From contig NZ_AP027043.1 in NCBI RefSeq assembly GCF_027924665.1, positions 3,286,001 through 3,350,000 on the forward strand: a stretch of DNA of 64,000 nt, read 5' to 3'. The translations under genes were made by a program, and so were the position numbers. Shown in pieces: positions 1 to 64,000 of this stretch. How positions within the stretch are numbered: position 1 is the stretch's first letter; the number at the start of each line of letters is the position of its first letter. This DNA is from Flavobacterium sp. GSB-24. Lineage in GTDB: Bacteria > Bacteroidota > Bacteroidia > Flavobacteriales > Flavobacteriaceae. The notes below the pieces were generated by a model. That model was not told the DNA's origin. It saw only the letters and a program-made list of their open reading frames with translations, and did not search any database.

Positions 1-1
1 A

Positions 2-1096
2 ACCTATGATCTTGTTTTGACTGAATTAGATATTCATCCGCAAATTGAAACTAAAAAAATCAAAGGAATTTACACTTCAAGAAACGCGGCTTATAAAAAA
101 TTAATAGTTGTCGACAAAGAGAATGGAGGTAAAGCCGATGCTCTAAACGTTGGACTTAATATTGCCGAAAACCCTTATGTAGTTTGTATAGATGTTGATT
201 GTATTCTCGATAAAGATTCGCTTTTAAAACTGGCAAAACCATTTTTAGAATCACACGGAAAACGTATTATCGCCACAGGCGGTGTTGTTCGAATTGCCAA
301 TCAGTGCATAATTAAAAACGGACGATTGGTTGAGGTTAATATTCCAGACCGTATGCTGCCAAGAATTCAGGTTTTAGAATATTTAAGGGCCTTTCTGTTA
401 GGTAGAATGGCATGGGGAAGATTGGACGGTTTACTGCTTATAAGCGGAGCATTTGGTGCATTTGATAAAGAAGTAGCCATAATGTGTGGAGGCTATAGCA
501 CAAAAACGGTTGGGGAAGATATGGAACTCATTGTAAGAATGCGCCGTTATATGCTGGAGAACAAACTTCCGTATGCGGTGAGTTATATCCCAGATCCGCT
601 TTGCTGGACAGAAGCTCCAGAAGATTTTAAGATTTTCAAAAAACAGCGCAGCCGATGGATGAGAGGAACAATCGAAACACTTAGTATTCACAAAAGAATG
701 TTTTTGAATCCTAAATACAAATTATTAGGAATGTTAAGCGTACCATATTGGACTTTGTTTGAGTTTTTAGCTCCTGCAATTGAGTTTATTGGTCTTATAA
801 TAACTCTTTTCTTTATAATATTTGGTCTTCTAAACTGGCATTTTTTCTTTTTGCTTTTGTTATTTGTGTATTCATTTGCTGTTTTCTTTTCAGTAATTGC
901 TTTGTACAGTGAAGAACGAACGTATCATAAATATCCCAAACAAATTGATTTCTTTAAGCTTCTTATGGCGGCTTTTATTGAACCGTTGTATTTTCATCCA
1001 CTTACTGTTTATGCAGCTTTAGTGGGTTATAAAGAAAAAATTATGGGAACGAAAGGCTGGGGAGAAATGACACGAAAAGGATTTACTAAGAAATAA
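2..1096 (+). CDS. Membrane glycosyltransferase family 2, 5' truncated by window edge
   Basis: This is a processive-type family 2 glycosyltransferase, predicted to add sugars from a nucleotide donor at the inner face of the cytoplasmic membrane. The reading frame is open from base 2, so the true start lies upstream. Visible motifs are the DVDC metal-binding element, the GEDMEL acceptor-site ED, and QRSRWMRG, the (Q/R)xxRW signature of processive enzymes. Several hydrophobic helices follow in the C-terminal third. The N-terminal donor-binding strands, and possibly an N-terminal membrane helix, are missing from the window. The sugar product cannot be read from the sequence; poly-GlcNAc or cellulose-synthase-like enzymes share this layout. 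No partner gene is visible downstream on this strand. Confidence 0.88.
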   Translation, partial: TYDLVLTELDIHPQIETKKIKGIYTSRNAAYKKLIVVDKENGGKADALNVGLNIAENPYVVCIDVDCILDKDSLLKLAKPFLESHGKRIIATGGVVRIANQCIIKNGRLVEVNIPDRMLPRIQVLEYLRAFLLGRMAWGRLDGLLLISGAFGAFDKEVAIMCGGYSTKTVGEDMELIVRMRRYMLENKLPYAVSYIPDPLCWTEAPEDFKIFKKQRSRWMRGTIETLSIHKRMFLNPKYKLLGMLSVPYWTLFEFLAPAIEFIGLIITLFFIIFGLLNWHFFFLLLLFVYSFAVFFSVIALYSEERTYHKYPKQIDFFKLLMAAFIEPLYFHPLTVYAALVGYKEKIMGTKGWGEMTRKGFTKK

Positions 1097-1098
1097 TG

Positions 1099-1174
1099 GT
1101 TGATTGTTAATAGTTGATTGTTAATAGTTGATTGTTGATTGTTAATTGTTAATTGTTGATGGTGAATGGTTGAT
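1099..1174. repeat. Degenerate tandem repeat, unit near TTGATTGTTAATAG
   Basis: Directly after the glycosyltransferase stop the sequence is built from 7-14 nt units such as TTGATTGTTAATAG, then TTGATTG and TTAATTG variants. It ends exactly where the kinase remnant begins. It looks like slippage-generated simple sequence and has no coding potential. Confidence 0.7.
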
Positions 1175-1318
1175 GCGATTGTTTTACCACTAGAAAAGAA
1201 GGTGCGGGGATAGGTTTAACTTTATCTAAAAACATTATAGAAGCCCATGGAGGCTATATTCTCTACAAAAATGAAAAGGAAAAAACTGTTTTTGAAATTT
1301 GTTTGATCGCAGAATAGT
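1174..1318 (+). pseudogene. Remnant of a sensor histidine kinase (C-terminal ATPase end)
   Basis: An open frame of about 48 codons without a start reads FTTRKEGAGIGLTLSKNI, then IEAHGG, and ends in TAG at 1316-1318. This is the G2 box and final strand of a GHKL ATPase domain as found at the C-terminus of sensor kinases (F-x-T-K-x-x-G-x-G-x-G-L). Everything upstream (N box, G1 box, HisKA) is absent, and a stop plus the tandem repeat precede it. I read it as the tail of a deleted kinase gene. It cannot fold as a working ATPase. Confidence 0.75.
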
Positions 1319-1380
1319 AAAAAATAATACATTGATCTTACAAACGTTTATTTTTAAAATTATTACTAATGTTTTTTTTC

Positions 1381-1388
1381 TAAATTTG
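1381..1388 (+). promoter_or_regulatory. Candidate -7 element TAAATTTG for the phytochrome operon
   Basis: TAAATTTG matches the Bacteroidota -7 consensus TAnnTTTG and lies 47 nt before the heme oxygenase start. No TTG is seen at the expected 19-nt distance upstream, so strength is uncertain. Confidence 0.5.
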
Positions 1389-1434
1389 TAGAGAGACTCG
1401 CCATAGATTCCTCCCAATAAGTAATAGTAAAATA

Positions 1435-2028
1435 ATGAATACAAATTCAACTGCAGTAGCCTCAAGTTTTCTTAATGATTTGAAAACAAAGACTGCTGAC
1501 TCACATAAAAAATTAGAAGAACTTCCTGTTTCCATGTCAATTATGTCATCAGATATGAAAATTGAGGAATATGCTAAATATCTAAATTTAATGCATGATG
1601 TTCATGCTGATACTGAACAAACGGTTTACCCATTATTTTCTGGACTTTTAGGTGATTTGGAACAAAGAAGAAAAAAACAACTTATTGAGGCTGATCTTGC
1701 TTTTCTAAACTATGATTTGAGTAACTCTGAGAAAGTTTTTAAAACTGAAAACATTTCAGTTCCTTTTGCTCTTGGAATTTTTTATGTGGTTGAAGGTTCT
1801 ACGCTTGGCGGTAGATTTATTTTAAAAAATGTTTCACAAGTACCGCAACTTTCTGGAGATAAGGGTGTTTCTTATTTTAATGGTTACGGAGATAAAACAG
1901 GAAGTTTTTGGAAATCTTTCCTCAACTTTCTATCAGAATACGAACAACAGAATAATTGTGGAGATGCTATAATAGAAGGAGCTGTATTTGCTTTTGATAG
2001 TATTTATAATCACTTTGAGAGCAGATAA
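1435..2028 (+). CDS. bphO: Biliverdin-producing heme oxygenase
   Basis: A 197-residue cytoplasmic protein of the heme oxygenase family, which opens heme to biliverdin IXa, the chromophore of bacteriophytochromes. The proximal heme ligand is probably His24 in the context DSHKKLE. The distal-helix signature YVVEGSTLGG is present around residue 115. Length fits bacterial single-domain enzymes. The stop is separated from the next ATG by only 4 nt, so it is cotranscribed with the bacteriophytochrome and most likely supplies its pigment. Heme degradation for iron recovery is an alternative role but less likely in this context. Confidence 0.92.
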   Translation: MNTNSTAVASSFLNDLKTKTADSHKKLEELPVSMSIMSSDMKIEEYAKYLNLMHDVHADTEQTVYPLFSGLLGDLEQRRKKQLIEADLAFLNYDLSNSEKVFKTENISVPFALGIFYVVEGSTLGGRFILKNVSQVPQLSGDKGVSYFNGYGDKTGSFWKSFLNFLSEYEQQNNCGDAIIEGAVFAFDSIYNHFESR

Positions 2029-2032
2029 AAGA

Positions 2033-4309
2033 ATGAAGATTAAAGATATAGTTAATCGGGATATTGTTACGTTGACCAATTGTGAGCATGAACCGATACA
2101 TATACCAGGTAAAATTCAGCCTCACGGTTTTTTAATTGGCGTTACTTCCAATTGGAAAATAGATTTTTGTACAGAGAATATTGCTGCATATTTAAATTTA
2201 CTTCATACTGAGGTATTAGGAAAAGACTTTAAAAGTGTTTTTGGTACCGAAGCAGAAAAACAGCTGTTAGAGTATATCAATGAAGATAAAATTCAAGATG
2301 TTTTTCCGCTCGAAATAAGCCTTTTAGGAAAATTATTTCAAATTAGTATCCACAAAAGTTATGATATTTATGTTTTAGAAGCTGAACCACAGTTTCCAGA
2401 TAAAGAAAAATTGGCGGACGTCTACACACAAACGATTCAGTTTGTAACGCAGATGAACAACACCAAGTCACTTAAAGATCTGTGTGCATTAGTGGCTCAG
2501 GGAACACGTGAAATTACAGGTTACGATCGTGTAATGATTTATCGTTTTGATGAAGAATATAATGGGGAAGTCTTTGCCGAAAGCTGCAGGGAAGACCTAG
2601 AACCTTTTTTAGGACTCCATTATCCACATACCGATATTCCAGCTCAGGCAAGGGAATTGTATATTAAAAATCAGCTGAGATTAATTGTTGATATTAATTA
2701 TGAGCCAGTTCCAATCTACACGGTAGATGATAAAGAAAATAAAAATCTTGATTTAAGTCTTTCGATATTAAGAAGTACGTCGCCAATTCACGTAGAATAT
2801 TTAAAAAATATGGGCGTTGGTGCAACATTAACAATTTCGCTTATCCATCATGACAGATTGTGGGGATTAATTGCCTGCCATCATTATTCAGAAAAAAATA
2901 TTTCACCCGAAATTAGACTTGCTGCAAAACTTCAAGGACAATTTATTACCTCACAAATCGATATACGCCAATCTAATGATGAGAATATAAATGCTCACAA
3001 ATCAATTTTAGCGTTGGAGCAATTAACAAGTATTGATCTTCCGATTAAACAAGAATCATTAGAAATAATTAGTGAGGCACCGCAATTACTAGAACTTTGT
3101 AATGCAGCTGGTGTTTCTATTATATCTAGAGGAAAAATCTATAAAAGTGGAATAGTTCCTTCTGATGAACAAATTACGGAGCTGATTGAAGGTATAAATG
3201 CTAAGTTTTCCAACGAAATATTTACCACTCACAAAATCAGCGATGATTTCCCGGAACTAGCTCAAAATTCAAATTTTGCTGGAATTATCTATCATTCTCT
3301 TGGAAATAATGATCACATAATTTGGTACAGACCCGAAACTATTTCTGAAATTAATTGGGGTGGTGATCCTGAAAAAAGCATTGTTAAAGACAGCAACGGA
3401 CTTCATCCTAGAAATTCATTCAATATCTGGAAACAGATTGTCAAAAATAAAAGCAGTGTGTGGAAGCAGTATGAAATTAATGCTGCTATTCAATATGCAC
3501 ACGCCTTGCACAATCAGCTTATTTTGATTATGTTGAGTGAAGAAGAGGAAAAATATCGCAGTCAAAGCGAAATATTAAAAGAAACAAATTCAGAACTCGA
3601 AAATATTAACTGGATCAGTACGCATGATTTGCAGGAACCATTGCGTAAAATTCAGCTTATAACCTCAAAAATGTTATCTGAATTGGATGTTATTTCAACC
3701 GATTCAATTTCAAATTCCCTACAACGTGTTTCGAAATCTGCCAATAGAATGAGCGGTTTATTGGAAGATATTTTAAAATATACCCGAATAAAAAACACCA
3801 GGGATACTCTTCATGAAGTAGATTTAAATGAAATTTTAGAATCTACAATTAAAGAAATGTCTGAAGTACTTTTAGAAAGTAATGCAGTAATTGAGTCTGA
3901 AAATCTTCCAAAAATTCATGCTATTGGATTTTTAATGAGACAATTATTTATTAATATTCTTCAGAATTCATTAAAATACGCTTCAGTTGAAAGACAGCCA
4001 AAAATTAAAATAACAGCTTCTCAAGAACCTGTAATCATACATGACAAGTATAAAGTGTATTGTCATTGGGTCCGATTTTCTGATAACGGAATTGGTTTTG
4101 AGCAAAAATATGCCGAATCTATTTTTAAGGTTTTTACAAGACTTCATACTCAGGAACATTATACTGGCTCAGGTGTTGGTCTGGCATTATGTAAAAAAAT
4201 CATGCAGGCCGTTGGAGGTGATATTCATGCAGAAGGAAAACCTGGCGAAGGAACTGATATAGTTATTTATTTTCCATGTGACCCAGAAGATACACTTTTA
4301 CCTATATAA
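2033..4309 (+). CDS. bphP: Bacteriophytochrome sensor histidine kinase
   Basis: A 758-residue cytoplasmic red/far-red photoreceptor kinase. The ATG at 2033 is chosen because it puts the chromophore Cys at residue 17 (LTNCEHEPIHIPGKIQPHG), the usual N-terminal position for biliverdin attachment in BphPs. A longer frame would overlap bphO. Order: PAS about 15-115, GAF about 135-300 with PHTDIPAQAR (the PASDIP-type chromophore-pocket motif), PHY about 310-500, HisKA with phospho-acceptor His531 in STHDLQEPLRK, then a GHKL ATPase ending with the GSGVGLALCKK box. No response regulator follows in the operon, so the output partner must lie elsewhere. It is translationally close-coupled to bphO. Confidence 0.94.
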   Translation: MKIKDIVNRDIVTLTNCEHEPIHIPGKIQPHGFLIGVTSNWKIDFCTENIAAYLNLLHTEVLGKDFKSVFGTEAEKQLLEYINEDKIQDVFPLEISLLGKLFQISIHKSYDIYVLEAEPQFPDKEKLADVYTQTIQFVTQMNNTKSLKDLCALVAQGTREITGYDRVMIYRFDEEYNGEVFAESCREDLEPFLGLHYPHTDIPAQARELYIKNQLRLIVDINYEPVPIYTVDDKENKNLDLSLSILRSTSPIHVEYLKNMGVGATLTISLIHHDRLWGLIACHHYSEKNISPEIRLAAKLQGQFITSQIDIRQSNDENINAHKSILALEQLTSIDLPIKQESLEIISEAPQLLELCNAAGVSIISRGKIYKSGIVPSDEQITELIEGINAKFSNEIFTTHKISDDFPELAQNSNFAGIIYHSLGNNDHIIWYRPETISEINWGGDPEKSIVKDSNGLHPRNSFNIWKQIVKNKSSVWKQYEINAAIQYAHALHNQLILIMLSEEEEKYRSQSEILKETNSELENINWISTHDLQEPLRKIQLITSKMLSELDVISTDSISNSLQRVSKSANRMSGLLEDILKYTRIKNTRDTLHEVDLNEILESTIKEMSEVLLESNAVIESENLPKIHAIGFLMRQLFINILQNSLKYASVERQPKIKITASQEPVIIHDKYKVYCHWVRFSDNGIGFEQKYAESIFKVFTRLHTQEHYTGSGVGLALCKKIMQAVGGDIHAEGKPGEGTDIVIYFPCDPEDTLLPI

Positions 4310-4320
4310 TGGATAAAAAA

Positions 4321-4357
4321 AAACTCTTATTTAGAAATTAAAATAAGAGTTTTTTTT
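4321..4357 (+). terminator. Intrinsic terminator of the bphO-bphP operon
   Basis: A perfect 12-bp stem, AAACTCTTATTT at 4321-4332 paired with AAATAAGAGTTT at 4341-4352, has an 8-nt loop and runs into a T tract. It lies 11 nt after the bphP stop. Confidence 0.85.
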
Positions 4358-4459
4358 TGACTGTTTTTCTCGTAAATCTCACAGATTACGCAGATCAAAT
4401 GAGAATAAATCTTCCTAATCTGCTAAATCTTCGAGAACCATTTTTATGTGTAGATTTTT

Positions 4460-5347
4460 CTAATCTTTCTTAGCCAAAATTTTAAGCTTGGAGCTTTTAA
4501 AATTTACTTCAGAAATTATAGTTGCGGCAAAAATGAGAGTTCCTCCCAATAGCAGACGCCAAGAAAGATTTTCTCCCAAGATAAAAAAAGCGCCAATTGC
4601 ACCAAAAACAGGTTCAAATAAATAGATTACCGCGACACGTTCTGCAGATAAATAACGCTGAGAAATATTCGAAACGGTATACATATAAGCAGTAGAAAAA
4701 AGCGCACAATAAACAACACCAAGCCAAAACGTATCGTTTTTTGGAAACCAAACCGCTTGAGAATCTGTAATAGCCAGACAAAAAGTAAACAGCGCGCAAA
4801 ATGCAAACATGGGAACAATCGAATACAGCAAATTCTTTAAAACCGAATGTTTTTCGACAGTAATCAAATAAACCGCAAAAGCAAAAGCACCCGCGATTGT
4901 AAATAGATCGCCTATATTTATTGTAAATTTATCTTGTATGGCTATAATAAATAAACCAGCTAAAGCAGTTAGGGCTGCAATCCATATTTTTAAGGATGCA
5001 TTGGTTTTATAGACCGCCAGTTTCATTAACGGAATGATGATAACGGTTAATCCAGCGATAAAAGAACATTGCGAAGCATCGCTGTATTTAAGTCCAACTG
5101 TTTGAAGCTGAATTCCTAAAAACATTGGAAAAGCTAAAATTGCACCTGTTTTAACAGCTTCTAAATTTGTTTTTCTAACGTATTTCCAAAAAATAATAGT
5201 TAAAACTATAACAGCCAAAAGGAAACGATAAAACAAAAAAGTGTTAGGAGAATAATCTCCAATTGCCATTTTAGTAACTGAATAGGAGATACCCCAAAAT
5301 GCAGTGCCAATGATTAGTAAAATCAGTAAAAATTGTTTTCTTTCCAT
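4460..5347 (-). CDS. EamA/DMT-family membrane transporter
   Basis: A 295-residue, ten-helix inner-membrane protein of the drug/metabolite transporter superfamily with two EamA repeats. The first helix ends GISYSVTKMAIGD, and the second repeat carries the typical FEPVFGAIGAFFILGE segment near the C-terminus. Family members export amino acids, metabolites or drugs, and the substrate cannot be deduced here. It lies 37 nt downstream of a GNAT acetyltransferase on the same strand and is probably cotranscribed with it. A divergently oriented LysR gene upstream is the likely regulator. Confidence 0.88.
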   Translation of the reverse strand: MERKQFLLILLIIGTAFWGISYSVTKMAIGDYSPNTFLFYRFLLAVIVLTIIFWKYVRKTNLEAVKTGAILAFPMFLGIQLQTVGLKYSDASQCSFIAGLTVIIIPLMKLAVYKTNASLKIWIAALTALAGLFIIAIQDKFTINIGDLFTIAGAFAFAVYLITVEKHSVLKNLLYSIVPMFAFCALFTFCLAITDSQAVWFPKNDTFWLGVVYCALFSTAYMYTVSNISQRYLSAERVAVIYLFEPVFGAIGAFFILGENLSWRLLLGGTLIFAATIISEVNFKSSKLKILAKKD

Positions 5348-5384
5348 TAAGTTATAATTCGTAAAAATTGCCTTTTTAATTGAT

Positions 5385-5903
5385 TTATAAAACTTTCTTC
5401 ATCAATAAATCAGTTTGTTCGTCGTCGCCCAATTTGAAAATATGAGTATCAAACTGAATAAAACCATTTTTAGTATAAAAGCTAACTGCCCTAAGATTAT
5501 TTTCCCAAACGCCAAGCCAAATATATCCAGCTTTGAGTTCGGCAGCAGTTTGTAAAGCCTGAGCATACAGTGCCTGTGCAACTTTTTTACCATGAAATTC
5601 TTTTGCGACGTAAATGCGTTCTATTTCAAGAGCGTTGAGATCTTGTTTTTCGGTTTGTGCATCGCCGGTATTTAATTTTAAGTAGCCAATAATTTTGTTG
5701 TCAAGTTCGGCTAAGTAAAAGTGGGAATCTGGATGATTGAGTTCAGCAGTTAATTTTTCGTCGGCAAAACTTTCTTCCAAATATTTAATCATATTTTCTT
5801 CGCTGTTTACCTCTGCGAAAGTTTCTGAAAAAGTTTGTCTTCCAATTAATTGAAGAGCTTCTAAATCTTTAACAGTTGCTTTTTTTATTTCTAGTGTGCT
5901 CAT
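5385..5903 (-). CDS. GNAT N-acetyltransferase, PaiA-like
   Basis: A 172-residue acetyl-CoA-dependent N-acetyltransferase. The acetyl-CoA loop is in the IYVAKEFHGKKVAQALY region and the C-terminal WLGVWENNLRAVSFYTKNGF matches the conserved alpha4-beta5 segment of the PaiA/spermidine-acetyltransferase-like group. Length is normal. It is the first gene of a probable two-gene unit with the DMT transporter, a pairing that could mean acetylation and export of one amine, which is inference. The gene starts 63 nt from the divergent LysR gene, with a palindrome between them. Confidence 0.87.
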   Translation of the reverse strand: MSTLEIKKATVKDLEALQLIGRQTFSETFAEVNSEENMIKYLEESFADEKLTAELNHPDSHFYLAELDNKIIGYLKLNTGDAQTEKQDLNALEIERIYVAKEFHGKKVAQALYAQALQTAAELKAGYIWLGVWENNLRAVSFYTKNGFIQFDTHIFKLGDDEQTDLLMKKVL

Positions 5904-5913
5904 TATTTTATTC

Positions 5914-5927
5914 TTTAATGCATTAAA
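5914..5927. promoter_or_regulatory. Palindrome TTTAATGCATTAAA, possible LysR operator
   Basis: A perfect 14-bp palindrome sits in the 63-bp gap between the divergent GNAT and LysR genes, just before the GNAT start. Placement and symmetry fit a LysR-type binding site, but no binding motif for this particular regulator is known to me. Confidence 0.45.
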
Positions 5928-5966
5928 ACCTGTTTTTTGTTTTTAATAAATGCGTAAATTGCATCA

Positions 5967-6830
5967 ATGGACTTACAGCAAATTAAATATTTTCTAGCTT
6001 TATCACGCGAACTTCATTTTTGGAATACCGCCGGCAAAATGAATATTACCCAATCTGCGTTGAGCCGTCAGATTCAGTCTCTCGAAAATCAGCTCGGCGT
6101 TCAGTTGTTTGAACGTAACAAACGCAATGTTAAACTCACAGCAGCCGGCCAGTTTTTAAAAGAAAAATGGGAAGTCGAAATGAGTAAACTCGAATTTATT
6201 CATCAGTCGGCACGCCAGATTCAGTTAGGCGAGAGCGGTACTATTACTATTTCGCATCCCGATTCTATTTCGGCTTCGCTTATGCCTGATATTTTGTCCC
6301 GTATTTCGAATGCTTTTCCAAAACTAAAAATCAAATTGGTCCAAGTTCTGTATGAAAATCAGCAGGAATATCTCCAAAATTATAAAATCGATTTGGCTAT
6401 TACCAGAGATATTAATAATTCGCGTGATATTCGATCAGAAAAAATCCATACCGATAATTTGGCGATTGTAGTTCCTGAAAACCATCCGTATCAAACTGTC
6501 GAAGATCTTACCAAAGAAACACTTGCTTCTCAAAAGTTCATATTGCCAACTAACGATGAAGGCAGCAGTTACAGCGATTTAATACAACGATTATTCAATT
6601 CTTTTGAAAATGCACCAGAAGTATATCTTCATTCTGAATTCGGTTCTGCAATTATTGCCTTGGTTCGAAAAGGACTCGGAATTGCAATTCTTCCAGATTC
6701 TTATCTTTTCCATGAAATTTCTGGTATTCGATTTATAAAACTTCCTTTAGAAACTGATTTGTATATCAATTGGAGAACCGAAGATCATAATCCTGTATTA
6801 GCCAATGTTTTAAAGCTGATTCTACCGTAA
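5967..6830 (+). CDS. LysR-family transcriptional regulator
   Basis: A 287-residue regulator with the LysR winged-helix at residues 1-60 (NITQSALSRQIQSLENQLGVQLFERN split across recognition helix and wing) and a periplasmic-binding-protein-like effector domain from about residue 90. It is transcribed away from the GNAT/DMT pair, the usual arrangement of a LysR protein and its target. Its stop is 4 nt from the convergent stop of the ElaA-like gene. The effector is unknown. Confidence 0.92.
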   Translation: MDLQQIKYFLALSRELHFWNTAGKMNITQSALSRQIQSLENQLGVQLFERNKRNVKLTAAGQFLKEKWEVEMSKLEFIHQSARQIQLGESGTITISHPDSISASLMPDILSRISNAFPKLKIKLVQVLYENQQEYLQNYKIDLAITRDINNSRDIRSEKIHTDNLAIVVPENHPYQTVEDLTKETLASQKFILPTNDEGSSYSDLIQRLFNSFENAPEVYLHSEFGSAIIALVRKGLGIAILPDSYLFHEISGIRFIKLPLETDLYINWRTEDHNPVLANVLKLILP

Positions 6831-6834
6831 TTTA

Positions 6835-7281
6835 TTAAGCTCGGAGCATCTCGATATGCGGAATTCCGTCTTCATCATAAACTTCGCCTTGCTCAACAAA
6901 TCCAACTGATTGGTAAAATTTCGACAAATGATATTGAGCGCTGATTCGAATTGGGCCTTCGCCAAATTTTTCCTGACAGCCTGCAATCGAAGCTTCCATA
7001 ATTTTTACTCCTAAACCCAATCCACGATGTGTTTTGTCAATCACAACTCTTCCAATTGCTATTTCGTCATATGATAAACCTGCAGGGAGTAAACGTGTAC
7101 AGCCCGCTAATTGTTCATTTACATAATATAAAAGATGAAAACTCTTTTGGTCTTTATTGTCTAAATCTAAATAAGGACAGTTTTGTTCGACAACAAAAAC
7201 TTCACTCCGTAAACGTAACATTTGATATAGTTCCTGATTGGTGAATTCCTCAAATGATTTAATGGTATGGCTAAATTTCAT
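6835..7281 (-). CDS. GNAT acetyltransferase, ElaA family
   Basis: A 148-residue GNAT protein matching the ElaA group: LRLRSEVFVVEQNCPYLDLD near the N-terminus and a Gly-rich acetyl-CoA loop in IGRVVIDKTHRGLGLG. The substrate is unknown. It is a single gene, convergent with the LysR gene, with a TATCTTTG -7 box (minus strand) 22-29 nt before the start. Confidence 0.9.
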   Translation of the reverse strand: MKFSHTIKSFEEFTNQELYQMLRLRSEVFVVEQNCPYLDLDNKDQKSFHLLYYVNEQLAGCTRLLPAGLSYDEIAIGRVVIDKTHRGLGLGVKIMEASIAGCQEKFGEGPIRISAQYHLSKFYQSVGFVEQGEVYDEDGIPHIEMLRA

Positions 7282-7302
7282 GTTTTATGATGCTTTATTT
7301 GA

Positions 7303-7310
7303 CAAAGATA
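7303..7310 (-). promoter_or_regulatory. -7 element TATCTTTG for the ElaA-like gene
   Basis: Read on the minus strand this is TATCTTTG, matching TAnnTTTG, 22 nt from the start codon. No TTG is seen 19 nt further upstream. Confidence 0.5.
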
Positions 7311-7529
7311 AAGGGAAGACTAATGATATAAAATGCTATTTTTTTATCATGTGATGCTGAAAATGCATTAGTTTTTTAAATTCCAAAATTTTAAATCCCA
7401 AATTCCAAGCTGAAAACACAAAACTAAAATGGAAACTTTGGGCTGTATTTTAAAGCTTTACGAACAGTTTGTCATTCCGAGGAACGAAATGAGAAGATTG
7501 GGGTAATTCCTATGTGTTTAAAACAAAAA

Positions 7530-7562
7530 AACTTTGTCAAAGTTCGAAACTTTGACAAAGTT
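7530..7562. repeat. Nested palindromic hairpin, AACTTTGTCAAAGTT arms
   Basis: AACTTTGTCAAAGTT (7530-7544) and its exact reverse complement (7548-7562) are separated by CGA. Each arm is itself a palindrome around a central base, so the DNA can form one long hairpin or two small ones. It lies just downstream of the SMR gene and could act as its terminator or be a REP-like element. Confidence 0.75.
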
Positions 7563-7586
7563 GTATCCAATTCGTATAATATTTTT

Positions 7587-7913
7587 TTAGTGAGAAACCG
7601 CTTTTAAACCAACAATAGAACCTACTAAAGTTGCCAAAAAGAATAATCTCCAGAAAGCTGCAGGTTCTTTAAAAACAAAAATACCGACTAGTACCGTTCC
7701 AACTGCGCCAATTCCTGTCCATACCGCATACGCAGTTCCAAGCGGAAGTGTTTCTGTGGCTTTCATCAGCAAAAGCATGCTCAGGGTTAAGGAAATAAAA
7801 AATCCAATATACCAATAGTACATTTCTGTTCCTGTAGTTTCTTTTGCCTTTCCCAGACAAGCTGCAAAAGCTACTTCAAATAAGCCTGCAATGATTAAAA
7901 TAATCCAGTTCAT
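7587..7913 (-). CDS. SMR-family transporter, SugE/Gdx type
   Basis: A 108-residue, four-helix inner-membrane protein of the small multidrug resistance family. Glu in the first helix (GLFEVAFA) is the proton and substrate-coupling residue, and GTAYAVWTGIGAVGT in helix 3 is characteristic. MKATETLPLGTAYAVW resembles the SugE/Gdx group, which exports guanidinium, more than EmrE. No guanidine riboswitch is evident upstream. Gdx-type proteins function as antiparallel homodimers, which fits the single gene. It lies 73 nt downstream of a Crp-type regulator. Confidence 0.88.
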   Translation of the reverse strand: MNWIILIIAGLFEVAFAACLGKAKETTGTEMYYWYIGFFISLTLSMLLLMKATETLPLGTAYAVWTGIGAVGTVLVGIFVFKEPAAFWRLFFLATLVGSIVGLKAVSH

Positions 7914-7986
7914 ATCGTTAAAATTTTGTGGTGCAAAGTTCCTTTATGAAGTTCAGAAAAAATTTAACAAATGATAAAAAATAAAT

Positions 7987-8547
7987 TTATTTTAATTCCG
8001 CTCTTATTCGGCTTAAACTGACTTGCGTAATGCCCAGATAAGAAGCAATATGTCCTAATTGTACTCTTTGAAGCAGTTCCGGATGATCTTTCATGAGTTC
8101 GAGATAACGTTCTGATGCATTTTTGAATTGTTTGGAAATCAAACGTTCTTCTGTTTTTATTAATTCTTTTTCAGCAAATTTTCGTCCCCAGTTCGCAATA
8201 TGGACATCTTCGTTAAAGAGGTTTCTAAGGTTTTCTGTCTTTAATTCGTACAATTCGCAGTCCTCCAGAAGTTCAATCGTTTCATATCCAGGCTGTTCTT
8301 CGACATAACTTTTCATTGAAATTACGGTTTCGCCTTCTTTTCCAAACCAAAAAGTTACTTCATTATCCCTTTCAATAAATGCTCTGACCAATCCTTTTTT
8401 TATAAAATAAATATTTGATTCTATTTTATTGGCTTTCAGTAAAATATGACCTTTAGGAAAAGTCATTTCTCGGACATTATTTTCTAAAGCCAGTTTAGAA
8501 TGCTCGGGAAGTTTGTAAATATGATCAAGAATATGGGCAATATCCAT
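7987..8547 (-). CDS. Crp/Fnr-family transcriptional regulator
   Basis: A 186-residue protein with a cyclic-nucleotide-binding-like beta-barrel (residues about 10-110) and a C-terminal helix-turn-helix, LGHIASYLGITQVSLSRIR. The barrel lacks a clear cAMP-binding RxSL/T segment, as in many Bacteroidota paralogues, so the ligand is uncertain. The N-terminus has no Fnr-type cysteine cluster. It probably controls the adjacent SMR gene, which is inference from position. Confidence 0.88.
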   Translation of the reverse strand: MDIAHILDHIYKLPEHSKLALENNVREMTFPKGHILLKANKIESNIYFIKKGLVRAFIERDNEVTFWFGKEGETVISMKSYVEEQPGYETIELLEDCELYELKTENLRNLFNEDVHIANWGRKFAEKELIKTEERLISKQFKNASERYLELMKDHPELLQRVQLGHIASYLGITQVSLSRIRAELK

Positions 8548-8611
8548 TGTTGCTTTTTTAGTAATTTAGAATAAAGATAGTAGTTGTAACAACGAACAGA
8601 AAATTTCCTTC

Positions 8612-8645
8612 AAAAAAAAAATCCCATCTGCCGAACAAATGGGAT
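8612..8645 (-). terminator. Intrinsic terminator of the RND efflux operon
   Basis: On the minus strand ATCCCAT and ATGGGAT (8645-8639 and 8627-8621) form a 7-bp stem followed by nine T residues. It lies 57 nt past the stop of the outer-membrane channel gene. Confidence 0.75.
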
Positions 8646-8701
8646 ATAAAACTGTATTCTTGATGAGCTAAAAAAAGAGCAGTTTTTGACCAATATATAA
8701 A

Positions 8702-10198
8702 CTAATTAATTCCTCCGCCTAAAGCTTTGTACAATAATACTTGAGAATTGGCATTTCGCAATTGAATGTCAACAAAATCAAGTTCTGCCTGCAGTTTGTT
8801 TTTCTGCGCATTAATGATTTCGAGATAATTGGCATAACCGCTTAAATACAAATCGTTAGAAACGTTTACAGCAATTTCAAGATGATCGATTTCTTTCAAT
8901 TTGTATTTCAAAACATCTTCAAAAGCTTCATTTCTATGCAATAAAGCGCTCAATTCGTTGAAAGCAGTTGTGATTGTATTTTGATATTGAAGAAACGAAA
9001 TTTCCTGTCTTCGGTTAGAAACGTAAAATTCCTGTTTAATTTGTGCTTTATTGAAAACAGGAGCTGTTAAACCGCCTAATATCTGCCAGGCAAAAGATCC
9101 AGCATCAAAAAATGTATTAAAAGAAAATGAATTGAAACCTGCATAGCCGCCTAAATTTAAGGTTGGGAAAAAGGCAGCACGTGCGGATTTTGCATCGGCG
9201 TTGCTGGCTAATAATTCGAAGTATGCTTCGGCAACGTCTGGTCTTTTATGAATAATAGAATCTACACTTATTTTTTGGTTTAAAACTTCTAAATGTCCGG
9301 ATAAAAAGTCACTGCTTCGATCGATTTTTCCGCCGTATTCACCCAAAAGCGTCAACAAAGCTTTTTCGGTTTGGTCGATGCTTAATTTCAATTCCGAAGC
9401 TTGGGCATGGATGTTATTATTTTGCGCATTAAACTGCTGTACAGCTAATTCCGTAGCTTTTCCAACCGATCTTTGAGCCGAAACTATATCAAGTGCTCTT
9501 TCTTGGGTTGTGAGGTTTTTATCGTAAATCGCAGCTTGTTTGTCTAAGGCAATAAGCTTGAAATACAAATCGGCGACGTCGCTTAAAAGGCGGGTCTGCA
9601 ATAATCGCATTCCTGCCTGAGAAGCAAAATATCTTTGCTGTGCTGCTTTCTTACGGTTGCTCAGTTTTCCCCAAATATCAGCTTCCCACGAAACTTTTCC
9701 GCCTAGAAAAAGGTTAGGAGTAAGGTCTTCATTAATTCTTTGCTTGTCGCTGATATTTTGTGAAAAATTGGTATCAAAATTACCAACTCCATCCATTGTA
9801 TATTTTCCATAACGCGTTCCAGAAGCATCTGCGACTAGATCTAAAGAAGGGAGAAGGGCTAATTTTGCCACTTTTAAATGCGAATTGGCAATCAATATCC
9901 TTTCCTGCATAATTAAATAATCCGGATTTTGAGCGATTGCTTTTTTTAGTAACTGCTCTAATTTTGGATCTTTAAAAAAGGTTTCCGTTTTTAATGGAAT
10001 AAAAGGCGAAGTATTATTTATACTGTCTTTTCTCTTCGCGTCAAAATTCTCAGGAAGTTTTGCAGCAGTCAATTTATCACTGACTTTTGGCGCAGAACAT
10101 GCCGTTAAAAGTAAAACTCCAGTTATTATAACCGCACTTTTGGTTGTCCTTAAAAACTGCGTATTAGCATTTTTATATTGATTTAATATCTCTTTCAT
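8702..10198 (-). CDS. RND efflux outer-membrane lipoprotein (OprM/TolC family)
   Basis: A 498-residue outer membrane factor. The N-terminus is cytoplasmic and basic for about 23 residues, then hydrophobic, and ends in the lipobox LLLTACS. Two OEP repeats with long periplasmic helices follow (about 70-280 and 285-495). It forms the trimeric exit duct of the pump encoded by the two upstream genes. A 176-nt gap separates it from the pump gene and contains a 128-nt inverted-repeat element, so its expression may be uncoupled or modulated. Confidence 0.93.
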   Translation of the reverse strand: MKEILNQYKNANTQFLRTTKSAVIITGVLLLTACSAPKVSDKLTAAKLPENFDAKRKDSINNTSPFIPLKTETFFKDPKLEQLLKKAIAQNPDYLIMQERILIANSHLKVAKLALLPSLDLVADASGTRYGKYTMDGVGNFDTNFSQNISDKQRINEDLTPNLFLGGKVSWEADIWGKLSNRKKAAQQRYFASQAGMRLLQTRLLSDVADLYFKLIALDKQAAIYDKNLTTQERALDIVSAQRSVGKATELAVQQFNAQNNNIHAQASELKLSIDQTEKALLTLLGEYGGKIDRSSDFLSGHLEVLNQKISVDSIIHKRPDVAEAYFELLASNADAKSARAAFFPTLNLGGYAGFNSFSFNTFFDAGSFAWQILGGLTAPVFNKAQIKQEFYVSNRRQEISFLQYQNTITTAFNELSALLHRNEAFEDVLKYKLKEIDHLEIAVNVSNDLYLSGYANYLEIINAQKNKLQAELDFVDIQLRNANSQVLLYKALGGGIN

Positions 10199-10237
10199 TG
10201 TTTAATTTATTTGTTTAATCTGCAGCGTAATTGATTC

Positions 10238-10365
10238 AACACATAGAAACATAGTTTTTTTTAGAAAAGGGATTGAAAAAAACTAGTTTCTAACACATGG
10301 CTATGTGACTTTAAAAAAAGTGAAACGCCTTTTTATGATTTCTAAATTCTATGAATCTATGTGTT
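10238..10365. repeat. 128-nt inverted-repeat element between pump and channel genes
   Basis: The left arm AACACATAG-aaa-CATAG (10238-10254) is matched by the right arm CTATG-aat-CTATGTGTT (10349-10365), complementary except in the 3-nt spacer. A smaller CACAT/ATGTG hairpin sits in the middle. Related TATGTGTTTAA copies occur at 7511 and 20245, which suggests a family of non-coding repeats. Confidence 0.6.
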
Positions 10366-10374
10366 TAAAAAAAA

Positions 10375-13300
10375 TTATGCTTTAGATTTATTCATTGCTT
10401 TTTCAAGTTTGGCAAACAAAATGTAAAGTCCTGGAATAATTACCAGACCAAACAAAGTTCCAATTAACATACCGCCTGCAGCCGCAGTTCCGATAGAACG
10501 GTTCCCCACAGCACCTGCACCAGAAGCAATACACAGCGGAATCAATCCTGAAATAAAAGCAAAAGAAGTCATCAAAATTGGTCTGAAACGAAGTCTGGCA
10601 CCTTCAATCGCGGCTTCTGTAATATCTCTTCCTATTTTGTTTTGTGCCATTGCAAATTCTACAATTAGAATCGCATTTTTGGCGAGCAGACCAATCAGCA
10701 TGACGAGTGCTACCTGCGCGTAAATGTTATTGTCTAATCCAACCATCAAAAGGGCAAGATAAGAACCAAAAACTCCCACAGGAAGACTTAATAATACAGG
10801 AAACGGAAGCAGTAAACTTTCGTATTGTGCGGCCAATAATAAGTATACGAATAGTATACAAAGCGCAAAAATGTAAATGGTTTGGTTTCCTGATAAAATT
10901 TCTTCACGCGTCATACCAGACCATTCCAGTTCAAAACGGCTTGGGAGTTTTTCTGCAGCGATTTTTTCTACGGCAGCAATTGCTTCTCCAGAACTGAAGC
11001 CTTCTGCAGGTTCTCCGTTAATCATTGCCGACATGTACATATTATATCGTGTAAGTACTTCTGGACCGTAAACTCTTTCTAATTTGATAAAAGTGGAGAA
11101 CGGTACCATTTCGCCAGCATCATTTTTTAGGTACATATCCAAAATACTTTCAGGATTTTTTCTAAACTGCGGACTTGCCTGTACCATTACTTTATACATT
11201 TGAGAAAAACGGATAAAATTGGTCGCATAAAAAGAACCTAACATCGTCTGCAAGGTTGCCATTGCATTGTCTACTGAAATTCCTTTTTTAGCCGCCTGAT
11301 CGTAATCAATATGAATTAAATACTGCGGGAAAGTGGCGTCAAAACTGGTAAAAGAGTTTTGTATTTCTGGCGAAGCATTTAATTCTTTAATAAAGTTTTT
11401 CGTCACTTCATCCGTATTCGTAATGCTTCCGCCGGATTTATCCAGTAATCGAAGTTCGAAGCCGCTGGTATTACCAAAACCAGGAACGGTTGGCGGTGCA
11501 AATATTTCAATCTGTGCATCAGAAATGCCTTTTGTTTTTTCGCTGAGAAGCGCAATAAATTCATTTACAGAAATATCACGATCGCTCCAGTCTTTTAGGT
11601 TGATCATTCCCATGCCGTAAGAAGCTCCGGCAATTTCAGTCACGATGCTGTATCCTGCAAGTGTAGTTACGTTATCGACGCCTTGAATTCCTTTGGCCGC
11701 TTTAGTTACTTCATCCAATACTTTTTCGGTACGTTCTACAGTTGCACCCTGGGGTGTTGTAACACTTACGTAAACCATTCCCTGATCTTCAGACGGAATA
11801 AATCCTGACGGTAAAAATTTGCTTGTTCCCCAAGTAAAAAGACAGAAAAGAACCAGTAAACCAACAGTAACCGAAGTTCTGTCGGCAAACTTTACTAATA
11901 CTTTAATATATTTTGAAGTTACATTATCAAACCAATTATTGAATCTATGGAAAAAACGATCTAATAATGATTTCTTTTCTTTATTCGGATCATGCGCTTT
12001 TAGCATAATCGCACAAAGGGCAGGAGTAAGGGTAAGGGCGTTAATTCCAGAAATGACAATACTAATTGCCATTGTCAAAGAGAACTGCCTGTAGAAAACC
12101 CCAACCGGACCGCTCAAAAATGCAACGGGAATAAATACAGCAGCCATAACAATTGTAATAGCAATTACGGCACCTGTAATTTCTTTCATGGCACTTATGG
12201 TGGCTTCAAGCGGTGCCATATGTTCTTCGGAAATTTTGACGTGAACGGCCTCGACGACGACAATAGCGTTATCGACTACAATTCCGATGGAAAGTACCAA
12301 AGCAAAAAGAGTCAGTAAGTTGATCGAGAATCCCATCATCGACATAAAAGTAAACGAACCAATAAGCGCGACAGGTACTGCCAATACTGGAATTAAAGTA
12401 GATCTCCAATCTTGCAGGAAAATAAAAACTACAAAGGCTACTAAAAGAAAGGCTTCGATCAAAGTTCTTAAAACTTCATGAATAGAAGCATCAAGAAAAC
12501 GGGAAACGTCATAGGCAATATTAAATTCCATTCCCGGAGGGAAAGAAGTTCCTTTTAATTCAGTCATTTTTTCTTTTACGCTCGCAATAACTTCAGAAGC
12601 GTTAGAACCCGGACGTTGTTTCAACATGATGGATGCCGAAGGTTTTCCGTCGGTTTTAGAAACCATTCCGTAACTCATCGAACCAAATTCTATATTCGAA
12701 ATATCTTTTAATCTTAAGATTGTTCCATCTGGATTGGCTCTTAGCGCAATTTCTTCGTATTGTTTCGGTTCAAAGAATTTCCCTCCATATTTAATTACGT
12801 ATTGTAACTGATTATCAAGCTGTCCAGATCCTTCGCCCACTTTACCAGGTGCAGCAGAAATGTTTTGTTTTTGAAGTGAACTGATTACCTCATTTGCCGA
12901 AATATTATAAGAAAGCATCTTTTGCGGATCCAGCCAGACACGCATAGAATATTCTTTTTGCCCCATAATTTCGGCACGTCCGACACCATCAATACGTTTT
13001 AATTCCTGCAGGATATTAATATCTGTAAAGTTGAAGATAAACTGCTCATCCTGAGTTTTGTCTGTACTCGTAATGTTCAAGTACATCAGCATACTGTTCA
13101 CCTCTTTTTCGGTTGTAACACCCGCACGAATTACCTCTTCGGGAAGTTCATCCAATATAGTTGTTACACGGTTCTGCACGTTTACAGCCGCTAAATCGGG
13201 ATCGGTTCCAACTTCGAAGAAAACCTGAATTAAGGTTAAACCGTCATTAGAAGTTACGGTCGACATATACGTCATTCCCGGCACACCATTTATGGCTCTT

Positions 13301-13497
13301 TCGAGCGGAAGGGCGACGGCGTTGGCAGAAACCTCTGCGTTTGCTCCTGTATATTTGGCTGTTACGGTTACAGAAGGCGGTACAATATCTGGGAATTGGG
13401 TAATGGGAAGCTGGAACAAAGCCAGTAATCCCAAAAGAACTATCATAACCGAGATGATTAATGACAATATTTTTCTTTTGATAAATAACTCTATCAT
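10375..13497 (-). CDS. RND multidrug efflux pump (HAE1/AcrB family)
   Basis: A 1040-residue inner-membrane proton/drug antiporter. Twelve membrane helices in two repeats are separated by large periplasmic loops. The helix 4 segment GIVVDNAIVVVE contains the conserved proton-relay Asp-Asp region, and AKNAILIVEFA marks helix 10. Length and the N-terminal FIKRKILSLIISV are typical of HAE1 pumps. It forms a tripartite system with the adaptor gene 50 nt upstream and the channel gene downstream. The drug spectrum cannot be predicted. No dedicated TetR or AraC repressor is adjacent. Confidence 0.96.
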   Translation of the reverse strand: MIELFIKRKILSLIISVMIVLLGLLALFQLPITQFPDIVPPSVTVTAKYTGANAEVSANAVALPLERAINGVPGMTYMSTVTSNDGLTLIQVFFEVGTDPDLAAVNVQNRVTTILDELPEEVIRAGVTTEKEVNSMLMYLNITSTDKTQDEQFIFNFTDINILQELKRIDGVGRAEIMGQKEYSMRVWLDPQKMLSYNISANEVISSLQKQNISAAPGKVGEGSGQLDNQLQYVIKYGGKFFEPKQYEEIALRANPDGTILRLKDISNIEFGSMSYGMVSKTDGKPSASIMLKQRPGSNASEVIASVKEKMTELKGTSFPPGMEFNIAYDVSRFLDASIHEVLRTLIEAFLLVAFVVFIFLQDWRSTLIPVLAVPVALIGSFTFMSMMGFSINLLTLFALVLSIGIVVDNAIVVVEAVHVKISEEHMAPLEATISAMKEITGAVIAITIVMAAVFIPVAFLSGPVGVFYRQFSLTMAISIVISGINALTLTPALCAIMLKAHDPNKEKKSLLDRFFHRFNNWFDNVTSKYIKVLVKFADRTSVTVGLLVLFCLFTWGTSKFLPSGFIPSEDQGMVYVSVTTPQGATVERTEKVLDEVTKAAKGIQGVDNVTTLAGYSIVTEIAGASYGMGMINLKDWSDRDISVNEFIALLSEKTKGISDAQIEIFAPPTVPGFGNTSGFELRLLDKSGGSITNTDEVTKNFIKELNASPEIQNSFTSFDATFPQYLIHIDYDQAAKKGISVDNAMATLQTMLGSFYATNFIRFSQMYKVMVQASPQFRKNPESILDMYLKNDAGEMVPFSTFIKLERVYGPEVLTRYNMYMSAMINGEPAEGFSSGEAIAAVEKIAAEKLPSRFELEWSGMTREEILSGNQTIYIFALCILFVYLLLAAQYESLLLPFPVLLSLPVGVFGSYLALLMVGLDNNIYAQVALVMLIGLLAKNAILIVEFAMAQNKIGRDITEAAIEGARLRFRPILMTSFAFISGLIPLCIASGAGAVGNRSIGTAAAGGMLIGTLFGLVIIPGLYILFAKLEKAMNKSKA

Positions 13498-13547
13498 TAT
13501 ATTTTTTTTAGATCAATAATTAAATAACTGTTTTACAAGTCGATAAC

Positions 13548-14639
13548 CTACATTTGTTTGATGTTGATTTTATCGCCGTCTCTCAATGATTGCGTACCTT
13601 CCTGTACAATCAGGTCGTCATTTTTTAGACCATCATTTAGGATGTAAACATCATCTAGAGTACTTCCAATTGTAACATTGGTCATTTTAACTACTCCATC
13701 TTTTTTTACCAGAAATACATATTGTTTGTCCTGAATCGAAAAAACAGCTTTCTGCGGAATTAAAATTGCATTGGTTTTTGGTTCTGAAATAATCAGTTTA
13801 CCCGAAGTTCCGTGTTTGATAAATCCCTGCGGATTGTGAAATTTGGCTTTATATTGAATAGAACCCGTTTGTCTGTCGATTTCTCCGTCGGCAGTTCTTA
13901 ATTCTCCTTTTTGATCGTAAACCATTCCGTTTGGCAAGACAAGTTTTATATCTCCTTGTGTATTAAGGGTTTTGTCTTCCATCATTTGGAAATATGTATT
14001 TTCAGGAATTGAAAAATAAGCGTAAACGTCATCCAGCTGAGAAACGGTAGTCAATAATGAACCATTTTCTACTAAACTTCCTTCTTTAAACGGAATTCTA
14101 TCTACAGTTCCGTCAAACGGCGCACGGATTGTCGTAAAACTAATCTGCTGGTTAATTGCTTTTCTTTCTGCGGCAGCGTGGGCTAATTTCGCAGAAGCCG
14201 CTTCATGTTTTGCTTTAGATAATTCTAATTCTTTGTCGGCAATTACTTTTTTATTAAAAAGAGTTTGTGCTTGTTCTAATTCTACGGTTGCGATTCTTAA
14301 ATCGGCTTTTGCGCTTTTGAAAACAGCTTCGGCTTTCAGCAGCTGAATTTGAAGTTCGACATCGCTTATTTTAAATAAGATTTGTCCTTTTTTAACTTTT
14401 TGTCCTTCGCTTACATAAACTTTTTCTAGTAAACCAGGAATTCTAACGTGGATTTCTACATTGTTTTTAGCATGTACATCGGCAACAAATTTGCTCGAAA
14501 CTATAGTGTCTTTTAAGGTGACTTTGTATACAGGAAGTGTTTTAATGTTTTCGGAATTCTTTTTTGCTTTATCACCACACGAGACTAAAACGAACAATGA
14601 TAAGGTGAATAAAAGGAATGGATTTTTATAAATATTCAT
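13548..14639 (-). CDS. RND efflux periplasmic adaptor lipoprotein
   Basis: A 363-residue membrane-fusion protein, first gene of the efflux operon. A lipoprotein signal ends at the lipobox LFVLVSCG. Then come a lipoyl/barrel-sandwich half (about 50-80, SEGQKVKKGQILFKI), an alpha-helical hairpin (about 85-155), the second lipoyl half (TIRAPFDGTVDRIPFKEGSLV) and beta-barrel and membrane-proximal domains. It links pump and channel. Lipid-anchored adaptors of this size are the norm for AcrA/MexA-type systems. Confidence 0.94.
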   Translation of the reverse strand: MNIYKNPFLLFTLSLFVLVSCGDKAKKNSENIKTLPVYKVTLKDTIVSSKFVADVHAKNNVEIHVRIPGLLEKVYVSEGQKVKKGQILFKISDVELQIQLLKAEAVFKSAKADLRIATVELEQAQTLFNKKVIADKELELSKAKHEAASAKLAHAAAERKAINQQISFTTIRAPFDGTVDRIPFKEGSLVENGSLLTTVSQLDDVYAYFSIPENTYFQMMEDKTLNTQGDIKLVLPNGMVYDQKGELRTADGEIDRQTGSIQYKAKFHNPQGFIKHGTSGKLIISEPKTNAILIPQKAVFSIQDKQYVFLVKKDGVVKMTNVTIGSTLDDVYILNDGLKNDDLIVQEGTQSLRDGDKINIKQM

Positions 14640-14870
14640 GATTAGGTTTTAAAAATTAAATAAAAATATAGGCTCCCCAATGCAAGAAAAGGAAGTTTGA
14701 AATCTATGTAAATATTGAAATTAGAGATGTTTTCGGATTACTTCCTTTTTGGATAGAAGCACCGTTCTTAGAAAAAATGTTTTTATAACAATGATACTCA
14801 TACGCCATATAGGCACATGAAAAATCGTTTCAGAAAAATCTAAAATATAAAAACAACCAAATTTGGAGTC

Positions 14871-15230
14871 CTAGAATAACTGATACAAATGAAGATAAGT
14901 ATGCCTTTGAACTTGGTAGATTGAAGCTATACCATAAATTAAGCTCTTTTTGTAAAGCTTGAAGTTTATTAGATTACTAAAATAAGGAGCTTTGATTGTA
15001 CTTTGTTCTAAAGTAGTAGCTCTGGATTTTATTTTCTTTTTGAGTTTATAATGAACTTCTAAATTTTTAGAAGAAGAATAATCCGAAGAATTAAAGAGTG
15101 TATCATCTGCGGTAACACTGTCATGAGTGATACAGCTGCTAAAATGTACAGGCTGCTGATACGTTTCGGTGCCTCTAAAGAAAGAAAGCAGCGAAAGTAA
15201 AACGATATATATGAACTTAATAGGTTTCAT
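14871..15230 (-). CDS. Hypothetical small protein with N-terminal signal/anchor
   Basis: I do not recognise the family. The 119-residue product starts with a hydrophobic stretch (residues 4-18) that could be a signal peptide or anchor, has one Cys in the mature part (FSSC), a Lys-rich middle and a Tyr/Leu-rich end (YLHLYQLF). The region between it and the efflux operon (231 nt) has no gene. A TATATTTG -7 box on the minus strand at 15294-15301 supports expression. Confidence 0.55.
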   Translation of the reverse strand: MKPIKFIYIVLLSLLSFFRGTETYQQPVHFSSCITHDSVTADDTLFNSSDYSSSKNLEVHYKLKKKIKSRATTLEQSTIKAPYFSNLINFKLYKKSLIYGIASIYQVQRHTYLHLYQLF

Positions 15231-15293
15231 TTACAGCACAGCAGGATTATATTTGTTACTCAAAAACTAGGCTTATAGTTGTTGAAAGTGCGC

Positions 15294-15301
15294 CAAATAT
15301 A
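15294..15301 (-). promoter_or_regulatory. -7 element TATATTTG upstream of the 119-residue gene
   Basis: Minus-strand TATATTTG matches TAnnTTTG, 64 nt from the start codon. No TTG partner was found at 19 nt. Confidence 0.4.
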
Positions 15302-15461
15302 GCAATTTGAAAAGTAAGGATTCTTAAAATTTTTCTAAAAACCATAAGAATTAAAAATTTGATAATAATTGAAGTTGATTTTTAGGGTTTTAAATTTTTG
15401 TCGGTATTTATTTTAATAAGTTAGAATTGCTATATTAGTTGACCACTTTAAAACGTATAAA

Positions 15462-15824
15462 ATGTCAAATCAATTCCAAGATGTAATTAGAAGAGCGTAT
15501 CATGCTTTTAACGAAAGAAATATAGACAACTGCCTATCGACAATGCAGGAAGATGTAAAATGGTCAAAGGCTTGGGAAGGTGGCTATATTAGTGGACACG
15601 ACGAAATTAGACAATATTGGACAAGACAATGGGCAGAAATTAATCCGAAAGTAGATCCAGTTGGTTTTGCTGAAAGGGAAAATGACAGTTTAGAAGTTTT
15701 AGTACAGCAAAATGTAAAAGACCTGCAAGGTAATTTGATTTTTGATGGTCTAGTTAAGCATGTTTATACTTTTGAGGATGGCTTGATTAAGACTATGGAT
15801 ATTGAGTTGGTTCAAGAAGATTAG
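15462..15824 (+). CDS. NTF2/SnoaL-like protein
   Basis: A 120-residue protein with the NTF2-like cone fold pattern: an N-terminal helix (VIRRAYHAFNERNIDNCLSTM), a Trp-rich strand (VKWSKAWEGGYISGHDEI) and C-terminal strands ending in VKHVYTFEDGLIKTMDI. The SnoaL-like group holds small-molecule isomerases, hydrolases and non-catalytic members, and the substrate is unknown. It is 6 nt upstream of a small membrane protein gene on the same strand, so the two are likely cotranscribed. Confidence 0.82.
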   Translation: MSNQFQDVIRRAYHAFNERNIDNCLSTMQEDVKWSKAWEGGYISGHDEIRQYWTRQWAEINPKVDPVGFAERENDSLEVLVQQNVKDLQGNLIFDGLVKHVYTFEDGLIKTMDIELVQED

Positions 15825-15830
15825 TTGTAA

Positions 15831-16070
15831 ATGAGTTTAATGACGCAAATAATTTTAATACTGCTTGCAATGATAGTCATTGGCGCTGCTATATATGTCA
15901 TTAGATATAAAGACAAAGGCAAGCCAAAGACGGGAATTAAAAGAGATAATAATTCAGAATATTTTAAAGATTATATTAATTTGAAGTTGTATTGGACTTC
16001 TTTGGGTTTTATTTTTCTGGGTGTTACACTTTTAATTGTAATATTAATATTGGAGCTAGTATTTAGCTAA
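15831..16070 (+). CDS. Small membrane protein with two TM helices, unknown function
   Basis: A 79-residue protein with two predicted membrane helices (about residues 5-24 and 55-77) joined by a basic, hydrophilic loop rich in Lys and Asn. The family is not recognised. The second ATG (codon 4) is an alternative start. It follows the SnoaL-like gene by 6 nt. Confidence 0.65.
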   Translation: MSLMTQIILILLAMIVIGAAIYVIRYKDKGKPKTGIKRDNNSEYFKDYINLKLYWTSLGFIFLGVTLLIVILILELVFS

Positions 16071-16197
16071 TTTTCCTATTAGAAATCGTAAGATTTTAAA
16101 ATAAGTTCGAAAACTAAAGAAGATCTATTATTAAGAATGATTTTTGTCAAAAGATTATTAAAAGAGATTTTGAAATTAGATTATGCCAAAGTTTTCG

Positions 16198-16231
16198 ATC
16201 AGTAATCTGCCTCGATCAGTAAAATCTGCGT
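16198..16231. repeat. Short direct repeat GATCAGTAA...ATCTGC
   Basis: GATCAGTAATCTGC and GATCAGTAAAATCTGCG occur next to each other in the gap before the pgl terminator. A related AGATTACGCAGATC stretch lies at 4383-4396 after the phytochrome operon. They look like copies of a dispersed flavobacterial intergenic repeat. Confidence 0.4.
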
Positions 16232-16240
16232 TTAAAAAAA

Positions 16241-16277
16241 GAAAAAAAAAAGGTTTATACTTTTCAGCATAAACCTT
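16241..16277 (-). terminator. Intrinsic terminator of gnd-zwf-pgl operon
   Basis: The minus-strand stem AAGGTTTAT / ATAAACCTT (16277-16269 and 16258-16250) is followed by a T tract. It is 24 nt past the pgl stop. Confidence 0.8.
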
Positions 16278-16300
16278 CTAAATATTGTAGAAACAATTTC

Positions 16301-17017
16301 TTAATTCGTTCCAGCAGCAACTTTATCCACCAAAAACAATAACTCACCAGAAACTGGTTTAATCAATTGCATTGGATATAATGTTGGATTGTATTCTCCA
16401 GTTGTCACTTCTTTCAAAGCGTTGATTTTCTTTTCTCCAAAAGCCACCACCACAATTTTTTCCGCTTTATTAATTAACGGAGCTGTAAGCGTGATGCGAT
16501 ACATTTTTTGAGGAGCTAAATAATAAGCATCAACCCATTTGGTTTGCTCTTCTAGAACGGCTTCACCTGGGAAAAGAGAAGCGGTGTGGCCGTCATCTCC
16601 CATACCTAATAAAATCAGGTCAAATTTTCCTTCTTCGCCTAAAACCTTTTTAATAGTCTGTTCGTATGTTGCAGCATACTCTTCTGGCGTAACGCCGTCT
16701 TTGTACATTTCAAAAATGTTTTCCTGCGGAATAGGAACGTGGCTTAATAATGTCGAGTAAGACATTTTAGCATTGCTAAGATCGTCGTTTAAAGGTACCC
16801 AGCGTTCGTCGCCCCAAAAAATATAAACTTTGCTCCAGTCTATTTTGTTTTTGTAAGCGTCAGAAGCTAATAATTTATAGATTCCTGCAGGAGAAGAACC
16901 TCCCGTAAGAACTGCTGTAAACTTACCTTTTGCAGCAATGGCTTTTTCTGCAGCATCTGCAAAAAGATCAGCTGCAGTAGTATTAATTTCTTCTGTTGTA
17001 TTATATATCTGTATCAT
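16301..17017 (-). CDS. pgl: 6-phosphogluconolactonase
   Basis: A 238-residue cytoplasmic enzyme of the SOL/DevB type that hydrolyses 6-phosphogluconolactone in the oxidative pentose-phosphate pathway. Signatures are TGGSSPAGIYKLLA near residue 40, FWGDERWVPLNDDLSN near 70 and the LLGMGDDGHTASLFPG motif near 135. Its start overlaps the end of zwf by 17 nt, indicating translational coupling. It is the last gene of the operon before the terminator. Confidence 0.96.
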   Translation of the reverse strand: MIQIYNTTEEINTTAADLFADAAEKAIAAKGKFTAVLTGGSSPAGIYKLLASDAYKNKIDWSKVYIFWGDERWVPLNDDLSNAKMSYSTLLSHVPIPQENIFEMYKDGVTPEEYAATYEQTIKKVLGEEGKFDLILLGMGDDGHTASLFPGEAVLEEQTKWVDAYYLAPQKMYRITLTAPLINKAEKIVVVAFGEKKINALKEVTTGEYNPTLYPMQLIKPVSGELLFLVDKVAAGTN

Positions 17018-18539
17018 TTAAAACTTCTTCTTCTTTTTTAACGTTTTGTGTGTTCGGAATCCATTTGTGTCCTTGACGTGCCAGTAGTTCGTCTGCTTCC
17101 TCTGGTCCCCAGCTTCCTGCTTTGTAATTTGGGAAATTGGTTGGCGCAGTTGTTTTCCATACTTGCTGGATTGTATCAATGGCATCCCAAGCTTCTTCTA
17201 CCTGATCCCAACGCATAAATAGGGTAGGATCTCCTGCCAAAGCATCTGCTAGCAACGTTTCATAAGCTTCGGGTGACATTGTAGAGCAGGCGAAATAATC
17301 AAAAACCATTTCGGCAGGTCTTAAAGCCAGAGATAAACCTGGTTTTTTGGTCATAAACTGTAATTTAATATCCATTGCCGGCTGAATATTGATAATCAGT
17401 CGGTTTGGTGTCATGCCTTCTTTTCCATAAGAAAATGCAGAATGTGGCACTGGTTTAAACTGGATAATAATAGAGGATTGTTTTTCTTCCATTCTTTTTC
17501 CAGAACGTAAGTAAAACGGAATTCCTTGCCATCTCCAGTTGTCCAGATAAATTTTCATTGCTACGTAAGTTTCTGTATTAGAATCTGGTGCAATTCCTTT
17601 ATCCTGACGATATCCTGGAACTGGTTTTCCGTTGATAGTTCCAGCATCGTACTGACCTCTAACAATATAGTGGTCAACTTCTTCTGGTTTAATACGACGA
17701 ATCGATTTTAAAACATCTGCTTTACGATTACGAATATCATCTGCTGCTAATGATGCAGGCGCTTCCATTGCCGTCATACATAAAATTTGAAGCAAATGGT
17801 TCTGAATCATATCTTTTAAGGCGCCAACTCCTTCGTAAAATCCGCCGCGTTCTTCAACACCGACTTCTTCTGCTACGGTAATCTGAACAAAATCGATAAA
17901 ATTACGGCTCCATAAAGGTTCGAACATTGAATTTCCAAAACGGAAAGCCAAGATATTCTGCACAGTTTCTTTCCCTAAATAATGGTCGATTCTATAAATC
18001 TGTTCTTCTTTGAAAGTCTGCGAAAGCATTTCATTCAATTCGATTGCAGAAGCTTTATCGTAACCAAAAGGTTTTTCTATAATAATACGATCCTGCTTCG
18101 AATTTGCAGCAAGGCCGATTTTCTTGATATTACTAGAAATGGTAGAGATAAAAGAAGGTGTAATCGACAAATAAAACAAACGATTGGCACGTTCGCCAAA
18201 AGCAAGGTCAAAATTGTTGATTTTCTCGTTCAATCCGATGTACGATTCTTCTTTGTCAATATCAAGGCTGTGGTAAGTGATATGAGAAAGAAATTTTTCA
18301 GTTTCTGGATCAGAAATTCCTTTTTTTCTTGAAAAAGCATTTAGGTTTTCTAAGACATAACTGCGAAAATCTTCATTCGATTTTTCTGCTCTTCCAAGGG
18401 CAATAATCTGAAACTTCTCAGACAAACGTCCGTCAAGGTACAGATTTTGAAAAGCAGGGAAGAGCTTTCTCTTTGCCAAGTCTCCGGTTCCTCCAAAAAT
18501 AACAATGATTGTTGGATTTTTTAGTTTATTTTTAGTCAT
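17001..18539 (-). CDS. zwf: Glucose-6-phosphate dehydrogenase
   Basis: A 512-residue enzyme oxidising glucose-6-phosphate to the lactone with NAD(P)+. The N-terminal nucleotide site reads FGGTGDLAKRKLFPA, the substrate-binding signature is RIDHYLGKETVQN with the catalytic His in the usual place, and IEKPFGYD precedes it. Length matches bacterial Zwf. It lies 27 nt downstream of gnd and overlaps pgl, so all three oxidative-branch enzymes are made together. Confidence 0.97.
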   Translation of the reverse strand: MTKNKLKNPTIIVIFGGTGDLAKRKLFPAFQNLYLDGRLSEKFQIIALGRAEKSNEDFRSYVLENLNAFSRKKGISDPETEKFLSHITYHSLDIDKEESYIGLNEKINNFDLAFGERANRLFYLSITPSFISTISSNIKKIGLAANSKQDRIIIEKPFGYDKASAIELNEMLSQTFKEEQIYRIDHYLGKETVQNILAFRFGNSMFEPLWSRNFIDFVQITVAEEVGVEERGGFYEGVGALKDMIQNHLLQILCMTAMEAPASLAADDIRNRKADVLKSIRRIKPEEVDHYIVRGQYDAGTINGKPVPGYRQDKGIAPDSNTETYVAMKIYLDNWRWQGIPFYLRSGKRMEEKQSSIIIQFKPVPHSAFSYGKEGMTPNRLIINIQPAMDIKLQFMTKKPGLSLALRPAEMVFDYFACSTMSPEAYETLLADALAGDPTLFMRWDQVEEAWDAIDTIQQVWKTTAPTNFPNYKAGSWGPEEADELLARQGHKWIPNTQNVKKEEEVLNDTDI

Positions 18540-18566
18540 TGTGTGTAGTTGTGTTGCTTTAATTTC

Positions 18567-19976
18567 TTATTCAGACCATTGTGTGTGGAATACACCTTCT
18601 TTGTCAATACGTTCGTACGTATGAGCTCCGAAATAATCACGCTGTGCCTGAATCAGGTTTGTTGGAAGATTTGCAGATCTGTAAGCATCAAAATAAGCTA
18701 ACGAATTCATAAGTCCTGCCACGGGCAATCCTTTTTGAACTGCAAATTGAATAACAGCTCTCATTCCGGCTTGGTTATCATTTAATTTAGAAGCAATTCC
18801 TGAATCTAAAAGTAAGTTTGGTAAATCTGCTTTTGTAACATACGCTTTTCTAAAATCTTCTAAGATGTTAGCGCGAATGATACAGCCACCGCGCCATATT
18901 TTGGCAACAGTTTCTAAATTTAATCCGTAGTTATATTCTTTAGAAGCGGTGTAAAGCTGCGCTAATCCCTGTGCATAAGTTACAACAATGGAAAGGTATA
19001 AAGCCGATTTTAAAGCTTCGATTGCTTCGTTTCTGTTTACTTCAGATGCATCGCCATTCCAAACTAGTTTTTTAGAAGCTTCAATTCTTTCTGGTTTTGT
19101 TTTAGACATATCGCGCATAACAACTGCAGCATCGATAGTTGGAACTGGAACTTGTAAATCCATTGCGTTTTGCGAAGTCCATTTTCCTGTTCCTTTCGAT
19201 TTAGCCCAATCTGAAATTTTATTGATTAAAAGACTTCCATCCTCATCTTCTTGTTTTAAGATGCTTGCTGTAATTTCAATCAAATATGATTTAAGATCAT
19301 GAGTCTGGTTCCATTCTTCAAAAGTTTTCTGAATAGTGGTATCGTCCAGATTATAACCTCTTTTCATCAGGTCATAAATCTCAGAGATCAATTGCATGAT
19401 TCCGTATTCAATTCCGTTGTGAACCATTTTTACGTAGTTTCCAGCAGAACCATTTCCAAGATATTCTACGCAAGGTTCTCCATCCACTTTTGCAGCAATG
19501 GCTTCAAAAATAGGGCGAAGTCTTTCATAGGCTTTTTGATCTCCTCCAGGCATCATAGCAGGACCAAATCTCGCGCCTTTTTCTCCGCCTGAAATTCCCA
19601 TTCCGAAGAAGTGAATACCTTTTTCAGATAATTCTAAAAATCTTCGGTCTGTATCGGTAAAATAAGTGTTTCCACCATCAATTATAATATCTCCTTTATC
19701 TAAATGAGGAAGTAAGCTTGCAATGGCACTGTCAACTGGTTTTCCAGCTGGGACCAATAGCATAATCGCTCTTGGCTGCTGAATAAGTCCTACAAAATGT
19801 TTAACATCTGTCGTAGCTTCAATAGTATGGTCGGCATCGGCTTCTTGTTGAAGAGAATTGACTTTTTCGGTATCTAAGTCTAAACCTGCAGCCGCAAAGT
19901 TGTGGCTTGCGATATTTAAAAGTAGGTTACGACCCATTACGCCAAGTCCTACAATTCCAAAATCAAATTTGTTCAT
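18567..19976 (-). CDS. gnd: 6-phosphogluconate dehydrogenase (decarboxylating)
   Basis: A 469-residue enzyme converting 6-phosphogluconate to ribulose-5-phosphate and CO2 with NADP+. The ATG at 19976 is preferred over an in-frame TTG three codons earlier, because it places the Rossmann motif GIVGLGVMGRNL at residues 7-18. The substrate signature FGMGISGGEKGARFGPAMMP is intact. Length matches the long homodimeric form. First gene of gnd-zwf-pgl. Confidence 0.96.
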   Translation of the reverse strand: MNKFDFGIVGLGVMGRNLLLNIASHNFAAAGLDLDTEKVNSLQQEADADHTIEATTDVKHFVGLIQQPRAIMLLVPAGKPVDSAIASLLPHLDKGDIIIDGGNTYFTDTDRRFLELSEKGIHFFGMGISGGEKGARFGPAMMPGGDQKAYERLRPIFEAIAAKVDGEPCVEYLGNGSAGNYVKMVHNGIEYGIMQLISEIYDLMKRGYNLDDTTIQKTFEEWNQTHDLKSYLIEITASILKQEDEDGSLLINKISDWAKSKGTGKWTSQNAMDLQVPVPTIDAAVVMRDMSKTKPERIEASKKLVWNGDASEVNRNEAIEALKSALYLSIVVTYAQGLAQLYTASKEYNYGLNLETVAKIWRGGCIIRANILEDFRKAYVTKADLPNLLLDSGIASKLNDNQAGMRAVIQFAVQKGLPVAGLMNSLAYFDAYRSANLPTNLIQAQRDYFGAHTYERIDKEGVFHTQWSE

Positions 19977-20244
19977 AGTTTTCAATTAACTAAATTATTA
20001 GAAGGATGTTTTTACAGCAAAAAGTAAGAGAAAGTATGGTAATTCTTTTTCATTCAATGCTTTGCAGAAAAACAAGTTTGTTTTAATCTTACATTTCAAA
20101 ATGTAGAGCGCTAAGTTAGAGAAAAATGCTGAAAAGTAAGGAGTAAAATAGTTCACTTTTAGTCTTTATTGTGATACTTTTTATGTGTGAAAAATACGCT
20201 TATTTTGATTTTGAAAAAGTATTTAAAGTTTATTTTTATGTTTC

Positions 20245-20257
20245 TATGTGTTTAAGC
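20245..20257. repeat. Copy of dispersed TATGTGTTTAAG repeat
   Basis: TATGTGTTTAAGC lies just after the ChaA-like gene, followed by two copies of ATTTAAGC. It resembles the sequences at 7511 and 10358. Confidence 0.4.
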
Positions 20258-20267
20258 ATTTAAGCAT

Positions 20268-21341
20268 TTAAGGATAAATCATAAGAAACATAAACGCAAA
20301 TAGATTCACTAGAAGCACAACTCCATAAACAATGTTGGATTTTCCTTTGCTTAAAGACAGCATTACGGTGAAAACCGATAGAGCCAAAAGTACAATAGAT
20401 TTAATATCAAGTCCTAAAACAATCGGCATGTTCATGGCTATACAAACCGCCGCAACACTTGGAATTGTTAATCCGATACTTGCGAGGGCAGAACCTAAAG
20501 CTAAATTTAAACTCGTTTGAAGTCTATTTTTTCTCGCTGCGATTATGGCTGCAATAGCTTCTGGTAACAAAATAATTATCGCAATGATTACCCCAACTAA
20601 AGATTTGGGAAGATTGTAACCGATAATAATAGTTTCAATAGTTGGTGATAGGGTTTTGGCTAGTAATACGACGATTCCTAAACTAACCAAAAGAAAAACC
20701 ATACTTGTATAAAATGTTTTATTATTGATTTCAATTGGATGTGTTTTAGACTCATCATCAGCTCCGTTCGTTAGAAAATACTGTCGGTAGCCTTTGGTTT
20801 GTGCGAACAAAAAAGAACCGTAAATAACCAGACATGCAATCGACGCAAATATAAGCTGTGGCTTTGAGTAATAAGAACCGTGAACACTTTCGGTAAAAGT
20901 GGGAAATACTAACGTAAATACGATTATAGAAATCAGCGAAACTAAACCAATAGTTACAGAAGAGGTTGAGAAATTCTGTTCGTAATGTTTGATGCTTCCA
21001 ATAAGAAGACACAATCCTATAATACCGTTTAAAATAAGCATTGTTGCGGCATAAACCGTGTCTCTGGCTAAAGATGCAGCTTCTGATCCTTCTGAAATCA
21101 TTAATGACACGATAATTGAAACTTCAATAACAGTTATTGATATAGCCAAAATAATCGTTCCGTAAGGTTCTCCAACACGTTCTGCAATGATCTCAGAATG
21201 ATGTACGGCAGACATAACGCTAAGAATAAGCAAAATGCTGGCAATAATTTGAAAGATACTGCTGTTGTCTACAAGTCCGCTAAAAAAAAGAACCCACGAT
21301 AAAATTGGAATAATGATGGTCCATTGTAATAATTGTTTCAT
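20268..21341 (-). CDS. Calcium/proton (cation) antiporter, ChaA-like
   Basis: A 357-residue inner-membrane protein of the CaCA antiporter superfamily with about eleven helices in two inverted repeats. The alpha motifs carry the ion-binding Glu: AVHHSEIIAERVGEPYGTIILA with SITVIEVS in the first half and LLPEAIAAIIAARKN in the second. The closest recognised group is ChaA (Na+ or Ca2+/H+ exchange), consistent with a role in ion or alkaline pH homeostasis. Single gene. Confidence 0.87.
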   Translation of the reverse strand: MKQLLQWTIIIPILSWVLFFSGLVDNSSIFQIIASILLILSVMSAVHHSEIIAERVGEPYGTIILAISITVIEVSIIVSLMISEGSEAASLARDTVYAATMLILNGIIGLCLLIGSIKHYEQNFSTSSVTIGLVSLISIIVFTLVFPTFTESVHGSYYSKPQLIFASIACLVIYGSFLFAQTKGYRQYFLTNGADDESKTHPIEINNKTFYTSMVFLLVSLGIVVLLAKTLSPTIETIIIGYNLPKSLVGVIIAIIILLPEAIAAIIAARKNRLQTSLNLALGSALASIGLTIPSVAAVCIAMNMPIVLGLDIKSIVLLALSVFTVMLSLSKGKSNIVYGVVLLVNLFAFMFLMIYP

Positions 21342-21529
21342 TTTGTGTTTTTTAAAATTATAGCAATAAGCGCCGATAGGGCCAACAGAATCGGCTTTTT
21401 ACTTATGTAATATAGGGCTTTTATAGCTGTAATTCATTAAAAAACTACATTTTTAAGTACTTTTTAAGTTCATTTGGATGTTTTTTGATTCAAAAATGGT
21501 CAATTTACGATAAAGGACTAAAGGTATTT

Positions 21530-21877
21530 TTAGGATTTTCTAATGATTTCTTCTCGATGCGATTTTCCCCATTTTATCATTTCTTCGATAACAGGACCAA
21601 ATGATTTACAATAGAGTGTTGATTCGTATTTGACCTGAATTTCGGCATCGCGGTCTTTGGTTCTTTTAATCAGCATGTTGAGTTCCATTTCTTTGAGTTC
21701 TCTCGAAAGCATGCGTGTAGTAATTCCCGGAATACTGCGTTCGATTTCTCTAAAACGATGATTTCCGTTACAGATTGAATTGATAATTGGCAGTCGCCAT
21801 TTACCGCCCAAAACGTGTAATGTATCTTGAAGTGCTTGTACTTCTTCTTTTTGATTTCTTTCCATACTAAGTTCCAT
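21530..21877 (-). CDS. HxlR-family transcriptional regulator
   Basis: A 115-residue winged-helix regulator of the HxlR type: VLGGKWRLPIINSIC, then RFREIERSIPGITTRMLSRELKEME, which is the recognition helix and dimer segment. Members often sense electrophiles or redox stress and repress a divergent oxidoreductase gene. A second ATG at codon 5 is possible. The 19-bp site TGGTTACAAAGTTATACCA sits over its own -7 box, and an identical copy precedes the SDR gene 4.3 kb away, so autoregulation and control of the SDR gene are likely. Confidence 0.92.
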   Translation of the reverse strand: MELSMERNQKEEVQALQDTLHVLGGKWRLPIINSICNGNHRFREIERSIPGITTRMLSRELKEMELNMLIKRTKDRDAEIQVKYESTLYCKSFGPVIEEMIKWGKSHREEIIRKS

Positions 21878-21895
21878 TAAATTAGGAAAAATAAT

Positions 21896-21914
21896 TGGTT
21901 ACAAAGTTATACCA
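21896..21914. promoter_or_regulatory. 19-bp site in the hxlR promoter, identical to one before the SDR gene
   Basis: TGGTTACAAAGTTATACCA, with inverted TGGT/ACCA ends, contains on the minus strand TAACTTTG (21909-21902), a TAnnTTTG -7 box for hxlR. A repressor bound here would block the promoter. The exact 19 bases recur at 26193-26211 in the same orientation. Confidence 0.7.
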
Positions 21915-21988
21915 TTTTACGGTTTAAATTTGTTCTCTAATCCTAAAATAATGGAAAAGAAAAGCTTTCTTCAGGATAAAAAATGAAA

Positions 21989-22393
21989 TTAAGCTTCAAT
22001 AATACTTAAAATAGTTTTTGGGATTTCCGCGAAAGCTTCAAAAGAATACGGCTTAATAAGATAGGCTTTTACGCCCAGATCATCGCATTTTTCCTTGTAT
22101 GAAGGATTTATACTTGTCGAATAAACGAAACACGGAATGTTTTTCAATTCATTGGTATTCAGAATTTCCTGTAAAGCTTCAATTCCGTCAATAATAGGCA
22201 TATTGATATCGGTAAGAATAACGTCCGGACTTTCGTTTGAAGTATTTTTTAAGTAATTCAGCAGTTCTTCGCCATTAGCCACAAGGCTTACTTTGCTGAA
22301 ATGTGGATTTTTTGTAAAAGTTTCTGTGATAACATCAGCATCATCAATGTCATCTTCGGCGATTATGATATGTAAATTATTTTTTTCTGGCAT
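21989..22393 (-). CDS. Stand-alone response regulator of the Kai operon
   Basis: A 134-residue single-domain receiver: acidic pocket AEDDIDDAD near the N-terminus, phospho-acceptor Asp in VILTDINMP (about residue 58), the switch Ser/Thr in VYSTSINPS and Lys in LIKPYSFEAF. No output domain, so it acts by protein contact or in a phosphorelay. It begins 1 nt after the kinase stop and is its likely partner. Last gene of kaiC-kaiB-kaiB-HK-RR. Confidence 0.92.
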   Translation of the reverse strand: MPEKNNLHIIIAEDDIDDADVITETFTKNPHFSKVSLVANGEELLNYLKNTSNESPDVILTDINMPIIDGIEALQEILNTNELKNIPCFVYSTSINPSYKEKCDDLGVKAYLIKPYSFEAFAEIPKTILSIIEA

Positions 22394-22394
22394 T

Positions 22395-23651
22395 TTATAA
22401 GATTGGGAAGTAAAGATTAAATGTTGTGCCTTCGTTCAATTTACTTTCTACGGTAATATTTCCAGAGTGGTTTTCCATAATCTTTTTACAGATGGCAAGA
22501 CCGATACCGTTTCCTGAATATTCATTTCGGGCATGCAGACGCTGAAAAATGATAAAAATTTTCAGCAAATGACTTTTTTCCATTCCAATGCCGTTATCTT
22601 TTACCTGAACTTTTACAAATTTACTATTTTGATTTGGTATTTCAGAATTTAAATTTTCTTCCTGAAAAATTTCTATTACTGGTGGAGTGTTGGCTTTGCC
22701 GTACTTAATGGCGTTTGAGATCAGATTAGAAAAAAGCTGTCTCATTTGAACTCTGGAAGCTTTAATGATTGGTAATTTTCCAATTTTAATTTTCGCATTT
22801 TTATCAGAAATTATGATTTCAAAATCTTCAATTACTTCAGAAATTACAGATTTCAGGTTTATTTCTGTGCGTTCTTCCTGCGCGGTATGTGAGGAATACG
22901 AAACTAAATCGTCCACCAGCGAATTCAATCGAAGGGCAGATAATTTCATAACGTTTATCGCTTTCGTGTCTGCTTCTTTAAAATAACTTCCGTCGATTCT
23001 GCCCGTATTCATCACAATTTTTCGAAGCGGTTCCTTAAGGTCATGTGAGATTACGTGAATAAATTCCTCCAGATTACGGTTTGTTTTATTCAATTCGTGT
23101 ATTTTTTCTTCTAATTCCTTCTGATGCCGAATTAAAGCTTCTTCGTGTTTCTTCTTCTCGGTTAAATCGGTAATCACGATTCCAATAGCTTCCACAGAAG
23201 GCTCAAGATCTGTTAAAGCGATATATGCAGGGAAAGTCTTCTCAACATTATCTGATTTTAAAAGAATCTCATGCGTGGTAATGCCATAACGAAGCGCTTC
23301 AATTAACTGAGTAAACTGTTCTGGATTATCAAAATATTCATTAAGATAATTTCCAATTATTTTTTCAGACGGTATTCCGACCAATTTAGAAAAATACTCA
23401 TTGCAGTAGAGTATAAGTCCGTTTCTTGAAATACTCAGCGCGCCCTGTCCAAATTTTTCAATAAGAAGACGATAGGTATAATCTGCAGTTTCGAGAGAGT
23501 AAAGTTCAGGAACTCCATTGCTGCTTACTACCAGCGCATCGACATCTCCCTGCTTTATAGCATTAATGATGCTGGTTGACTCATAAAGTTCTTCCTTTAG
23601 CGACTCAATTTCTGCTAATAATGCGTTTATATTTTTTTTGTTGTCTTCCAA
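22395..23651 (-). CDS. PAS-domain histidine kinase of the Kai operon
   Basis: A 418-residue soluble kinase starting at a TTG codon (no in-frame ATG exists before the preceding stop). Order: N-terminal coiled segment about 1-40, PAS about 70-185, a linking coil about 170-195, HisKA with His203 in HVISHDLKEPLRK, and a GHKL ATPase with NAIKYG and GNGIGLAICKK. It has no membrane helices and no KaiB-like sensor domain, so it is not a SasA orthologue, although its genomic place suggests it reads KaiC or KaiB state. The H box resembles those of phytochrome kinases, including the one at 3623. Confidence 0.9.
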   Translation of the reverse strand: MEDNKKNINALLAEIESLKEELYESTSIINAIKQGDVDALVVSSNGVPELYSLETADYTYRLLIEKFGQGALSISRNGLILYCNEYFSKLVGIPSEKIIGNYLNEYFDNPEQFTQLIEALRYGITTHEILLKSDNVEKTFPAYIALTDLEPSVEAIGIVITDLTEKKKHEEALIRHQKELEEKIHELNKTNRNLEEFIHVISHDLKEPLRKIVMNTGRIDGSYFKEADTKAINVMKLSALRLNSLVDDLVSYSSHTAQEERTEINLKSVISEVIEDFEIIISDKNAKIKIGKLPIIKASRVQMRQLFSNLISNAIKYGKANTPPVIEIFQEENLNSEIPNQNSKFVKVQVKDNGIGMEKSHLLKIFIIFQRLHARNEYSGNGIGLAICKKIMENHSGNITVESKLNEGTTFNLYFPIL

Positions 23652-23652
23652 A

Positions 23653-23952
23653 TTATTCGCTTATATTAAGTATGTACAATACTTTTTCTTTATCTGATAA
23701 ATCCCCTAAAATAATCCTTTTAGGTTCTGGATGCGTTTTTATCAATGTAGGAATAGCTACAATTTGATGAATCACGGCTTGCTCTTTATCACGGCTGATA
23801 TCTATTATTTCTAATTCATAATTATCTGTGAGGTATGTATCGCAGATTTTGCGCAAATTTTCGATTGCATGTCCTGATTTAACAGACATACCTGAAACAA
23901 AAAGTATGAATTTATGTTTGGTTGTACTAGTGCCATCAGATGAATCTTCCAT
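23653..23952 (-). CDS. kaiB: KaiB-like protein, divergent copy
   Basis: A 99-residue thioredoxin-like KaiB-family protein. It keeps FILFVSGMSVKSGHAIENL, the AIPTLIKTHPEPKRIILGDLS segment and C-terminal LYILNI, but differs from canonical KaiB in the central KNPQLAE part (here SRDKEQAV). The family switches fold to bind the KaiC CI ring, and whether this copy can do so is unknown. It follows the canonical copy by 3 nt and precedes the kinase by 1 nt, so the tandem copies probably have separate roles. Confidence 0.87.
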   Translation of the reverse strand: MEDSSDGTSTTKHKFILFVSGMSVKSGHAIENLRKICDTYLTDNYELEIIDISRDKEQAVIHQIVAIPTLIKTHPEPKRIILGDLSDKEKVLYILNISE

Positions 23953-23955
23953 AAT

Positions 23956-24249
23956 TTAAGCAGTTATAGGTTTGATATTAAGTCCTACAAGCACTCTTTC
24001 TTCATTAGAAAGATCTCCAATAATTTTACGTATTGGTTCAGGAAATTTTCTCACCAAAGTAGGTACAGCCAAAATTTGATCGCCTTCTGCCAATTGCGGA
24101 TTCTTCAGCAAATCGATAATTTCGATGCTGTACTTTCCTTTAAGATGTTCTTCGGCATACTTTTTTATATTTTCAAGTGCTTTGATCGATTTTGGCGTTT
24201 GCCCTGCTATGTAAAGCAATAATTGCCATTCGGCTACTTCTTTTTTCAT
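23956..24249 (-). CDS. kaiB: KaiB, canonical copy
   Basis: A 97-residue KaiB. It retains the family hallmarks [39 protein letters not shown] and [18 protein letters not shown], nearly matching cyanobacterial KaiB over the fold-switching half. It should bind phosphorylated KaiC. Only one nucleotide separates it from kaiC. The acidic C-terminal tail of cyanobacterial KaiB is missing. Confidence 0.93.
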
Positions 24250-24250
24250 C

Positions 24251-25927
24251 TTATTTGTTTTTGTTAGAAGATAATTTAGCCTGTAATTCTTCTGTTGCTT
24301 TCAGGATGCTTAATTCTTCTTCTGCCGATTCAAATTCGTTTCTTAAAGCTTCAATATTAGCTTCAAGGACTTTGCGTTTACGTTCAATTTCCCTGTCTTT
24401 TCGGCTAATTTCGTTTTGAAGTTTAATATCAGAAATAGTTTTCTTGAATTGATGTGATTTTCTCGCAGCACCAGTCAGAATTCCCTGTGGTCCTAATTCT
24501 ACATCCAATAATTCTATTCCGTTGCCGGTTATAACAAATTCTCTAACCTGATTAGAATGCCCCATTCCTCTGGCCTTAATAATAAAGATACCGCGGTTTC
24601 TTTCGCCTACACCTTCCATATCACGAACTGTGATCCAAGTATCTACCAATGACGAAACAGATTCTTCTGCCAGATCAGGTCTAAAATTATCCGTCTGTTT
24701 GTTCAAAGATGTAAACAATGCCGTAATATTATTTGCTTTAAGCATATCAATAAGTCTTACGAGCATAGATCTCACTTCTTGTTCACTTCCGACCGTAATT
24801 AAATTACTAATTGGATCAATAATAATAGTTGTTGGCTGAAAATCTTTGATCAATTTTCGCAGCGTAAGCAAATGCAGTTCAAGACCATTTAATGATGGAC
24901 GTGACGAATGAATTTGCAAAATGCCTTTCTTGATATGTTTGTCCAGATCAATCCCAATTGACTTCATGTTGCGAACCAATTGCTGGGGCGATTCTTCGAA
25001 CGCAAAGTAAATGGTTTTTTCGTTCTTTTGGCACTGTTCATTGGCAAAATAACAAGCCACTGTAGTTTTTGCCGTTCCAGCCGTTCCAGAAACTAATATG
25101 TTGCTGCCACGGTAGAATCCGCCGCCATTAAACATTTCGTTCAATCCAGGAACGCCCGTCGGAATTACATCTGATGAAACTTCGTTGTCCAATTTTAATG
25201 ATGTAATAGGAAGAACCGAAATTCCATCCTCATCAATTAAAAACGGATATTCGTTTGTTCCATGCGTTGAACCTCTATATTTTACAATTCGAAGTCTTCT
25301 GGTCGAAACCTGCTCAATTACACGATGATCGAGAACAATTACACAGTCCGAAACATATTCTTCCAAACCTTGGCGGGTTAACGTTGCTTCACCGCGTTCT
25401 CCTGTAATAACTGCTGTTACACCTTTCGTTTTGAGCCAATGGAATAATCTTCGCAATTCGGCCCTAAGAATCGCCTGATTATCAAGACCTGCAAATAGAG
25501 ATTCGATCGTATCCAAAACAACACGTGTTGCTTTTATAGAATCGATGGCATGACCTAATCGAATAAAAAGGCCATCGAGATCGTATTCACCTGCTTCTTC
25601 AATCTCCGATCTTTCGACACGAACATGATCTACTACAAGTTTCTTATCTTTTTTAAGCTGCTCTAAATCAAAGCCAAGCGATTTAACGTTTAAAGTAAGG
25701 TCATCCGAAGGTTCTTCAAAAGACATGAAAACTCCAGGTTCATTGTAATCTGTAATTCCTTTAATAAGAAATTGCATAGACAACAATGTTTTTCCGCATC
25801 CGGCACCACCGCAAATTAAAGTTGGACGTCCTTTAGGAAAGCCGCCACCTGTAATCTCGTCTAGTCCGTCGACTCCAGTTGGAGTTTTTGGAAATATAAA
25901 ACTATGTGATTTTGTTTTTTCTTGCAC
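24251..25927 (-). CDS. kaiC: KaiC double-domain ATPase
   Basis: A 558-residue RecA-like ATPase with tandem CI (about 12-245) and CII (about 250-485) domains. It starts at GTG, since no ATG is available upstream. CI has a full Walker A (GGAGCGKT, 40-47) and catalytic Glu71-Glu72. CII has GTAGTAKT (281-288), with Ala where Gly usually precedes Lys, and Glu311-Glu312. By alignment with the cyanobacterial S431/T432 autophosphorylation sites, Ser425-Ser426 are the candidates. The last 60 residues form a charged coiled coil in place of the KaiA-binding tail, and no kaiA gene is present. First gene of the operon. Confidence 0.95.
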
Positions 25928-25950
25928 GATAATATAATTCTGTGTTATCT

Positions 25951-25980
25951 CAAATATACGTTTTCTTCGAAGATTTTCAA
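25951..25980 (-). promoter_or_regulatory. Promoter of the Kai operon
   Basis: On the minus strand TTG (25980-25978) is followed by exactly 19 nt and TATATTTG (25958-25951), the full Bacteroidota primary sigma pattern, 24 nt from the kaiC start. It looks constitutive. Confidence 0.75.
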
Positions 25981-26192
25981 TTAATTCTTGTTAACTTTTA
26001 ACAGCTGTTTAATGAAGTTTTAGAAATAAATTAAGATAAATGAATGAAATATCTAAATAAATCGGATTTTTTTAACCTAAAAACGGCATTATAGTTAGTA
26101 GATATTTAACACTAAATTCTCCGTTTTGAATAAAATTGATTTTTTGTTGCTGTTTTACTGTTAAAATCCATATCTGGTATACTCTATGATAC

Positions 26193-26211
26193 TGGTTACA
26201 AAGTTATACCA
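26193..26211. promoter_or_regulatory. 19-bp site before the SDR gene, identical to the hxlR site
   Basis: TGGTTACAAAGTTATACCA repeats exactly the bases at 21896-21914. It covers the -33 region of a TATCTTTG -7 box at 26221-26228. A further TGGTATA half-site at 26175-26181 faces the TATACCA end at 26205-26211. Confidence 0.7.
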
Positions 26212-26220
26212 ATTTGAATT

Positions 26221-26228
26221 TATCTTTG
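26221..26228 (+). promoter_or_regulatory. -7 element TATCTTTG for the SDR gene
   Basis: TATCTTTG matches TAnnTTTG and lies 27 nt before the ATG at 26255, supporting that start. No TTG lies 19 nt upstream, and the 19-bp site occupies that position. Confidence 0.6.
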
Positions 26229-26254
26229 CTTTATTAATTTTAAAGGACATACAA

Positions 26255-26998
26255 ATGGACAATTTAGATAATAAAATTGTAGTAATAACGGGCGGAAACA
26301 GCGGAATAGGTTATGCTACAGCCAAACAATTAAAAGAGCAGGGTGCGCAGGTTATTATTACAGAAAGAAGAAAGAAAGCGATAGAAAAAGCAGCTTCAGA
26401 ATTAAATGTTACTGCCATTACAGCAGATCAATCAAATATTTCGGATATCGAAAACCTGGCCGCTCAGGTAAAAGCTAATTTTGGTTTGGTAGATATTTTA
26501 TTTATCAATGCTGGAATTGCAGGTTTAGGAACAATCGAACAAACCACAGAAGAACTATTTGACAATATTGTGAATATCAATCTTAAAGGAGCTTATTTCA
26601 CGCTCAGCAAATTTATTCCGATTCTGAAAGACGGCGCTTCAGTAGTTTTTCTTTCTTCGAATACAGCGAGTATGCCTGGGCCGGGATCTTCCGTTTATTC
26701 AGCAAGTAAAACGGCTTTGAATTCAGTAATGAAATCGGCGGCATTAGAATTAGCGCCAAGAAAAATCAGAGTAAATTCAGTAAGCCCAGGACCAACCCAA
26801 ACCGAAGTCATGAACAAAGTAGGTCTAGACGAAGCCACCGTTGAAGGTATTATGGATGTCGTAATAGAAAAAGTCCCGCTCAAACAAATGGGAAGGGCAG
26901 AAGATGTCGCTAAAATGGTTTCTTTTTTGAGTAGTGATGCTGCGGTTTTTATTACTGGTGCTGATTTCATTATGGATGGTGGGATGAGTTTGGGATAA
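26255..26998 (+). CDS. Short-chain dehydrogenase/reductase
   Basis: A 247-residue classical SDR oxidoreductase. The ATG at 26255 is preferred to one 23 codons upstream because the cofactor motif TGGNSGIGYATA then starts at about residue 11 and the promoter box precedes it. The catalytic Ser is in VVFLSSNTAS and Tyr/Lys in YSASKTALNS, and NAG is at NAGIAG. The substrate is unknown. SDR genes next to HxlR regulators often detoxify reactive carbonyls. Here the partner regulator seems to be the hxlR gene on the far side of the Kai operon. Confidence 0.93.
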   Translation: MDNLDNKIVVITGGNSGIGYATAKQLKEQGAQVIITERRKKAIEKAASELNVTAITADQSNISDIENLAAQVKANFGLVDILFINAGIAGLGTIEQTTEELFDNIVNINLKGAYFTLSKFIPILKDGASVVFLSSNTASMPGPGSSVYSASKTALNSVMKSAALELAPRKIRVNSVSPGPTQTEVMNKVGLDEATVEGIMDVVIEKVPLKQMGRAEDVAKMVSFLSSDAAVFITGADFIMDGGMSLG

Positions 26999-27019
26999 TT
27001 TTTTAGTTTTTAATGAATG

Positions 27020-27050
27020 AAAAAAGAGCTTGCTGATGCAGGCTCTTTTA
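27020..27050 (+). terminator. Terminator after the SDR gene
   Basis: The stem AAAAGAGC (27022-27029) / GCTCTTTT (27042-27049), extended inside by TGC/GCA, ends in a T-rich stretch. Confidence 0.75.
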
Positions 27051-27258
27051 TAGAACCAATATTCTTTTTCTTGCTTGATTAGAAAGTAAAAAAACAAACC
27101 CCCAACCCCAATAATATACGCTTATAACATTTGAAACCCATATTTTCAGAAACGAAAATTTACGGTTGGGTATTGAAAAATGATTCTTCGGTGAGTAAAA
27201 AAAATAGTGAAGCGTTTAATTGGGCAATTTTGCAGAACAAATACTTTAATCCAATTTT

Positions 27259-28092
27259 ATGATTCCACCACTTACTATAATAGCTGCTACCAACTTTTCG
27301 GCTATAGCAAATAATGCGGTTAATTATGCTGCGGGACTTGCAAAAGCTACTGGGGCAAAATTAGTTCTATTTAATTCGTTTTCCTTGAGCGTGCACAGCG
27401 CTAATTCGCACATAACTGCAGACGCCATGCAGAAACAAATAGAGAAAGCTGCTTCGAGACTTGAAACTTTAGGGAAAGAAATTGCCGATCTGTTTAAAAT
27501 CGAGGTGAATTCGATCTGTAATTTCTCCTTTTTAGAAGACGAACTTCCATCTATAATTTCTCAAACTGAAGCCAGTTTAGTAGTAATGGGAATGGCAGAA
27601 CGTTCTTTTGAGCAGGAATTGCTAGGAAATACCACAACATCAATCATTAAGAATTTAAATATTCCAGTTTTAGCAGTTCCAGAAAAAGCTCGCTTTGAAA
27701 ATGTACAAAGAGTACTTTACGCGTGCGATGCTTTAGGTTTTTCGGCTATTAAAAAGTTCAGCTGGATGAAAAGAGTAATCGGAAATCTTGGGGCTGAAAT
27801 TGAATTTTTCAGTGTTGATGAGAAATTGGATGCCCTTAAAGAAGAACAGAATAGAATTTTATTAAACTCAACGCTCGAAAAAGAGTTTGAAGAAGTGAAA
27901 TATCTCTATAAAACAGTCCGCTCAAATGCTGTGATTAATGAGATAAAGAAAGAAATTAAAAGTTATGAAGCTGATATTTTAGTTATGGTACCCCAAAAAT
28001 ATGGTTTTTGGGATTCTCTGGTTCATAAAAGTAAAACCAGAATAATGGCAGCAGGATTAGACATCCCATTATTATCGTTTCCGAATTATTAG
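27259..28092 (+). CDS. Universal stress protein, two tandem Usp domains
   Basis: A 277-residue cytoplasmic protein made of two UspA-like domains (about 1-140 and 145-277). The first shows the ATP-binding-type ending GNTTTSIIKNLNIPVLAVPE. The second is more divergent and ends SKTRIMAAGLDIPLLSFPN. Such proteins bind nucleotides and protect against stress. It lies 34 nt upstream of the FabH-like gene on the same strand, so cotranscription is possible. Confidence 0.88.
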   Translation: MIPPLTIIAATNFSAIANNAVNYAAGLAKATGAKLVLFNSFSLSVHSANSHITADAMQKQIEKAASRLETLGKEIADLFKIEVNSICNFSFLEDELPSIISQTEASLVVMGMAERSFEQELLGNTTTSIIKNLNIPVLAVPEKARFENVQRVLYACDALGFSAIKKFSWMKRVIGNLGAEIEFFSVDEKLDALKEEQNRILLNSTLEKEFEEVKYLYKTVRSNAVINEIKKEIKSYEADILVMVPQKYGFWDSLVHKSKTRIMAAGLDIPLLSFPNY

Positions 28093-28126
28093 TGTTATTT
28101 TTGTACCCGTTAAAAATTCCAAACAA

Positions 28127-29173
28127 ATGAATGCAGTTATAACAGCTATAGGTGGTTTTGTACCATCATCAATCCTAACCAATAAAAAAATTTCAGAAAC
28201 CGTTGATACATCAGAAGAATGGATCGAAAAACGAACTGGAATAAAAGAACGTAGAATTGCAGATTGTAACACAGCAACCTCAGACCTTGCCAGTGCTGCA
28301 ATTGAGAACCTTTTAGAAAATTATAATGTAGACCGTCTAGAGGTTGAAGCTTTGCTTGTGGCAACAGCAACTCCCGACCATATTTTGGCACCAACTGCTA
28401 GTATTGTATGTGAAAAAAGCGGTCTTGCAAATGCTTTCGGATTTGACATGAATGCGGCTTGCAGCGGTTTTTTATATGCGCTGGAAATGGGAGCAAATAT
28501 GATCGAAAGCGGACGTTATTCTAAAATAATTGTCGTTGGAGCAGATAAAATGAGCTCGATCGTAGATTATGAAGACAGAAATACGTGTATTCTTTTTGGT
28601 GATGGAGCAGGAGCAGTTTTGTTAGAAAAAACAGAATCGGATAACGGATTAATGAAAACTATTTTGAAGACAGACGGAAGCGGAACATCTTCATTATTAG
28701 TGCCTTCAGGAGGATCTAGAAATCCAACTTCAATGCAGAGCCTTTTGCACAGAACCAATTATTTAAAACAAGAAGGTGCTTTTGTTTTTAAGAAAGCAGT
28801 TGCTTCTATGAGTCAGGTTTCGCAAGATGCTTTGGCTAAAAATGAATTACACGCAGAACAAATTGACTGGGTAATTCCGCATCAAGCTAATTTAAGAATC
28901 ATAAACGCAGTAAGCGAAAGCCTTAATATCGATTCTGAAAAAGTAAAAGTGAATATTCACCGTTACGGAAACACAACATCTGCAACAGTTCCGTTGTGTT
29001 TATGGGATTTTAAAGAAGACTTTAAACCAGGTCAGAATTTATTGATTACTACATTTGGCGCAGGATTTTCGTGGGGAGCAACTTGTTTAAAATGGGGTGT
29101 TATGCGCGAAAAGAAAGCCGTTAAAACTATTAAGACAGTAACTGTAAACGAGAATGTTTTAGTGGAGCATTAA
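28127..29173 (+). CDS. fabH: Beta-ketoacyl-ACP synthase III (FabH-like)
   Basis: A 348-residue condensing enzyme with the KAS III triad: Cys112 in NAACSGF, His252 in IPHQAN and Asn282 in RYGNTTSAT. It catalyses the first condensation of an acyl-CoA with malonyl-ACP. A C-terminal extension of about 20 residues follows the usual end (SWGATCLKWG). It is not in a plsX-fabH fatty-acid cluster but beside a universal stress protein and a LytS/LytTR pair, so it may be a second copy with special precursor use or timing, which is inference. Confidence 0.92.
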   Translation: MNAVITAIGGFVPSSILTNKKISETVDTSEEWIEKRTGIKERRIADCNTATSDLASAAIENLLENYNVDRLEVEALLVATATPDHILAPTASIVCEKSGLANAFGFDMNAACSGFLYALEMGANMIESGRYSKIIVVGADKMSSIVDYEDRNTCILFGDGAGAVLLEKTESDNGLMKTILKTDGSGTSSLLVPSGGSRNPTSMQSLLHRTNYLKQEGAFVFKKAVASMSQVSQDALAKNELHAEQIDWVIPHQANLRIINAVSESLNIDSEKVKVNIHRYGNTTSATVPLCLWDFKEDFKPGQNLLITTFGAGFSWGATCLKWGVMREKKAVKTIKTVTVNENVLVEH

Positions 29174-29210
29174 TGCAATAACAGCATTTCTGTTCGAAAA
29201 GTTATATTTA

Positions 29211-30305
29211 ATGGGAAGACAAAAACAAAATAAAAAATCAGGAAAGAATTTTTTCTATAAATACTACAGAATTATAGTAATTCCAGCTGTTTTTTTAGTG
29301 TATTTGTCTTCCTATTACTTTTTAAATCCTTATAGAAATTTTGAAGATCAAGGTTTGCTGGACTTAGATCAGACTTTCGATATTTTCATTATTCTATTGT
29401 ATTGTGCCATACTTACCGAGCTTACTCTTTTTGTCGGCAGAAAATTAAATTATTACATACGCTGGGACCAAAATCCAGTTTTTAGGGCTATAGCACAATT
29501 TATATGTCTAATAGCTGGAAATATTCTTTTAAATTATCTTTTTTTCTGTCTGTGGGATTATCTATATCCCCGTATAGATTTTGAAGAAAATGAATTGGTT
29601 ATCATTTGGCAGTCAAAAATTATGGCTGCTATTATTTCGCTGTTTATAAGCGCTATTCATACTGGAATATTTTTATTGAATAGATGGCGTCTAAATTCTG
29701 AAGAAACAGCCGAATTAAAAATCAAAGCTTCAGAACTGCAGGAAGCGGTTACGAGATCTGAACTCGAATCTTTAAAATTACAGTTAGATCCGCATTTTAT
29801 TTTCAATAATTTCAGTACGCTGACGGAGTTAATTTATGAAAATCAAGACGAAGCCGCCTCTTTTTTAGAAAATATTACAAGGGTTTATCGTTACATGATT
29901 TCTAACTTGAATAAAGATACCATAAGTGTAAAAGAAGAAATAGAGTTTTTAAACGCCTATTTTTATCTTTTGAAGAAAAGACTTGGAGAAAAAATCGATT
30001 TAAAAATACAGGTTGATCAATCTTGTATGGGACTTCATTTACCACCTTTGACTTTGCAATTACTGGTTGAAAATGCTGTAAAACATAATATGGCGACTTT
30101 AGCTTGTCCGCTTACAATTTTGGTATATTCCGATTTGAAAGATATTATAGTTCGAAATAACTTGCAGCGAACTGCTGGAAAAAGCCTGACTTCTACCAAA
30201 ATTGGAAATAAAAACATAGAATTTCGGTATAAAATATTATTTGACCGAATGCCAGATTTTTGCGAGTCTAACGGAAATTATTATGCACGTCTGCCATTAA
30301 TTTAG
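29211..30305 (+). CDS. LytS-type sensor histidine kinase
   Basis: A 364-residue membrane kinase. Four membrane helices (within about residues 15-165) are followed by a short coil and a His_kinase domain with His195 in LQLDPHFIFNNF. The ATPase has VENAVKHN, but its G1 segment is VRNN rather than DNG and the final GLxNxxxR box is altered (GNKNIEFRYK), so ATP binding may be weakened. The gene ends 10 nt before a LytTR response regulator, its obvious partner. The stimulus is unknown. Confidence 0.88.
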   Translation: MGRQKQNKKSGKNFFYKYYRIIVIPAVFLVYLSSYYFLNPYRNFEDQGLLDLDQTFDIFIILLYCAILTELTLFVGRKLNYYIRWDQNPVFRAIAQFICLIAGNILLNYLFFCLWDYLYPRIDFEENELVIIWQSKIMAAIISLFISAIHTGIFLLNRWRLNSEETAELKIKASELQEAVTRSELESLKLQLDPHFIFNNFSTLTELIYENQDEAASFLENITRVYRYMISNLNKDTISVKEEIEFLNAYFYLLKKRLGEKIDLKIQVDQSCMGLHLPPLTLQLLVENAVKHNMATLACPLTILVYSDLKDIIVRNNLQRTAGKSLTSTKIGNKNIEFRYKILFDRMPDFCESNGNYYARLPLI

Positions 30306-30315
30306 AGGAAGGAAT

Positions 30316-31071
30316 ATGAAGATTTTAATTGTAGAAGATGAAAGTATAAACGCCAACCGTTTAAAAAGACTGCTCGAGGAATTGGAACCCAATTGTGAAA
30401 TTCTAGGGATTATCGATACGGTTGTAGATACTGTGGCGTGGCTGCAGTCAAATCCTGCTCCAGATATAATTACTATGGATATTCGATTGGCAGACGGATT
30501 AAGCTTTTCTATTTTTGAAGAAATCAACATTACTTGTCCAGTTATTTTTACGACGGCTTATGATGAATATGCCATTCGAGCTTTTAAGGTAAACAGCATC
30601 GATTATTTGATGAAACCAATTGAGAAAAGCGAACTGGAATATGCTTTAAGCAAATTCAAATCTTTAGCCCAAAAAGAAATTGGCGTTCCTAATATTGCCG
30701 GAATCATAAAAGAGCTGATTCACAAACCAAAATACAGATTACGCTTTTTGGTTACTTATCGTGACGGCTATAAAAGCGTAGATGTTTCGGATATTGATTT
30801 TGTGTATTCTGAGTTTAAAACGAGTAATTTGTTTCTAAAATCGGGTGTAGTAATTGCTATTCCGCAGACCATGGAAGAATTGGAACATGAATTAGATCCG
30901 AATATCTTTTTTAGGGCCAACAGAAAGGTTTTTATTCGTGCCGAAAGCATTTATTCTATTGCCAATTATTTTAATTCCAAACTTAAAATTCAATTGAAAT
31001 TAGATCCAGAACGCGAAGTAATTATCAGCAGGGAAAAAACACCTTTTTTTAAGCAGTGGATGGATAGGTGA
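30316..31071 (+). CDS. LytTR-family response regulator
   Basis: A 251-residue DNA-binding regulator: receiver domain 1-120 (VEDESINANRL acidic pocket, phospho-acceptor Asp in TMDIRLADG, Lys in LMKPIEKSE) and a LytTR domain about 140-248 (YRLRFLVTYRDGYKSV, ending FFRANRKVFI). It forms a two-component system with the upstream LytS-type kinase. Targets are not evident. Confidence 0.93.
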   Translation: MKILIVEDESINANRLKRLLEELEPNCEILGIIDTVVDTVAWLQSNPAPDIITMDIRLADGLSFSIFEEINITCPVIFTTAYDEYAIRAFKVNSIDYLMKPIEKSELEYALSKFKSLAQKEIGVPNIAGIIKELIHKPKYRLRFLVTYRDGYKSVDVSDIDFVYSEFKTSNLFLKSGVVIAIPQTMEELEHELDPNIFFRANRKVFIRAESIYSIANYFNSKLKIQLKLDPEREVIISREKTPFFKQWMDR

Positions 31072-31077
31072 TTTTTT

Positions 31078-31160
31078 TAAGGTTCTGAGGGACTAAGGTT
31101 CTGAGGAACTAAGGTTTTGAGGTTCAAAGGGGCAGAGCGGCAAAGGTTCAAAGGTTTATG
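31078..31160. repeat. Imperfect tandem repeat, unit AAGGTTCTGAGGAACT
   Basis: Three 16-nt units near AAGGTTCTGAGGAACT are followed by AAAGGTTC variants. They fill the gap between convergent genes, and no coding potential is seen. Confidence 0.65.
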
Positions 31161-31171
31161 AATTTAACTCT

Positions 31172-31672
31172 TTAGTTTTGGATAGCTTTTTTTAGATAGA
31201 TTTGTTTGGAATTGATTTCATTTTCCTCGAAATCAAATTTTTCGTAGCCGTTCGATTCTAAAGTTTTTTTTAGAATACTATCAAATTCAAATAGTTTTAC
31301 CCAGATTAAATCGTTTTTTCTTTGTTTGGCAATGACTTCTGCACGATCGGTAAGCAATAGAATTTCTTCTGTGTTTGAATAAACAATGTATTCCACACAA
31401 ATTGGTTTTTCTGCTTCGATATTTTCATTAAAAATCCTTGAGGAATTTAATTGTATGAAAGACGATGGATTTTCATTTTCATAAACCATCAAAACTTCAA
31501 TATTAAAATCATTTTGAACTTTAAAAAGTTCTGAAATAGAAAGGTTTTTAGCAGCGAATCTTTCTCCTTCTTCATCTGATTGAAATAAAGCAGCATAAAA
31601 CTTTTGAGCCTGGCTTTCCATCCAAGAAGCCGTTTCCATTATGATAACTACAAATTGCGCTTTTTTAGACAT
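31172..31672 (-). CDS. Hypothetical protein, possibly GNAT-like
   Basis: A 166-residue cytoplasmic protein. A strand-turn reading NENPSSFIQLNSSRIF and the end LESNGYEKFDFEENEI with a final IYLKKAI resemble degenerate GNAT acetyltransferases, but no acetyl-CoA loop (Q/RxxGxG/A) is visible, so enzymatic activity is doubtful. It is 109 nt downstream of an AraC regulator on the same strand. Confidence 0.6.
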   Translation of the reverse strand: MSKKAQFVVIIMETASWMESQAQKFYAALFQSDEEGERFAAKNLSISELFKVQNDFNIEVLMVYENENPSSFIQLNSSRIFNENIEAEKPICVEYIVYSNTEEILLLTDRAEVIAKQRKNDLIWVKLFEFDSILKKTLESNGYEKFDFEENEINSKQIYLKKAIQN

Positions 31673-31781
31673 GATTTCTTTTATTTATATACTTGAATTG
31701 TTATTTAGCAAAACTGCTATAATTTGTTATATAAATAAAGGTTTAAAAGTCTGATATGTTGGTCAGAAAGTCAGTTCGAAT

Positions 31782-32639
31782 CTAATTGTTGATTCGGTAT
31801 TCTAAGGGAGAAATTCCCGTTTGGGTTTTAAAGAATTTTCCAAAAACAGATTGATTGGAAAAGTTTAAAGTATCACTTATTTGATTGATGGTTAATGATT
31901 TATTATGAAGTAAAACTTTAGCTTCGAGAATTACCATATTATCAATCCATTCGCGTGTCGTTTTACCACTGTTGTTTTTAATTACTTCAGAAAGATATTT
32001 TCGAGTCACATTTAAATGATCTGCGTAATATGTGGGAGATCGATGTTTTGTAAAATCTTTCGCTACAAGCTCTTTAAATTTTTCGAACAAAGGATTTTGG
32101 ATTTCTTTATTGGAAAAAGCTTTTTTTATAGTATCCAGTTCAAATATGAGAATGTACAAATAACTTCTCAAAATAGAAGCTTGATGAAAATGTTCGACGC
32201 TGACTGTTTCTTTAATTAAATTAAAAAGCTTTTCGAATTTTGATTTTGTTTTTTTCTCCAAAGGAAATACATGCATATCGCTGTTTTCGAAAAAATCAAA
32301 TTGAGAAAGAAAGAAGATATTACTCTGGCTTTCGAGAAAAAACTCAGGTTTAAAAAATATAATATCCATTAAAATTTCTTCGCTGTTTTTGGTAAAACTT
32401 CTAATAACATTTGGACCAATCGCAAGTATTGCAGGCGCTTCAATAACAATTTTATCCAGTCGCGTCTGCATTATAATGCTCCCTTTCTTAAGAAATTCAA
32501 TTGCGTAACTTTCTGCACGATAGGGAACATCTATATAAGGATGATCTTGAATCTGCACATAGAAATAGTCTTTTGGATTAATTTCGTGTGTAAACAAACT
32601 TTTATGATGTTCGAGTGAATAAGTGCTGATTTTGCTCAT
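31782..32639 (-). CDS. AraC-family transcriptional regulator
   Basis: A 285-residue regulator with an N-terminal cupin-like sensor (about 20-170) and a C-terminal double helix-turn-helix: ADHLNVTRKYLSEVIKNNSG, then ISDTLNFSNQSVFGKFFKTQTGISPLEYR. The ligand is unknown. A TATATTTG -7 box lies 36-43 nt upstream on the minus strand. Confidence 0.92.
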   Translation of the reverse strand: MSKISTYSLEHHKSLFTHEINPKDYFYVQIQDHPYIDVPYRAESYAIEFLKKGSIIMQTRLDKIVIEAPAILAIGPNVIRSFTKNSEEILMDIIFFKPEFFLESQSNIFFLSQFDFFENSDMHVFPLEKKTKSKFEKLFNLIKETVSVEHFHQASILRSYLYILIFELDTIKKAFSNKEIQNPLFEKFKELVAKDFTKHRSPTYYADHLNVTRKYLSEVIKNNSGKTTREWIDNMVILEAKVLLHNKSLTINQISDTLNFSNQSVFGKFFKTQTGISPLEYRINN

Positions 32640-32969
32640 TTCTATGAAGCTTTGCCGGGATTTTACTTTGCATTCAAATATAATTAATTGATTTGATTAG
32701 AATGGCACTAAAATCTCGTCAGAATTGACTACTAAAATGAAGGAATAAAGAAAATTATTATTTAATAAAATTTTAGTATAAAAGGTCGCTTTTTCTTATA
32801 TTTGATTAAGGAAGCTGGCAGATTTTAATCTATAACCGAAATCATTATAATTTTGAATTGTTTTGATTTTGAAGTACTGCCAAATATTTTAATAACTTAT
32901 AGCATAAACACACCTTAAATCGATAACCTATAAAGTTCTAAACGAAACGTCTAGACATTACAAGCAGCA
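32640..32969. other. Divergent promoter region between araC-type and PAS-kinase genes
   Basis: No gene in 330 bases. Minus-strand TATATTTG at 32682-32675 serves the AraC gene, and plus-strand TATATTTG at 32797-32804 probably serves the kinase, leaving a 5' leader of about 160 nt. Neither has a TTG exactly 19 nt upstream. Confidence 0.55.
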
Positions 32970-35900
32970 ATGGAGTTAATACATAATTTAGAGCTTTTTC
33001 AAACCGTTTTTAACTCTGTGCCAAATGGTATTGTAGTTCTAAAGTCTTTGTATAATGATGAAGGCCGAGTAAAAGATTTTTCAATTGTTTTACTCAATAC
33101 TTATATGTTTAACTGGATTGAAGATTCTGGCTATCAAGATAAAAATTACAGCGAAATTTTTCCTAACGTAAACAGAAGCGATATTTTTCAAAAGTTTATC
33201 GAAACAGCCGAAAACGGCCTGACTGCCAGTTTTGAGCAGTGGTACGAAAGTGATGAAACCATACACTGGTTTAAATTTACTGCCACAAAACAAGGAGAGT
33301 TACTTGTAGTTACCACAGAGGATATTACAGAAAAAAGACAGGCAGAAATAGCCTTAAATAATGCACTTACTGCTGCTGAGAAACAAAAACGTCTATACGA
33401 TTCTGTTATAAATAATACACCCGATTTAGTCTATGTTTTTGATCTCAACTATAAATTTACCTATGCCAATAAAGCTTTATTGACAATGTGGGGGAAATCT
33501 GCAGAAGATTCTATTGGTCTGGGTTTAAGAGAAAATGGTTATGAAGAATGGCATGCCTTGATGCACGAAAGGGAAATTGATTTTGTAGCCGCTGAAAAAA
33601 GATCAATCCGAGGAACAGTGTCTTTTCCTCATGCAGAACTAGGAAAGCGTATTTATGACTATATTTTTGCCCCAGTTTTTAACGAAAAAGGCGAAGTTGA
33701 AGCCATTGCAGGAACAACCAGAGATATAACCGAAATAAAACAGGCAGAAGAAAAACGTCAGCAAAGCGAAAATAGGTTTCGCCATATGATTGAGCAGTCG
33801 CCAATAGCAATGTTACTGTCTAGAGGAGAGGAAGTTATTATTGAAACAATTAATAAGCCGATGCTCAAATTCATGAACAAAACCAATCCAGATGAGGTAC
33901 TCGGAAAAAAAATGATTGATGCCTTACCAGAACTTTTAGGACAGCCAGCACTTCAAACTGTTATTAATGTTCAAAAAACAGGAGTACCTTTTCGTGGAGA
34001 AGAACAGCCTGTAGATTTAGTAATAGATGGTATTCTGGAACGTCGATATTTCAATTTTTCTTATGATTGTATTAAAGATTCAGATGGGAATTCGGCGGTT
34101 TTACATGTTGCATTGGACGTAACAGAGCAAGTACTTTCCAGAAGAAAACTAGAAGACAGCGAAAGCAGATTAAAATCTATGATCGATCAGACCCCATCTC
34201 CAACATTAGTATTAAAAGGAGACGATTTGGTTATTGAGCAGATTAATAAACACATGCTTGAACTAATTGGTCGCGGATACGAAATTATTGGAATGCCATT
34301 AATTGCCGTTCTTCCTGAGCTTGAGGGACAATACGTGTGGGAACAGGTTAAAAATGTGTATTTTAAAGGAATCCCTTTTGATCAAAGTGAAGTGCTTGTT
34401 GTGCATAACCGCACTGGTCAATTAGGAAAATACTATTATAATTTAGCATATCGTCCTTTGCTGGAAAATGGACAGATAACAGGAATGATCCAGGTAGCAA
34501 TAGATGTTACACAGCAAGTTACAGCCAGACAAAAAATGGAAGAAAGCGAAAGTCGTTTTCGAGCTTTGGTAAATGCAGCATCAAATGTAGTATATCAAAT
34601 AGATGCCGATTGGAAAATCATGCGAAGTCTTGATGGAGGAGGTTCTCTTTCAGATTCTGAAGAACCTGTATCAAAATGGTTAGAACATTTTATTCATCAA
34701 AATGATCGTGAAAAGGTAATGAACCTTATCGCTAAATCTATTGCGGAGAAAAGTATATTCGAACTTGAACATAGAACTATTGCTCCAGACGGTACTGTAG
34801 GCTGGACGTTTTCGAGAGTAGTTCCAATATTAGACGATCAAAATAATATAATTGAGTGGTTTGGTGCTGCGAGTGATATTACTTCGCAAAAAGAGCTGCA
34901 ACAGGTTATCAAAGAAAGTGAAGAGAAATTCAGGCAGCTTGCAGACCTTGTTCCTCAAATTATCTGGACTGGTAATCCAGATGGTTATATAGATTATTAC
35001 AACAGACGCTGGTATGAATATACTGGTTTTGAAGTAGATGAATATGGAGATCTAAGCTGGGTGCCAAAAATACATCCAGATGATGTGACATTTGTTCTCG
35101 AGAATTGGTATCAAAGTGTTCAATCGGGGAATTTTTATCAAACAGAATTCCGATTGAAAAATGGGAACACTGGAGAATATCGATGGTTTTTAAGTAAAGC
35201 TGTTCCAATTAAAGAAAAAACTGGAGTTATTAGTAAATGGTTTGGTACTTGTACCGATATTCATGAACAAAAGACAATCACAGAAAAATTAGAATTTTTG
35301 GTAGCAGACCGCACCAAGGAATTACAGCGTTCTAACGAAGATTTACAGCAGTTTGCCCATGTCGCTTCGCACGATTTAAAGGAACCAGTTAGAAAAATTA
35401 AGACATTTGTGGGCCGACTTGAAGATCATTTACAAGATCAGTTAGATGAGCCTGCGTCTAAATATATTGGCAGAATTAATGTAGCGGCAGAGCGTATGTT
35501 TAATATGATCGATGGTGTATTAGCATATTCTAAAATCAATGCAGATTCACAGAAAACGGCATTAGTAGATTTAAATGAAGTTATAAAAAATATCGAAACA
35601 GATTTAGAAGTTTCACTGCAGAGAACAGGCGGAAAAATCTATCATGACAATCTTCCAGTTTTAGAAGGAGCATCGGTTTTACTTTATCAGCTTTTTTACA
35701 ATCTCATCAATAATTCTATTAAATTTGCAAAAGAAGGTACGCCCCCAGAAATAAAAATTTCTTCAGAAAAAATTATTAAATTAGATAAAAATTGGGTTGT
35801 AATTACACTAGAAGACAACGGAATAGGGTTTGATGAGAGTCAAGCCGAAAGAATATTTGAGACATTTACCCGTTTAAATTCTAAAGACAGCTACGAAGGT

Positions 35901-36035
35901 ACAGGTTTAGGATTGTCACTTTGTAAAAAAATTGCAGAACGCCATGGCGGCACAATTAGTGCTGATGGTACTGTAGGTAAAGGAGCTGTATTTGTTATTA
36001 CATTGCCATTTGAGCAAAATGAGAATGATATTTAA
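32970..36035 (+). CDS. Multi-PAS sensor histidine kinase (six PAS domains)
   Basis: A 1021-residue soluble kinase. About six PAS/PAC units occupy residues 1-790 (repeated ends such as ITEKRQAE, ITEIKQAE, VTEQVLSRRK, VTQQVTARQK, ITSQKELQ and IHEQKTIT). They are followed by a coil, HisKA with His801 in HVASHDLKEPVRK, and a GHKL ATPase (NNSIKFA, DNGIGFDES, GTGLGLSLCKK). No membrane helix, so it senses intracellular signals. A receiver gene begins 11 nt after the stop. Confidence 0.93.
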   Translation: MELIHNLELFQTVFNSVPNGIVVLKSLYNDEGRVKDFSIVLLNTYMFNWIEDSGYQDKNYSEIFPNVNRSDIFQKFIETAENGLTASFEQWYESDETIHWFKFTATKQGELLVVTTEDITEKRQAEIALNNALTAAEKQKRLYDSVINNTPDLVYVFDLNYKFTYANKALLTMWGKSAEDSIGLGLRENGYEEWHALMHEREIDFVAAEKRSIRGTVSFPHAELGKRIYDYIFAPVFNEKGEVEAIAGTTRDITEIKQAEEKRQQSENRFRHMIEQSPIAMLLSRGEEVIIETINKPMLKFMNKTNPDEVLGKKMIDALPELLGQPALQTVINVQKTGVPFRGEEQPVDLVIDGILERRYFNFSYDCIKDSDGNSAVLHVALDVTEQVLSRRKLEDSESRLKSMIDQTPSPTLVLKGDDLVIEQINKHMLELIGRGYEIIGMPLIAVLPELEGQYVWEQVKNVYFKGIPFDQSEVLVVHNRTGQLGKYYYNLAYRPLLENGQITGMIQVAIDVTQQVTARQKMEESESRFRALVNAASNVVYQIDADWKIMRSLDGGGSLSDSEEPVSKWLEHFIHQNDREKVMNLIAKSIAEKSIFELEHRTIAPDGTVGWTFSRVVPILDDQNNIIEWFGAASDITSQKELQQVIKESEEKFRQLADLVPQIIWTGNPDGYIDYYNRRWYEYTGFEVDEYGDLSWVPKIHPDDVTFVLENWYQSVQSGNFYQTEFRLKNGNTGEYRWFLSKAVPIKEKTGVISKWFGTCTDIHEQKTITEKLEFLVADRTKELQRSNEDLQQFAHVASHDLKEPVRKIKTFVGRLEDHLQDQLDEPASKYIGRINVAAERMFNMIDGVLAYSKINADSQKTALVDLNEVIKNIETDLEVSLQRTGGKIYHDNLPVLEGASVLLYQLFYNLINNSIKFAKEGTPPEIKISSEKIIKLDKNWVVITLEDNGIGFDESQAERIFETFTRLNSKDSYEGTGLGLSLCKKIAERHGGTISADGTVGKGAVFVITLPFEQNENDI

Positions 36036-36045
36036 TATTAAAGAA

Positions 36046-36513
36046 ATGGATCAAAAAATAATTTTACTGGCTGATGACGATATGGATGACACAGAAATGT
36101 TCTGTGAAGCATTAGCAGATATCGATGAAAGTATAATATGTCATTGCGCTGTGAATGGCAGCGATGCTTTGAGAATACTGGACGGATTGAAAGAACTTCC
36201 AAGTGTCATTTTTCTAGACTTAAACATGCCAATAATGAATGGATGGGATTGTCTTATGCACTTAAAATCAGATAGCCGTTATAAAGACATACACGTTATC
36301 ATGATCTCAACTTCATCCCATAAAAATGATCTTGAGACCGCATCAAAATTAGGTGCAGTTTGTTATTTTGTCAAACCAAATAGTTTTAGTGATTTAAAAC
36401 ACGTTCTCCGTTCCATTACTTCAAATATTGACAATGGACTTAAAGATGTAGTTGTAACTCTACAAGAAAATGGTTTTAAACATGTTTTTAATTGTGACGA
36501 TAATAATTTGTAA
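36046..36513 (+). CDS. Single-domain response regulator
   Basis: A 155-residue receiver. The ATG at 36046 is chosen because it starts directly at MDQKIILLADDDMDD and clears the kinase stop; a longer frame would overlap the kinase gene. Phospho-acceptor Asp is in VIFLDLNMP, with Ser/Thr in MISTSSHKN and Lys in FVKPNSF. No output domain. It is the probable partner of the multi-PAS kinase. Confidence 0.9.
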   Translation: MDQKIILLADDDMDDTEMFCEALADIDESIICHCAVNGSDALRILDGLKELPSVIFLDLNMPIMNGWDCLMHLKSDSRYKDIHVIMISTSSHKNDLETASKLGAVCYFVKPNSFSDLKHVLRSITSNIDNGLKDVVVTLQENGFKHVFNCDDNNL

Positions 36514-36541
36514 ATTTTAATATTTCCGTCACAAAATATAA

Positions 36542-36751
36542 TTAGCTCATTTGCTGTTCACTAGCTGCTGTGTCTAATTCAGTATTATCTAATTCGATAT
36601 CAGATTGGGTAGTAGTTTCAATTTTATCATCCCAATGTCCCCAATCTCCGCGATAAGATCTTGTGAATACCAATTCGTCATTGTCTCCTTTAGACAGAAT
36701 TGTAGTGCATATAAAGTTTCTTTTACTATTGTTGATTACGGGAGTTTCCAT
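36542..36751 (-). CDS. Small acidic hypothetical protein
   Basis: A 69-residue soluble protein of unknown family. It has a basic N-terminal half (SKRNFICTTILSKGDNDELV) with SYRGDWGHWDD and a Thr/Asp/Glu-rich tail. A minus-strand TACTTTTG -7 box at 36786-36779 is 28 nt from the start, supporting a real gene. Confidence 0.6.
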   Translation of the reverse strand: METPVINNSKRNFICTTILSKGDNDELVFTRSYRGDWGHWDDKIETTTQSDIELDNTELDTAASEQQMS

Positions 36752-36778
36752 GGCTGTAAAATATTAAGTTAAGTATGT

Positions 36779-36786
36779 CAAAAGTA
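36779..36786 (-). promoter_or_regulatory. -7 element TACTTTTG for the 69-residue gene
   Basis: Minus-strand TACTTTTG fits TAnnTTTG at a normal distance from the ATG at 36751. Confidence 0.45.
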
Positions 36787-36957
36787 AAAAGACCTAAGAC
36801 GAATTAGTTACATAATAATTGTAATTTGTTATCAAATTATCACATAACGTTCTTTTAATCAATAGTTTTATGTAAACTAAATCGCAATATTTTTATCCTC
36901 AAAATTAATTTAGATTATAAAAAACACTTTTAGTTAAAATAAATACAAAATAGTATG

Positions 36958-36965
36958 TATTTTTG
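36958..36965 (+). promoter_or_regulatory. -7 element TATTTTTG for the copper cluster
   Basis: TATTTTTG lies 25 nt before the TTG start of the first cluster gene. A clear -33 TTG is absent. Confidence 0.5.
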
Positions 36966-36989
36966 TTGCCAAAATAGAACAACAAGCAG

Positions 36990-37358
36990 TTGAAAAGGGT
37001 AATTATAATAGCACTTTCGATTTTAATCTTATCGCCATCATTTGGCGGCTTGTTCGTATATGCTTCATTTAAAATCAATCAGAAAGAAATAGCTAAAACA
37101 ATTTGTGTACAGCGTAAACTGGCATTTAATAGTTGTAATGGCCGATGCGAACTTCAAAAAAGCATCAAAAAATACTCTGATAACGAAAGAAAAATGCAGG
37201 ACAGCCTAAAAGACAAATTAGAGCTAATTTACGTTCAAAGCTCTCCAGAAATTAGCTTTGACATTGTTCCCGTTATTGAATCAAAAGAAAATACTTCTAC
37301 TTTATTCGAAAAGAAACCAATTTCGGCTTCTAATCTTACTTTTCACCCTCCAGTCTAG
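36990..37358 (+). CDS. Small secreted Cys-motif protein, copper-cluster paralogue 1
   Basis: A 122-residue protein starting at TTG; an in-frame TAG at 36975 and the absence of an ATG leave no other start. One N-terminal hydrophobic helix (3-26) serves as signal or anchor, then Cys39, Cys49 and Cys53 in CVQRKLAFNSCNGRC. The Lys-rich middle and the ending FHPPV recur in the paralogue at 40589, whose three Cys sit at the same residue numbers. Placement beside a copper receptor suggests metal binding or delivery in the periplasm. The function is not known to me. Confidence 0.78.
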   Translation: MKRVIIIALSILILSPSFGGLFVYASFKINQKEIAKTICVQRKLAFNSCNGRCELQKSIKKYSDNERKMQDSLKDKLELIYVQSSPEISFDIVPVIESKENTSTLFEKKPISASNLTFHPPV

Positions 37359-37675
37359 TTAACTAGATCAATATTTCAGTTTTAATTTTGTTTAGAAATT
37401 ATATCATTATTCATATTTAATGATATAAAACACTTGTGGTAGTATTTTTCATATGATATGAATTTACAATTGAGTTTTTAACGTACACGTACATCTGCAA
37501 ATATTATTTTCTACAGAAATCATTGATCTCTATTCAATAATTGAATAAATATACCCTGAAATGTATTATTTCAATTAAAAAACACATTCAAACTTCACAG
37601 CACTTCCGCTTTTTTGATTTTCGAAATCTGACTGCTTTATGCTGTGTTTTAAACAGTTTTCTAACATTCATTACA
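37359..37675. other. Intergenic leader before the copper-cluster lipoprotein
   Basis: No gene is apparent in 317 bases. An ATATCATTA / TAATGATAT hairpin (37401-37426) without a T tract is present, and GTACACGTAC lies near 37483. An in-frame extension of the next gene into this region encodes no signal peptide and was not accepted. Confidence 0.5.
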
Positions 37676-38599
37676 ATGAAATCTTTTAAATTTTTAGTCA
37701 TTGCACTATTGTGTGTAATTACTTCCTGTACAATCGATAAAACAGATTACGAAGCTGAAATAGGTTCTCAAGTTCCAGAATATTATGAATTTAAAGAAGC
37801 GGTTTCATTAACCAGCGGTCTTTATAAAATAAGTATTGAAGCTTTAAACGGAACATTTTATAAAGGGTATAATGAACTTCATTTGAAAATTACAAATACG
37901 CAGACCAATCAAAATGTAAGCGCATCTGAAGTAACTTTTTTACCAATCATGAGCAATACAGACGGAAGCAAAATGTCATGTCCGCATGAGTATAATCTGC
38001 AATACGATATGGCTAATAAATATTTCGCTGGATATTCTGTATTTACAAGTGAAAGCGCCGCAGCAAACAGCTGGAAATTGTATGTGAGTTTTACTGCCGA
38101 TAATCAGAAATATGAAGTGAATAAAGATATTTCGGTTGAAAAGCAAAGTAATAAAAACCTCAATATGACCACTTTTACAGGAAAAGATAACGAGCAATAT
38201 GTGATTGCATTAGTTTCGCCGCAAAAACCTACCGTTTCTGAAAATAAATTAGTCGCAGGTATTTACAAATACAATAAACCGGCTAATGCAGGTGGAACTT
38301 TTCCAGATCCTTCGCAATTTTCTTATTCAGAAGTGACTGGTTATACTTTAAAATTAGATCCAAGAATGCCAGAGCCTTCAATGGGAAATCATTCTTCGCC
38401 CAATAATCAGGATTTGACACAGCAAAATGATGGTTTATATCACGGAGTTGTGAATTATACGATGACGGGAAACTGGACTTTGAATTTAATAATGATGAAT
38501 CAAAATGGGTTGATCATAAAAGGAACTGTGGTTCCTACAGATTTTACGCCTGGAGTTGAAGGCGTGAAAAGTGAACTTTATATTGATACATTATTTTAA
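37676..38599 (+). CDS. Lipoprotein with two FixH/YtkA-like copper domains
   Basis: A 307-residue lipoprotein. The ATG at 37676 is chosen because it yields a short signal peptide with lipobox VITSC (Cys18); an earlier ATG would add 45 residues that do not look like a signal. Two Ig-like YtkA/FixH-type domains follow. The first (about 35-150) carries Met92, Met100 and the MSCPH group (to His104). The second (about 190-295) carries Met231, Met236 and His239 in DPRMPEPSMGNHSSPNN, a pattern typical of that fold and suited to Cu(I) binding. It sits 4 nt before the TonB receptor ATG. Confidence 0.82.
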   Translation: MKSFKFLVIALLCVITSCTIDKTDYEAEIGSQVPEYYEFKEAVSLTSGLYKISIEALNGTFYKGYNELHLKITNTQTNQNVSASEVTFLPIMSNTDGSKMSCPHEYNLQYDMANKYFAGYSVFTSESAAANSWKLYVSFTADNQKYEVNKDISVEKQSNKNLNMTTFTGKDNEQYVIALVSPQKPTVSENKLVAGIYKYNKPANAGGTFPDPSQFSYSEVTGYTLKLDPRMPEPSMGNHSSPNNQDLTQQNDGLYHGVVNYTMTGNWTLNLIMMNQNGLIIKGTVVPTDFTPGVEGVKSELYIDTLF

Positions 38600-38603
38600 A
38601 AAC

Positions 38604-40583
38604 ATGAAATATATAGTAATGTTACTTTTTTTAGGAATGTCTGTAACTGCTCAAAATGTGCACGTTCATCACGACAGCATAAAAAACTTAGAAGAAGTAC
38701 AAGTAAAAAACGCAGCCAAAAAGAAAATCGAGACCGAAATGAAAATGGCGGTTTCAGTTGACGAATTTTTGTCATCATCAGATAATATTAGTTTTATAAA
38801 ACGTGGGGCTTACGCGTGGGAACCGCTGCTCAATAATATGAGTTCCGAACGTTCTACCGTTACAATTGACGGAATGCACGTTTTTGGAGCTTGTACGGAT
38901 AAAATGGACCCAATAACGTCTTATGTAGAGAGTAATAATCTTTCTACCATTGACATAAAATCAGGGCAGGAAGGAAGCCTACACGGTGCAACTGTTGCGG
39001 GAAGTATAGATTTAAAAAGAAAAAGCACTCCTTTTGGTCTCGCTAAAAAGTGGAATGGAGTCTACCAAAGCGGATTCGAATTTAATAACAAACAGTTTTT
39101 TAATCTTGGAAATGTGGCTTATTCTGGAGAAAAATTTGTGGCAGAAGGAAGCATCTCTTATCGAAAAGCTGATGATTATTATGATGGAAATAATGATGAA
39201 GTCAAACATTCACAATATAAAAAATTCAACACCTCATTAGGTTTTGCTTATAAAACAACTGATTTATCCTCAGTAAGATTGGATGCGATTTTTGATATGG
39301 CAAAAGATGTTGGATATCCAGCGCTGCCAATGGATTTATCGCTTTCGCGTGCTCTTATCACATCGGCTTCTTATAAGCAATTATTTGAAGAAGGTTTAAT
39401 AAAAGTTGTAGATACAAAGATTTATTTCAACGCAATCGAGCATTATATGGATGACACCACTCGTCCAGAAAATCTAGTTCATATGGATATGCCGGGATGG
39501 AGCACGACTTATGGTCTGGTTTCTAAAGCCAATGCAAAAAAAGGTAGTTATTCTTCTGAAATACAGTTGAATGCCTACGATAATTTATCAATTGCAGAAA
39601 TGCGAATGTATCCGCAGGATCGAAGCAAAAGAACCATGTTTGCGTACAGCTGGCCGTGGGTAACAACTCGTTATGCAGGACTTTCGATGAATAATTCTTG
39701 GGATCTATCAGAGAAAAGCCAGGTAAATTTAGGAGGTTCTTTAGGCGTAAATTACAATTATTCCAAATATGTAGAATTCAACTGGATTTTTCATCCTGGA
39801 GCGCCTCAGGAAAAAACAAGATTCCTGCCTAGTTTACATGCAGGTTATAATCTGGATGTTGATCATTTTAATTTTTCTGTAGGAACAGGTTACGGACATC
39901 GAGCGCCTTCTGTTTCTGAAGGTTACGGTTACTATATCTACAATAGTTTTGACCGTTACGATTATATCGGAAATCCTAATTTGAAAAATGAGATTTCATA
40001 CGAAGGAAATGCAAGTGCAGGTTTTAAAAACGAAAGGTTAAGTATTCAAGGAAAAATAAATTACTTCTACATTGAAAATTACATCATTGGAAGGATTTTA
40101 AGCATGGGAAGTCCGATGAATTATCAGTCCGTTGGAGTAAAAGGTTATACTTCTTTAGACAATGCAACGCTTTTAAATATGTCCATGAATGCCAGTTATG
40201 ATATTTTACCGCATCTGCATTGGAAAGGAACGCTGACTTACGCACGCGGAATGGATGATAAAGGAGAAAATCTGCCTTTTATTCGTCCGTTGAGTTATCA
40301 GACTTCACTTCATTTTATGCATAAAAATTTCGGAATTCAAACTTCTGTAAATGGTGATTTTGAGCAGATTAATTACAGCCCGGAATACGGAGAAGACTTG
40401 ACATCTGCGTACACAATCTGGAATATTTCTGCCGATTATTCTTTTAAAATCAATAAAGTAAAAAGCGTTGTGCAGGTTGGAGCAGAAAATTTATTAAATG
40501 AATATTATAGCACTTATGCAGACTGGGGAAATATTCCGAGAATGGGGCGTAATGTTTTTACCTCTTTAAAATTCAATTTCTAA
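38604..40583 (+). CDS. OprC/NosA-type TonB-dependent copper receptor
   Basis: A 659-residue outer-membrane receptor: signal peptide (1-16, TAQ), plug domain about 25-140, then a 22-strand barrel ending in an aromatic residue (LKFNF). It lacks the N-terminal carboxypeptidase-like domain of SusC proteins. The copper ligands known from Pseudomonas OprC, CxxxM and HxM, appear as Cys97-x3-Met101 (GACTDKMDP) and His280-x-Met282 (EHYMDD). It therefore most likely imports copper. The ATG at 38604 follows the lipoprotein stop by 4 nt. Confidence 0.88.
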   Translation: MKYIVMLLFLGMSVTAQNVHVHHDSIKNLEEVQVKNAAKKKIETEMKMAVSVDEFLSSSDNISFIKRGAYAWEPLLNNMSSERSTVTIDGMHVFGACTDKMDPITSYVESNNLSTIDIKSGQEGSLHGATVAGSIDLKRKSTPFGLAKKWNGVYQSGFEFNNKQFFNLGNVAYSGEKFVAEGSISYRKADDYYDGNNDEVKHSQYKKFNTSLGFAYKTTDLSSVRLDAIFDMAKDVGYPALPMDLSLSRALITSASYKQLFEEGLIKVVDTKIYFNAIEHYMDDTTRPENLVHMDMPGWSTTYGLVSKANAKKGSYSSEIQLNAYDNLSIAEMRMYPQDRSKRTMFAYSWPWVTTRYAGLSMNNSWDLSEKSQVNLGGSLGVNYNYSKYVEFNWIFHPGAPQEKTRFLPSLHAGYNLDVDHFNFSVGTGYGHRAPSVSEGYGYYIYNSFDRYDYIGNPNLKNEISYEGNASAGFKNERLSIQGKINYFYIENYIIGRILSMGSPMNYQSVGVKGYTSLDNATLLNMSMNASYDILPHLHWKGTLTYARGMDDKGENLPFIRPLSYQTSLHFMHKNFGIQTSVNGDFEQINYSPEYGEDLTSAYTIWNISADYSFKINKVKSVVQVGAENLLNEYYSTYADWGNIPRMGRNVFTSLKFNF

Positions 40584-40588
40584 TAAAA

Positions 40589-40966
40589 ATGAAAAAAGTT
40601 TTTAGTTTCACAATGACAATGCTGTTTCTGCTGGTTTCTTTCCAGCAGGCATTGATTATTGTGCATTTTAAACTCAATCAGAAGAATATTGAACAAGAGT
40701 TTTGCGTCAACAAAGCCAAACCAGAATTACAATGTCACGGTAAATGTCATTTAAAGAAAGAATTAGAAAAATCAGAAAACACCGATTTAGAACTTACCAG
40801 TATCGGTAAGAAAATCGATATCACTTTAATATCTAATTTCCAATTTGCAGTCCCTGTTTTAAAACCTATAAATTCTAATGAGATATTGACTTATAAAGAA
40901 TTGGATTTAGTTGAGCCTTGTCTTGAAATTTTTGTACCGCCGCCTATTTTATTTGGTATTACCTAA
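40589..40966 (+). CDS. Small secreted Cys-motif protein, copper-cluster paralogue 2
   Basis: A 125-residue protein 5 nt after the receptor stop. A hydrophobic N-terminal helix (4-26), then Cys39, Cys49 and Cys53 in CVNKAKPELQCHGKC, followed by His54. It ends with VPPPILFGIT. It shares the HFKLNQKNI/ASFKINQKEI block and the exact Cys positions with the protein at 36990. Likely a periplasmic or membrane-anchored copper-site protein, by context only. Confidence 0.8.
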   Translation: MKKVFSFTMTMLFLLVSFQQALIIVHFKLNQKNIEQEFCVNKAKPELQCHGKCHLKKELEKSENTDLELTSIGKKIDITLISNFQFAVPVLKPINSNEILTYKELDLVEPCLEIFVPPPILFGIT

Positions 40967-41007
40967 TCTCATTAATAATAGAAATACAAAAATTAAATTA
41001 AAAAGAA

Positions 41008-41874
41008 ATGCAAAATTTTAAAAAATACTTATTATTATCAATCGCTTCATTGGCATTTGTATCGTGTTCAAGTGATGATGATAATCCTGTTGCAAACAAT
41101 GTAACGTTAGAATTCAATAACACTTTTAAGAATACGACTATTGTTTTAGGTGCTGCAACTTCAACTTCTGCAACGACAAATACTTCTGCGGCTGGGCAGG
41201 TACATCATTTTTCAGAATTAAAATATGTGATTAGTAATATCCGTCTTGTAAAAGATAATGGAGATGAAGTTCCATATAATGTAAATGATTTGGATAAAGG
41301 CGCAACAGTTATCGATCAATCAAAAACGGCAACATTAAATTATGTTTTGAGTAATGTGCCATCTGCAACTTATAAGCAGATTAAATTTGGTTTGGGTATT
41401 AAGCCAGAACAAAACACTTTAGACCAAGCAAGATTTCCAAATTTCTATGCTGCAGCTGGCGCTAACGATACCGCAATGATGTGGGAATGGGGAAGCGGCT
41501 ACCGTTTTACAAAAGTAGAAGGCTTTTATGATACTGATAATAAAACAATGTCTATTCACACAGGAAGTACTGTACAGGGAACTGCAGGCAGTTATACGCA
41601 AGGTGTAAATGCTTATAGAGATATTACTTTAAACTTGACAACAAATGCAGTTGTTGGAAGCAAAGCTCCGAAAATCAAAATTAAAGCTGATTTTGATAAA
41701 ATGTTAAGCGGAAAAACAAATACAATTACGCTATCTACTGGAACAGGAGATGCCGACAACGCAACTCCAAATATTCATACAGCTGCTCAAATGGTAAAAT
41801 TTGTTGATAATTTCGGAGGAAATGGTTCAAGCGATATTACAGGAATGTTTTCTGTTACAGGTGTAGAAAACTAA
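41008..41874 (+). CDS. MbnP-like copper-binding lipoprotein
   Basis: A 288-residue lipoprotein with lipobox AFVSC (Cys20). It matches the MbnP family: LEFNNTFKN near the start, HHFSELKYVISNIRLV (66-81), IKFGLGI (125-131) and MMWEWGSGYRFTKVEG (157-172). In methanotroph MbnP a Trp is converted to kynurenine by the partner MbnH and forms a Cu(I) site. Trp159 and Trp161 are the candidates here. Next gene is the di-heme partner, as expected. Confidence 0.85.
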   Translation: MQNFKKYLLLSIASLAFVSCSSDDDNPVANNVTLEFNNTFKNTTIVLGAATSTSATTNTSAAGQVHHFSELKYVISNIRLVKDNGDEVPYNVNDLDKGATVIDQSKTATLNYVLSNVPSATYKQIKFGLGIKPEQNTLDQARFPNFYAAAGANDTAMMWEWGSGYRFTKVEGFYDTDNKTMSIHTGSTVQGTAGSYTQGVNAYRDITLNLTTNAVVGSKAPKIKIKADFDKMLSGKTNTITLSTGTGDADNATPNIHTAAQMVKFVDNFGGNGSSDITGMFSVTGVEN

Positions 41875-41885
41875 AATCATATTTT

Positions 41886-41923
41886 CAGAACCGTCTTAAT
41901 TTAAGAATTGGCGGTTCTGTTTT
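41886..41923 (+). terminator. Hairpin between mbnP-like and mbnH-like genes
   Basis: The CAGAACCG (41886-41893) / CGGTTCTG (41912-41919) stem encloses a smaller TCTTAA/TTAAGA hairpin and is followed by TTTT. It probably reduces read-through from the lipoprotein gene into the peroxidase gene. Confidence 0.6.
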
Positions 41924-41935
41924 AAATTATTTATA

Positions 41936-42952
41936 ATGAAAAAAATAGCCGGCTTCATATCTCTATTATTATTGTTTGCGTCATGTAACAGCGATGATTC
42001 GGATATGATTTCTATTGATAATCCTGAAATTTCGCTGAATATTCCGTCTGGATTTCCAGAACTAAATAGTTTTGTAAGTCTAAACAAGCCGACTAAATAC
42101 GGTGTGGAATTAGGTGAAAAGCTTTTCTCAGAAAAAAAATTCAGCGCAGATAATACCATTTCCTGCTCAAGTTGTCATATTCAAGCAAATGCTTTTACAG
42201 ACCAGCATGCACAAGCAGTTGGAATTGAAGGCAGAATTGGACTTCGCAATACGCCATCCATTCAAAATTTGGCTTTTATGAAATTTTACAATTGGGATGG
42301 AAGTAAACTGCAGCTGGAAACGCAAACGTTAGTGCCTATTATAACGCACGAAGAAATGGATTCCTCTATTTTAGAAGTTATAGGTAAAATTAAAGATGAT
42401 GCCGTTTATAAAGATTTGTTCCAAAAAGCCTTTGGAGATGAGAGTATTACTCCTGAAAGGATCTATAAAAGTATTGCACAATTTGAATACACTTTAATTT
42501 CTGCTAACAGCAAATATGATAAAGTAAAACGAAATACGGCATCTTTTACAGAAAGCGAATTGCAGGGTTATCAAACCTTTCAGCAAAAATGCGCGAGTTG
42601 TCACAGTTCAGAATTGTTTACAGATCAGAGTTTTAGAAATATTGGTTTTCCTTTAAACACCGACACCAATGAAGCAGGGCGTGGCAGGGTTACTGGAATT
42701 GCTGCTGATTTTATGAGTTTTCGTGTGCCGACGTTAAGAAATATAGAATATACAGCTCCTTATGGAAGTTTTGGACAATTTGCAACTTTAGAATCTGTTT
42801 TGGATTATTTTGATAGTGGAGTGTTAGATGCAGAAAATTTAGATCCAATTTTTAAAGAAAATGGCAAACGAATTCCGCTTACAGAACAAGAAAAAATCAA
42901 TCTTATCGCTTTTATGAAAACCTTAAGTGATACTGATTTTGTTAAGAACTAA
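41936..42952 (+). CDS. Di-heme cytochrome c peroxidase, MbnH-like
   Basis: A 338-residue lipoprotein (lipobox LFASC, Cys17) of the bacterial di-heme peroxidase/MauG superfamily. Heme sites are Cys77-x2-Cys80-His81 (CSSCH) and Cys219-x2-Cys222-His223 (CASCH). Next to an MbnP-like gene it most likely acts as MbnH, oxidising a Trp of MbnP to kynurenine to build a copper site. A plain H2O2-reducing peroxidase is the alternative. Periplasmic, lipid-anchored. Confidence 0.87.
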   Translation: MKKIAGFISLLLLFASCNSDDSDMISIDNPEISLNIPSGFPELNSFVSLNKPTKYGVELGEKLFSEKKFSADNTISCSSCHIQANAFTDQHAQAVGIEGRIGLRNTPSIQNLAFMKFYNWDGSKLQLETQTLVPIITHEEMDSSILEVIGKIKDDAVYKDLFQKAFGDESITPERIYKSIAQFEYTLISANSKYDKVKRNTASFTESELQGYQTFQQKCASCHSSELFTDQSFRNIGFPLNTDTNEAGRGRVTGIAADFMSFRVPTLRNIEYTAPYGSFGQFATLESVLDYFDSGVLDAENLDPIFKENGKRIPLTEQEKINLIAFMKTLSDTDFVKN

Positions 42953-42978
42953 CTGCATTTAGATTTCGAAATGAACGA

Positions 42979-43010
42979 AAAAGCTAGACTGAAAAGTTTA
43001 GCTTTTTTTT
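42979..43010 (+). terminator. Terminator of the copper cluster
   Basis: AAAAGCTA (42979-42986) pairs with TAGCTTTT (42999-43006), followed by more T residues, 27 nt after the peroxidase stop. Confidence 0.8.
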
Positions 43011-43091
43011 ATTTAAATATTGAAAATCAATTATTTGTTTTGTTTTTTAATGCCTTTTTTTGTGCTGTAATTACTATGGTTTTCATATAAA

Positions 43092-43148
43092 AACTAATTT
43101 ATTAGTTAAAAAACTAAAGAATTAGTTTGTCTACTAATTAATTAGTAG
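43092..43148. promoter_or_regulatory. Cluster of three BlaI-type operators
   Basis: CTACTAATTAATTAGTAG at 43131-43148 is a perfect 18-bp palindrome. ACTAATttATTAGT (about 43093-43106) and AACTAAagaATTAGTT (about 43111-43127) lie just upstream. TACTA/TAGTA dyads of this kind are the usual BlaI/MecI binding sites, so the blaI-blaR operon is autoregulated. Confidence 0.75.
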
Positions 43149-43172
43149 TATCTTGCATCAAAATATTCAACC

Positions 43173-43535
43173 ATGATAAAATTAGCCAAAAGAGAAGAAC
43201 AGATCATGCAGGTTTTTTGGGATCTGAATAAAGCCTTTATAAGAGATATTATTCCATTGCTGCCAGATCCAAAGCCACATTACAATAGTGTAGCCACAAT
43301 TGTGAAGATACTTGCAGAAAAAGGATTTTTGAATTATGAAACTGCTGGAAATATGCATTGCTTTTTTCCAATAATCAGCAGGGAAGAATACCAGCAATTT
43401 GCTTTAAAGGATATCGTAAGTCAGTATTTTGATAATTCGTATCCGAGAATGCTAGCCTTTTTTGCAAAAGAACAAAAGCTTTCAGAAAAGGAGTTGGATG
43501 AAATCGTCAGCATCATTAAAAAAGAAAAAATATGA
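43173..43535 (+). CDS. BlaI/MecI-family transcriptional repressor
   Basis: A 120-residue winged-helix repressor: REEQIMQVFWDLNKAFIRDI, PKPHYNSVATIVKILAEKGF (recognition helix with Tyr/Asn/Ser) and a C-terminal dimerisation helix. BlaI proteins are cleaved when the cognate BlaR1 sensor is activated. Its TGA overlaps the ATG of the M56 gene by 4 nt, indicating translational coupling. It should bind the palindromes at 43092-43148. Confidence 0.93.
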   Translation: MIKLAKREEQIMQVFWDLNKAFIRDIIPLLPDPKPHYNSVATIVKILAEKGFLNYETAGNMHCFFPIISREEYQQFALKDIVSQYFDNSYPRMLAFFAKEQKLSEKELDEIVSIIKKEKI

Positions 43536-45556
43536 TACCTTATATTTTATATACAGCACTTATTCTTTCGGCTTGCTTTGCGTTTTACAAACTGCTTTTG
43601 CAAAAAGAAACTTTTTTTCATTTAAACAGATATATACTGTTGTCTTGTATGGTACTGGCTTTTATTCTGCCATTAGTTCCAGTTCCTCAGCAATTGTCTT
43701 TTAGAAAAATTGATGCCGAAAAGAACATTACACTTGTCAAAGCTCCAGTTGAAAATCTTACTTCAACAGCAGTAAAAGAGCCTACAGTTCAGCCAACACT
43801 TACAGAACAGACAAAACAAGTAATCAATGTTGATGTCTTATTAAAGTGTTTGGTGTATTTGTACTGGTTTGGAGTCGTAATATTTGGACTTAATTTTTTA
43901 ATGCAGGCTGTTATATTACTATTTAGGGCCAATTCTAAATCGGTTATTCAAGATGGTAAATTTCGTATTGTGGAAATAACAGGAGATAAAGCTCCGTGCT
44001 CTTTCGGCAATAATATTTTTATTAATCCTGAAAAATACGAATGGGAAACCTACAGCCAGATTTTGCTTCATGAAAAAATTCATATCGAACAGAAACACAC
44101 TATCGATCTGCTGCTTGCCGAGATTGTGCTGATCTTTCAATGGTTTAATCCTTTTGCTTGGCAATGGAGAAAAGCCCTAGAGACCAATCTAGAATTTTTA
44201 ACAGACGATCAAATGCTGCAACAAGATAACGTTGAAAAAGAAAGTTATCAGTTCAGCTTACTGCAGGTTGCTGCGCCGCAATTTCCATTGAGTCTTACAA
44301 CCAATTATAATCAATCATTATTAAAAAAACGAATCATCATGATGAACTCAAAAAAATCAAATGTGCACACCACTTGGAAATATTTTTTCCTAGTGCCGCT
44401 AATGGTGCTTTTTGCCTGCCTTTTTAATCAACCGGCAGCGCAAAGTCAAACCCTAAATTCTAAAGGGGAAGCACAAAAAGAAACAGCCATTCAAAACGGA
44501 ATGAAAACAGACGGAAACTGGTTTGCTACCATTAAAGGCAATTCTATAGAAATCAATTTTAAAAGTGATGAGAATAATTCTTCCAGTACTTTTCAATTGA
44601 GTGAAATCAGTAATCTTCCAAAAGACAAACAAGGAGAATTTACATTGACGCGTGAAGCAGGAACGATGTATTTTACAGGAAAATTTGAAGGAGACAGAGG
44701 AATGGGAACTTATAAATTTACTGCAAACAAAGATTACAGCACAGCAATGCGCAAAGAAGGAGTAGAGCTTGCAAATGACAATGATCTTTTGGTTTTCTTT
44801 ATGATAAACGTGAAAGTGTCTTACGTACAGATGCTTAAGAAAAATGGTTATACCGATTTAGACAAAGATCAAGTTATTCCCCTAGCGGCTTTAGATGTAA
44901 ATGAAGCTTATATTACTTCTATAAAAAAAGCAATTCCAGAGATTGATCTAGACAATCTTGTTCCTTTCAAATCATTAGGAATAGATAAAGCTTTTATTGA
45001 AGAAATACGCAGTTCTGGGTATAAGGATGTTAGTCCAGGTAATATTATTGCATTAAAATCGCAGGGAATTGATGCCAAATATATTAGTGATTTTCGCTCT
45101 GCTAAAAATAATAACGATAGCAATGATAAAGAAGTTAGCAGCAATAATAATGACAACGATAATAGCGACGATGATATTATTGCATTTAAAGCATTAAATA
45201 TTGACAAAGCATATGTTGATTCTTTTAAAAAGCTGGGATATAAAAATATCTCAAACAGTGATCTTATTGGTATGAAATCACTGAATGTAACTCCAGAGTA
45301 CGTAAAAAGTTTTCAGAATGCTGGTTTTCAAAACATAGAGGCAGAAAATTTGATCGCTTTGAAATCACAAGATATAACGCCAGATTTGGTAAAAGAATAT
45401 AAAAGTCTTGGTTTTGAAGATCTAAATTTAGAAGATATCGTTGGAGCAAAAGCAACAGGCACCACACCATCTTATATCAAATCAATGAAAGCAAAAGGCC
45501 ATAATTTTAAAAGCCTAGACCGATATGTTGCATTGAAAGCTCTTGCTAATAATTAA
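43532..45556 (+). CDS. BlaR1-like M56 metallopeptidase with 29-residue repeats
   Basis: A 674-residue membrane sensor-protease. Helices at the N-terminus flank an M56 domain with zinc motif His180-Glu-x2-His184 (LLHEKIHIEQKH), and a further membrane helix is near residue 290 (FFLVPLMVLFACLF). The extracytoplasmic part is not a penicillin-binding domain. Instead it has an adhesin-like segment (about 330-430) and eight repeats of 29 residues from about 431 to 671, such as YVKSFQNAGFQNIEAENLIA, one interrupted by an Asn/Asp/Ser-rich insert. The inducing signal is probably not a beta-lactam. No lactamase gene is adjacent. Confidence 0.9.
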   Translation: MIPYILYTALILSACFAFYKLLLQKETFFHLNRYILLSCMVLAFILPLVPVPQQLSFRKIDAEKNITLVKAPVENLTSTAVKEPTVQPTLTEQTKQVINVDVLLKCLVYLYWFGVVIFGLNFLMQAVILLFRANSKSVIQDGKFRIVEITGDKAPCSFGNNIFINPEKYEWETYSQILLHEKIHIEQKHTIDLLLAEIVLIFQWFNPFAWQWRKALETNLEFLTDDQMLQQDNVEKESYQFSLLQVAAPQFPLSLTTNYNQSLLKKRIIMMNSKKSNVHTTWKYFFLVPLMVLFACLFNQPAAQSQTLNSKGEAQKETAIQNGMKTDGNWFATIKGNSIEINFKSDENNSSSTFQLSEISNLPKDKQGEFTLTREAGTMYFTGKFEGDRGMGTYKFTANKDYSTAMRKEGVELANDNDLLVFFMINVKVSYVQMLKKNGYTDLDKDQVIPLAALDVNEAYITSIKKAIPEIDLDNLVPFKSLGIDKAFIEEIRSSGYKDVSPGNIIALKSQGIDAKYISDFRSAKNNNDSNDKEVSSNNNDNDNSDDDIIAFKALNIDKAYVDSFKKLGYKNISNSDLIGMKSLNVTPEYVKSFQNAGFQNIEAENLIALKSQDITPDLVKEYKSLGFEDLNLEDIVGAKATGTTPSYIKSMKAKGHNFKSLDRYVALKALANN

Positions 45557-45561
45557 AAGAA

Positions 45562-45582
45562 AACTAATTATTTGAATTAGTT
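45562..45582. promoter_or_regulatory. Extra BlaI-like dyad after the blaR gene
   Basis: AACTAATT and AATTAGTT are separated by 5 nt, closely resembling the operators before blaI. It lies between the blaR stop and its terminator. Confidence 0.45.
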
Positions 45583-45608
45583 AAAAAACTCAAGTTGTAA
45601 GACAAAAT

Positions 45609-45640
45609 AAAGCCCAAACCAAATAGGAATGGGCTTTTTT
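45609..45640 (+). terminator. Terminator of the blaI-blaR operon
   Basis: AAAGCCCA (45609-45616) and TGGGCTTT (45630-45637) form the stem, followed by TTT. The convergent thioesterase gene begins 22 nt further on, so it may serve both directions. Confidence 0.75.
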
Positions 45641-45661
45641 ATTTATTAAATTATTGAAGCT

Positions 45662-46162
45662 TTATTGCTGTTTCACTTCCGTTCTGCTTTTTAATTTTTG
45701 AATAATTTCTATAGATCTTTTTTCAAAAATAGATTGGTCTACAGGTACAACAACCGATTGAAATAACTGCATCAATTCATCAGAATGATTGGCTGTTTTT
45801 TGAGTTTGAAGATTAAAATGTACAAACTTTATCCATAAAACAGATTTTAGTTCTGTTTCACTTTCGTTCCACATTTTCATCTCAACCAGCAGGAAATTAT
45901 CTGTATATTGAATTAATTGTGAATCAATTAAAACCGTTTCCATTGTAAATGTTGGCTTCAGATAACTTATTTGATTAGAAGCCACAACCCAGCTGAGACC
46001 CGTTTTTTTCATGTATTTAAAAATATCAAGATCATAATGTTCTGCGATTTGATCTTCTCTCACATTAATAAAGTATTCTAAATACTTCGAGTTGTTTAAA
46101 TGATTAAAAGGATCACAATCCTGAAATCTAACTTTTCTTTTTGTTTTTAGTATTTTTTCCAT
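45662..46162 (-). CDS. Acyl-CoA thioesterase (hotdog fold, 4HBT type)
   Basis: A 166-residue hotdog-fold protein. RFQDCDPFNHLNNSKYLEYF is the 4-hydroxybenzoyl-CoA thioesterase signature with the catalytic Asp in CDPFNH. The ATG at 46162 is preferred over 46180, because the operator at 46182-46199 would otherwise lie only two bases from the start codon. It hydrolyses acyl-CoA or acyl-ACP; the chain is unknown. Controlled by the TetR gene 18 nt upstream of the operator. Confidence 0.85.
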   Translation of the reverse strand: MEKILKTKRKVRFQDCDPFNHLNNSKYLEYFINVREDQIAEHYDLDIFKYMKKTGLSWVVASNQISYLKPTFTMETVLIDSQLIQYTDNFLLVEMKMWNESETELKSVLWIKFVHFNLQTQKTANHSDELMQLFQSVVVPVDQSIFEKRSIEIIQKLKSRTEVKQQ

Positions 46163-46181
46163 TTTATAAATGTATTGCATC

Positions 46182-46199
46182 AAATACCGATCGGTATTT
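46182..46199. promoter_or_regulatory. TetR operator before the thioesterase gene
   Basis: AAATACCGATCGGTATTT is a perfect 18-bp palindrome between the tetR stop and the thioesterase start. An identical palindrome precedes tetR. Confidence 0.8.
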
Positions 46200-46216
46200 G
46201 AAAGGTTAAAAAATTT

Positions 46217-46798
46217 TTATTTGGTAATAGCGACAATTATAGTACTGTCTATAAAGTCCATAGCATTGGCTATATAACTTTCATCGTTATGGGTAAATGC
46301 GAGAAGTGAACTTCCTTCAATGAGTGATAAAATTATTTTGGCATATTTAATAGGATCTGTATCTTCTTTAATTTCACTAGCAGAGATTCCATCATTAATA
46401 ATAGTAGTCAGACCGATAATAAATTTTTGAGATAATTGCTGTGCGGCCTTAAACAATAACGGATTAATAAATTTTGTATCTATTCCTGCTCTCAGCATCG
46501 GACATCCGCCTCTGTCTTTGACTAAATCATAATAACTGCGCTGATAATTGGTTACGGCATGAAGTTTATTTATACTGCCTTCTGTAGCAGCGACTAATTT
46601 AAACAAAGGTGCTATTGCTTCGTTTATATTATAGTGAAAAGCTTGTAATGCTAAATCTTCTTTATTAGAAAAATTACAATATATAGCGCCTTTTGTAAGT
46701 CCAGTTGCATTTGTAATGTCTGTAAGACTGGTTCCAACATATCCTTGTTTGTTGAAAACTGGGGAAACTTTTTCTAATATAAACTCAGAAGTATTCAT
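46217..46798 (-). CDS. TetR/AcrR-family transcriptional regulator
   Basis: A 193-residue regulator. The N-terminal helix-turn-helix reads TSLTDITNATGLTKGAIYCNFSNKEDLA, and the C-terminal ligand domain is of the AcrR/TetR_C type. Two identical 18-bp palindromes, one before its own gene and one before the thioesterase gene, are the likely binding sites. The ligand may be an acyl-CoA or a lipophilic compound given the target, which is inference. Confidence 0.93.
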   Translation of the reverse strand: MNTSEFILEKVSPVFNKQGYVGTSLTDITNATGLTKGAIYCNFSNKEDLALQAFHYNINEAIAPLFKLVAATEGSINKLHAVTNYQRSYYDLVKDRGGCPMLRAGIDTKFINPLLFKAAQQLSQKFIIGLTTIINDGISASEIKEDTDPIKYAKIILSLIEGSSLLAFTHNDESYIANAMDFIDSTIIVAITK

Positions 46799-47208
46799 GA
46801 TTTTTTAAGTTGAATTAAAATTCTCAGTAAATATAACAATAAATACCGATCGGTATTTAAAAGGTTTTAAATATTTCAATATAAGTAATGCTTGTATTTA
46901 TTAGACATTATAATTTGTAAAACCCGCCAGATACATGAAGCATAAGGCGGGCTGTCCATAAACATAATCTTCCATTTTATGTTTACTACAAAATCTTTAT
47001 TTATAATGATCGAATTATCGCAAAGTGTGTAAAAAGTTCAATAGTTTGATGCAATTATAGTTATTTATTTAATAATCTCCATCAAATTTAAGAAATGGGT
47101 GCTATTATTGTCATTTTTGAGAAATATTGTAGGGGAATTTCATCAGTTATAAGATTTGATGAAAGAAAAAGTACACGATATTTATTTTAAAATTAGAATA
47201 GAAGAATT
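46799..47208. other. Intergenic region with CCCGCC/GGCGGG hairpin
   Basis: No gene is seen in 410 bases. It contains the TetR operator and a hairpin with CCCGCC (46923-46928) and GGCGGG (46946-46951) around an ATG/CAT inner pair, followed on the minus strand by TTTT. It may end transcripts coming from the monooxygenase gene. Confidence 0.55.
46841..46858. promoter_or_regulatory. TetR operator before tetR
   Basis: AAATACCGATCGGTATTT, identical to 46182-46199, lies 43 nt before the tetR start. Confidence 0.8.
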
Positions 47209-48663
47209 TTAAGCTTCTTTTTTTTTCAAACAACGTCCTCTCGGTTCATTGCCTTCGTGAAGTACGATTTCCGAATGAAGAAATTGTGCCGCATCTGCAG
47301 AGTCTTTTACTTTAACAGCACTGCGTTCTAGCATTTCTGTTTCAAAGTCGGTTAAAACAGTTTTTCTAATTCCTTTTTTTCTCCATTCAGAAAACGGTCG
47401 GCATTCTTTTGAAATTCCTCGTGCGAGTGTGAGTGCATCCAGTAAAGCTTGATTGGCTCCTTGTCCTTTAAATGGACTCATTGGGTGGGCTGCATCTCCA
47501 ATTAGTGTAACTTTTCCAGCTTTCTCCAGTAATTCAGATTGGAGTAATTCACGGTCATATACCGGATATCCAGAAATTTGCGCTTCCATTGTCGCTGATA
47601 AAGTTTGAGGAATAGGATTATGCCACTGTGTTCTACGGCAAGCTTCTTCTTTAAGTGCTTTTGGTCCAAGTGCGCTTAACGCTTTAGCATCTTCTTCCGG
47701 CATTGGAAAACTAAGCTGCCACATTACAGAATCTGCCGTGTAAGGCATTATATAAATTCGTTCATTTCCATTGGCAGTTTGAAATACAGTTGCTGAATCT
47801 AATAAAGAACTCTCAACATCTATTAGAGCGCTTAAAGGGCAAATTCCTAATATTACAATACAATCGAGATAGCGAAGAGGCGTAACATCCTCACCAATCA
47901 ATAATCTGCGAACCGAGCTGCGAATACCATCGGCACCAACGATAAGGTCGGCTTTAGATGTTTTAAGTTCTCCATTTACTTGAAAATTCAGTTCAATATC
48001 ATCATCATTTTCTTTAAAATCAATTAGTTGATGTCCCCATTGTACAGTATTATTTCCGTCGAGCTGCTCAAGTAATGCTAATCGTAAAGATTGTCGTGCG
48101 ATATGCATATTGGTGCGTTTCGAAGATTTTTTAGCATCCTGCTGCAGCCATTTACGAATTCCCCATTCTCCAATTACTTTTCCTTCTGTAGTATGAACTA
48201 AATGTCTTGTTGAAATTACTTTTTCATCTAAAGAAAAAATACCCAATCCTTCGATTGCTTTGCTTGCTTGCTGCAAAGTAAGTCCGTAACCCTGAGATCG
48301 AGCTGCAAAGTTAGCATCACGTTCGTAAAGCGTAAAAGGAATACCCCGATGTAAACAGGCAACAGCTAATGCTACTCCGCCAATTCCGGCGCCAATAATA
48401 GCAACATGGGGATAATTTTCTGTATCTGCTTCAGGATGATTGTCAGAAGGAATCAATCCAGATCCATTACAATTTAAGCAAGTATGTTGGTGAGCCTTAG
48501 GTCGAATAGGAGCTGTTCCTTTGCCATTTGTTTTTTCAAATTGGTCTAGTGCATGCTGGTATTGGCGTCGCGCTTTGTCACTAAGACCGCGGCTTTTTTT
48601 GCCACGTCCTTGACACTCATTACAAATAGTCCAGCTTGTTTTATCTCTTTTCTCTTTTTCCAC
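47209..48663 (-). CDS. FAD-dependent monooxygenase with N-terminal DnaJ-like zinc finger
   Basis: A 484-residue protein starting at GTG. Residues 14-70 contain two CxxCxGxG units, CNECQGRG and CLNCNGSG, as in DnaJ zinc-binding modules. From residue 86 a class A flavin monooxygenase follows: GAGIGG (91-96), VGADGIRSSVRR and LIGDAAHPMSPFKGQGANQA, the FAD and NADPH binding motifs of PHBH/TetX-like enzymes. The substrate is unknown; hydroxylation of aromatics or antibiotics is typical. The zinc-finger fusion is unusual. It lies alone, with no pathway genes nearby. Confidence 0.88.
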   Translation of the reverse strand: MEKEKRDKTSWTICNECQGRGKKSRGLSDKARRQYQHALDQFEKTNGKGTAPIRPKAHQHTCLNCNGSGLIPSDNHPEADTENYPHVAIIGAGIGGVALAVACLHRGIPFTLYERDANFAARSQGYGLTLQQASKAIEGLGIFSLDEKVISTRHLVHTTEGKVIGEWGIRKWLQQDAKKSSKRTNMHIARQSLRLALLEQLDGNNTVQWGHQLIDFKENDDDIELNFQVNGELKTSKADLIVGADGIRSSVRRLLIGEDVTPLRYLDCIVILGICPLSALIDVESSLLDSATVFQTANGNERIYIMPYTADSVMWQLSFPMPEEDAKALSALGPKALKEEACRRTQWHNPIPQTLSATMEAQISGYPVYDRELLQSELLEKAGKVTLIGDAAHPMSPFKGQGANQALLDALTLARGISKECRPFSEWRKKGIRKTVLTDFETEMLERSAVKVKDSADAAQFLHSEIVLHEGNEPRGRCLKKKEA

Positions 48664-48919
48664 TTTCGTTCATTTGCTGGATCTAATTGTATTTCGGTAC
48701 AATTTAATGGGAATAATATTTTCTCACATTTACAGCTGTGCAAATTTAAGGTAAAAGGTTACCAGTACAAAATGAGTTTTTCAAACTTACAGTTAAAACG
48801 TGATGATTTTGATTATATGCATATATCTATAAGAGTATTTTATAACTTTTTGCTAGGATTATATAAGTGCTAAAGCACATATTTCGACTAATTTTAATAA
48901 AAATTAAAATGTAGAAATT

Positions 48920-49114
48920 ATGAAAACAAATAATCAAAATCAGAATATTACTAAAGATAATAGTTCTGATAATCGCAGTGATACGAGAAAACATCAATAT
49001 AAAGATCATGATGAAGTTCTAACAAATGATGAGAATTATGATGTTGACACTCATAAATTTAAAGGTGAAAAACCTGATTTCGATGACAAAATGAACAATG
49101 AAGAAAAAAAATAA
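48920..49114 (+). CDS. Small, very hydrophilic protein
   Basis: A 64-residue protein rich in Asn, Asp, Lys and Glu with no hydrophobic core, for example NQNITKDNSSDNRSDTRKHQ, and probably disordered. The family is not recognised. It is followed after 4 nt by a strong terminator (49115-49151), which supports an expressed gene. Such proteins in flavobacteria can be stress-induced, but nothing here proves it. Confidence 0.65.
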   Translation: MKTNNQNQNITKDNSSDNRSDTRKHQYKDHDEVLTNDENYDVDTHKFKGEKPDFDDKMNNEEKK

Positions 49115-49151
49115 AAATAAAGCGCCTTAAATTTTAAGGCGCTTTATTTTT
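49115..49151 (+). terminator. Strong terminator after the 64-residue gene
   Basis: ATAAAGCGCCTTAAA and its reverse complement are nearly contiguous, giving a stem of about 15 bp, and end in TTTATTTTTTTT. Confidence 0.85.
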
Positions 49152-49249
49152 TTTGGACCTATCTACTTGTTATTTAAGCAGTATTACTCACATTTTAAAA
49201 TTTTTCAAAAAAGTTCAGAACTAAAAAAAGAACTATGAATTGATTTTTA

Positions 49250-49257
49250 TAGATTTG
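49250..49257 (+). promoter_or_regulatory. -7 element TAGATTTG
   Basis: TAGATTTG fits TAnnTTTG and precedes the secreted protein gene by 56 nt (30 nt to an alternative upstream ATG). Confidence 0.45.
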
Positions 49258-49312
49258 TAAAACTGTATATTCCAAAAAAATGGTGCAAACCAATTATAAA
49301 AATTTAAATTCG

Positions 49313-49993
49313 ATGAAATCTGTCAGTTCAATATTTTTACTTTTAATGTTTGTCTATTCAAGTTCTTATTCACAATTAAGTGCAGATAAAATATTCGAAA
49401 GCTTTAAACAAGGAGAACGCACAAATTGCTCGTCAATTGCTTTTATTAAAGCATCTTTAAACGTTTATGGATTGGATAATCTTTTTGTAACTGAAAAGAT
49501 AAATGATAGTTTACAAAAGATCACATTAAAGAATAACGCCTCATTTCTTCTAAAAGATGAGGAAATTAAAATAGCTAAAACTTCAGCTGGGTTTGTTTAC
49601 ATTAAAGACAATTGCGAAAGTGAAAGAATAACAGACTACGCAATATTGACCTATGCCGTAATGGGAAAATACAAGCAAATTATCGATAAAGAATCGACTT
49701 TTGATAAAGCATTAGAAGATCTGGAAGACGGTACAGTTTATACACCTACAATCTACAAATACTTAGGATTTACAAAAGGCAAACAAGTGCAGAAGCTGAA
49801 AAGACAGTCTGGAAGTGAATACTGTGGCGTTGTGGCCTGGTCAAAAGCGCATGCCGTTTTTGTATGCGAAGAATTTATGGATTACTATGGCAACAAAAAA
49901 AGTATCTGGATAAAATACCCAAGTCGTTTTAGAATAATAAAACCAACAGAAGAGATAGAAAATAATACTCCTAAATTGGTGCAATCGTACTAA
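49313..49993 (+). CDS. Secreted hypothetical protein with Cys/His residues
   Basis: A 226-residue protein of unrecognised family. The ATG at 49313 gives a clean signal peptide (FLLLMFVYSSSYSQ); an in-frame ATG at 49280 would add 11 residues. GERTNCSSIAFIKASL in the mature part and a later SKAHAVFV followed by YYGNKKS resemble the Cys-His-Asn order of papain-like cysteine proteases, but the spacing was not tested, so this is only a suggestion. Single gene. Confidence 0.65.
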   Translation: MKSVSSIFLLLMFVYSSSYSQLSADKIFESFKQGERTNCSSIAFIKASLNVYGLDNLFVTEKINDSLQKITLKNNASFLLKDEEIKIAKTSAGFVYIKDNCESERITDYAILTYAVMGKYKQIIDKESTFDKALEDLEDGTVYTPTIYKYLGFTKGKQVQKLKRQSGSEYCGVVAWSKAHAVFVCEEFMDYYGNKKSIWIKYPSRFRIIKPTEEIENNTPKLVQSY

Positions 49994-50060
49994 AAATACC
50001 GCTTCTGACTGAGTTAATATCAATTTGTTAAAATTTTCAGAAAAAAAGAAATCAATAAAG

Positions 50061-50090
50061 TTGCAATTTAAGTTAAATTATATATTTTTG
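50061..50090 (+). promoter_or_regulatory. Consensus promoter TTG-N19-TATTTTTG
   Basis: TTG at 50061-50063, 19 nt, then TATTTTTG at 50083-50090: a full Bacteroidota primary promoter 28 nt before the next ATG. Confidence 0.75.
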
Positions 50091-50118
50091 TCATTAATCA
50101 ACAACCAATTACATTAAA

Positions 50119-50565
50119 ATGAAAAGCAAAATTATTTTACTAAGTTTCCTTTTCTTCTTGACGACTGGCGCTATATCAGCACAGGCAAAAAATGCCCCAA
50201 GAAGTATTATCAGTACAACAGCCTTAATCCGTAAATACCACGACCAAAAAGAATTGAGCGGTATGCAAAAAGGAGAACTTTTAGAATTGTACATTGAGCG
50301 TATTAAAGTTCTAGTAAAAACTCTTCCATATATTGCTTTGGTTACTAAACCAGGTGTTACAATGGCAGATTTAGGTATTCCAGACGATAGTGATCACAAG
50401 AAAATATTAGATAATCAAGCAGTTGGTACTACAACTTTCTTAGATACTACAGTAGAGTTTCAAAGAAAAATGATGCCTTATTCAGATAAAGGAAATCTTA
50501 TCGCTGCGATCTTATTTTACGAAAATACATTAAAATCTTTACACGAGTTTAACGACTTAATGTAA
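50119..50565 (+). CDS. Secreted hypothetical protein
   Basis: A 148-residue protein with a signal peptide cleaved after ISAQA (about residue 23). The mature part is mostly helical without cysteines; no enzyme motif is seen. It has its own consensus promoter and a strong terminator, so it is a monocistronic, probably well-expressed gene. The family is not recognised. Confidence 0.75.
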   Translation: MKSKIILLSFLFFLTTGAISAQAKNAPRSIISTTALIRKYHDQKELSGMQKGELLELYIERIKVLVKTLPYIALVTKPGVTMADLGIPDDSDHKKILDNQAVGTTTFLDTTVEFQRKMMPYSDKGNLIAAILFYENTLKSLHEFNDLM

Positions 50566-50585
50566 TATTTTAAACAAGCTATTAA

Positions 50586-50625
50586 TAAAAAAACTCCAAA
50601 GTCATTTGATTTTGGAGTTTTTTTT
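50586..50625 (+). terminator. Terminator sharing its loop with the susD terminator
   Basis: AAACTCCAAA (50591-50600) pairs with TTTGGAGTTT (50611-50620), with loop GTCATTTGAT and a T tract. The same loop occurs at 57242-57251. Confidence 0.85.
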
Positions 50626-50644
50626 ATTTGATAAATTTTTAATT

Positions 50645-51865
50645 TTAAAATAATTCTAATTGATTATTTGGATTTATAGGTTTCTTTTTAGGAGGTTTAG
50701 CTTCTCCAAAAATAGTTCTTCCTCCATATTTATAAGATTCATCTCTTTCTCTTTGAATTAAAGCATCAAAATTGGAATTTGGTGTAAAATTCTCTTCTGC
50801 TTTTCTAGATATTTCAGACAATTTTTGAATTGCAGCCATTTTGTCTGAGTTGCCAATTTTAGCACGGTGAATTGCTTTTTGTAGAGTATCAATCGTTTCA
50901 TCGTAGATTTTGACAGGAACAGGAAAAGGATGTCCGTCTTTTCCGCCGTGAGCAAATGAAAAACGCGCAGGATCTTCAAATCGGGTAGGGGTGCCATAAA
51001 TTACTTCACTAACAAGTGCTAATGATTGTAAAGCTCTTGGTCCCATTCCTTTTAAAAGCAATAGCTCTTCAAAATCTTCAGGTTTATTCTCGTGAGTTGC
51101 CCAGAGCATAGCGCCGAGTCTTTTCATGTTAACATCTTCCATTCTCACATCATGATGCGCAGGCATAGAAAGATATTGCATTTCCTTCATTATTTTGGTT
51201 GGAGATTCTTTCGCTAATTCTAAAATTCCTTCTCTGGATTTTGCCGCCGCCTGAGCAGTAAGATTTAAAATAGTTCCTTGATTTTCACCATAAATAAAAG
51301 TATGAGGTTCTTCAATAAAAGATTTTAAACCCGGCGAATGCCAATGGTATCTTCTCGCAGTTTTAGAATCAGGGTTCATTCCTTGTTGTATTACGGCCCA
51401 TTGACCTTTATTATCAACAATAAAATTATGCTGATACAATTGAAATCCATCCTGAATAGCAGTATTATCAACTTTAGCGGCAAGTCTGCTGCAGTTGGCA
51501 AGATTATTACCATCAAGTCCTGTTTTTTCACCCACAAACAAAAGTTCCTGCGGTGTTAACATAGAATGTTTGCCTTTGCCGCCGCAGATATAGATTCCTA
51601 GTTCTTTAGAGTGCGGGTTTACAGATTTTTTTAGTGCTCCAAGTACAGAAGTTGTAATTCCAGAAGAGTGCCAGTCCATTCCCATTACGGCACCAAAGCT
51701 TTGAAACCAAAAAGGATTACTAAGCTTGCTGATAACTTCAGAAGTTGAAAATTCTAAAGCAATCGTTTCAACAATTGCAAAACCAAGTTTAGACATCCGT
51801 TCGGAGAGCCATAATGGAACTTGTCCATAGTGTAGTGGGAGATCAGCTGTACCAGAACGCTTCAT
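50645..51865 (-). CDS. DUF763 protein
   Basis: A 406-residue protein of the DUF763 family: RSGTADLPLHYGQVPLWL at the N-terminus, WFQSFGAVMGMDWHSSGITT and ICGGKGKHSMLTPQEL, then LLLLKGMGPRALQSLALVSE, which looks like a helix-hairpin-helix. The C-terminal tail is basic and ends PNNQLELF. The family occurs in bacteria and archaea; the function is unproven, and the HhH-like segment suggests nucleic-acid contact. It stands alone. Confidence 0.85.
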   Translation of the reverse strand: MKRSGTADLPLHYGQVPLWLSERMSKLGFAIVETIALEFSTSEVISKLSNPFWFQSFGAVMGMDWHSSGITTSVLGALKKSVNPHSKELGIYICGGKGKHSMLTPQELLFVGEKTGLDGNNLANCSRLAAKVDNTAIQDGFQLYQHNFIVDNKGQWAVIQQGMNPDSKTARRYHWHSPGLKSFIEEPHTFIYGENQGTILNLTAQAAAKSREGILELAKESPTKIMKEMQYLSMPAHHDVRMEDVNMKRLGAMLWATHENKPEDFEELLLLKGMGPRALQSLALVSEVIYGTPTRFEDPARFSFAHGGKDGHPFPVPVKIYDETIDTLQKAIHRAKIGNSDKMAAIQKLSEISRKAEENFTPNSNFDALIQRERDESYKYGGRTIFGEAKPPKKKPINPNNQLELF

Positions 51866-52475
51866 TTGAAAGTATTTTTACAAAAATAGGCAAAAATGAT
51901 TTTAATAATTTTAATTGTTTCTTAAATCTTCTCGTCTCGTTTTTACATCTTTTTTGACTGTATTTTGACTTTTAGATGCAAAAAAAATGCAAATAAAGTC
52001 ATTCTCTCAGTCAATATTTTTCATTTTTTAATTTCGTTTTAAATAAAAATCTTACATAAACTGTAAAAATTCCTTATTCAATAACTGTCTTGTTTATAGT
52101 AGTTTAAAATTACTAAAACGTTTTTGTTAACATTTTTTTTTCAGAAAATTAAATTAAAATTTGGGAACTTAAATATTTAATTTACTTTTGTTCTATCGAA
52201 TTAGTAGAGTTTAAAAAATAAGTTGAAAACATTGAGATTAAGACCATTTGTATGTTTATTTCTGAATACAAAAGACTCATTTATCATTCTATAGCTTGTG
52301 AGTTACTACGGTTAAAACCTTCTCTTTTTTAATTCATATAAAAATTTAAAAAAAATGAACCTGAAAGGGTCGAAATATTTGTATAGGCCAAAATAATAGT
52401 AATCAAAAAAAAAAAGTAAAAATGAAAAAACGAATGTGTTTGTAGATACAAAAAAACATTTCTGTTGCAGCAGAA
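51866..52475. other. Long leader region of the polysaccharide locus
   Basis: No established gene. It contains the susC promoter (52161-52190) and a transcribed leader of about 375 nt up to the susC ATG. Two very short reading frames, 13 codons at 52355 and 7 codons at 52422, lie in the leader, and a TTTGTAT / ATACAAA pair near 52247-52271 could form a hairpin. Confidence 0.55.
52161..52190 (+). promoter_or_regulatory. susC promoter TTG-N19-TACTTTTG
   Basis: TTG at 52161-52163, 19 nt, TACTTTTG at 52183-52190 match the primary sigma consensus and lie about 380 nt from the susC ATG. Confidence 0.7.
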
Positions 52476-52571
52476 ATGACGAAGCTTAAAGAAATTGTAC
52501 ATCTCTATAAGGAGCTTGAAAATGATATATCCGTTTCGATCTGCCTTATTTATAAAACTAAAATTAAGTAA
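52476..52571 (+). CDS. Possible 31-residue leader peptide overlapping the susC start
   Basis: A small frame beginning MTKLKEIVHLYKEL and ending in TAA whose last A is the first base of the susC ATG. The one-base overlap would allow translational coupling. There is no family match and no independent evidence of translation. Confidence 0.3.
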   Translation: MTKLKEIVHLYKELENDISVSICLIYKTKIK

Positions 52572-55500
52572 TGAAAAAAAAATTAAATAGCTATATCTGG
52601 TTATGTGTTTTGTTGATTTCCATAGGAGTTAAAGCTCAAGAAACAAAACCCTTGATCCAGTCTAAACTAGAAGGAACAGTAATAGATGCGGTTACAAAAG
52701 ACCCTGTTATTGGTGCTTCGGTTAATATAAAAGGAACTACACACGGAGTTCAAACAGATTTTGACGGAAAGTTTTATTTTCAAACTGGACAAAAATTTCC
52801 TTATACTTTAATAGTAAGTTATTTAGGCTACAAAAAAGCAGAGGTTGTAGTCGATAAAAATGCTGTGGTTATTGAGCTTACTGAAGAACAAAACCAGTTA
52901 TCAGAAGTTGTAGTGACTGCACTTGGTATTTCAAAAGAAAAGAAATCTTTAGGATATACAACTCAAGCACTTAAGAATAAAGATATTGCAGAGACAAAAG
53001 AAACGAACTTTTTAAACAGTCTTAGCGGAAAATTAGCTGGTGTTCGTATTACAAATTCTCAAGGAGATATGGGATCTTCTCGTATTATTATTCGTGGAGA
53101 AACTTCTATCGCAGGAAATAACCAGCCATTATTTGTGGTAGATGGCGTTCCTGTTGATAACTCGCAGTTAGGAAGTGTGGGTGGAGCTACTCGTGACTTT
53201 AAAAATGCAATTGCCGATTTGAATCCAAATGATATTGAAACATTAACAGTATTGAAAGGACCAAATGCTGCGGCTCTTTACGGATCACGTGCTGCGCATG
53301 GTGTGGTTTTGATTACTACTAAATCTGGAAAAAGTCAAAAAGGATTGGGAATTACTTTAAATTCTGGTATTACGATTTCTCAAGTAGCTACACTGCCAAG
53401 TTTTCAAAATACATTCGGACAAGGATCAAACGGAAGATTTAGTTATGTAGATGGTAAAGGAGGCGGTATAAATGATGGTGTTGACGAAAGCTGGGGACCA
53501 AAAATGGACGGACGACTTATTCCTCAATTTTTCTCAAACGGCCAGGCAGTGCCTTTTGTTGCGCATCCTAATAATGTAAAAGACTTCTTTAATACAGGTG
53601 TTACTTACGACAATAGTATTTCTGTTGCCAGATCTGACGAAAAATCAGATTTCCGTTTAGGAGTAAACAATCAAAAACAATTAGGAACGGTACCGAATAG
53701 TGAAGTAAACAAAACAAACTTTACAATCAACACAAATTATCAAATATCTAAAGGAATAAGAGTAGGGGTAACGGGTAATTATATTACAACTAATGCTCCA
53801 GCGCTGCCAGGTGGTCCATCTGGAAACCGTGCTGCTGGTGTAATGCTGCAGTTTCTTTGGTTTGGTCGTCAGGTTGATATTAATCAGTTAGAAAGTAATA
53901 GAGATGTTAACTGGAACAATAGCTATTATAGTAATCCTTATTGGAATGCATATTATAATACAACAAGTCAGCAGCGTAACCGTATAATTGGTGACGTTCA
54001 TTTGGATGCAAAATTGGCTGAAGGACTTAATTTTAAATTCCGTACAGGAGTTGATTATTATAACGACCGTAGAAAATACACCATTAAATATGGTACAAAC
54101 GGAACTCCTTTCGGATCGTATGCAGAAGATGCTTACACTGTAAATGAGCAAAATACAGAAGGTATTTTTACTTATACTAAAAAACTAAATGATGATTTTA
54201 GTTTAGATGCTCTTGCTGGATTCAATATTCGTAATCACAGTGATGCAAATAACTATCAAAAAGCACCTCGTTTGGCAGTACCAGATTTGTATACATTAAC
54301 AAATTCTAGAGACCCTTTAACTTCTTCAAATTATTTGTCAAGATTGAGAGTTTACAGCGCTTATGCATCTGCTCAATTAGGCTATAAAAACTATGCTTAT
54401 ATAAACCTTACAGCTCGTAATGACTGGTCATCTACATTACCAAGCAGTAACCGTTCTTATTTCTATCCTTCTGTTAATGGAAGTTTGATTTTATCTGAAG
54501 CTTTGAAACTGAAAAGTAGTACGCTTGATTTCTTAAAATTACGCGGTGGATGGTCTGAAGTAGGTAACGATGCAGATCCTTACCAATTATCAACAGTTTA
54601 TAATTTCCAAACTGCATTTGATGGAAACCCTATTCAAACTTCTTCACAAAAGAAATTGAATGAGAATTTGAAACCAGAAACAACTCGTTCAACTGAAGTT
54701 GGCTTAGAAGCTTCTTTCTGGAAAAACAGACTGCATTTTGATGTTGCTTATTACAACACGAATAGTTTCGACCAAATTTTGGAAATTAAAACAACTGCAT
54801 CTAGTGGCTACAACTCTCAGTTAATTAATGCTGGTAAAATCAACAATAATGGTATAGAAGTTCAATTGGATGGAAGCCCGATTCAGACGGAAAATTTCAA
54901 ATGGAATATTGGTGCCAATTATTCTAGAAACAGAAGTAAAGTGGAGATTTTGGATTATGCAAAACAGATTCAAAACTATACAATAGGTACATCAGGAGGT
55001 GTTGATGTATTAGCATCTGTAGGACAAGCATATGGAGCACTTTATGGAACTGCTTACCTGCGTGACGCTAGCGGAAATATCGTAGTAGGAGCAAATGGAT
55101 TGCCAAAAGCTGATCCGACTAAGAAAGTTTTAGGACATTATACTCCAGACTATTTAGCTGGTGTTACGAATACATTGACTTATAAAAACCTTGAGTTATC
55201 ATTCCTTGTTGATGCAAGTGTAGGTGGAGAAATTTTCTCAGGAACTAACAGAACTGGTACTTATACAGGAGTATTGGCGCAGACACTTCCAGGTCGTGAT
55301 GCTGCAAATGGAGGTTTAAGCTACTACTTGAATGGTACTACGAAAACTTTAGTAACTGGAACTCCTCCAGCTGGAACGACTGTATATGATGATGGAATGA
55401 TTTTTAACGGAGTATACGATAATGGAACTCCAAATACTCAAGTTATTAGTGCTCAAGAATATTACAAAGCTTCATACAACATTAGCGAGGCTTATATCTA

Positions 55501-55747
55501 CAGCTCAACTTTTGTAAAAATGAGAGAAATAAAATTGTCTTACAATTTAAATAAGGCATTTGCCAAAAGACTGGGGTTAGAAGGAGCAAGTATTACTGCA
55601 GTTGGCCGTAACCTGTTCTTTATCTACAAAGATGCACCAAATATTGATCCAGAAACAGCTTTCAATACTGGAAATGCTCAAGGTTTGGAGAGTTTATCTT
55701 TGCCAACAACCAGAAATTTCAGTCTTAATGTTAATCTTAAATTCTAA
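52571..55747 (+). CDS. SusC/RagA-family TonB-dependent transporter
   Basis: A 1058-residue outer-membrane transporter. A signal peptide (ending about VKAQ), a carboxypeptidase-regulatory-like domain (about 30-115, VIDAVTKDPVIGASVNIKGT), a TonB-box/plug segment (LSEVVVTALGISKEKK, then LFVVDGVPVDNS), and a barrel ending in LNVNLKF. SusC proteins import oligosaccharides with the SusD lid. Given the GH87 gene downstream, alpha-1,3-gluco-oligosaccharides are the likely cargo. First gene of the locus. Confidence 0.95.
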   Translation: MKKKLNSYIWLCVLLISIGVKAQETKPLIQSKLEGTVIDAVTKDPVIGASVNIKGTTHGVQTDFDGKFYFQTGQKFPYTLIVSYLGYKKAEVVVDKNAVVIELTEEQNQLSEVVVTALGISKEKKSLGYTTQALKNKDIAETKETNFLNSLSGKLAGVRITNSQGDMGSSRIIIRGETSIAGNNQPLFVVDGVPVDNSQLGSVGGATRDFKNAIADLNPNDIETLTVLKGPNAAALYGSRAAHGVVLITTKSGKSQKGLGITLNSGITISQVATLPSFQNTFGQGSNGRFSYVDGKGGGINDGVDESWGPKMDGRLIPQFFSNGQAVPFVAHPNNVKDFFNTGVTYDNSISVARSDEKSDFRLGVNNQKQLGTVPNSEVNKTNFTINTNYQISKGIRVGVTGNYITTNAPALPGGPSGNRAAGVMLQFLWFGRQVDINQLESNRDVNWNNSYYSNPYWNAYYNTTSQQRNRIIGDVHLDAKLAEGLNFKFRTGVDYYNDRRKYTIKYGTNGTPFGSYAEDAYTVNEQNTEGIFTYTKKLNDDFSLDALAGFNIRNHSDANNYQKAPRLAVPDLYTLTNSRDPLTSSNYLSRLRVYSAYASAQLGYKNYAYINLTARNDWSSTLPSSNRSYFYPSVNGSLILSEALKLKSSTLDFLKLRGGWSEVGNDADPYQLSTVYNFQTAFDGNPIQTSSQKKLNENLKPETTRSTEVGLEASFWKNRLHFDVAYYNTNSFDQILEIKTTASSGYNSQLINAGKINNNGIEVQLDGSPIQTENFKWNIGANYSRNRSKVEILDYAKQIQNYTIGTSGGVDVLASVGQAYGALYGTAYLRDASGNIVVGANGLPKADPTKKVLGHYTPDYLAGVTNTLTYKNLELSFLVDASVGGEIFSGTNRTGTYTGVLAQTLPGRDAANGGLSYYLNGTTKTLVTGTPPAGTTVYDDGMIFNGVYDNGTPNTQVISAQEYYKASYNISEAYIYSSTFVKMREIKLSYNLNKAFAKRLGLEGASITAVGRNLFFIYKDAPNIDPETAFNTGNAQGLESLSLPTTRNFSLNVNLKF

Positions 55748-55759
55748 AAATACAGAATC

Positions 55760-57184
55760 ATGCTAAAAAAAATAGCCTATATAACTCTATTTGCATTAAC
55801 GTTGACCTCTTGCAGCGATACGTTGGATGATATCAATAAAAATCCAAATGCAACTGAAACACCATTGGCACCTTACCTGTTAACAGGATCGTTAAAACAA
55901 GGGGCTGATTTATACTGGGGTGCAGATAACAATTTTAACTCGTCTCTATTGTTTGTACAGCATTGGGCTAAAATCCAATATACGGAACCAGACAGATATG
56001 ATGTTTCGAACACTTCTTTCACTTCTTTGTGGAATACTGGATATGCAACTTTAATTACGGATTTAAATACAATTATTAATTTCCCAGATGGACAGGCAAA
56101 TCCAAACTATAAAGGAATTGCTTTAACGCTGCGTTCTTGGACATTTTTATTGTTGACAGATGCTTACGGAAGTATTCCTTATAAAGAAGCAGGTCAAAAA
56201 ATAACTCCTGCATATAATACTCAAAAGGAAGTTTATACAGGATTACTTGAAGATTTAAAACAAGCTCAGTCATTATTAAACGCATCAAGCGGTGCTGTAA
56301 CGGGTGATTTGGTTTATAAAGGAGATATTTCAAAATGGAAAAAACTGGTAAATTCATTCCGTCTTCGTATAGCTTTGAGAATTTCAGACAAAGAACCTGA
56401 ATTAGCTAAACAGGCTGCTATTGAAGCAACATCTGATGCTGCTGGTTTACTAAGCAGTAACAATGACACTTTTAAGTTTACTTATATCAGTTCGCCTCAG
56501 CAAAATCCAGCATCAGCTTGGTTTGAAACTCGTGATGATTTCCGTATTTCGAAAACAATGGTCGATCAGTTAAGTGCATTATCAGATCCGCGTTTACCTG
56601 TATATGCTCAGCTTCCGTCAGATGCGAGCGTTGGTAAATATGTTGGCGGCGCTAACGGATTATCAAATAGTGATGCTAATAGTCAAGGTTTTGCTAAAAC
56701 ATCAAAACCAGGTACTTATTTCTTAACATCATCATCACCAGCTGTTATTGCTTCTTATTCAGAAACACTTTTTAATCTTGCCGAAGCTGCAGCCCGCGGT
56801 TTCATTGCGGGAGATGCAGAGCAGTTCTATAAAAATGCAATTACAGCATCATTAAATCAATTTGGTATTACAGATGCAGCAGTTATTTCTACTTATCTTA
56901 ATCAAGCTTCAGTAAAATACGATGCAACAAACTATGCCAAATCTATAGGAACTCAAAAATGGATTGCTTTTTACGGACAAGGTCTTGATGCTTTTACAGA
57001 GTGGAGAAGACTTGATTATCCTGTATTGAAAGCAGGTCCTGCGACAGTTTTAGACGGGCAAATACCTTCTCGTTTCTTCTATCCAGGTACAGAACAATCA
57101 TTGAATGGAGTTAGCTACCAAGCGGCAATAACTGCTCAAGGAAAAGATTTGTTAACTACAAAATTATGGTTTGATGCCAAATAA
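55760..57184 (+). CDS. SusD/RagB-family surface glycan-binding lipoprotein
   Basis: A 474-residue lipoprotein (lipobox TLTSC, Cys18) of the SusD-like type, with the tetratricopeptide-like helical scaffold and the family opening DDINKNPNATETPLAPYLLTG. It caps the SusC barrel and binds the glycan at the cell surface. It follows susC by 12 nt and is terminated 46 nt after its stop. Confidence 0.93.
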   Translation: MLKKIAYITLFALTLTSCSDTLDDINKNPNATETPLAPYLLTGSLKQGADLYWGADNNFNSSLLFVQHWAKIQYTEPDRYDVSNTSFTSLWNTGYATLITDLNTIINFPDGQANPNYKGIALTLRSWTFLLLTDAYGSIPYKEAGQKITPAYNTQKEVYTGLLEDLKQAQSLLNASSGAVTGDLVYKGDISKWKKLVNSFRLRIALRISDKEPELAKQAAIEATSDAAGLLSSNNDTFKFTYISSPQQNPASAWFETRDDFRISKTMVDQLSALSDPRLPVYAQLPSDASVGKYVGGANGLSNSDANSQGFAKTSKPGTYFLTSSSPAVIASYSETLFNLAEAAARGFIAGDAEQFYKNAITASLNQFGITDAAVISTYLNQASVKYDATNYAKSIGTQKWIAFYGQGLDAFTEWRRLDYPVLKAGPATVLDGQIPSRFFYPGTEQSLNGVSYQAAITAQGKDLLTTKLWFDAK

Positions 57185-57229
57185 AACTAGATTCTGAAAA
57201 GAATACTTTTAAGTAGCATTCAAAAATAT

Positions 57230-57268
57230 AAACCCTTCAAAGTCATTTGATTTTGAAGGGTTTCTTTT
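57230..57268 (+). terminator. Terminator after susD
   Basis: AAACCCTTCAAA (57230-57241) pairs with TTTGAAGGGTTT (57252-57263), loop GTCATTTGAT, followed by a T-rich stretch. Expression of the downstream lipoprotein and hydrolase may be lower than susCD. Confidence 0.8.
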
Positions 57269-57377
57269 TATATTCCATTTTATGCTCTACAATTTCTTAT
57301 AGCAAATAACCATGAATACAGGTATTGTTTCTAGAATGTACCAGTAGTAAATTTGTTATTAATCAAAAAAATATACA

Positions 57378-57971
57378 ATGATGAATAGCAATAGTCTTTT
57401 AATAACGAAGTCAGCATTAAAAAATAAAACAGCAAGTTTATTTAAAAAACTTTTTTATGTATCAGTTTTTGCGGTACTATTATCTGCTTGTTCAAGTGAT
57501 GATGGCGGATCTGATAAAACGGCATCCGATTATTATTTTAGAGCAACTCTGGATGGTCGAAAAATAGATTTTTACACTGTAAACTTTCAGGGAGGCGGTA
57601 ACGATGATCGTTTCGAGCAAATCGTAATAGGAGGATTTGAAGCGCCCCATCCTACGAAAGTTGGGGAACAGCTGCCACCTTCACTAGATTTTGAAATATG
57701 GAAATTAGGAGGTAACATTACTGCTGGTACTTATTCAACACCAGTTGATGAAGGAATGGTTGCACGATATGCAATTCAAACTCCAAACGGAACTATACTT
57801 TACAACACACGAACTGCTGATGATATTTTTACTGTAAAAATTGAATCTGTAAGTAAAAGCGGAATTAAAGGTACATTTTCTGGAAAGGTTAGAAACATGG
57901 AATCAGGTGCAGTAATAAATATTACAGATGGTAGTTTTAATCTTCCGTATATGGATATTGTCAATCCATAA
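57378..57971 (+). CDS. Surface lipoprotein of the polysaccharide locus
   Basis: A 197-residue lipoprotein with a long, basic N-terminal region and lipobox LLSAC (Cys38), then SSDDGGSD, a Gly/Asp spacer like those exporting lipoproteins to the surface in Bacteroidota. The rest is beta-rich. No enzyme motif. By position it is a SusE/SusF-like glycan-binding protein, although the fold is not recognised. A 193-nt gap with a terminator separates it from susD. Confidence 0.75.
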   Translation: MMNSNSLLITKSALKNKTASLFKKLFYVSVFAVLLSACSSDDGGSDKTASDYYFRATLDGRKIDFYTVNFQGGGNDDRFEQIVIGGFEAPHPTKVGEQLPPSLDFEIWKLGGNITAGTYSTPVDEGMVARYAIQTPNGTILYNTRTADDIFTVKIESVSKSGIKGTFSGKVRNMESGAVINITDGSFNLPYMDIVNP

Positions 57972-58010
57972 TAATATACAATAAAAGTATTTGTATCACT
58001 TTAAAATAAT

Positions 58011-58052
58011 AATCACTTCTGCATTTTTTTGTATTTGCAGAAGTGATTTTTT
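58011..58052 (+). terminator. Terminator after the lipoprotein gene
   Basis: AATCACTTCTGCA (58011-58023) pairs with TGCAGAAGTGATT (58036-58048), followed by T residues. Confidence 0.85.
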
Positions 58053-58270
58053 TATGTATGCAAAACAAAATGTCCTTATTGTATCTATACTTATTCTTGA
58101 TTCTTTTTTATTTCTTAAAAATGTATCGTATTGGTTTTTAGTGTTTTGTGATGAAGAAATCGTTGTGTGAATCTTGATTTTTAACACATCTTTTCTTTAA
58201 TTTATTTTTTAGGTCTAGTTTCGTTATATCCTTATTTTAGGAAACCTTACTAATTAAAAAACCGAAAATT

Positions 58271-61222
58271 ATGAGAAAACAATTACCTGCTATTTTTTTA
58301 GAAAAGGGCAAATGCTGTCCTATTATAATGTGGATCTTTTTCATCCTCTTGAACTCAAACTTATATGCGCAGCGTGGATATTATGATGCGCCGTATAAAA
58401 GATATGAAGCAAACTTAGGACAATTGTCTAACGGCAGTACAACTACTTCAAAATCATACAATCAAGCCGATCTTCAATCAGAATCTTCAGACCAGCAATG
58501 TGTAAACATGTCTGCGACTAATGCAACTGTGCAATGGACGTTAACAGAAGCTGCTGATGGACTCGTACTTCGATACAGTGTTCCCGACGGACAAACGGCT
58601 ACTCTGGGCGTATATAATGGAAATACAAAAATTACAACACTGACTTTGACTTCAACCTGGTCTTGGGAATATTTATGGAGCAATGGAAATCCGAATAATA
58701 ACGGAATTACCAACCAAAACCCAAGGATGCGATTTGATGAAGTTCGTTATAAACTTCCTAGCAAAATACCTGCTTCTGGAACATTAAAACTAGTTAGAGA
58801 AACAGGTAATCTGCATTTGGATTTTGCTGAGATGGAACCAATTCCAACTGCCGTAACAGCTCCAGCTGGTTCGGTAACTTATACTGGAAGCGGAAGCGAT
58901 CTTCAAACTTTTATTGATGCAAACGGCGGTAAAAAGATATTTATTCCAAGTGGTGTTTACAGCGTTAATCGAGAATTGTATTTTGGTGTTGCCAGTACTT
59001 CTTTAATAGGAGCAGGAATGTGGTATACTCAAATTAATTTTACCAACACTAGCAGTTTAAATGGTGGATTGCGCGCTAATGCAAGTAATATTTCATTTAG
59101 TGATCTTTATTTAACAACAAATTCAGCTTCCAGAAGTAATTCTTATAAAGCTATAAATGGTGTTTTTACAGCTGGTTCTACAATAAAAAACATCTGGGCA
59201 GAACATTTTGAATGTGGTGCCTGGATTGCACAATACAATACTGGCGGTCCTGCAATAGCAGATGGCTTTACACTATCGCATTGTCGTTTTAGAAACAATT
59301 ATGCCGATGGAATTAATCTTTGCAAAGGAACCGCAAATGCAATTGTGGAGCACTGCAGTTTTAGAAATAATGGAGATGATGATCAGGCAATTTGGTCTGC
59401 AAATGGGCAGGAATGTATCAATAATACATTTAGATACAACACCTCAGAAAACTGCTGGCGTGCCACTGGTTTAGCTATTTATGGAGGAAAAAATAACAAA
59501 GCCTATAATTTAATTATAAAAGACAATCTGGAAGCAGGTATTCGAGTAAGTAATAATTTTGATGGAGCGCCATTTAACAACGACGGCATGCATGAAATAC
59601 ATGATATTACAATAACAGCCTGCGGAACTTTTAATGACACTTACAACAATCCTGTAGCGGCTGTAGATATTTTTAGTGCCAGTAATGCGGGAACTCAGGT
59701 TAAGAATGTCCAGTTTTACAATATTGATATTCTTGATTCTAGAAATGATGCTATTTCTATAAGTAAAAGGTCTGGTGACGGTATTTATAATCTTTCGTTT
59801 AAAGACATAACCATCAACGGAACAGGCAAAGAATTCCCAAATAATAATGTACTTAATAGAAATTGGGGCAGAGGTTATTTTGTTCTTATTGCAGGTTCTC
59901 CTAGTGGAAACGGAACTTATTGCAACATGAATTATTCTAACAGAGGCGGAAATGCCACAGCTAATGAGGAAATCAGCGCTATTGGTACATTTTCTTGGAC
60001 ACAGAGCTCTAATTGTTCCACTACATCAGTTCCAGTAACAGGAGTAACCGTTTCGCCTGCAGCAGTAACTCTAGGCGCTGGAGCGACGCAGCAATTAACA
60101 CCGACTGTTTCTCCAGCAAATGCTACAAACAAAACGGTAACGTATAGTTCTAATAATACGGGTGTAGCAACCGTAAATTCTGCTGGTTTAATCACTGCCG
60201 TTGCATCGGGATCAGCAACAATAACGGTGACTACACAAGATGGAGCTAAAACGGCAGCTGTAGCAGTTACGGTAAATTCATCTAATGTAGCTGTAACAAG
60301 TGTGAGTCTTAATCCAACATCAGCAACACTTGCGGTAGGATCTACGCAGCAATTGACATCGACTGTTTTACCATCAAATGCAACCAATAAATCAGTTAGC
60401 TATGCTTCCAATAATACAGGTGTAGCAACCGTAAATAATTCAGGTTTAGTGACTGCAGTTTCAAACGGAACAGCAACAATCACAGTAACAACTGCAGATG
60501 GAAATAAAACAAGTACAGCTGTAATTTCGGTTAATACGCCGACAGGAAATTATTTTACGATTAAAAATAAGTGGACAAATAATTATTTATATGATGCAGG
60601 AGCAAATGTGGGATATGGTGCAACAGTAGCAAATAATAATTACAAATGGGAAAAAGTCGCTATTGACGCAACGTATTTCATACTAAAAAATGTGGGAACT
60701 GGAGATATCATGCATATTGAAAATCTGACAGGAGCTGTACAATGTACTGCTGGATCGACTTCTTGGTGGAGTGCGCAATGGTCAAGCGAAAATGTTGATG
60801 GAACTTGGGTAAGAATTAAAAATAGATGGCAGACAGGCAGCATGATTCATATAGAAAACCTAAATGGTTCTGCTCAATATGCGGGAGCTCAAAATAATTG
60901 GGAAAGCGCACAATGGCAGTTTCAAACAACTTCAACTGCAAAAAAAGCCAGCGTAAATGAACCAGAAGTAATGGCTGAGAATAATTTGATTAGCATTTAC
61001 CCAAACCCAGCTACTAATAATGAATTTAATATTGTGCTGCCAGAATTAAAAACAGGCGATGTGGCAACATTAACAATTACTGATATCACTGGAAGAGAAG
61101 TCCTGATCAAAAAGGTTAATACTTCTTCTGCTAAAATCAATCATAATTTGGGATCAGGAATTTATATTGTTAACATCAATTCAGATGCGTTTAATGTTTC
61201 TAAAAAACTTATTGTAAAATGA
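58271..61222 (+). CDS. Secreted GH87-type alpha-1,3-glucanase with T9SS sorting domain
   Basis: A 983-residue secreted enzyme. Signal peptide (to about LYAQ, 34), an N-terminal beta-sandwich CBM-like domain about 36-195, then a right-handed beta-helix about 200-580. Asp346, Asp369 and Asp370 (YADGIN and NNGDDD) show the 23- and 1-residue spacing of the catalytic Asp triad of GH87 alpha-1,3-glucanases. Two Big_2 Ig-like domains (about 588-672 and 674-757), a trefoil-like domain (about 760-895), and a C-terminal type A sorting domain (YPNPATNN to LIVK) for type IX secretion. It would degrade fungal alpha-1,3-glucan or mutan for SusCD uptake. Confidence 0.88.
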   Translation: MRKQLPAIFLEKGKCCPIIMWIFFILLNSNLYAQRGYYDAPYKRYEANLGQLSNGSTTTSKSYNQADLQSESSDQQCVNMSATNATVQWTLTEAADGLVLRYSVPDGQTATLGVYNGNTKITTLTLTSTWSWEYLWSNGNPNNNGITNQNPRMRFDEVRYKLPSKIPASGTLKLVRETGNLHLDFAEMEPIPTAVTAPAGSVTYTGSGSDLQTFIDANGGKKIFIPSGVYSVNRELYFGVASTSLIGAGMWYTQINFTNTSSLNGGLRANASNISFSDLYLTTNSASRSNSYKAINGVFTAGSTIKNIWAEHFECGAWIAQYNTGGPAIADGFTLSHCRFRNNYADGINLCKGTANAIVEHCSFRNNGDDDQAIWSANGQECINNTFRYNTSENCWRATGLAIYGGKNNKAYNLIIKDNLEAGIRVSNNFDGAPFNNDGMHEIHDITITACGTFNDTYNNPVAAVDIFSASNAGTQVKNVQFYNIDILDSRNDAISISKRSGDGIYNLSFKDITINGTGKEFPNNNVLNRNWGRGYFVLIAGSPSGNGTYCNMNYSNRGGNATANEEISAIGTFSWTQSSNCSTTSVPVTGVTVSPAAVTLGAGATQQLTPTVSPANATNKTVTYSSNNTGVATVNSAGLITAVASGSATITVTTQDGAKTAAVAVTVNSSNVAVTSVSLNPTSATLAVGSTQQLTSTVLPSNATNKSVSYASNNTGVATVNNSGLVTAVSNGTATITVTTADGNKTSTAVISVNTPTGNYFTIKNKWTNNYLYDAGANVGYGATVANNNYKWEKVAIDATYFILKNVGTGDIMHIENLTGAVQCTAGSTSWWSAQWSSENVDGTWVRIKNRWQTGSMIHIENLNGSAQYAGAQNNWESAQWQFQTTSTAKKASVNEPEVMAENNLISIYPNPATNNEFNIVLPELKTGDVATLTITDITGREVLIKKVNTSSAKINHNLGSGIYIVNINSDAFNVSKKLIVK
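60034..60540 (+). repeat. Tandem Ig-like (Big_2) domain repeat within the glucanase gene
   Basis: Two units of about 255 nt share TAATAC(G/A)GGTGTAGCAACC at 60154 and 60412, a period of 258 nt. They encode consecutive bacterial Ig-like domains and are likely a recent duplication. Confidence 0.8.
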
Positions 61223-61256
61223 TTTAAAGATAATTTTACGAAATACTAATTTTAGC

Positions 61257-61280
61257 AAAACAACCTTCGGGTTGTTTTTT
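61257..61280 (+). terminator. UUCG-loop terminator of the polysaccharide locus
   Basis: AAAACAACC (61257-61265), tetraloop TTCG, GGTTGTTTT (61270-61278), then T residues, 34 nt after the glucanase stop. Confidence 0.9.
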
Positions 61281-61450
61281 TGTTTTTTGATGATTCAAGT
61301 CAAATATTTGTTTTCAATACTGTTTTTATATTTAACAATATCGATACTAATTTGCGAAATATAGTAAGTGAGAAAACAAATAAAGTGCCTATTTGTTTGA
61401 TTTTTAAGGCTTAATTTGTTTAGTATAATTGTTGTTCTCTGTTTTGGCAT

Positions 61451-61464
61451 AATTGTATACAATT
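61451..61464. promoter_or_regulatory. Palindrome AATTGTATACAATT, operator candidate
   Basis: A perfect 14-bp palindrome 69 nt before the first hydrolase gene. Likely a dimeric repressor site, with the regulator probably outside the window. Confidence 0.5.
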
Positions 61465-61532
61465 AAAAAAAACTGTCATCCAAACAGTTATCAATTTCAG
61501 ATTATGCTATTACTAATTAAACAATTAATCTT

Positions 61533-62303
61533 ATGACAAAATCTAAATCCATTATTCTCATACACGGGAATTTTGTAAACGACACAAGCTGGGCAAGGTG
61601 GAAAGAACGTTATGAAGAAAAAGGCTATAAGGTTTATACGCCAGCCAATCCGGGTCACGAAGGAAATCCTTCTGATTTAAGAAAACAGGTTCATCCCGAT
61701 CTTGTTCAAACAGGTTTTGTAGATGTAGTTGACAACATTGTAAGACTTGTGGACAGCCTGCCTGAAAAGCCATTAATAATTGGGCATTCGATGGCAGGAA
61801 TGGCAGCTATGAAATTACTGGAACTCGGCAAGGCAGACGCCGCAGTTAGTATTGACGGAGCTCCTCCAAAGAATGTTTTTCCTCCCTTTAAAACATTAAA
61901 ATCGGTATTGCCGGCTTTTGGTTTTTTTTCGTCTTCAAAATATTTTATGGGCAGCCGCGACTGGTACGACAAATGTTTTTTCAACACATTGCCCGAAAGA
62001 GAAAGGGCAGCTGCTTTTGACAGCATTGCAGTTCCCGAAAGTTATAAAGTAAGCCGTGAACTTGTTTTGAACTCTTTCTCTAATATTGATTTTAGCAAAG
62101 CTCATAATCCTATTTTGTTTATTGGAGGGGGAAGCGACAATATCTTTCCTGCATCTCTTACAACAACGCTGGCAAAAAAATATAAAGACAAAAACAGCAG
62201 AGTTAATTTGAAGATTTTTCCAGGTAAAAGCCACTTTATATGCGGAGAACCTGGATGGGAAACAGTAGCTGATTATATTATCGAGTGGTACGAAAACTTA
62301 TAA
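61533..62303 (+). CDS. Alpha/beta hydrolase
   Basis: A 256-residue alpha/beta-hydrolase: oxyanion segment LIHGNFVND, nucleophile elbow GHSMAG with Ser86, acid in GGGSDNIFP, catalytic His in GKSHF. Similar proteins include esterases and lactonases; the substrate is unknown. Likely first gene of a run of hydrolases in the same direction, with an 82-nt gap to the next. Confidence 0.87.
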   Translation: MTKSKSIILIHGNFVNDTSWARWKERYEEKGYKVYTPANPGHEGNPSDLRKQVHPDLVQTGFVDVVDNIVRLVDSLPEKPLIIGHSMAGMAAMKLLELGKADAAVSIDGAPPKNVFPPFKTLKSVLPAFGFFSSSKYFMGSRDWYDKCFFNTLPERERAAAFDSIAVPESYKVSRELVLNSFSNIDFSKAHNPILFIGGGSDNIFPASLTTTLAKKYKDKNSRVNLKIFPGKSHFICGEPGWETVADYIIEWYENL

Positions 62304-62385
62304 ATGCTTTTGACAAAAGCTTAAAATTTATGATCAGAAATAGAATTCATTTTAAAATTATAATAACTATTAAAAAGAAACTAAT

Positions 62386-63207
62386 ATGACTAAGATTACA
62401 GTAAAAGACGGAACAGAGATTTATTACAAAGATTGGGGAACTGGAACACCAATTTTTTTTCATCATGGCTGGCCATTGTCAGCAGACGATTGGGATGCAC
62501 AATTATTTTTCTTCCTAAACCAAGGATTTAGAGTAATTGCACACGATAGAAGAGGGCACGGAAGATCTACACAAACAGTTACAGGTAATGAGATGGATAC
62601 CTATGCAGCAGATGTAGCAGAACTTACAGCTTTTCTAGATTTAAAAGATGCGATTCATATCGGACATTCGACTGGCGGCGGTGAAGCCATTCGATATGCT
62701 GCAAAATATGGTAAAGATCGAGTGTCTAAAGTGATACTGATTAGTGCTGTAACACCATATATGATTCAAAACGAAAATAATCCTGATGGAGTGCCATTAG
62801 CAGTATTTGATGATATCCGTTTTAATACAGCAAATAACAGACAACAGTTTTATCAGGATATTACTTTTCCTTTTTACGGATACAATAGAGAAGGGGCAGT
62901 TATAAAAAAAGGAATTCAGGATAACTGGTGGCGTCAGGGAATGGCGGGCGGCATAAAAGCACATTTTGACTGCATAAAAGCATTTTCTGAAACAGATTTT
63001 ACAGAGGATTTAAAAAGCGTTGATTATCCAGTACTAATACTTCACGGCGAAGACGATCAAATTGTTCCTCATAATGTTACAGCACTAAGAGCTATTAAAC
63101 TTGTAAAAAATGGAAAATTGATCACTTATCCAGGACTTTGCCACGGAATACCAACAACAGATGCTGATAAAGTGAATTTAGATATACTTAATTTCATTAA
63201 ATCCTAA
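62386..63207 (+). CDS. Alpha/beta hydrolase, non-heme chloroperoxidase-like
   Basis: A 273-residue enzyme matching cofactor-free haloperoxidase/esterase members: FFHHGWPLSADDWD, DRRGHGRS, nucleophile Ser95 in GHSTGG, acid in LHGEDDQIVP and His in GLCHGIP. These enzymes hydrolyse esters and can make peracids. Downstream of another hydrolase and 56 nt before the isochorismatase-family gene. Confidence 0.9.
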   Translation: MTKITVKDGTEIYYKDWGTGTPIFFHHGWPLSADDWDAQLFFFLNQGFRVIAHDRRGHGRSTQTVTGNEMDTYAADVAELTAFLDLKDAIHIGHSTGGGEAIRYAAKYGKDRVSKVILISAVTPYMIQNENNPDGVPLAVFDDIRFNTANNRQQFYQDITFPFYGYNREGAVIKKGIQDNWWRQGMAGGIKAHFDCIKAFSETDFTEDLKSVDYPVLILHGEDDQIVPHNVTALRAIKLVKNGKLITYPGLCHGIPTTDADKVNLDILNFIKS

Positions 63208-63263
63208 GGTTCATTTTGAAATCTATGTGCATTTTAGAAGACGAATTATAAAAATAAAAGAAA

Positions 63264-63881
63264 ATGGATGCAAGTAAATATTCAAAAACAGCCCTGATAT
63301 TAATTGACCCATTCAACGACTTTCTATCTGAGGGAGGGAAACTTTATCCGCTTACAAAAGAAACAGTAGAAGGTATTTCGCTGGTGCAAAATCTTAAAAA
63401 GTTAATTGAAGGAGCAAGAGACCGCAAAATACAAGTTATTTATGCTCCGCATCATCACACAACGAAACCTGATTATTTAAATTGGAAATTTTTAGCACCT
63501 TCTCATGAAGGAAGTCAGAAAGTTGTCTTGTTTGAAAAAAATACTTGGGGAGCTGAGTTTCATCCTGAACTTCAACCACAGCCAGGTGACTTAATAGCTC
63601 AAAATCATTGGACAGCCAGCGGTTTTGCCAATACAGATCTGGATTTTTTATTGCGAGTACATAATATCGATCATATCATACTTGCAGGAATGAGAGCCAA
63701 CACCTGTATTGATTCAACAGCTAGATATGGAGTAGAATTGGGTTATCATGTAACGCTGGTTAAAGATGCAATAGCTGCATTCAATTGGGAAGAAATTCGG
63801 GTTACTGTCGAAATTACTTTTCCAAATTATGGACATGCGATGTTGACTACTGAAGAATTTGTAAATAGTCCTAAATCTTGA
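63264..63881 (+). CDS. Isochorismatase-family cysteine hydrolase
   Basis: A 205-residue enzyme. Catalytic Asp15 in LILIDPFNDFL and nucleophile Cys148 in MRANTCIDSTA, with a preceding LAG that provides the cis-peptide region. Family members hydrolyse isochorismate, nicotinamide, N-carbamoyl compounds or similar amides. It is separated from the next gene by 4 nt. Confidence 0.9.
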   Translation: MDASKYSKTALILIDPFNDFLSEGGKLYPLTKETVEGISLVQNLKKLIEGARDRKIQVIYAPHHHTTKPDYLNWKFLAPSHEGSQKVVLFEKNTWGAEFHPELQPQPGDLIAQNHWTASGFANTDLDFLLRVHNIDHIILAGMRANTCIDSTARYGVELGYHVTLVKDAIAAFNWEEIRVTVEITFPNYGHAMLTTEEFVNSPKS

Positions 63882-63885
63882 AGTA

Positions 63886-64000
63886 ATGGAAATCATTTCA
63901 GAAAGCAGTGCAACAGCCTTAATTAATGCGCCTATAGAAAAGATTGATCTGACAGAATGGCTCTTTAGTTTAAAAAGCCACGAATATCAAGCTTGTTCGC
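63886..64000 (+). CDS. Start of an unidentified gene, cut by window end
   Basis: Thirty-eight codons from the ATG at 63886 are visible, beginning MEIISESSATALINAPIEKI and including DLTEWLFSLKSHEYQ. It starts 4 nt after the isochorismatase-family stop and is surely part of the same operon. I cannot assign a family from this portion. Confidence 0.7.
   Translation, partial: MEIISESSATALINAPIEKIDLTEWLFSLKSHEYQACS

Follow-up and report, generated by a model that had tools for sequence, protein, structure and literature searches.

Gene content and conservation of the locus

We analyzed a 64,000-nucleotide stretch of DNA from Flavobacterium sp. GSB-24 (hereafter, the window), in which six open reading frames (ORFs) occupy positions 36990–42952, all on the + strand and with no other gene between them, as the earlier note had described. 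They form two modules, one consisting of a lipoprotein and an OprC-type receptor and the other of MbnP and MbnH, with a small, putative leader ORF (Cys-A and Cys-B, members of a single unnamed family) ahead of each. At every one of the 87 loci that encode a close receptor, the genes for lipoprotein, MbnP and MbnH accompany that of the receptor on the same strand, and a Cys ORF lay upstream in 85 of them, the remaining two being truncated at contig ends. The scattering of the genes in relatives that would have spoken against the earlier proposal was thus not seen. Gaps and neighbors were derived from simple gene calling (first ATG, GTG or TTG), and the 87 loci include one (L038) whose receptor was missed by that procedure; for relatives, the best 80 of 207 were used, with certain organisms present twice among the 80, and one protein search took in the best 120 of 3,867 proteins. 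A BlaI/M56 pair at 43173–45556 was rejected as a component of the system, since among the loci listed only L032 and L033 have it after the cluster.

That the six genes constitute a conserved copper-import operon of Bacteroidota is well supported. The cluster had been put forward as not described as one system. This holds in part: in the available part of PMC9426467, copper leader ORFs are already reported to head operons with OprC-type receptors and MbnPH-like genes, mostly in Proteobacteria, while our search of open-licence papers found no description of such a gene order in Bacteroidota.

A YtkA-like lipoprotein and an OprC-like receptor

The lipoprotein gene (37676–38599, + strand), which probably starts at ATG 37676 and not at 37541, encodes a product with conserved Met, His and Cys residues that matches the YtkA family PF13115 (E 1.1e-8; 36 bits, cut-off 25.9). 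The FixH-like identity first given to it was rejected in favor of this assignment, as the FixH family PF05751 scored 13.1 bits against a gathering score of 23 (E 0.1). The gene adjoins that of the receptor for all 87 close and all 27 distant receptors, and the lipoprotein is a candidate partner of the receptor in copper binding.

The adjoining gene (38604–40583, + strand) encodes a TonB-dependent receptor, which we characterized by alignment with OprC, NCBIfam models and a PDB search, with residues counted from ATG 38604. The CxxxM and HxM ligands pointed out in the earlier note, C97/M101 in the plug and H280/M282 in the barrel, are indeed there and align with those of OprC (PDB 6FOK, E 3.9e-11). 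All four were present in 117 of 117 receptors, across which Met91, 243, 294, 296, 333, 335, 345 and 505 were also invariant. Since the score against the TonB-copper model TIGR01778 (83.3 bits) is under the equivalog cut-off of 472.45, we refer to the receptor as OprC-like and not as OprC. The same receptor reached 93 bits against a haem/transferrin-type model, compared to 83 for the TonB-copper one, both below cut-off, which would fit a cargo other than copper (haem or another metal) and a cluster unrelated to copper. We regard such a cargo as very improbable, given the complete CxxxM-HxM site together with the eight invariant Met residues, a PDB search in which OprC entries were the sole matches (about 45 bits), the neighboring MbnP and MbnH, and the presence of SCO1 in related leader loci.

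An MbnP/MbnH pair

The MbnP/MbnH pair recognized earlier was likewise recovered, although both proteins score below the cut-offs of their TIGR models. The MbnP-family protein (41008–41874, + strand) matches PF20243 (E 2.7e-35; 122.4 bits, gathering score 27) and reaches 64.8 bits against TIGR04052 (equivalog cut-off 140). Its WxW motif (W159/W161) and H184 were invariant in 32 sequences, and the C-terminal HVH of many other MbnPs is absent from its clade. Its profile also matches PDB 7L6G (E 7e-6), a "metallo-mystery pair" protein, which we take to be MbnP. Beside it, in 87 of 87 close loci, lies the gene for an MbnH-like di-haem enzyme of the MauG family (41936–42952, + strand; PF03150, E 3e-49), whose two CxxCH motifs (C77-C80-H81 and C219-C222-H223) were retained in 95% or more of 105 sequences. 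Its top NCBIfam model was TIGR04039, which it matches at 206.8 bits where the cut-off is 362.85, and among its PDB matches 6E1C (3.3e-34) ranks behind a bacterial di-haem peroxidase (1IQC, 2.2e-38). The genome gave no match to the methanobactin family MbnB (PF05114), in keeping with the claimed independence from methanobactin, and MbnP/MbnH is thereby placed in a copper-import setting with no detectable methanobactin gene.

A family of small Cys ORFs ending in Pro-Pro

Cys-A (36990–37358, + strand), a proposed copper-sensing leader ORF, starts with TTG, as do 33 of 34 sequences in a Flavobacterium alignment. Its 122 amino acids comprise an N-terminus judged by eye to be hydrophobic, the motif C-x9-C-x-G-x-C-x-L and, 66 residues away, the C-terminal FHPPV, in which one residue follows the PP; a gap of 317 nt separates the ORF from the next gene. 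Cys-B (40589–40966, + strand), identified by the same motif and proposed to be the leader of the MbnP/MbnH half, encodes 125 amino acids and ends in FVPPPILFGIT, with 63 residues between motif and prolines, six residues after the PPP and a gap of 41 nt behind it. Neither protein matched a Pfam or NCBIfam family above cut-off, and the unnamed family to which both belong has members in 157 of the 395 Bacteroidota genomes. Across 53 diverse members, the only invariant columns were three Cys, one Gly, one Leu and two Pro. Variable codon positions in Cys-A (52/36/107 of 123) indicate that the Cys frame is under protein-level, i.e., purifying, selection.

The C-terminal Pro-Pro was present in 163 of 163 Cys proteins (a set that excludes one 70-residue frame, L065), 1–12 residues before the stop and 62–71 residues from the Cys motif, mostly in the context F[HRK]PP, FVPPP or TPPP. 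Family ORFs in loci fetched by way of the leader gave the same picture (62 of 62, spacing 61–72), whereas among other ORFs of 90–190 residues only 10 of 382 had PP within the last 14 residues. Eleven listed profile matches covered the front part of the profile only, of which ten were fetched separately and one (L218) lay within the 60-locus sample described below; where the match omitted the PP columns, PP was nevertheless present in nine of nine complete ORFs, a tenth being truncated by a contig end. RAPP and RGPP, for which arrest has been tested in the literature consulted, occurred in 0 of 163 Cys proteins and 0 of 62 leader-locus ORFs.

The three invariant Cys, the hydrophobic N-terminus, the purifying selection and the occurrence of two copies in this operon, each adjoining metal proteins, would also suit a role as stable copper chaperones or redox partners, anchored in the membrane, working in trans alongside receptor and MbnP and carrying a structural Pro-Pro tail. 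We consider this unlikely. Between the Cys motif and PP there is no (nearly) invariant column of the kind a folded partner would have, yet the length of this segment is held, and neither the placement of PP just before the stop in every member nor the long gaps behind the Cys ORFs is what such a partner would lead one to expect. The earlier view of the cluster as a copper acquisition and handover pathway is upheld for the import gene set, with its OprC-type ligands and its MbnP/MbnH pair, but not for handover, nor for the Cys-motif proteins as steps in it, since these rather resemble leader ORFs. From their likeness to described systems, Cys-A and Cys-B look like copper sensors that act as nascent chains, i.e., leader ORFs controlling the genes behind them.

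Neighborhood of the proposed leader ORFs

We then compared 60 leader loci, chosen by hand from the listed profile matches (one to three per genus, with the window's genus excluded); matches beyond those listed, many of them from family f18 and with weak E-values, lie outside this sample. In all 60 loci the gene after the leader shared its strand, compared to 221 of 295 other adjacent pairs, and the leader-to-next-gene gap had a median of 107.5 nt, against 21.5 nt for the gap after that (p 1.1e-7). Of the 60 loci, 47 encode MbnP/MbnH, an OprC-type receptor or a receptor of a second type, neighbors similar to those described for CruR. The second receptor type, characterized by an NHN plug motif, was headed by the leader family in 11 loci; the one such receptor tested (L198) had CrtA as its best PDB match, and behind the receptor PepSY_TM was found in four of nine scanned loci and a BNR-repeat protein in the other five.

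Several observations count against a copper-sensing leader function. Cys-B is not first in the operon, because it starts 5 nt behind the receptor gene, and 13 of 59 leaders in the 60-locus sample followed a same-strand gene at a distance of under 60 nt. In 13 of the 60 loci, none of the OprC-type receptor, the second receptor type and MbnP/MbnH was found. The absence of RAPP and RGPP also belongs here, as does the fact that the motif rule found Cys-B in 47 of 87 close loci and missed it in 40, although in one locus (L060) a Cys-B-like frame was present where the rule had missed it. Finally, the receptors encoded by the next gene match haem-, B12- and siderophore-type NCBIfam models more often (27, 25 and 24 members at E 1e-5) than the copper model (17), these models overlapping with one another.

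Upstream and intergenic DNA

Alignment of 34 Flavobacterium upstream regions revealed a putative promoter region (36934–36965, + strand), consisting of a conserved A/T-rich block that ends in TAnnTTTG (36958–36965). The six fixed positions of this consensus were kept in 32–34 of the 34 sequences. A dyad, AAATAC...GTATTT (36941–36962), was rejected as a conserved operator, since one of its bases is shared by only 11 of the 34 sequences and a second by 22.

The 317-nt stretch between Cys-A and the lipoprotein gene (37359–37675, + strand) was poorly conserved across the Flavobacterium alignment, and RNA folding in leader-to-gene gaps (mean z −2.07, n = 50) was not distinguishable from that in control gaps (−1.88, n = 62; p 0.28). 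No intergenic RNA switch is therefore apparent, and none is proposed.

A model for copper import under two nascent-chain sensors

Together, these results are, with slightly better than even confidence, best read as a copper-import operon of OprC-MbnPH type, controlled by two copper sensors that act as nascent chains. The model starts from the observed gene order, conservation, motifs, spacing and position, and draws on analogy with CruR, OprC and MopE/CorA-type proteins for stalling, copper binding, the direction of control, Trp oxidation and any transfer between proteins. The leader would be synthesized at the membrane, where its C-terminal Pro-Pro (or Pro-Pro-Pro) would slow the ribosome at a point where the Cys motif, lying 66 residues (Cys-A) or 63 residues (Cys-B) upstream, has emerged from the tunnel. 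Under copper scarcity, the stalled ribosome would keep the downstream genes on, while copper bound to the Cys motif would release the stall and turn them off. The receptor would import copper via its CxxxM-HxM site, and MbnH would oxidize a Trp of MbnP to create a copper site.

The new element is the unnamed Cys leader family, i.e., the two "Cys-motif proteins" of the operon. More broadly, and here we see the case as evenly poised, Bacteroidota may possess a widespread family of arrest peptides of their own that sense copper, with no recognizable kinship to DUF2946 and a Pro-Pro core other than RAPP. By convergence or beyond detectable homology, this family would head copper operons of the kinds that CruR heads in Proteobacteria (OprC-type, CrtA-like with PepSY_TM, and MbnPH), and in the present operon two sensors in series would set the receptor independently of the MbnPH module. 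Copper acquisition and the sensing of copper lack are poorly known in Gram-negative bacteria. A 2025 survey of RAPP/RGPP leader ORFs reports, in its available part, copper-related ones in various lineages and names Bacteroidota among the exceptions (PMC12992588). If true, the Cys leader family would fill this gap, would allow copper-import operons throughout a large phylum to be recognized by a simple sequence tag, and would imply that Pro-Pro arrest cores besides RAPP are able to serve metal sensing.

Comparison with known systems

The receptor shares with OprC of Pseudomonas aeruginosa the CxxxM-HxM site and a set of invariant Met residues, as far as the available part of PMC8610252 describes them, but differs in its weak PDB match, its score below TIGR01778 and its pairing with a YtkA-like lipoprotein. 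In common with methanotroph MbnP/MbnH, MopE and CorA/CorB, the second module has a PF20243 protein with WxW adjoining a MauG-like di-haem enzyme; unlike them, it occurs in a genome lacking PF05114, falls below the TIGR cut-offs and has an MbnP from a clade without the C-terminal HVH. CrtA-PepSY_TM operons (PMC12914433) are linked to the present one by the same Cys leader family, which heads NHN-type receptor loci; however, a CrtA-type receptor is not the receptor type of the window, and the BNR-repeat protein replaces PepSY_TM in five of the nine NHN loci.

CutF-like proteins come close to the Cys family. A 2023 survey of them, which includes Bacteroidota and defines 29 clusters (PMC9973294), used as filters a length below 150 amino acids, PP in the last 15 residues and a same-strand gene within 1000 nt. 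Cys-A and Cys-B both pass these and share the Cys motif, and that survey may already include their family, in which case the leader would be real but one of the published clusters, and only the operon context would be new. We give this somewhat less than an even chance: MbnP is not mentioned in the main text of PMC9973294, and among 53 family members one matched a CzcI-like NCBIfam model (E 0.0077, too weak to use) and none matched DUF2946 at E up to 1. Rhodobacter CutF, moreover, raises CutO output with copper via a stem-loop (PMC9973294), and the gaps behind the Cys ORFs gave no such structure signal.

A further parallel in arrangement is CruR, a DUF2946 leader ORF of Bordetella pertussis. 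According to the available part of PMC9426467, it shares with the Cys family a small ORF that heads a copper-receptor operon with a long gap behind it, a Cys motif at a fixed distance from a C-terminal Pro-Pro that ends a few residues short of the stop, and operons with OprC-type receptors, PepSY_TM and MbnPH-like genes. Homology between the two was unsupported: DUF2946 (PF11162) was absent from the 18 families listed for the 53 members. A search seeded with a Bacteroidota DUF2946-like ORF found two proteins. The Cys family differs from CruR in its spacing (62–71 versus 45), in its C-x(n)-C-x-G-x-C motif, in never carrying RAPP, and in belonging to Bacteroidota, where a second copy may sit inside the operon.

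Conservation of the Copper Cluster

The earlier note read positions 36990–42952 as a copper cluster of six ORFs on one strand, and all six were found on the plus strand with no other gene interposed. The first, Cys-A (36990–37358), one of two small Cys-motif proteins, is followed after 317 nt by a YtkA-like lipoprotein (likely start ATG 37676, end 38599) and, a further 4 nt downstream, by an OprC-like receptor (likely start ATG 38604, end 40583), both spacings being based on the likely starts. The second small Cys-motif protein, Cys-B (40589–40966), begins 5 nt behind the receptor and precedes, by 41 nt, an MbnP-family protein (41008–41874), which is separated by 61 nt from the last ORF, an MbnH-like enzyme (41936–42952). 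An A/T-rich conserved block with a TAnnTTTG element lies 5' of Cys-A. A dyad in this region (AAATAC...GTATTT, 36941–36962) was rejected as a conserved operator, one of its bases being shared by 11 of 34 sequences and another by 22. Behind the cluster stands a BlaI/M56 pair (43173–45556), with a repeated motif in the tail of the M56 protein; among the relatives' loci listed, L032 and L033 alone have such a pair at this place. Elsewhere in the window, a small haem-oxygenase-like ORF precedes a phytochrome-like kinase ORF (1435–4309; labels by eye).

We analyzed 114 loci of relatives drawn from two samples: the best 80 of 207 relatives from a scan of named genomes, in which some organisms are counted twice, and 34 strong matches, fetched with their flanks, from 149 genomes of the family (71 with a match; the window's own genome left out). 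Close receptors (identity ≥62%) were found at 87 loci, and at all 87 the lipoprotein lies upstream and MbnP and MbnH downstream, all on the same strand. The cluster described in the earlier note is thereby confirmed and shown to be conserved, its genes not being scattered in these relatives. A Cys ORF was present upstream at 85 of these 87 loci, the exceptions (L070 and L105) ending at most 1.1 kb upstream of the receptor, and a second Cys ORF preceded MbnP at 47 by a motif rule that overlooks at least one (L060). The named loci include Flavobacterium, Winogradskyella, Chryseobacterium, Sphingobacterium, Parapedobacter, and others. At the remaining 27 loci (receptor identity 36–45%), every receptor had an upstream Cys ORF and a lipoprotein to one side, whichever it was, but MbnP/MbnH were found behind none of them. 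Therefore, the Cys ORF and lipoprotein accompany the receptor, while MbnPH is a module added in one receptor clade.

OprC entries were the sole PDB matches of the receptor (E = 3.9e-11), and the residues put forward as copper ligands, C97/M101 and H280/M282, indeed fall on the OprC site set out in PMC8610252. All four are present in 117 of 117 receptors (the window's own plus relatives scoring >300 bits in phmmer), as are Met91, 243, 294, 296, 333, 335, 345, and 505. The nearest named relative among the best 80 of 207, Flavobacterium sp. Root935, has a receptor of 100% identity. Because the receptor fell short of the cut-offs of both the TonB-copper model TIGR01778, by a wide margin (83 bits; cut-off 472), and a haem/transferrin-type model (93 bits), we call it OprC-like.

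Among the lipoprotein residues conserved in ≥85% of 118 sequences are C102, P103, M231, M236, and H239. The MbnP-family protein matches PF20243 (E = 2.7e-35), and its W159, W161, and H184 are invariant among 32 MbnP proteins; the C-terminal HVH common in many other MbnPs is absent from its clade. Its profile aligned WxW and HxG with PDB 7L6G, a "metallo-mystery pair system" protein (E = 7e-6) that we take to be MbnP. The MbnH-like enzyme has a CCP_MauG domain and two CxxCH motifs; its top PDB match is the bacterial di-haem peroxidase 1IQC (2.2e-38), followed by 6E1C (3.3e-34), a di-haem enzyme that is presumably MbnH. Its top NCBIfam model was that of the MbnH family, TIGR04039, before MauG; neither protein reached the NCBIfam cut-offs. 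By analogy with CorA, whose copper ligands are given as two His, a water, and a Trp-derived kynurenine in PMC3912023, a kynurenine-type copper site may exist in the window's MbnP. In the window's genome, nothing matched the MbnB family (PF05114). The case for copper import by this cluster is strong; the handover pathway between its proteins that the earlier note also envisaged is unproven.

A Family of Probable Copper-Sensing Leader ORFs

The most interesting part of the cluster is the pair of Cys proteins, which the earlier note had named without interpretation; they are members of a family that spans the phylum and probably consists of copper-sensing leader ORFs. The motif search of the 114 loci yielded 163 members (omitting one truncated frame, L065), all of which end in PP or PPP, 1–12 residues before the stop, with 62–71 residues between the last motif Cys and the first Pro (66 in Cys-A, 63 in Cys-B). 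The most frequent contexts were FHPP, FVPP, and FRPP, and none of the 163 had RAPP or RGPP. Among 53 diverse members, invariance is confined to the three Cys, the Gly, and the Leu in the motif (C-x9-C-x-G-x-C-x-L in the window) and to two Pro near the end, and the segment between motif and PP varies even inside one genus. Judged from sequence, protein-level selection acts on both frames: variable codon positions 1, 2, and 3 numbered 52, 36, and 107 of 123 in Cys-A (32 sequences) and 61, 46, and 105 of 119 in Cys-B (26 sequences). In Flavobacterium, 33 of 34 Cys-A sequences use TTG as the start codon. In Flavobacterium fluviatile, which has a second receptor locus (L038), the frame of one Cys-B copy (L065:11985–12197) breaks off early, without the terminal Pro-Pro, and is followed by frames for MbnP and MbnH.

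When the Bacteroidota were sampled without reference to the receptor, the leader-family profile matched 157 of 395 genomes and 68 of 170 genera. A protein search returned 3,867 clusters at E ≤1e-5, the best 120 of which had no Pfam domain and were named "hypothetical" or "uncharacterized" protein, save one "5-methylthioribose kinase". From the matches listed, we took 60 leader loci outside the window's genus; all 62 family ORFs in them carry PP, at a spacing of 61–72. Since the profile itself contains PP, we controlled for bias with ten matches whose matched part stops before it: PP was present at 62–73 residues in all nine complete ORFs, in one of which it lies 17 residues ahead of the stop; the tenth ORF is interrupted by a contig end. 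For comparison, PP occurred within the last 14 residues in 10 of 382 other ORFs of 90–190 residues. The next gene was on the same strand for 60 of 60 leaders, compared to 221 of 295 other neighbouring pairs, and the gap 3' of the leader had a median of 107.5 nt (n = 60) versus 21.5 nt (n = 50) for the following gap. The leader-to-gene gaps gave no signal of RNA structure. Upstream, the neighbouring gene was on the opposite strand at 15 of 59 leaders, while 13 of 59 lay <60 nt behind a same-strand gene; thus, some leaders are not operon-first.

By Pfam, the next gene at the 60 loci encoded a TonB-receptor plug (27), MbnP (10), YtkA (4), a MauG-type protein (2), or SCO1 (1), and the second gene a MauG-type protein (10 of 50), PepSY_TM (4), or SCO1 (3). 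At an NCBIfam threshold of E 1e-5, where the models overlap, the next-gene receptors matched haem- (27), B12- (25), and siderophore-type (24) models more often than the copper model (17), and 12 matched a SusC/RagA model. Among 38 neighbours of 560–900 residues, 21 had the full CxxxM-HxM set, one had Gly in place of Cys, 11 had a different plug motif, NHN, and five were other proteins. An NHN receptor (L198) matched CrtA of Bordetella pertussis first (PDB 9RVQ/9RVX, E = 8.4e-14), with the colicin I receptor near (1e-12). Behind nine of the 11 NHN receptors stood PepSY_TM (four) or a BNR-repeat protein (five, one slightly under cut-off). Overall, 47 of the 60 loci contained an OprC-type receptor, an NHN receptor, or MbnP/MbnH.

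Several further arrangements were observed. Leader, NHN-type receptor, and BNR-repeat protein recur in a row (L192, L196, L197, L208, and L216), and at L217 (genome G391) a tandem pair of leader ORFs precedes a single NHN-type receptor. By eye, leaders also head SCO1-like and PCuAC-like frames (L226 and L227) and a row holding an oxidase subunit I-like frame (L219). Extra leader ORFs of the family located elsewhere (L073:14746–15123, L107:14640–15023, and L118:6608–6988) are followed in all three cases by one kind of regulator-like frame, AraC-like by eye.

Most likely, the ribosome would stall at the leader PP in low copper, with the Cys motif just beyond the tunnel exit, and the stalled ribosome would keep the downstream genes on; copper binding by the Cys motif would end the stall and turn them off. 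This direction of control is borrowed by analogy from CruR, a copper leader ORF of Proteobacteria, and would fit uptake genes. A second leader before MbnP would allow a separate response of the MbnP half.

Comparison with Known Leader ORFs

A survey of RAPP/RGPP leaders (PMC12992588) reports receptor-related leaders in Gram-negative bacteria generally but counts Bacteroidota as one of the exceptions where copper-related leaders are concerned, and PMC10987492 describes Bacteroidota arrest-peptide candidates that end in Pro before sec genes. Bacteroidota supply 19% of the 5,334 proteins in the CutF survey (PMC9973294), and our family may be among them; CutF, also a copper leader ORF of Proteobacteria, is described there as responding to copper in the sense opposite to CruR. 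None of 53 leader-family members matched DUF2946, the family of CruR, at E ≤1, and DUF2946 is itself rare in Bacteroidota (five of 198 genomes, two above cut-off). Rare DUF2946-like small ORFs of Bacteroidota (L236, L237, L238, and L239) are His-rich and end in RGPP or RAPP, with receptor-like frames, by eye, behind those of L236 and L239; they are possibly a second kind of metal leader ORF in the phylum. For CruR, PMC9426467 describes an operon that is on in low copper and an arrest that copper relieves, whereupon Rho ends transcription, and places OprC-type receptors, PepSY_TM, and MbnPH-like genes in such operons. Set beside that description, the leader family resembles CruR-kind ORFs in architecture, position, spacing, long gap, and neighbours.
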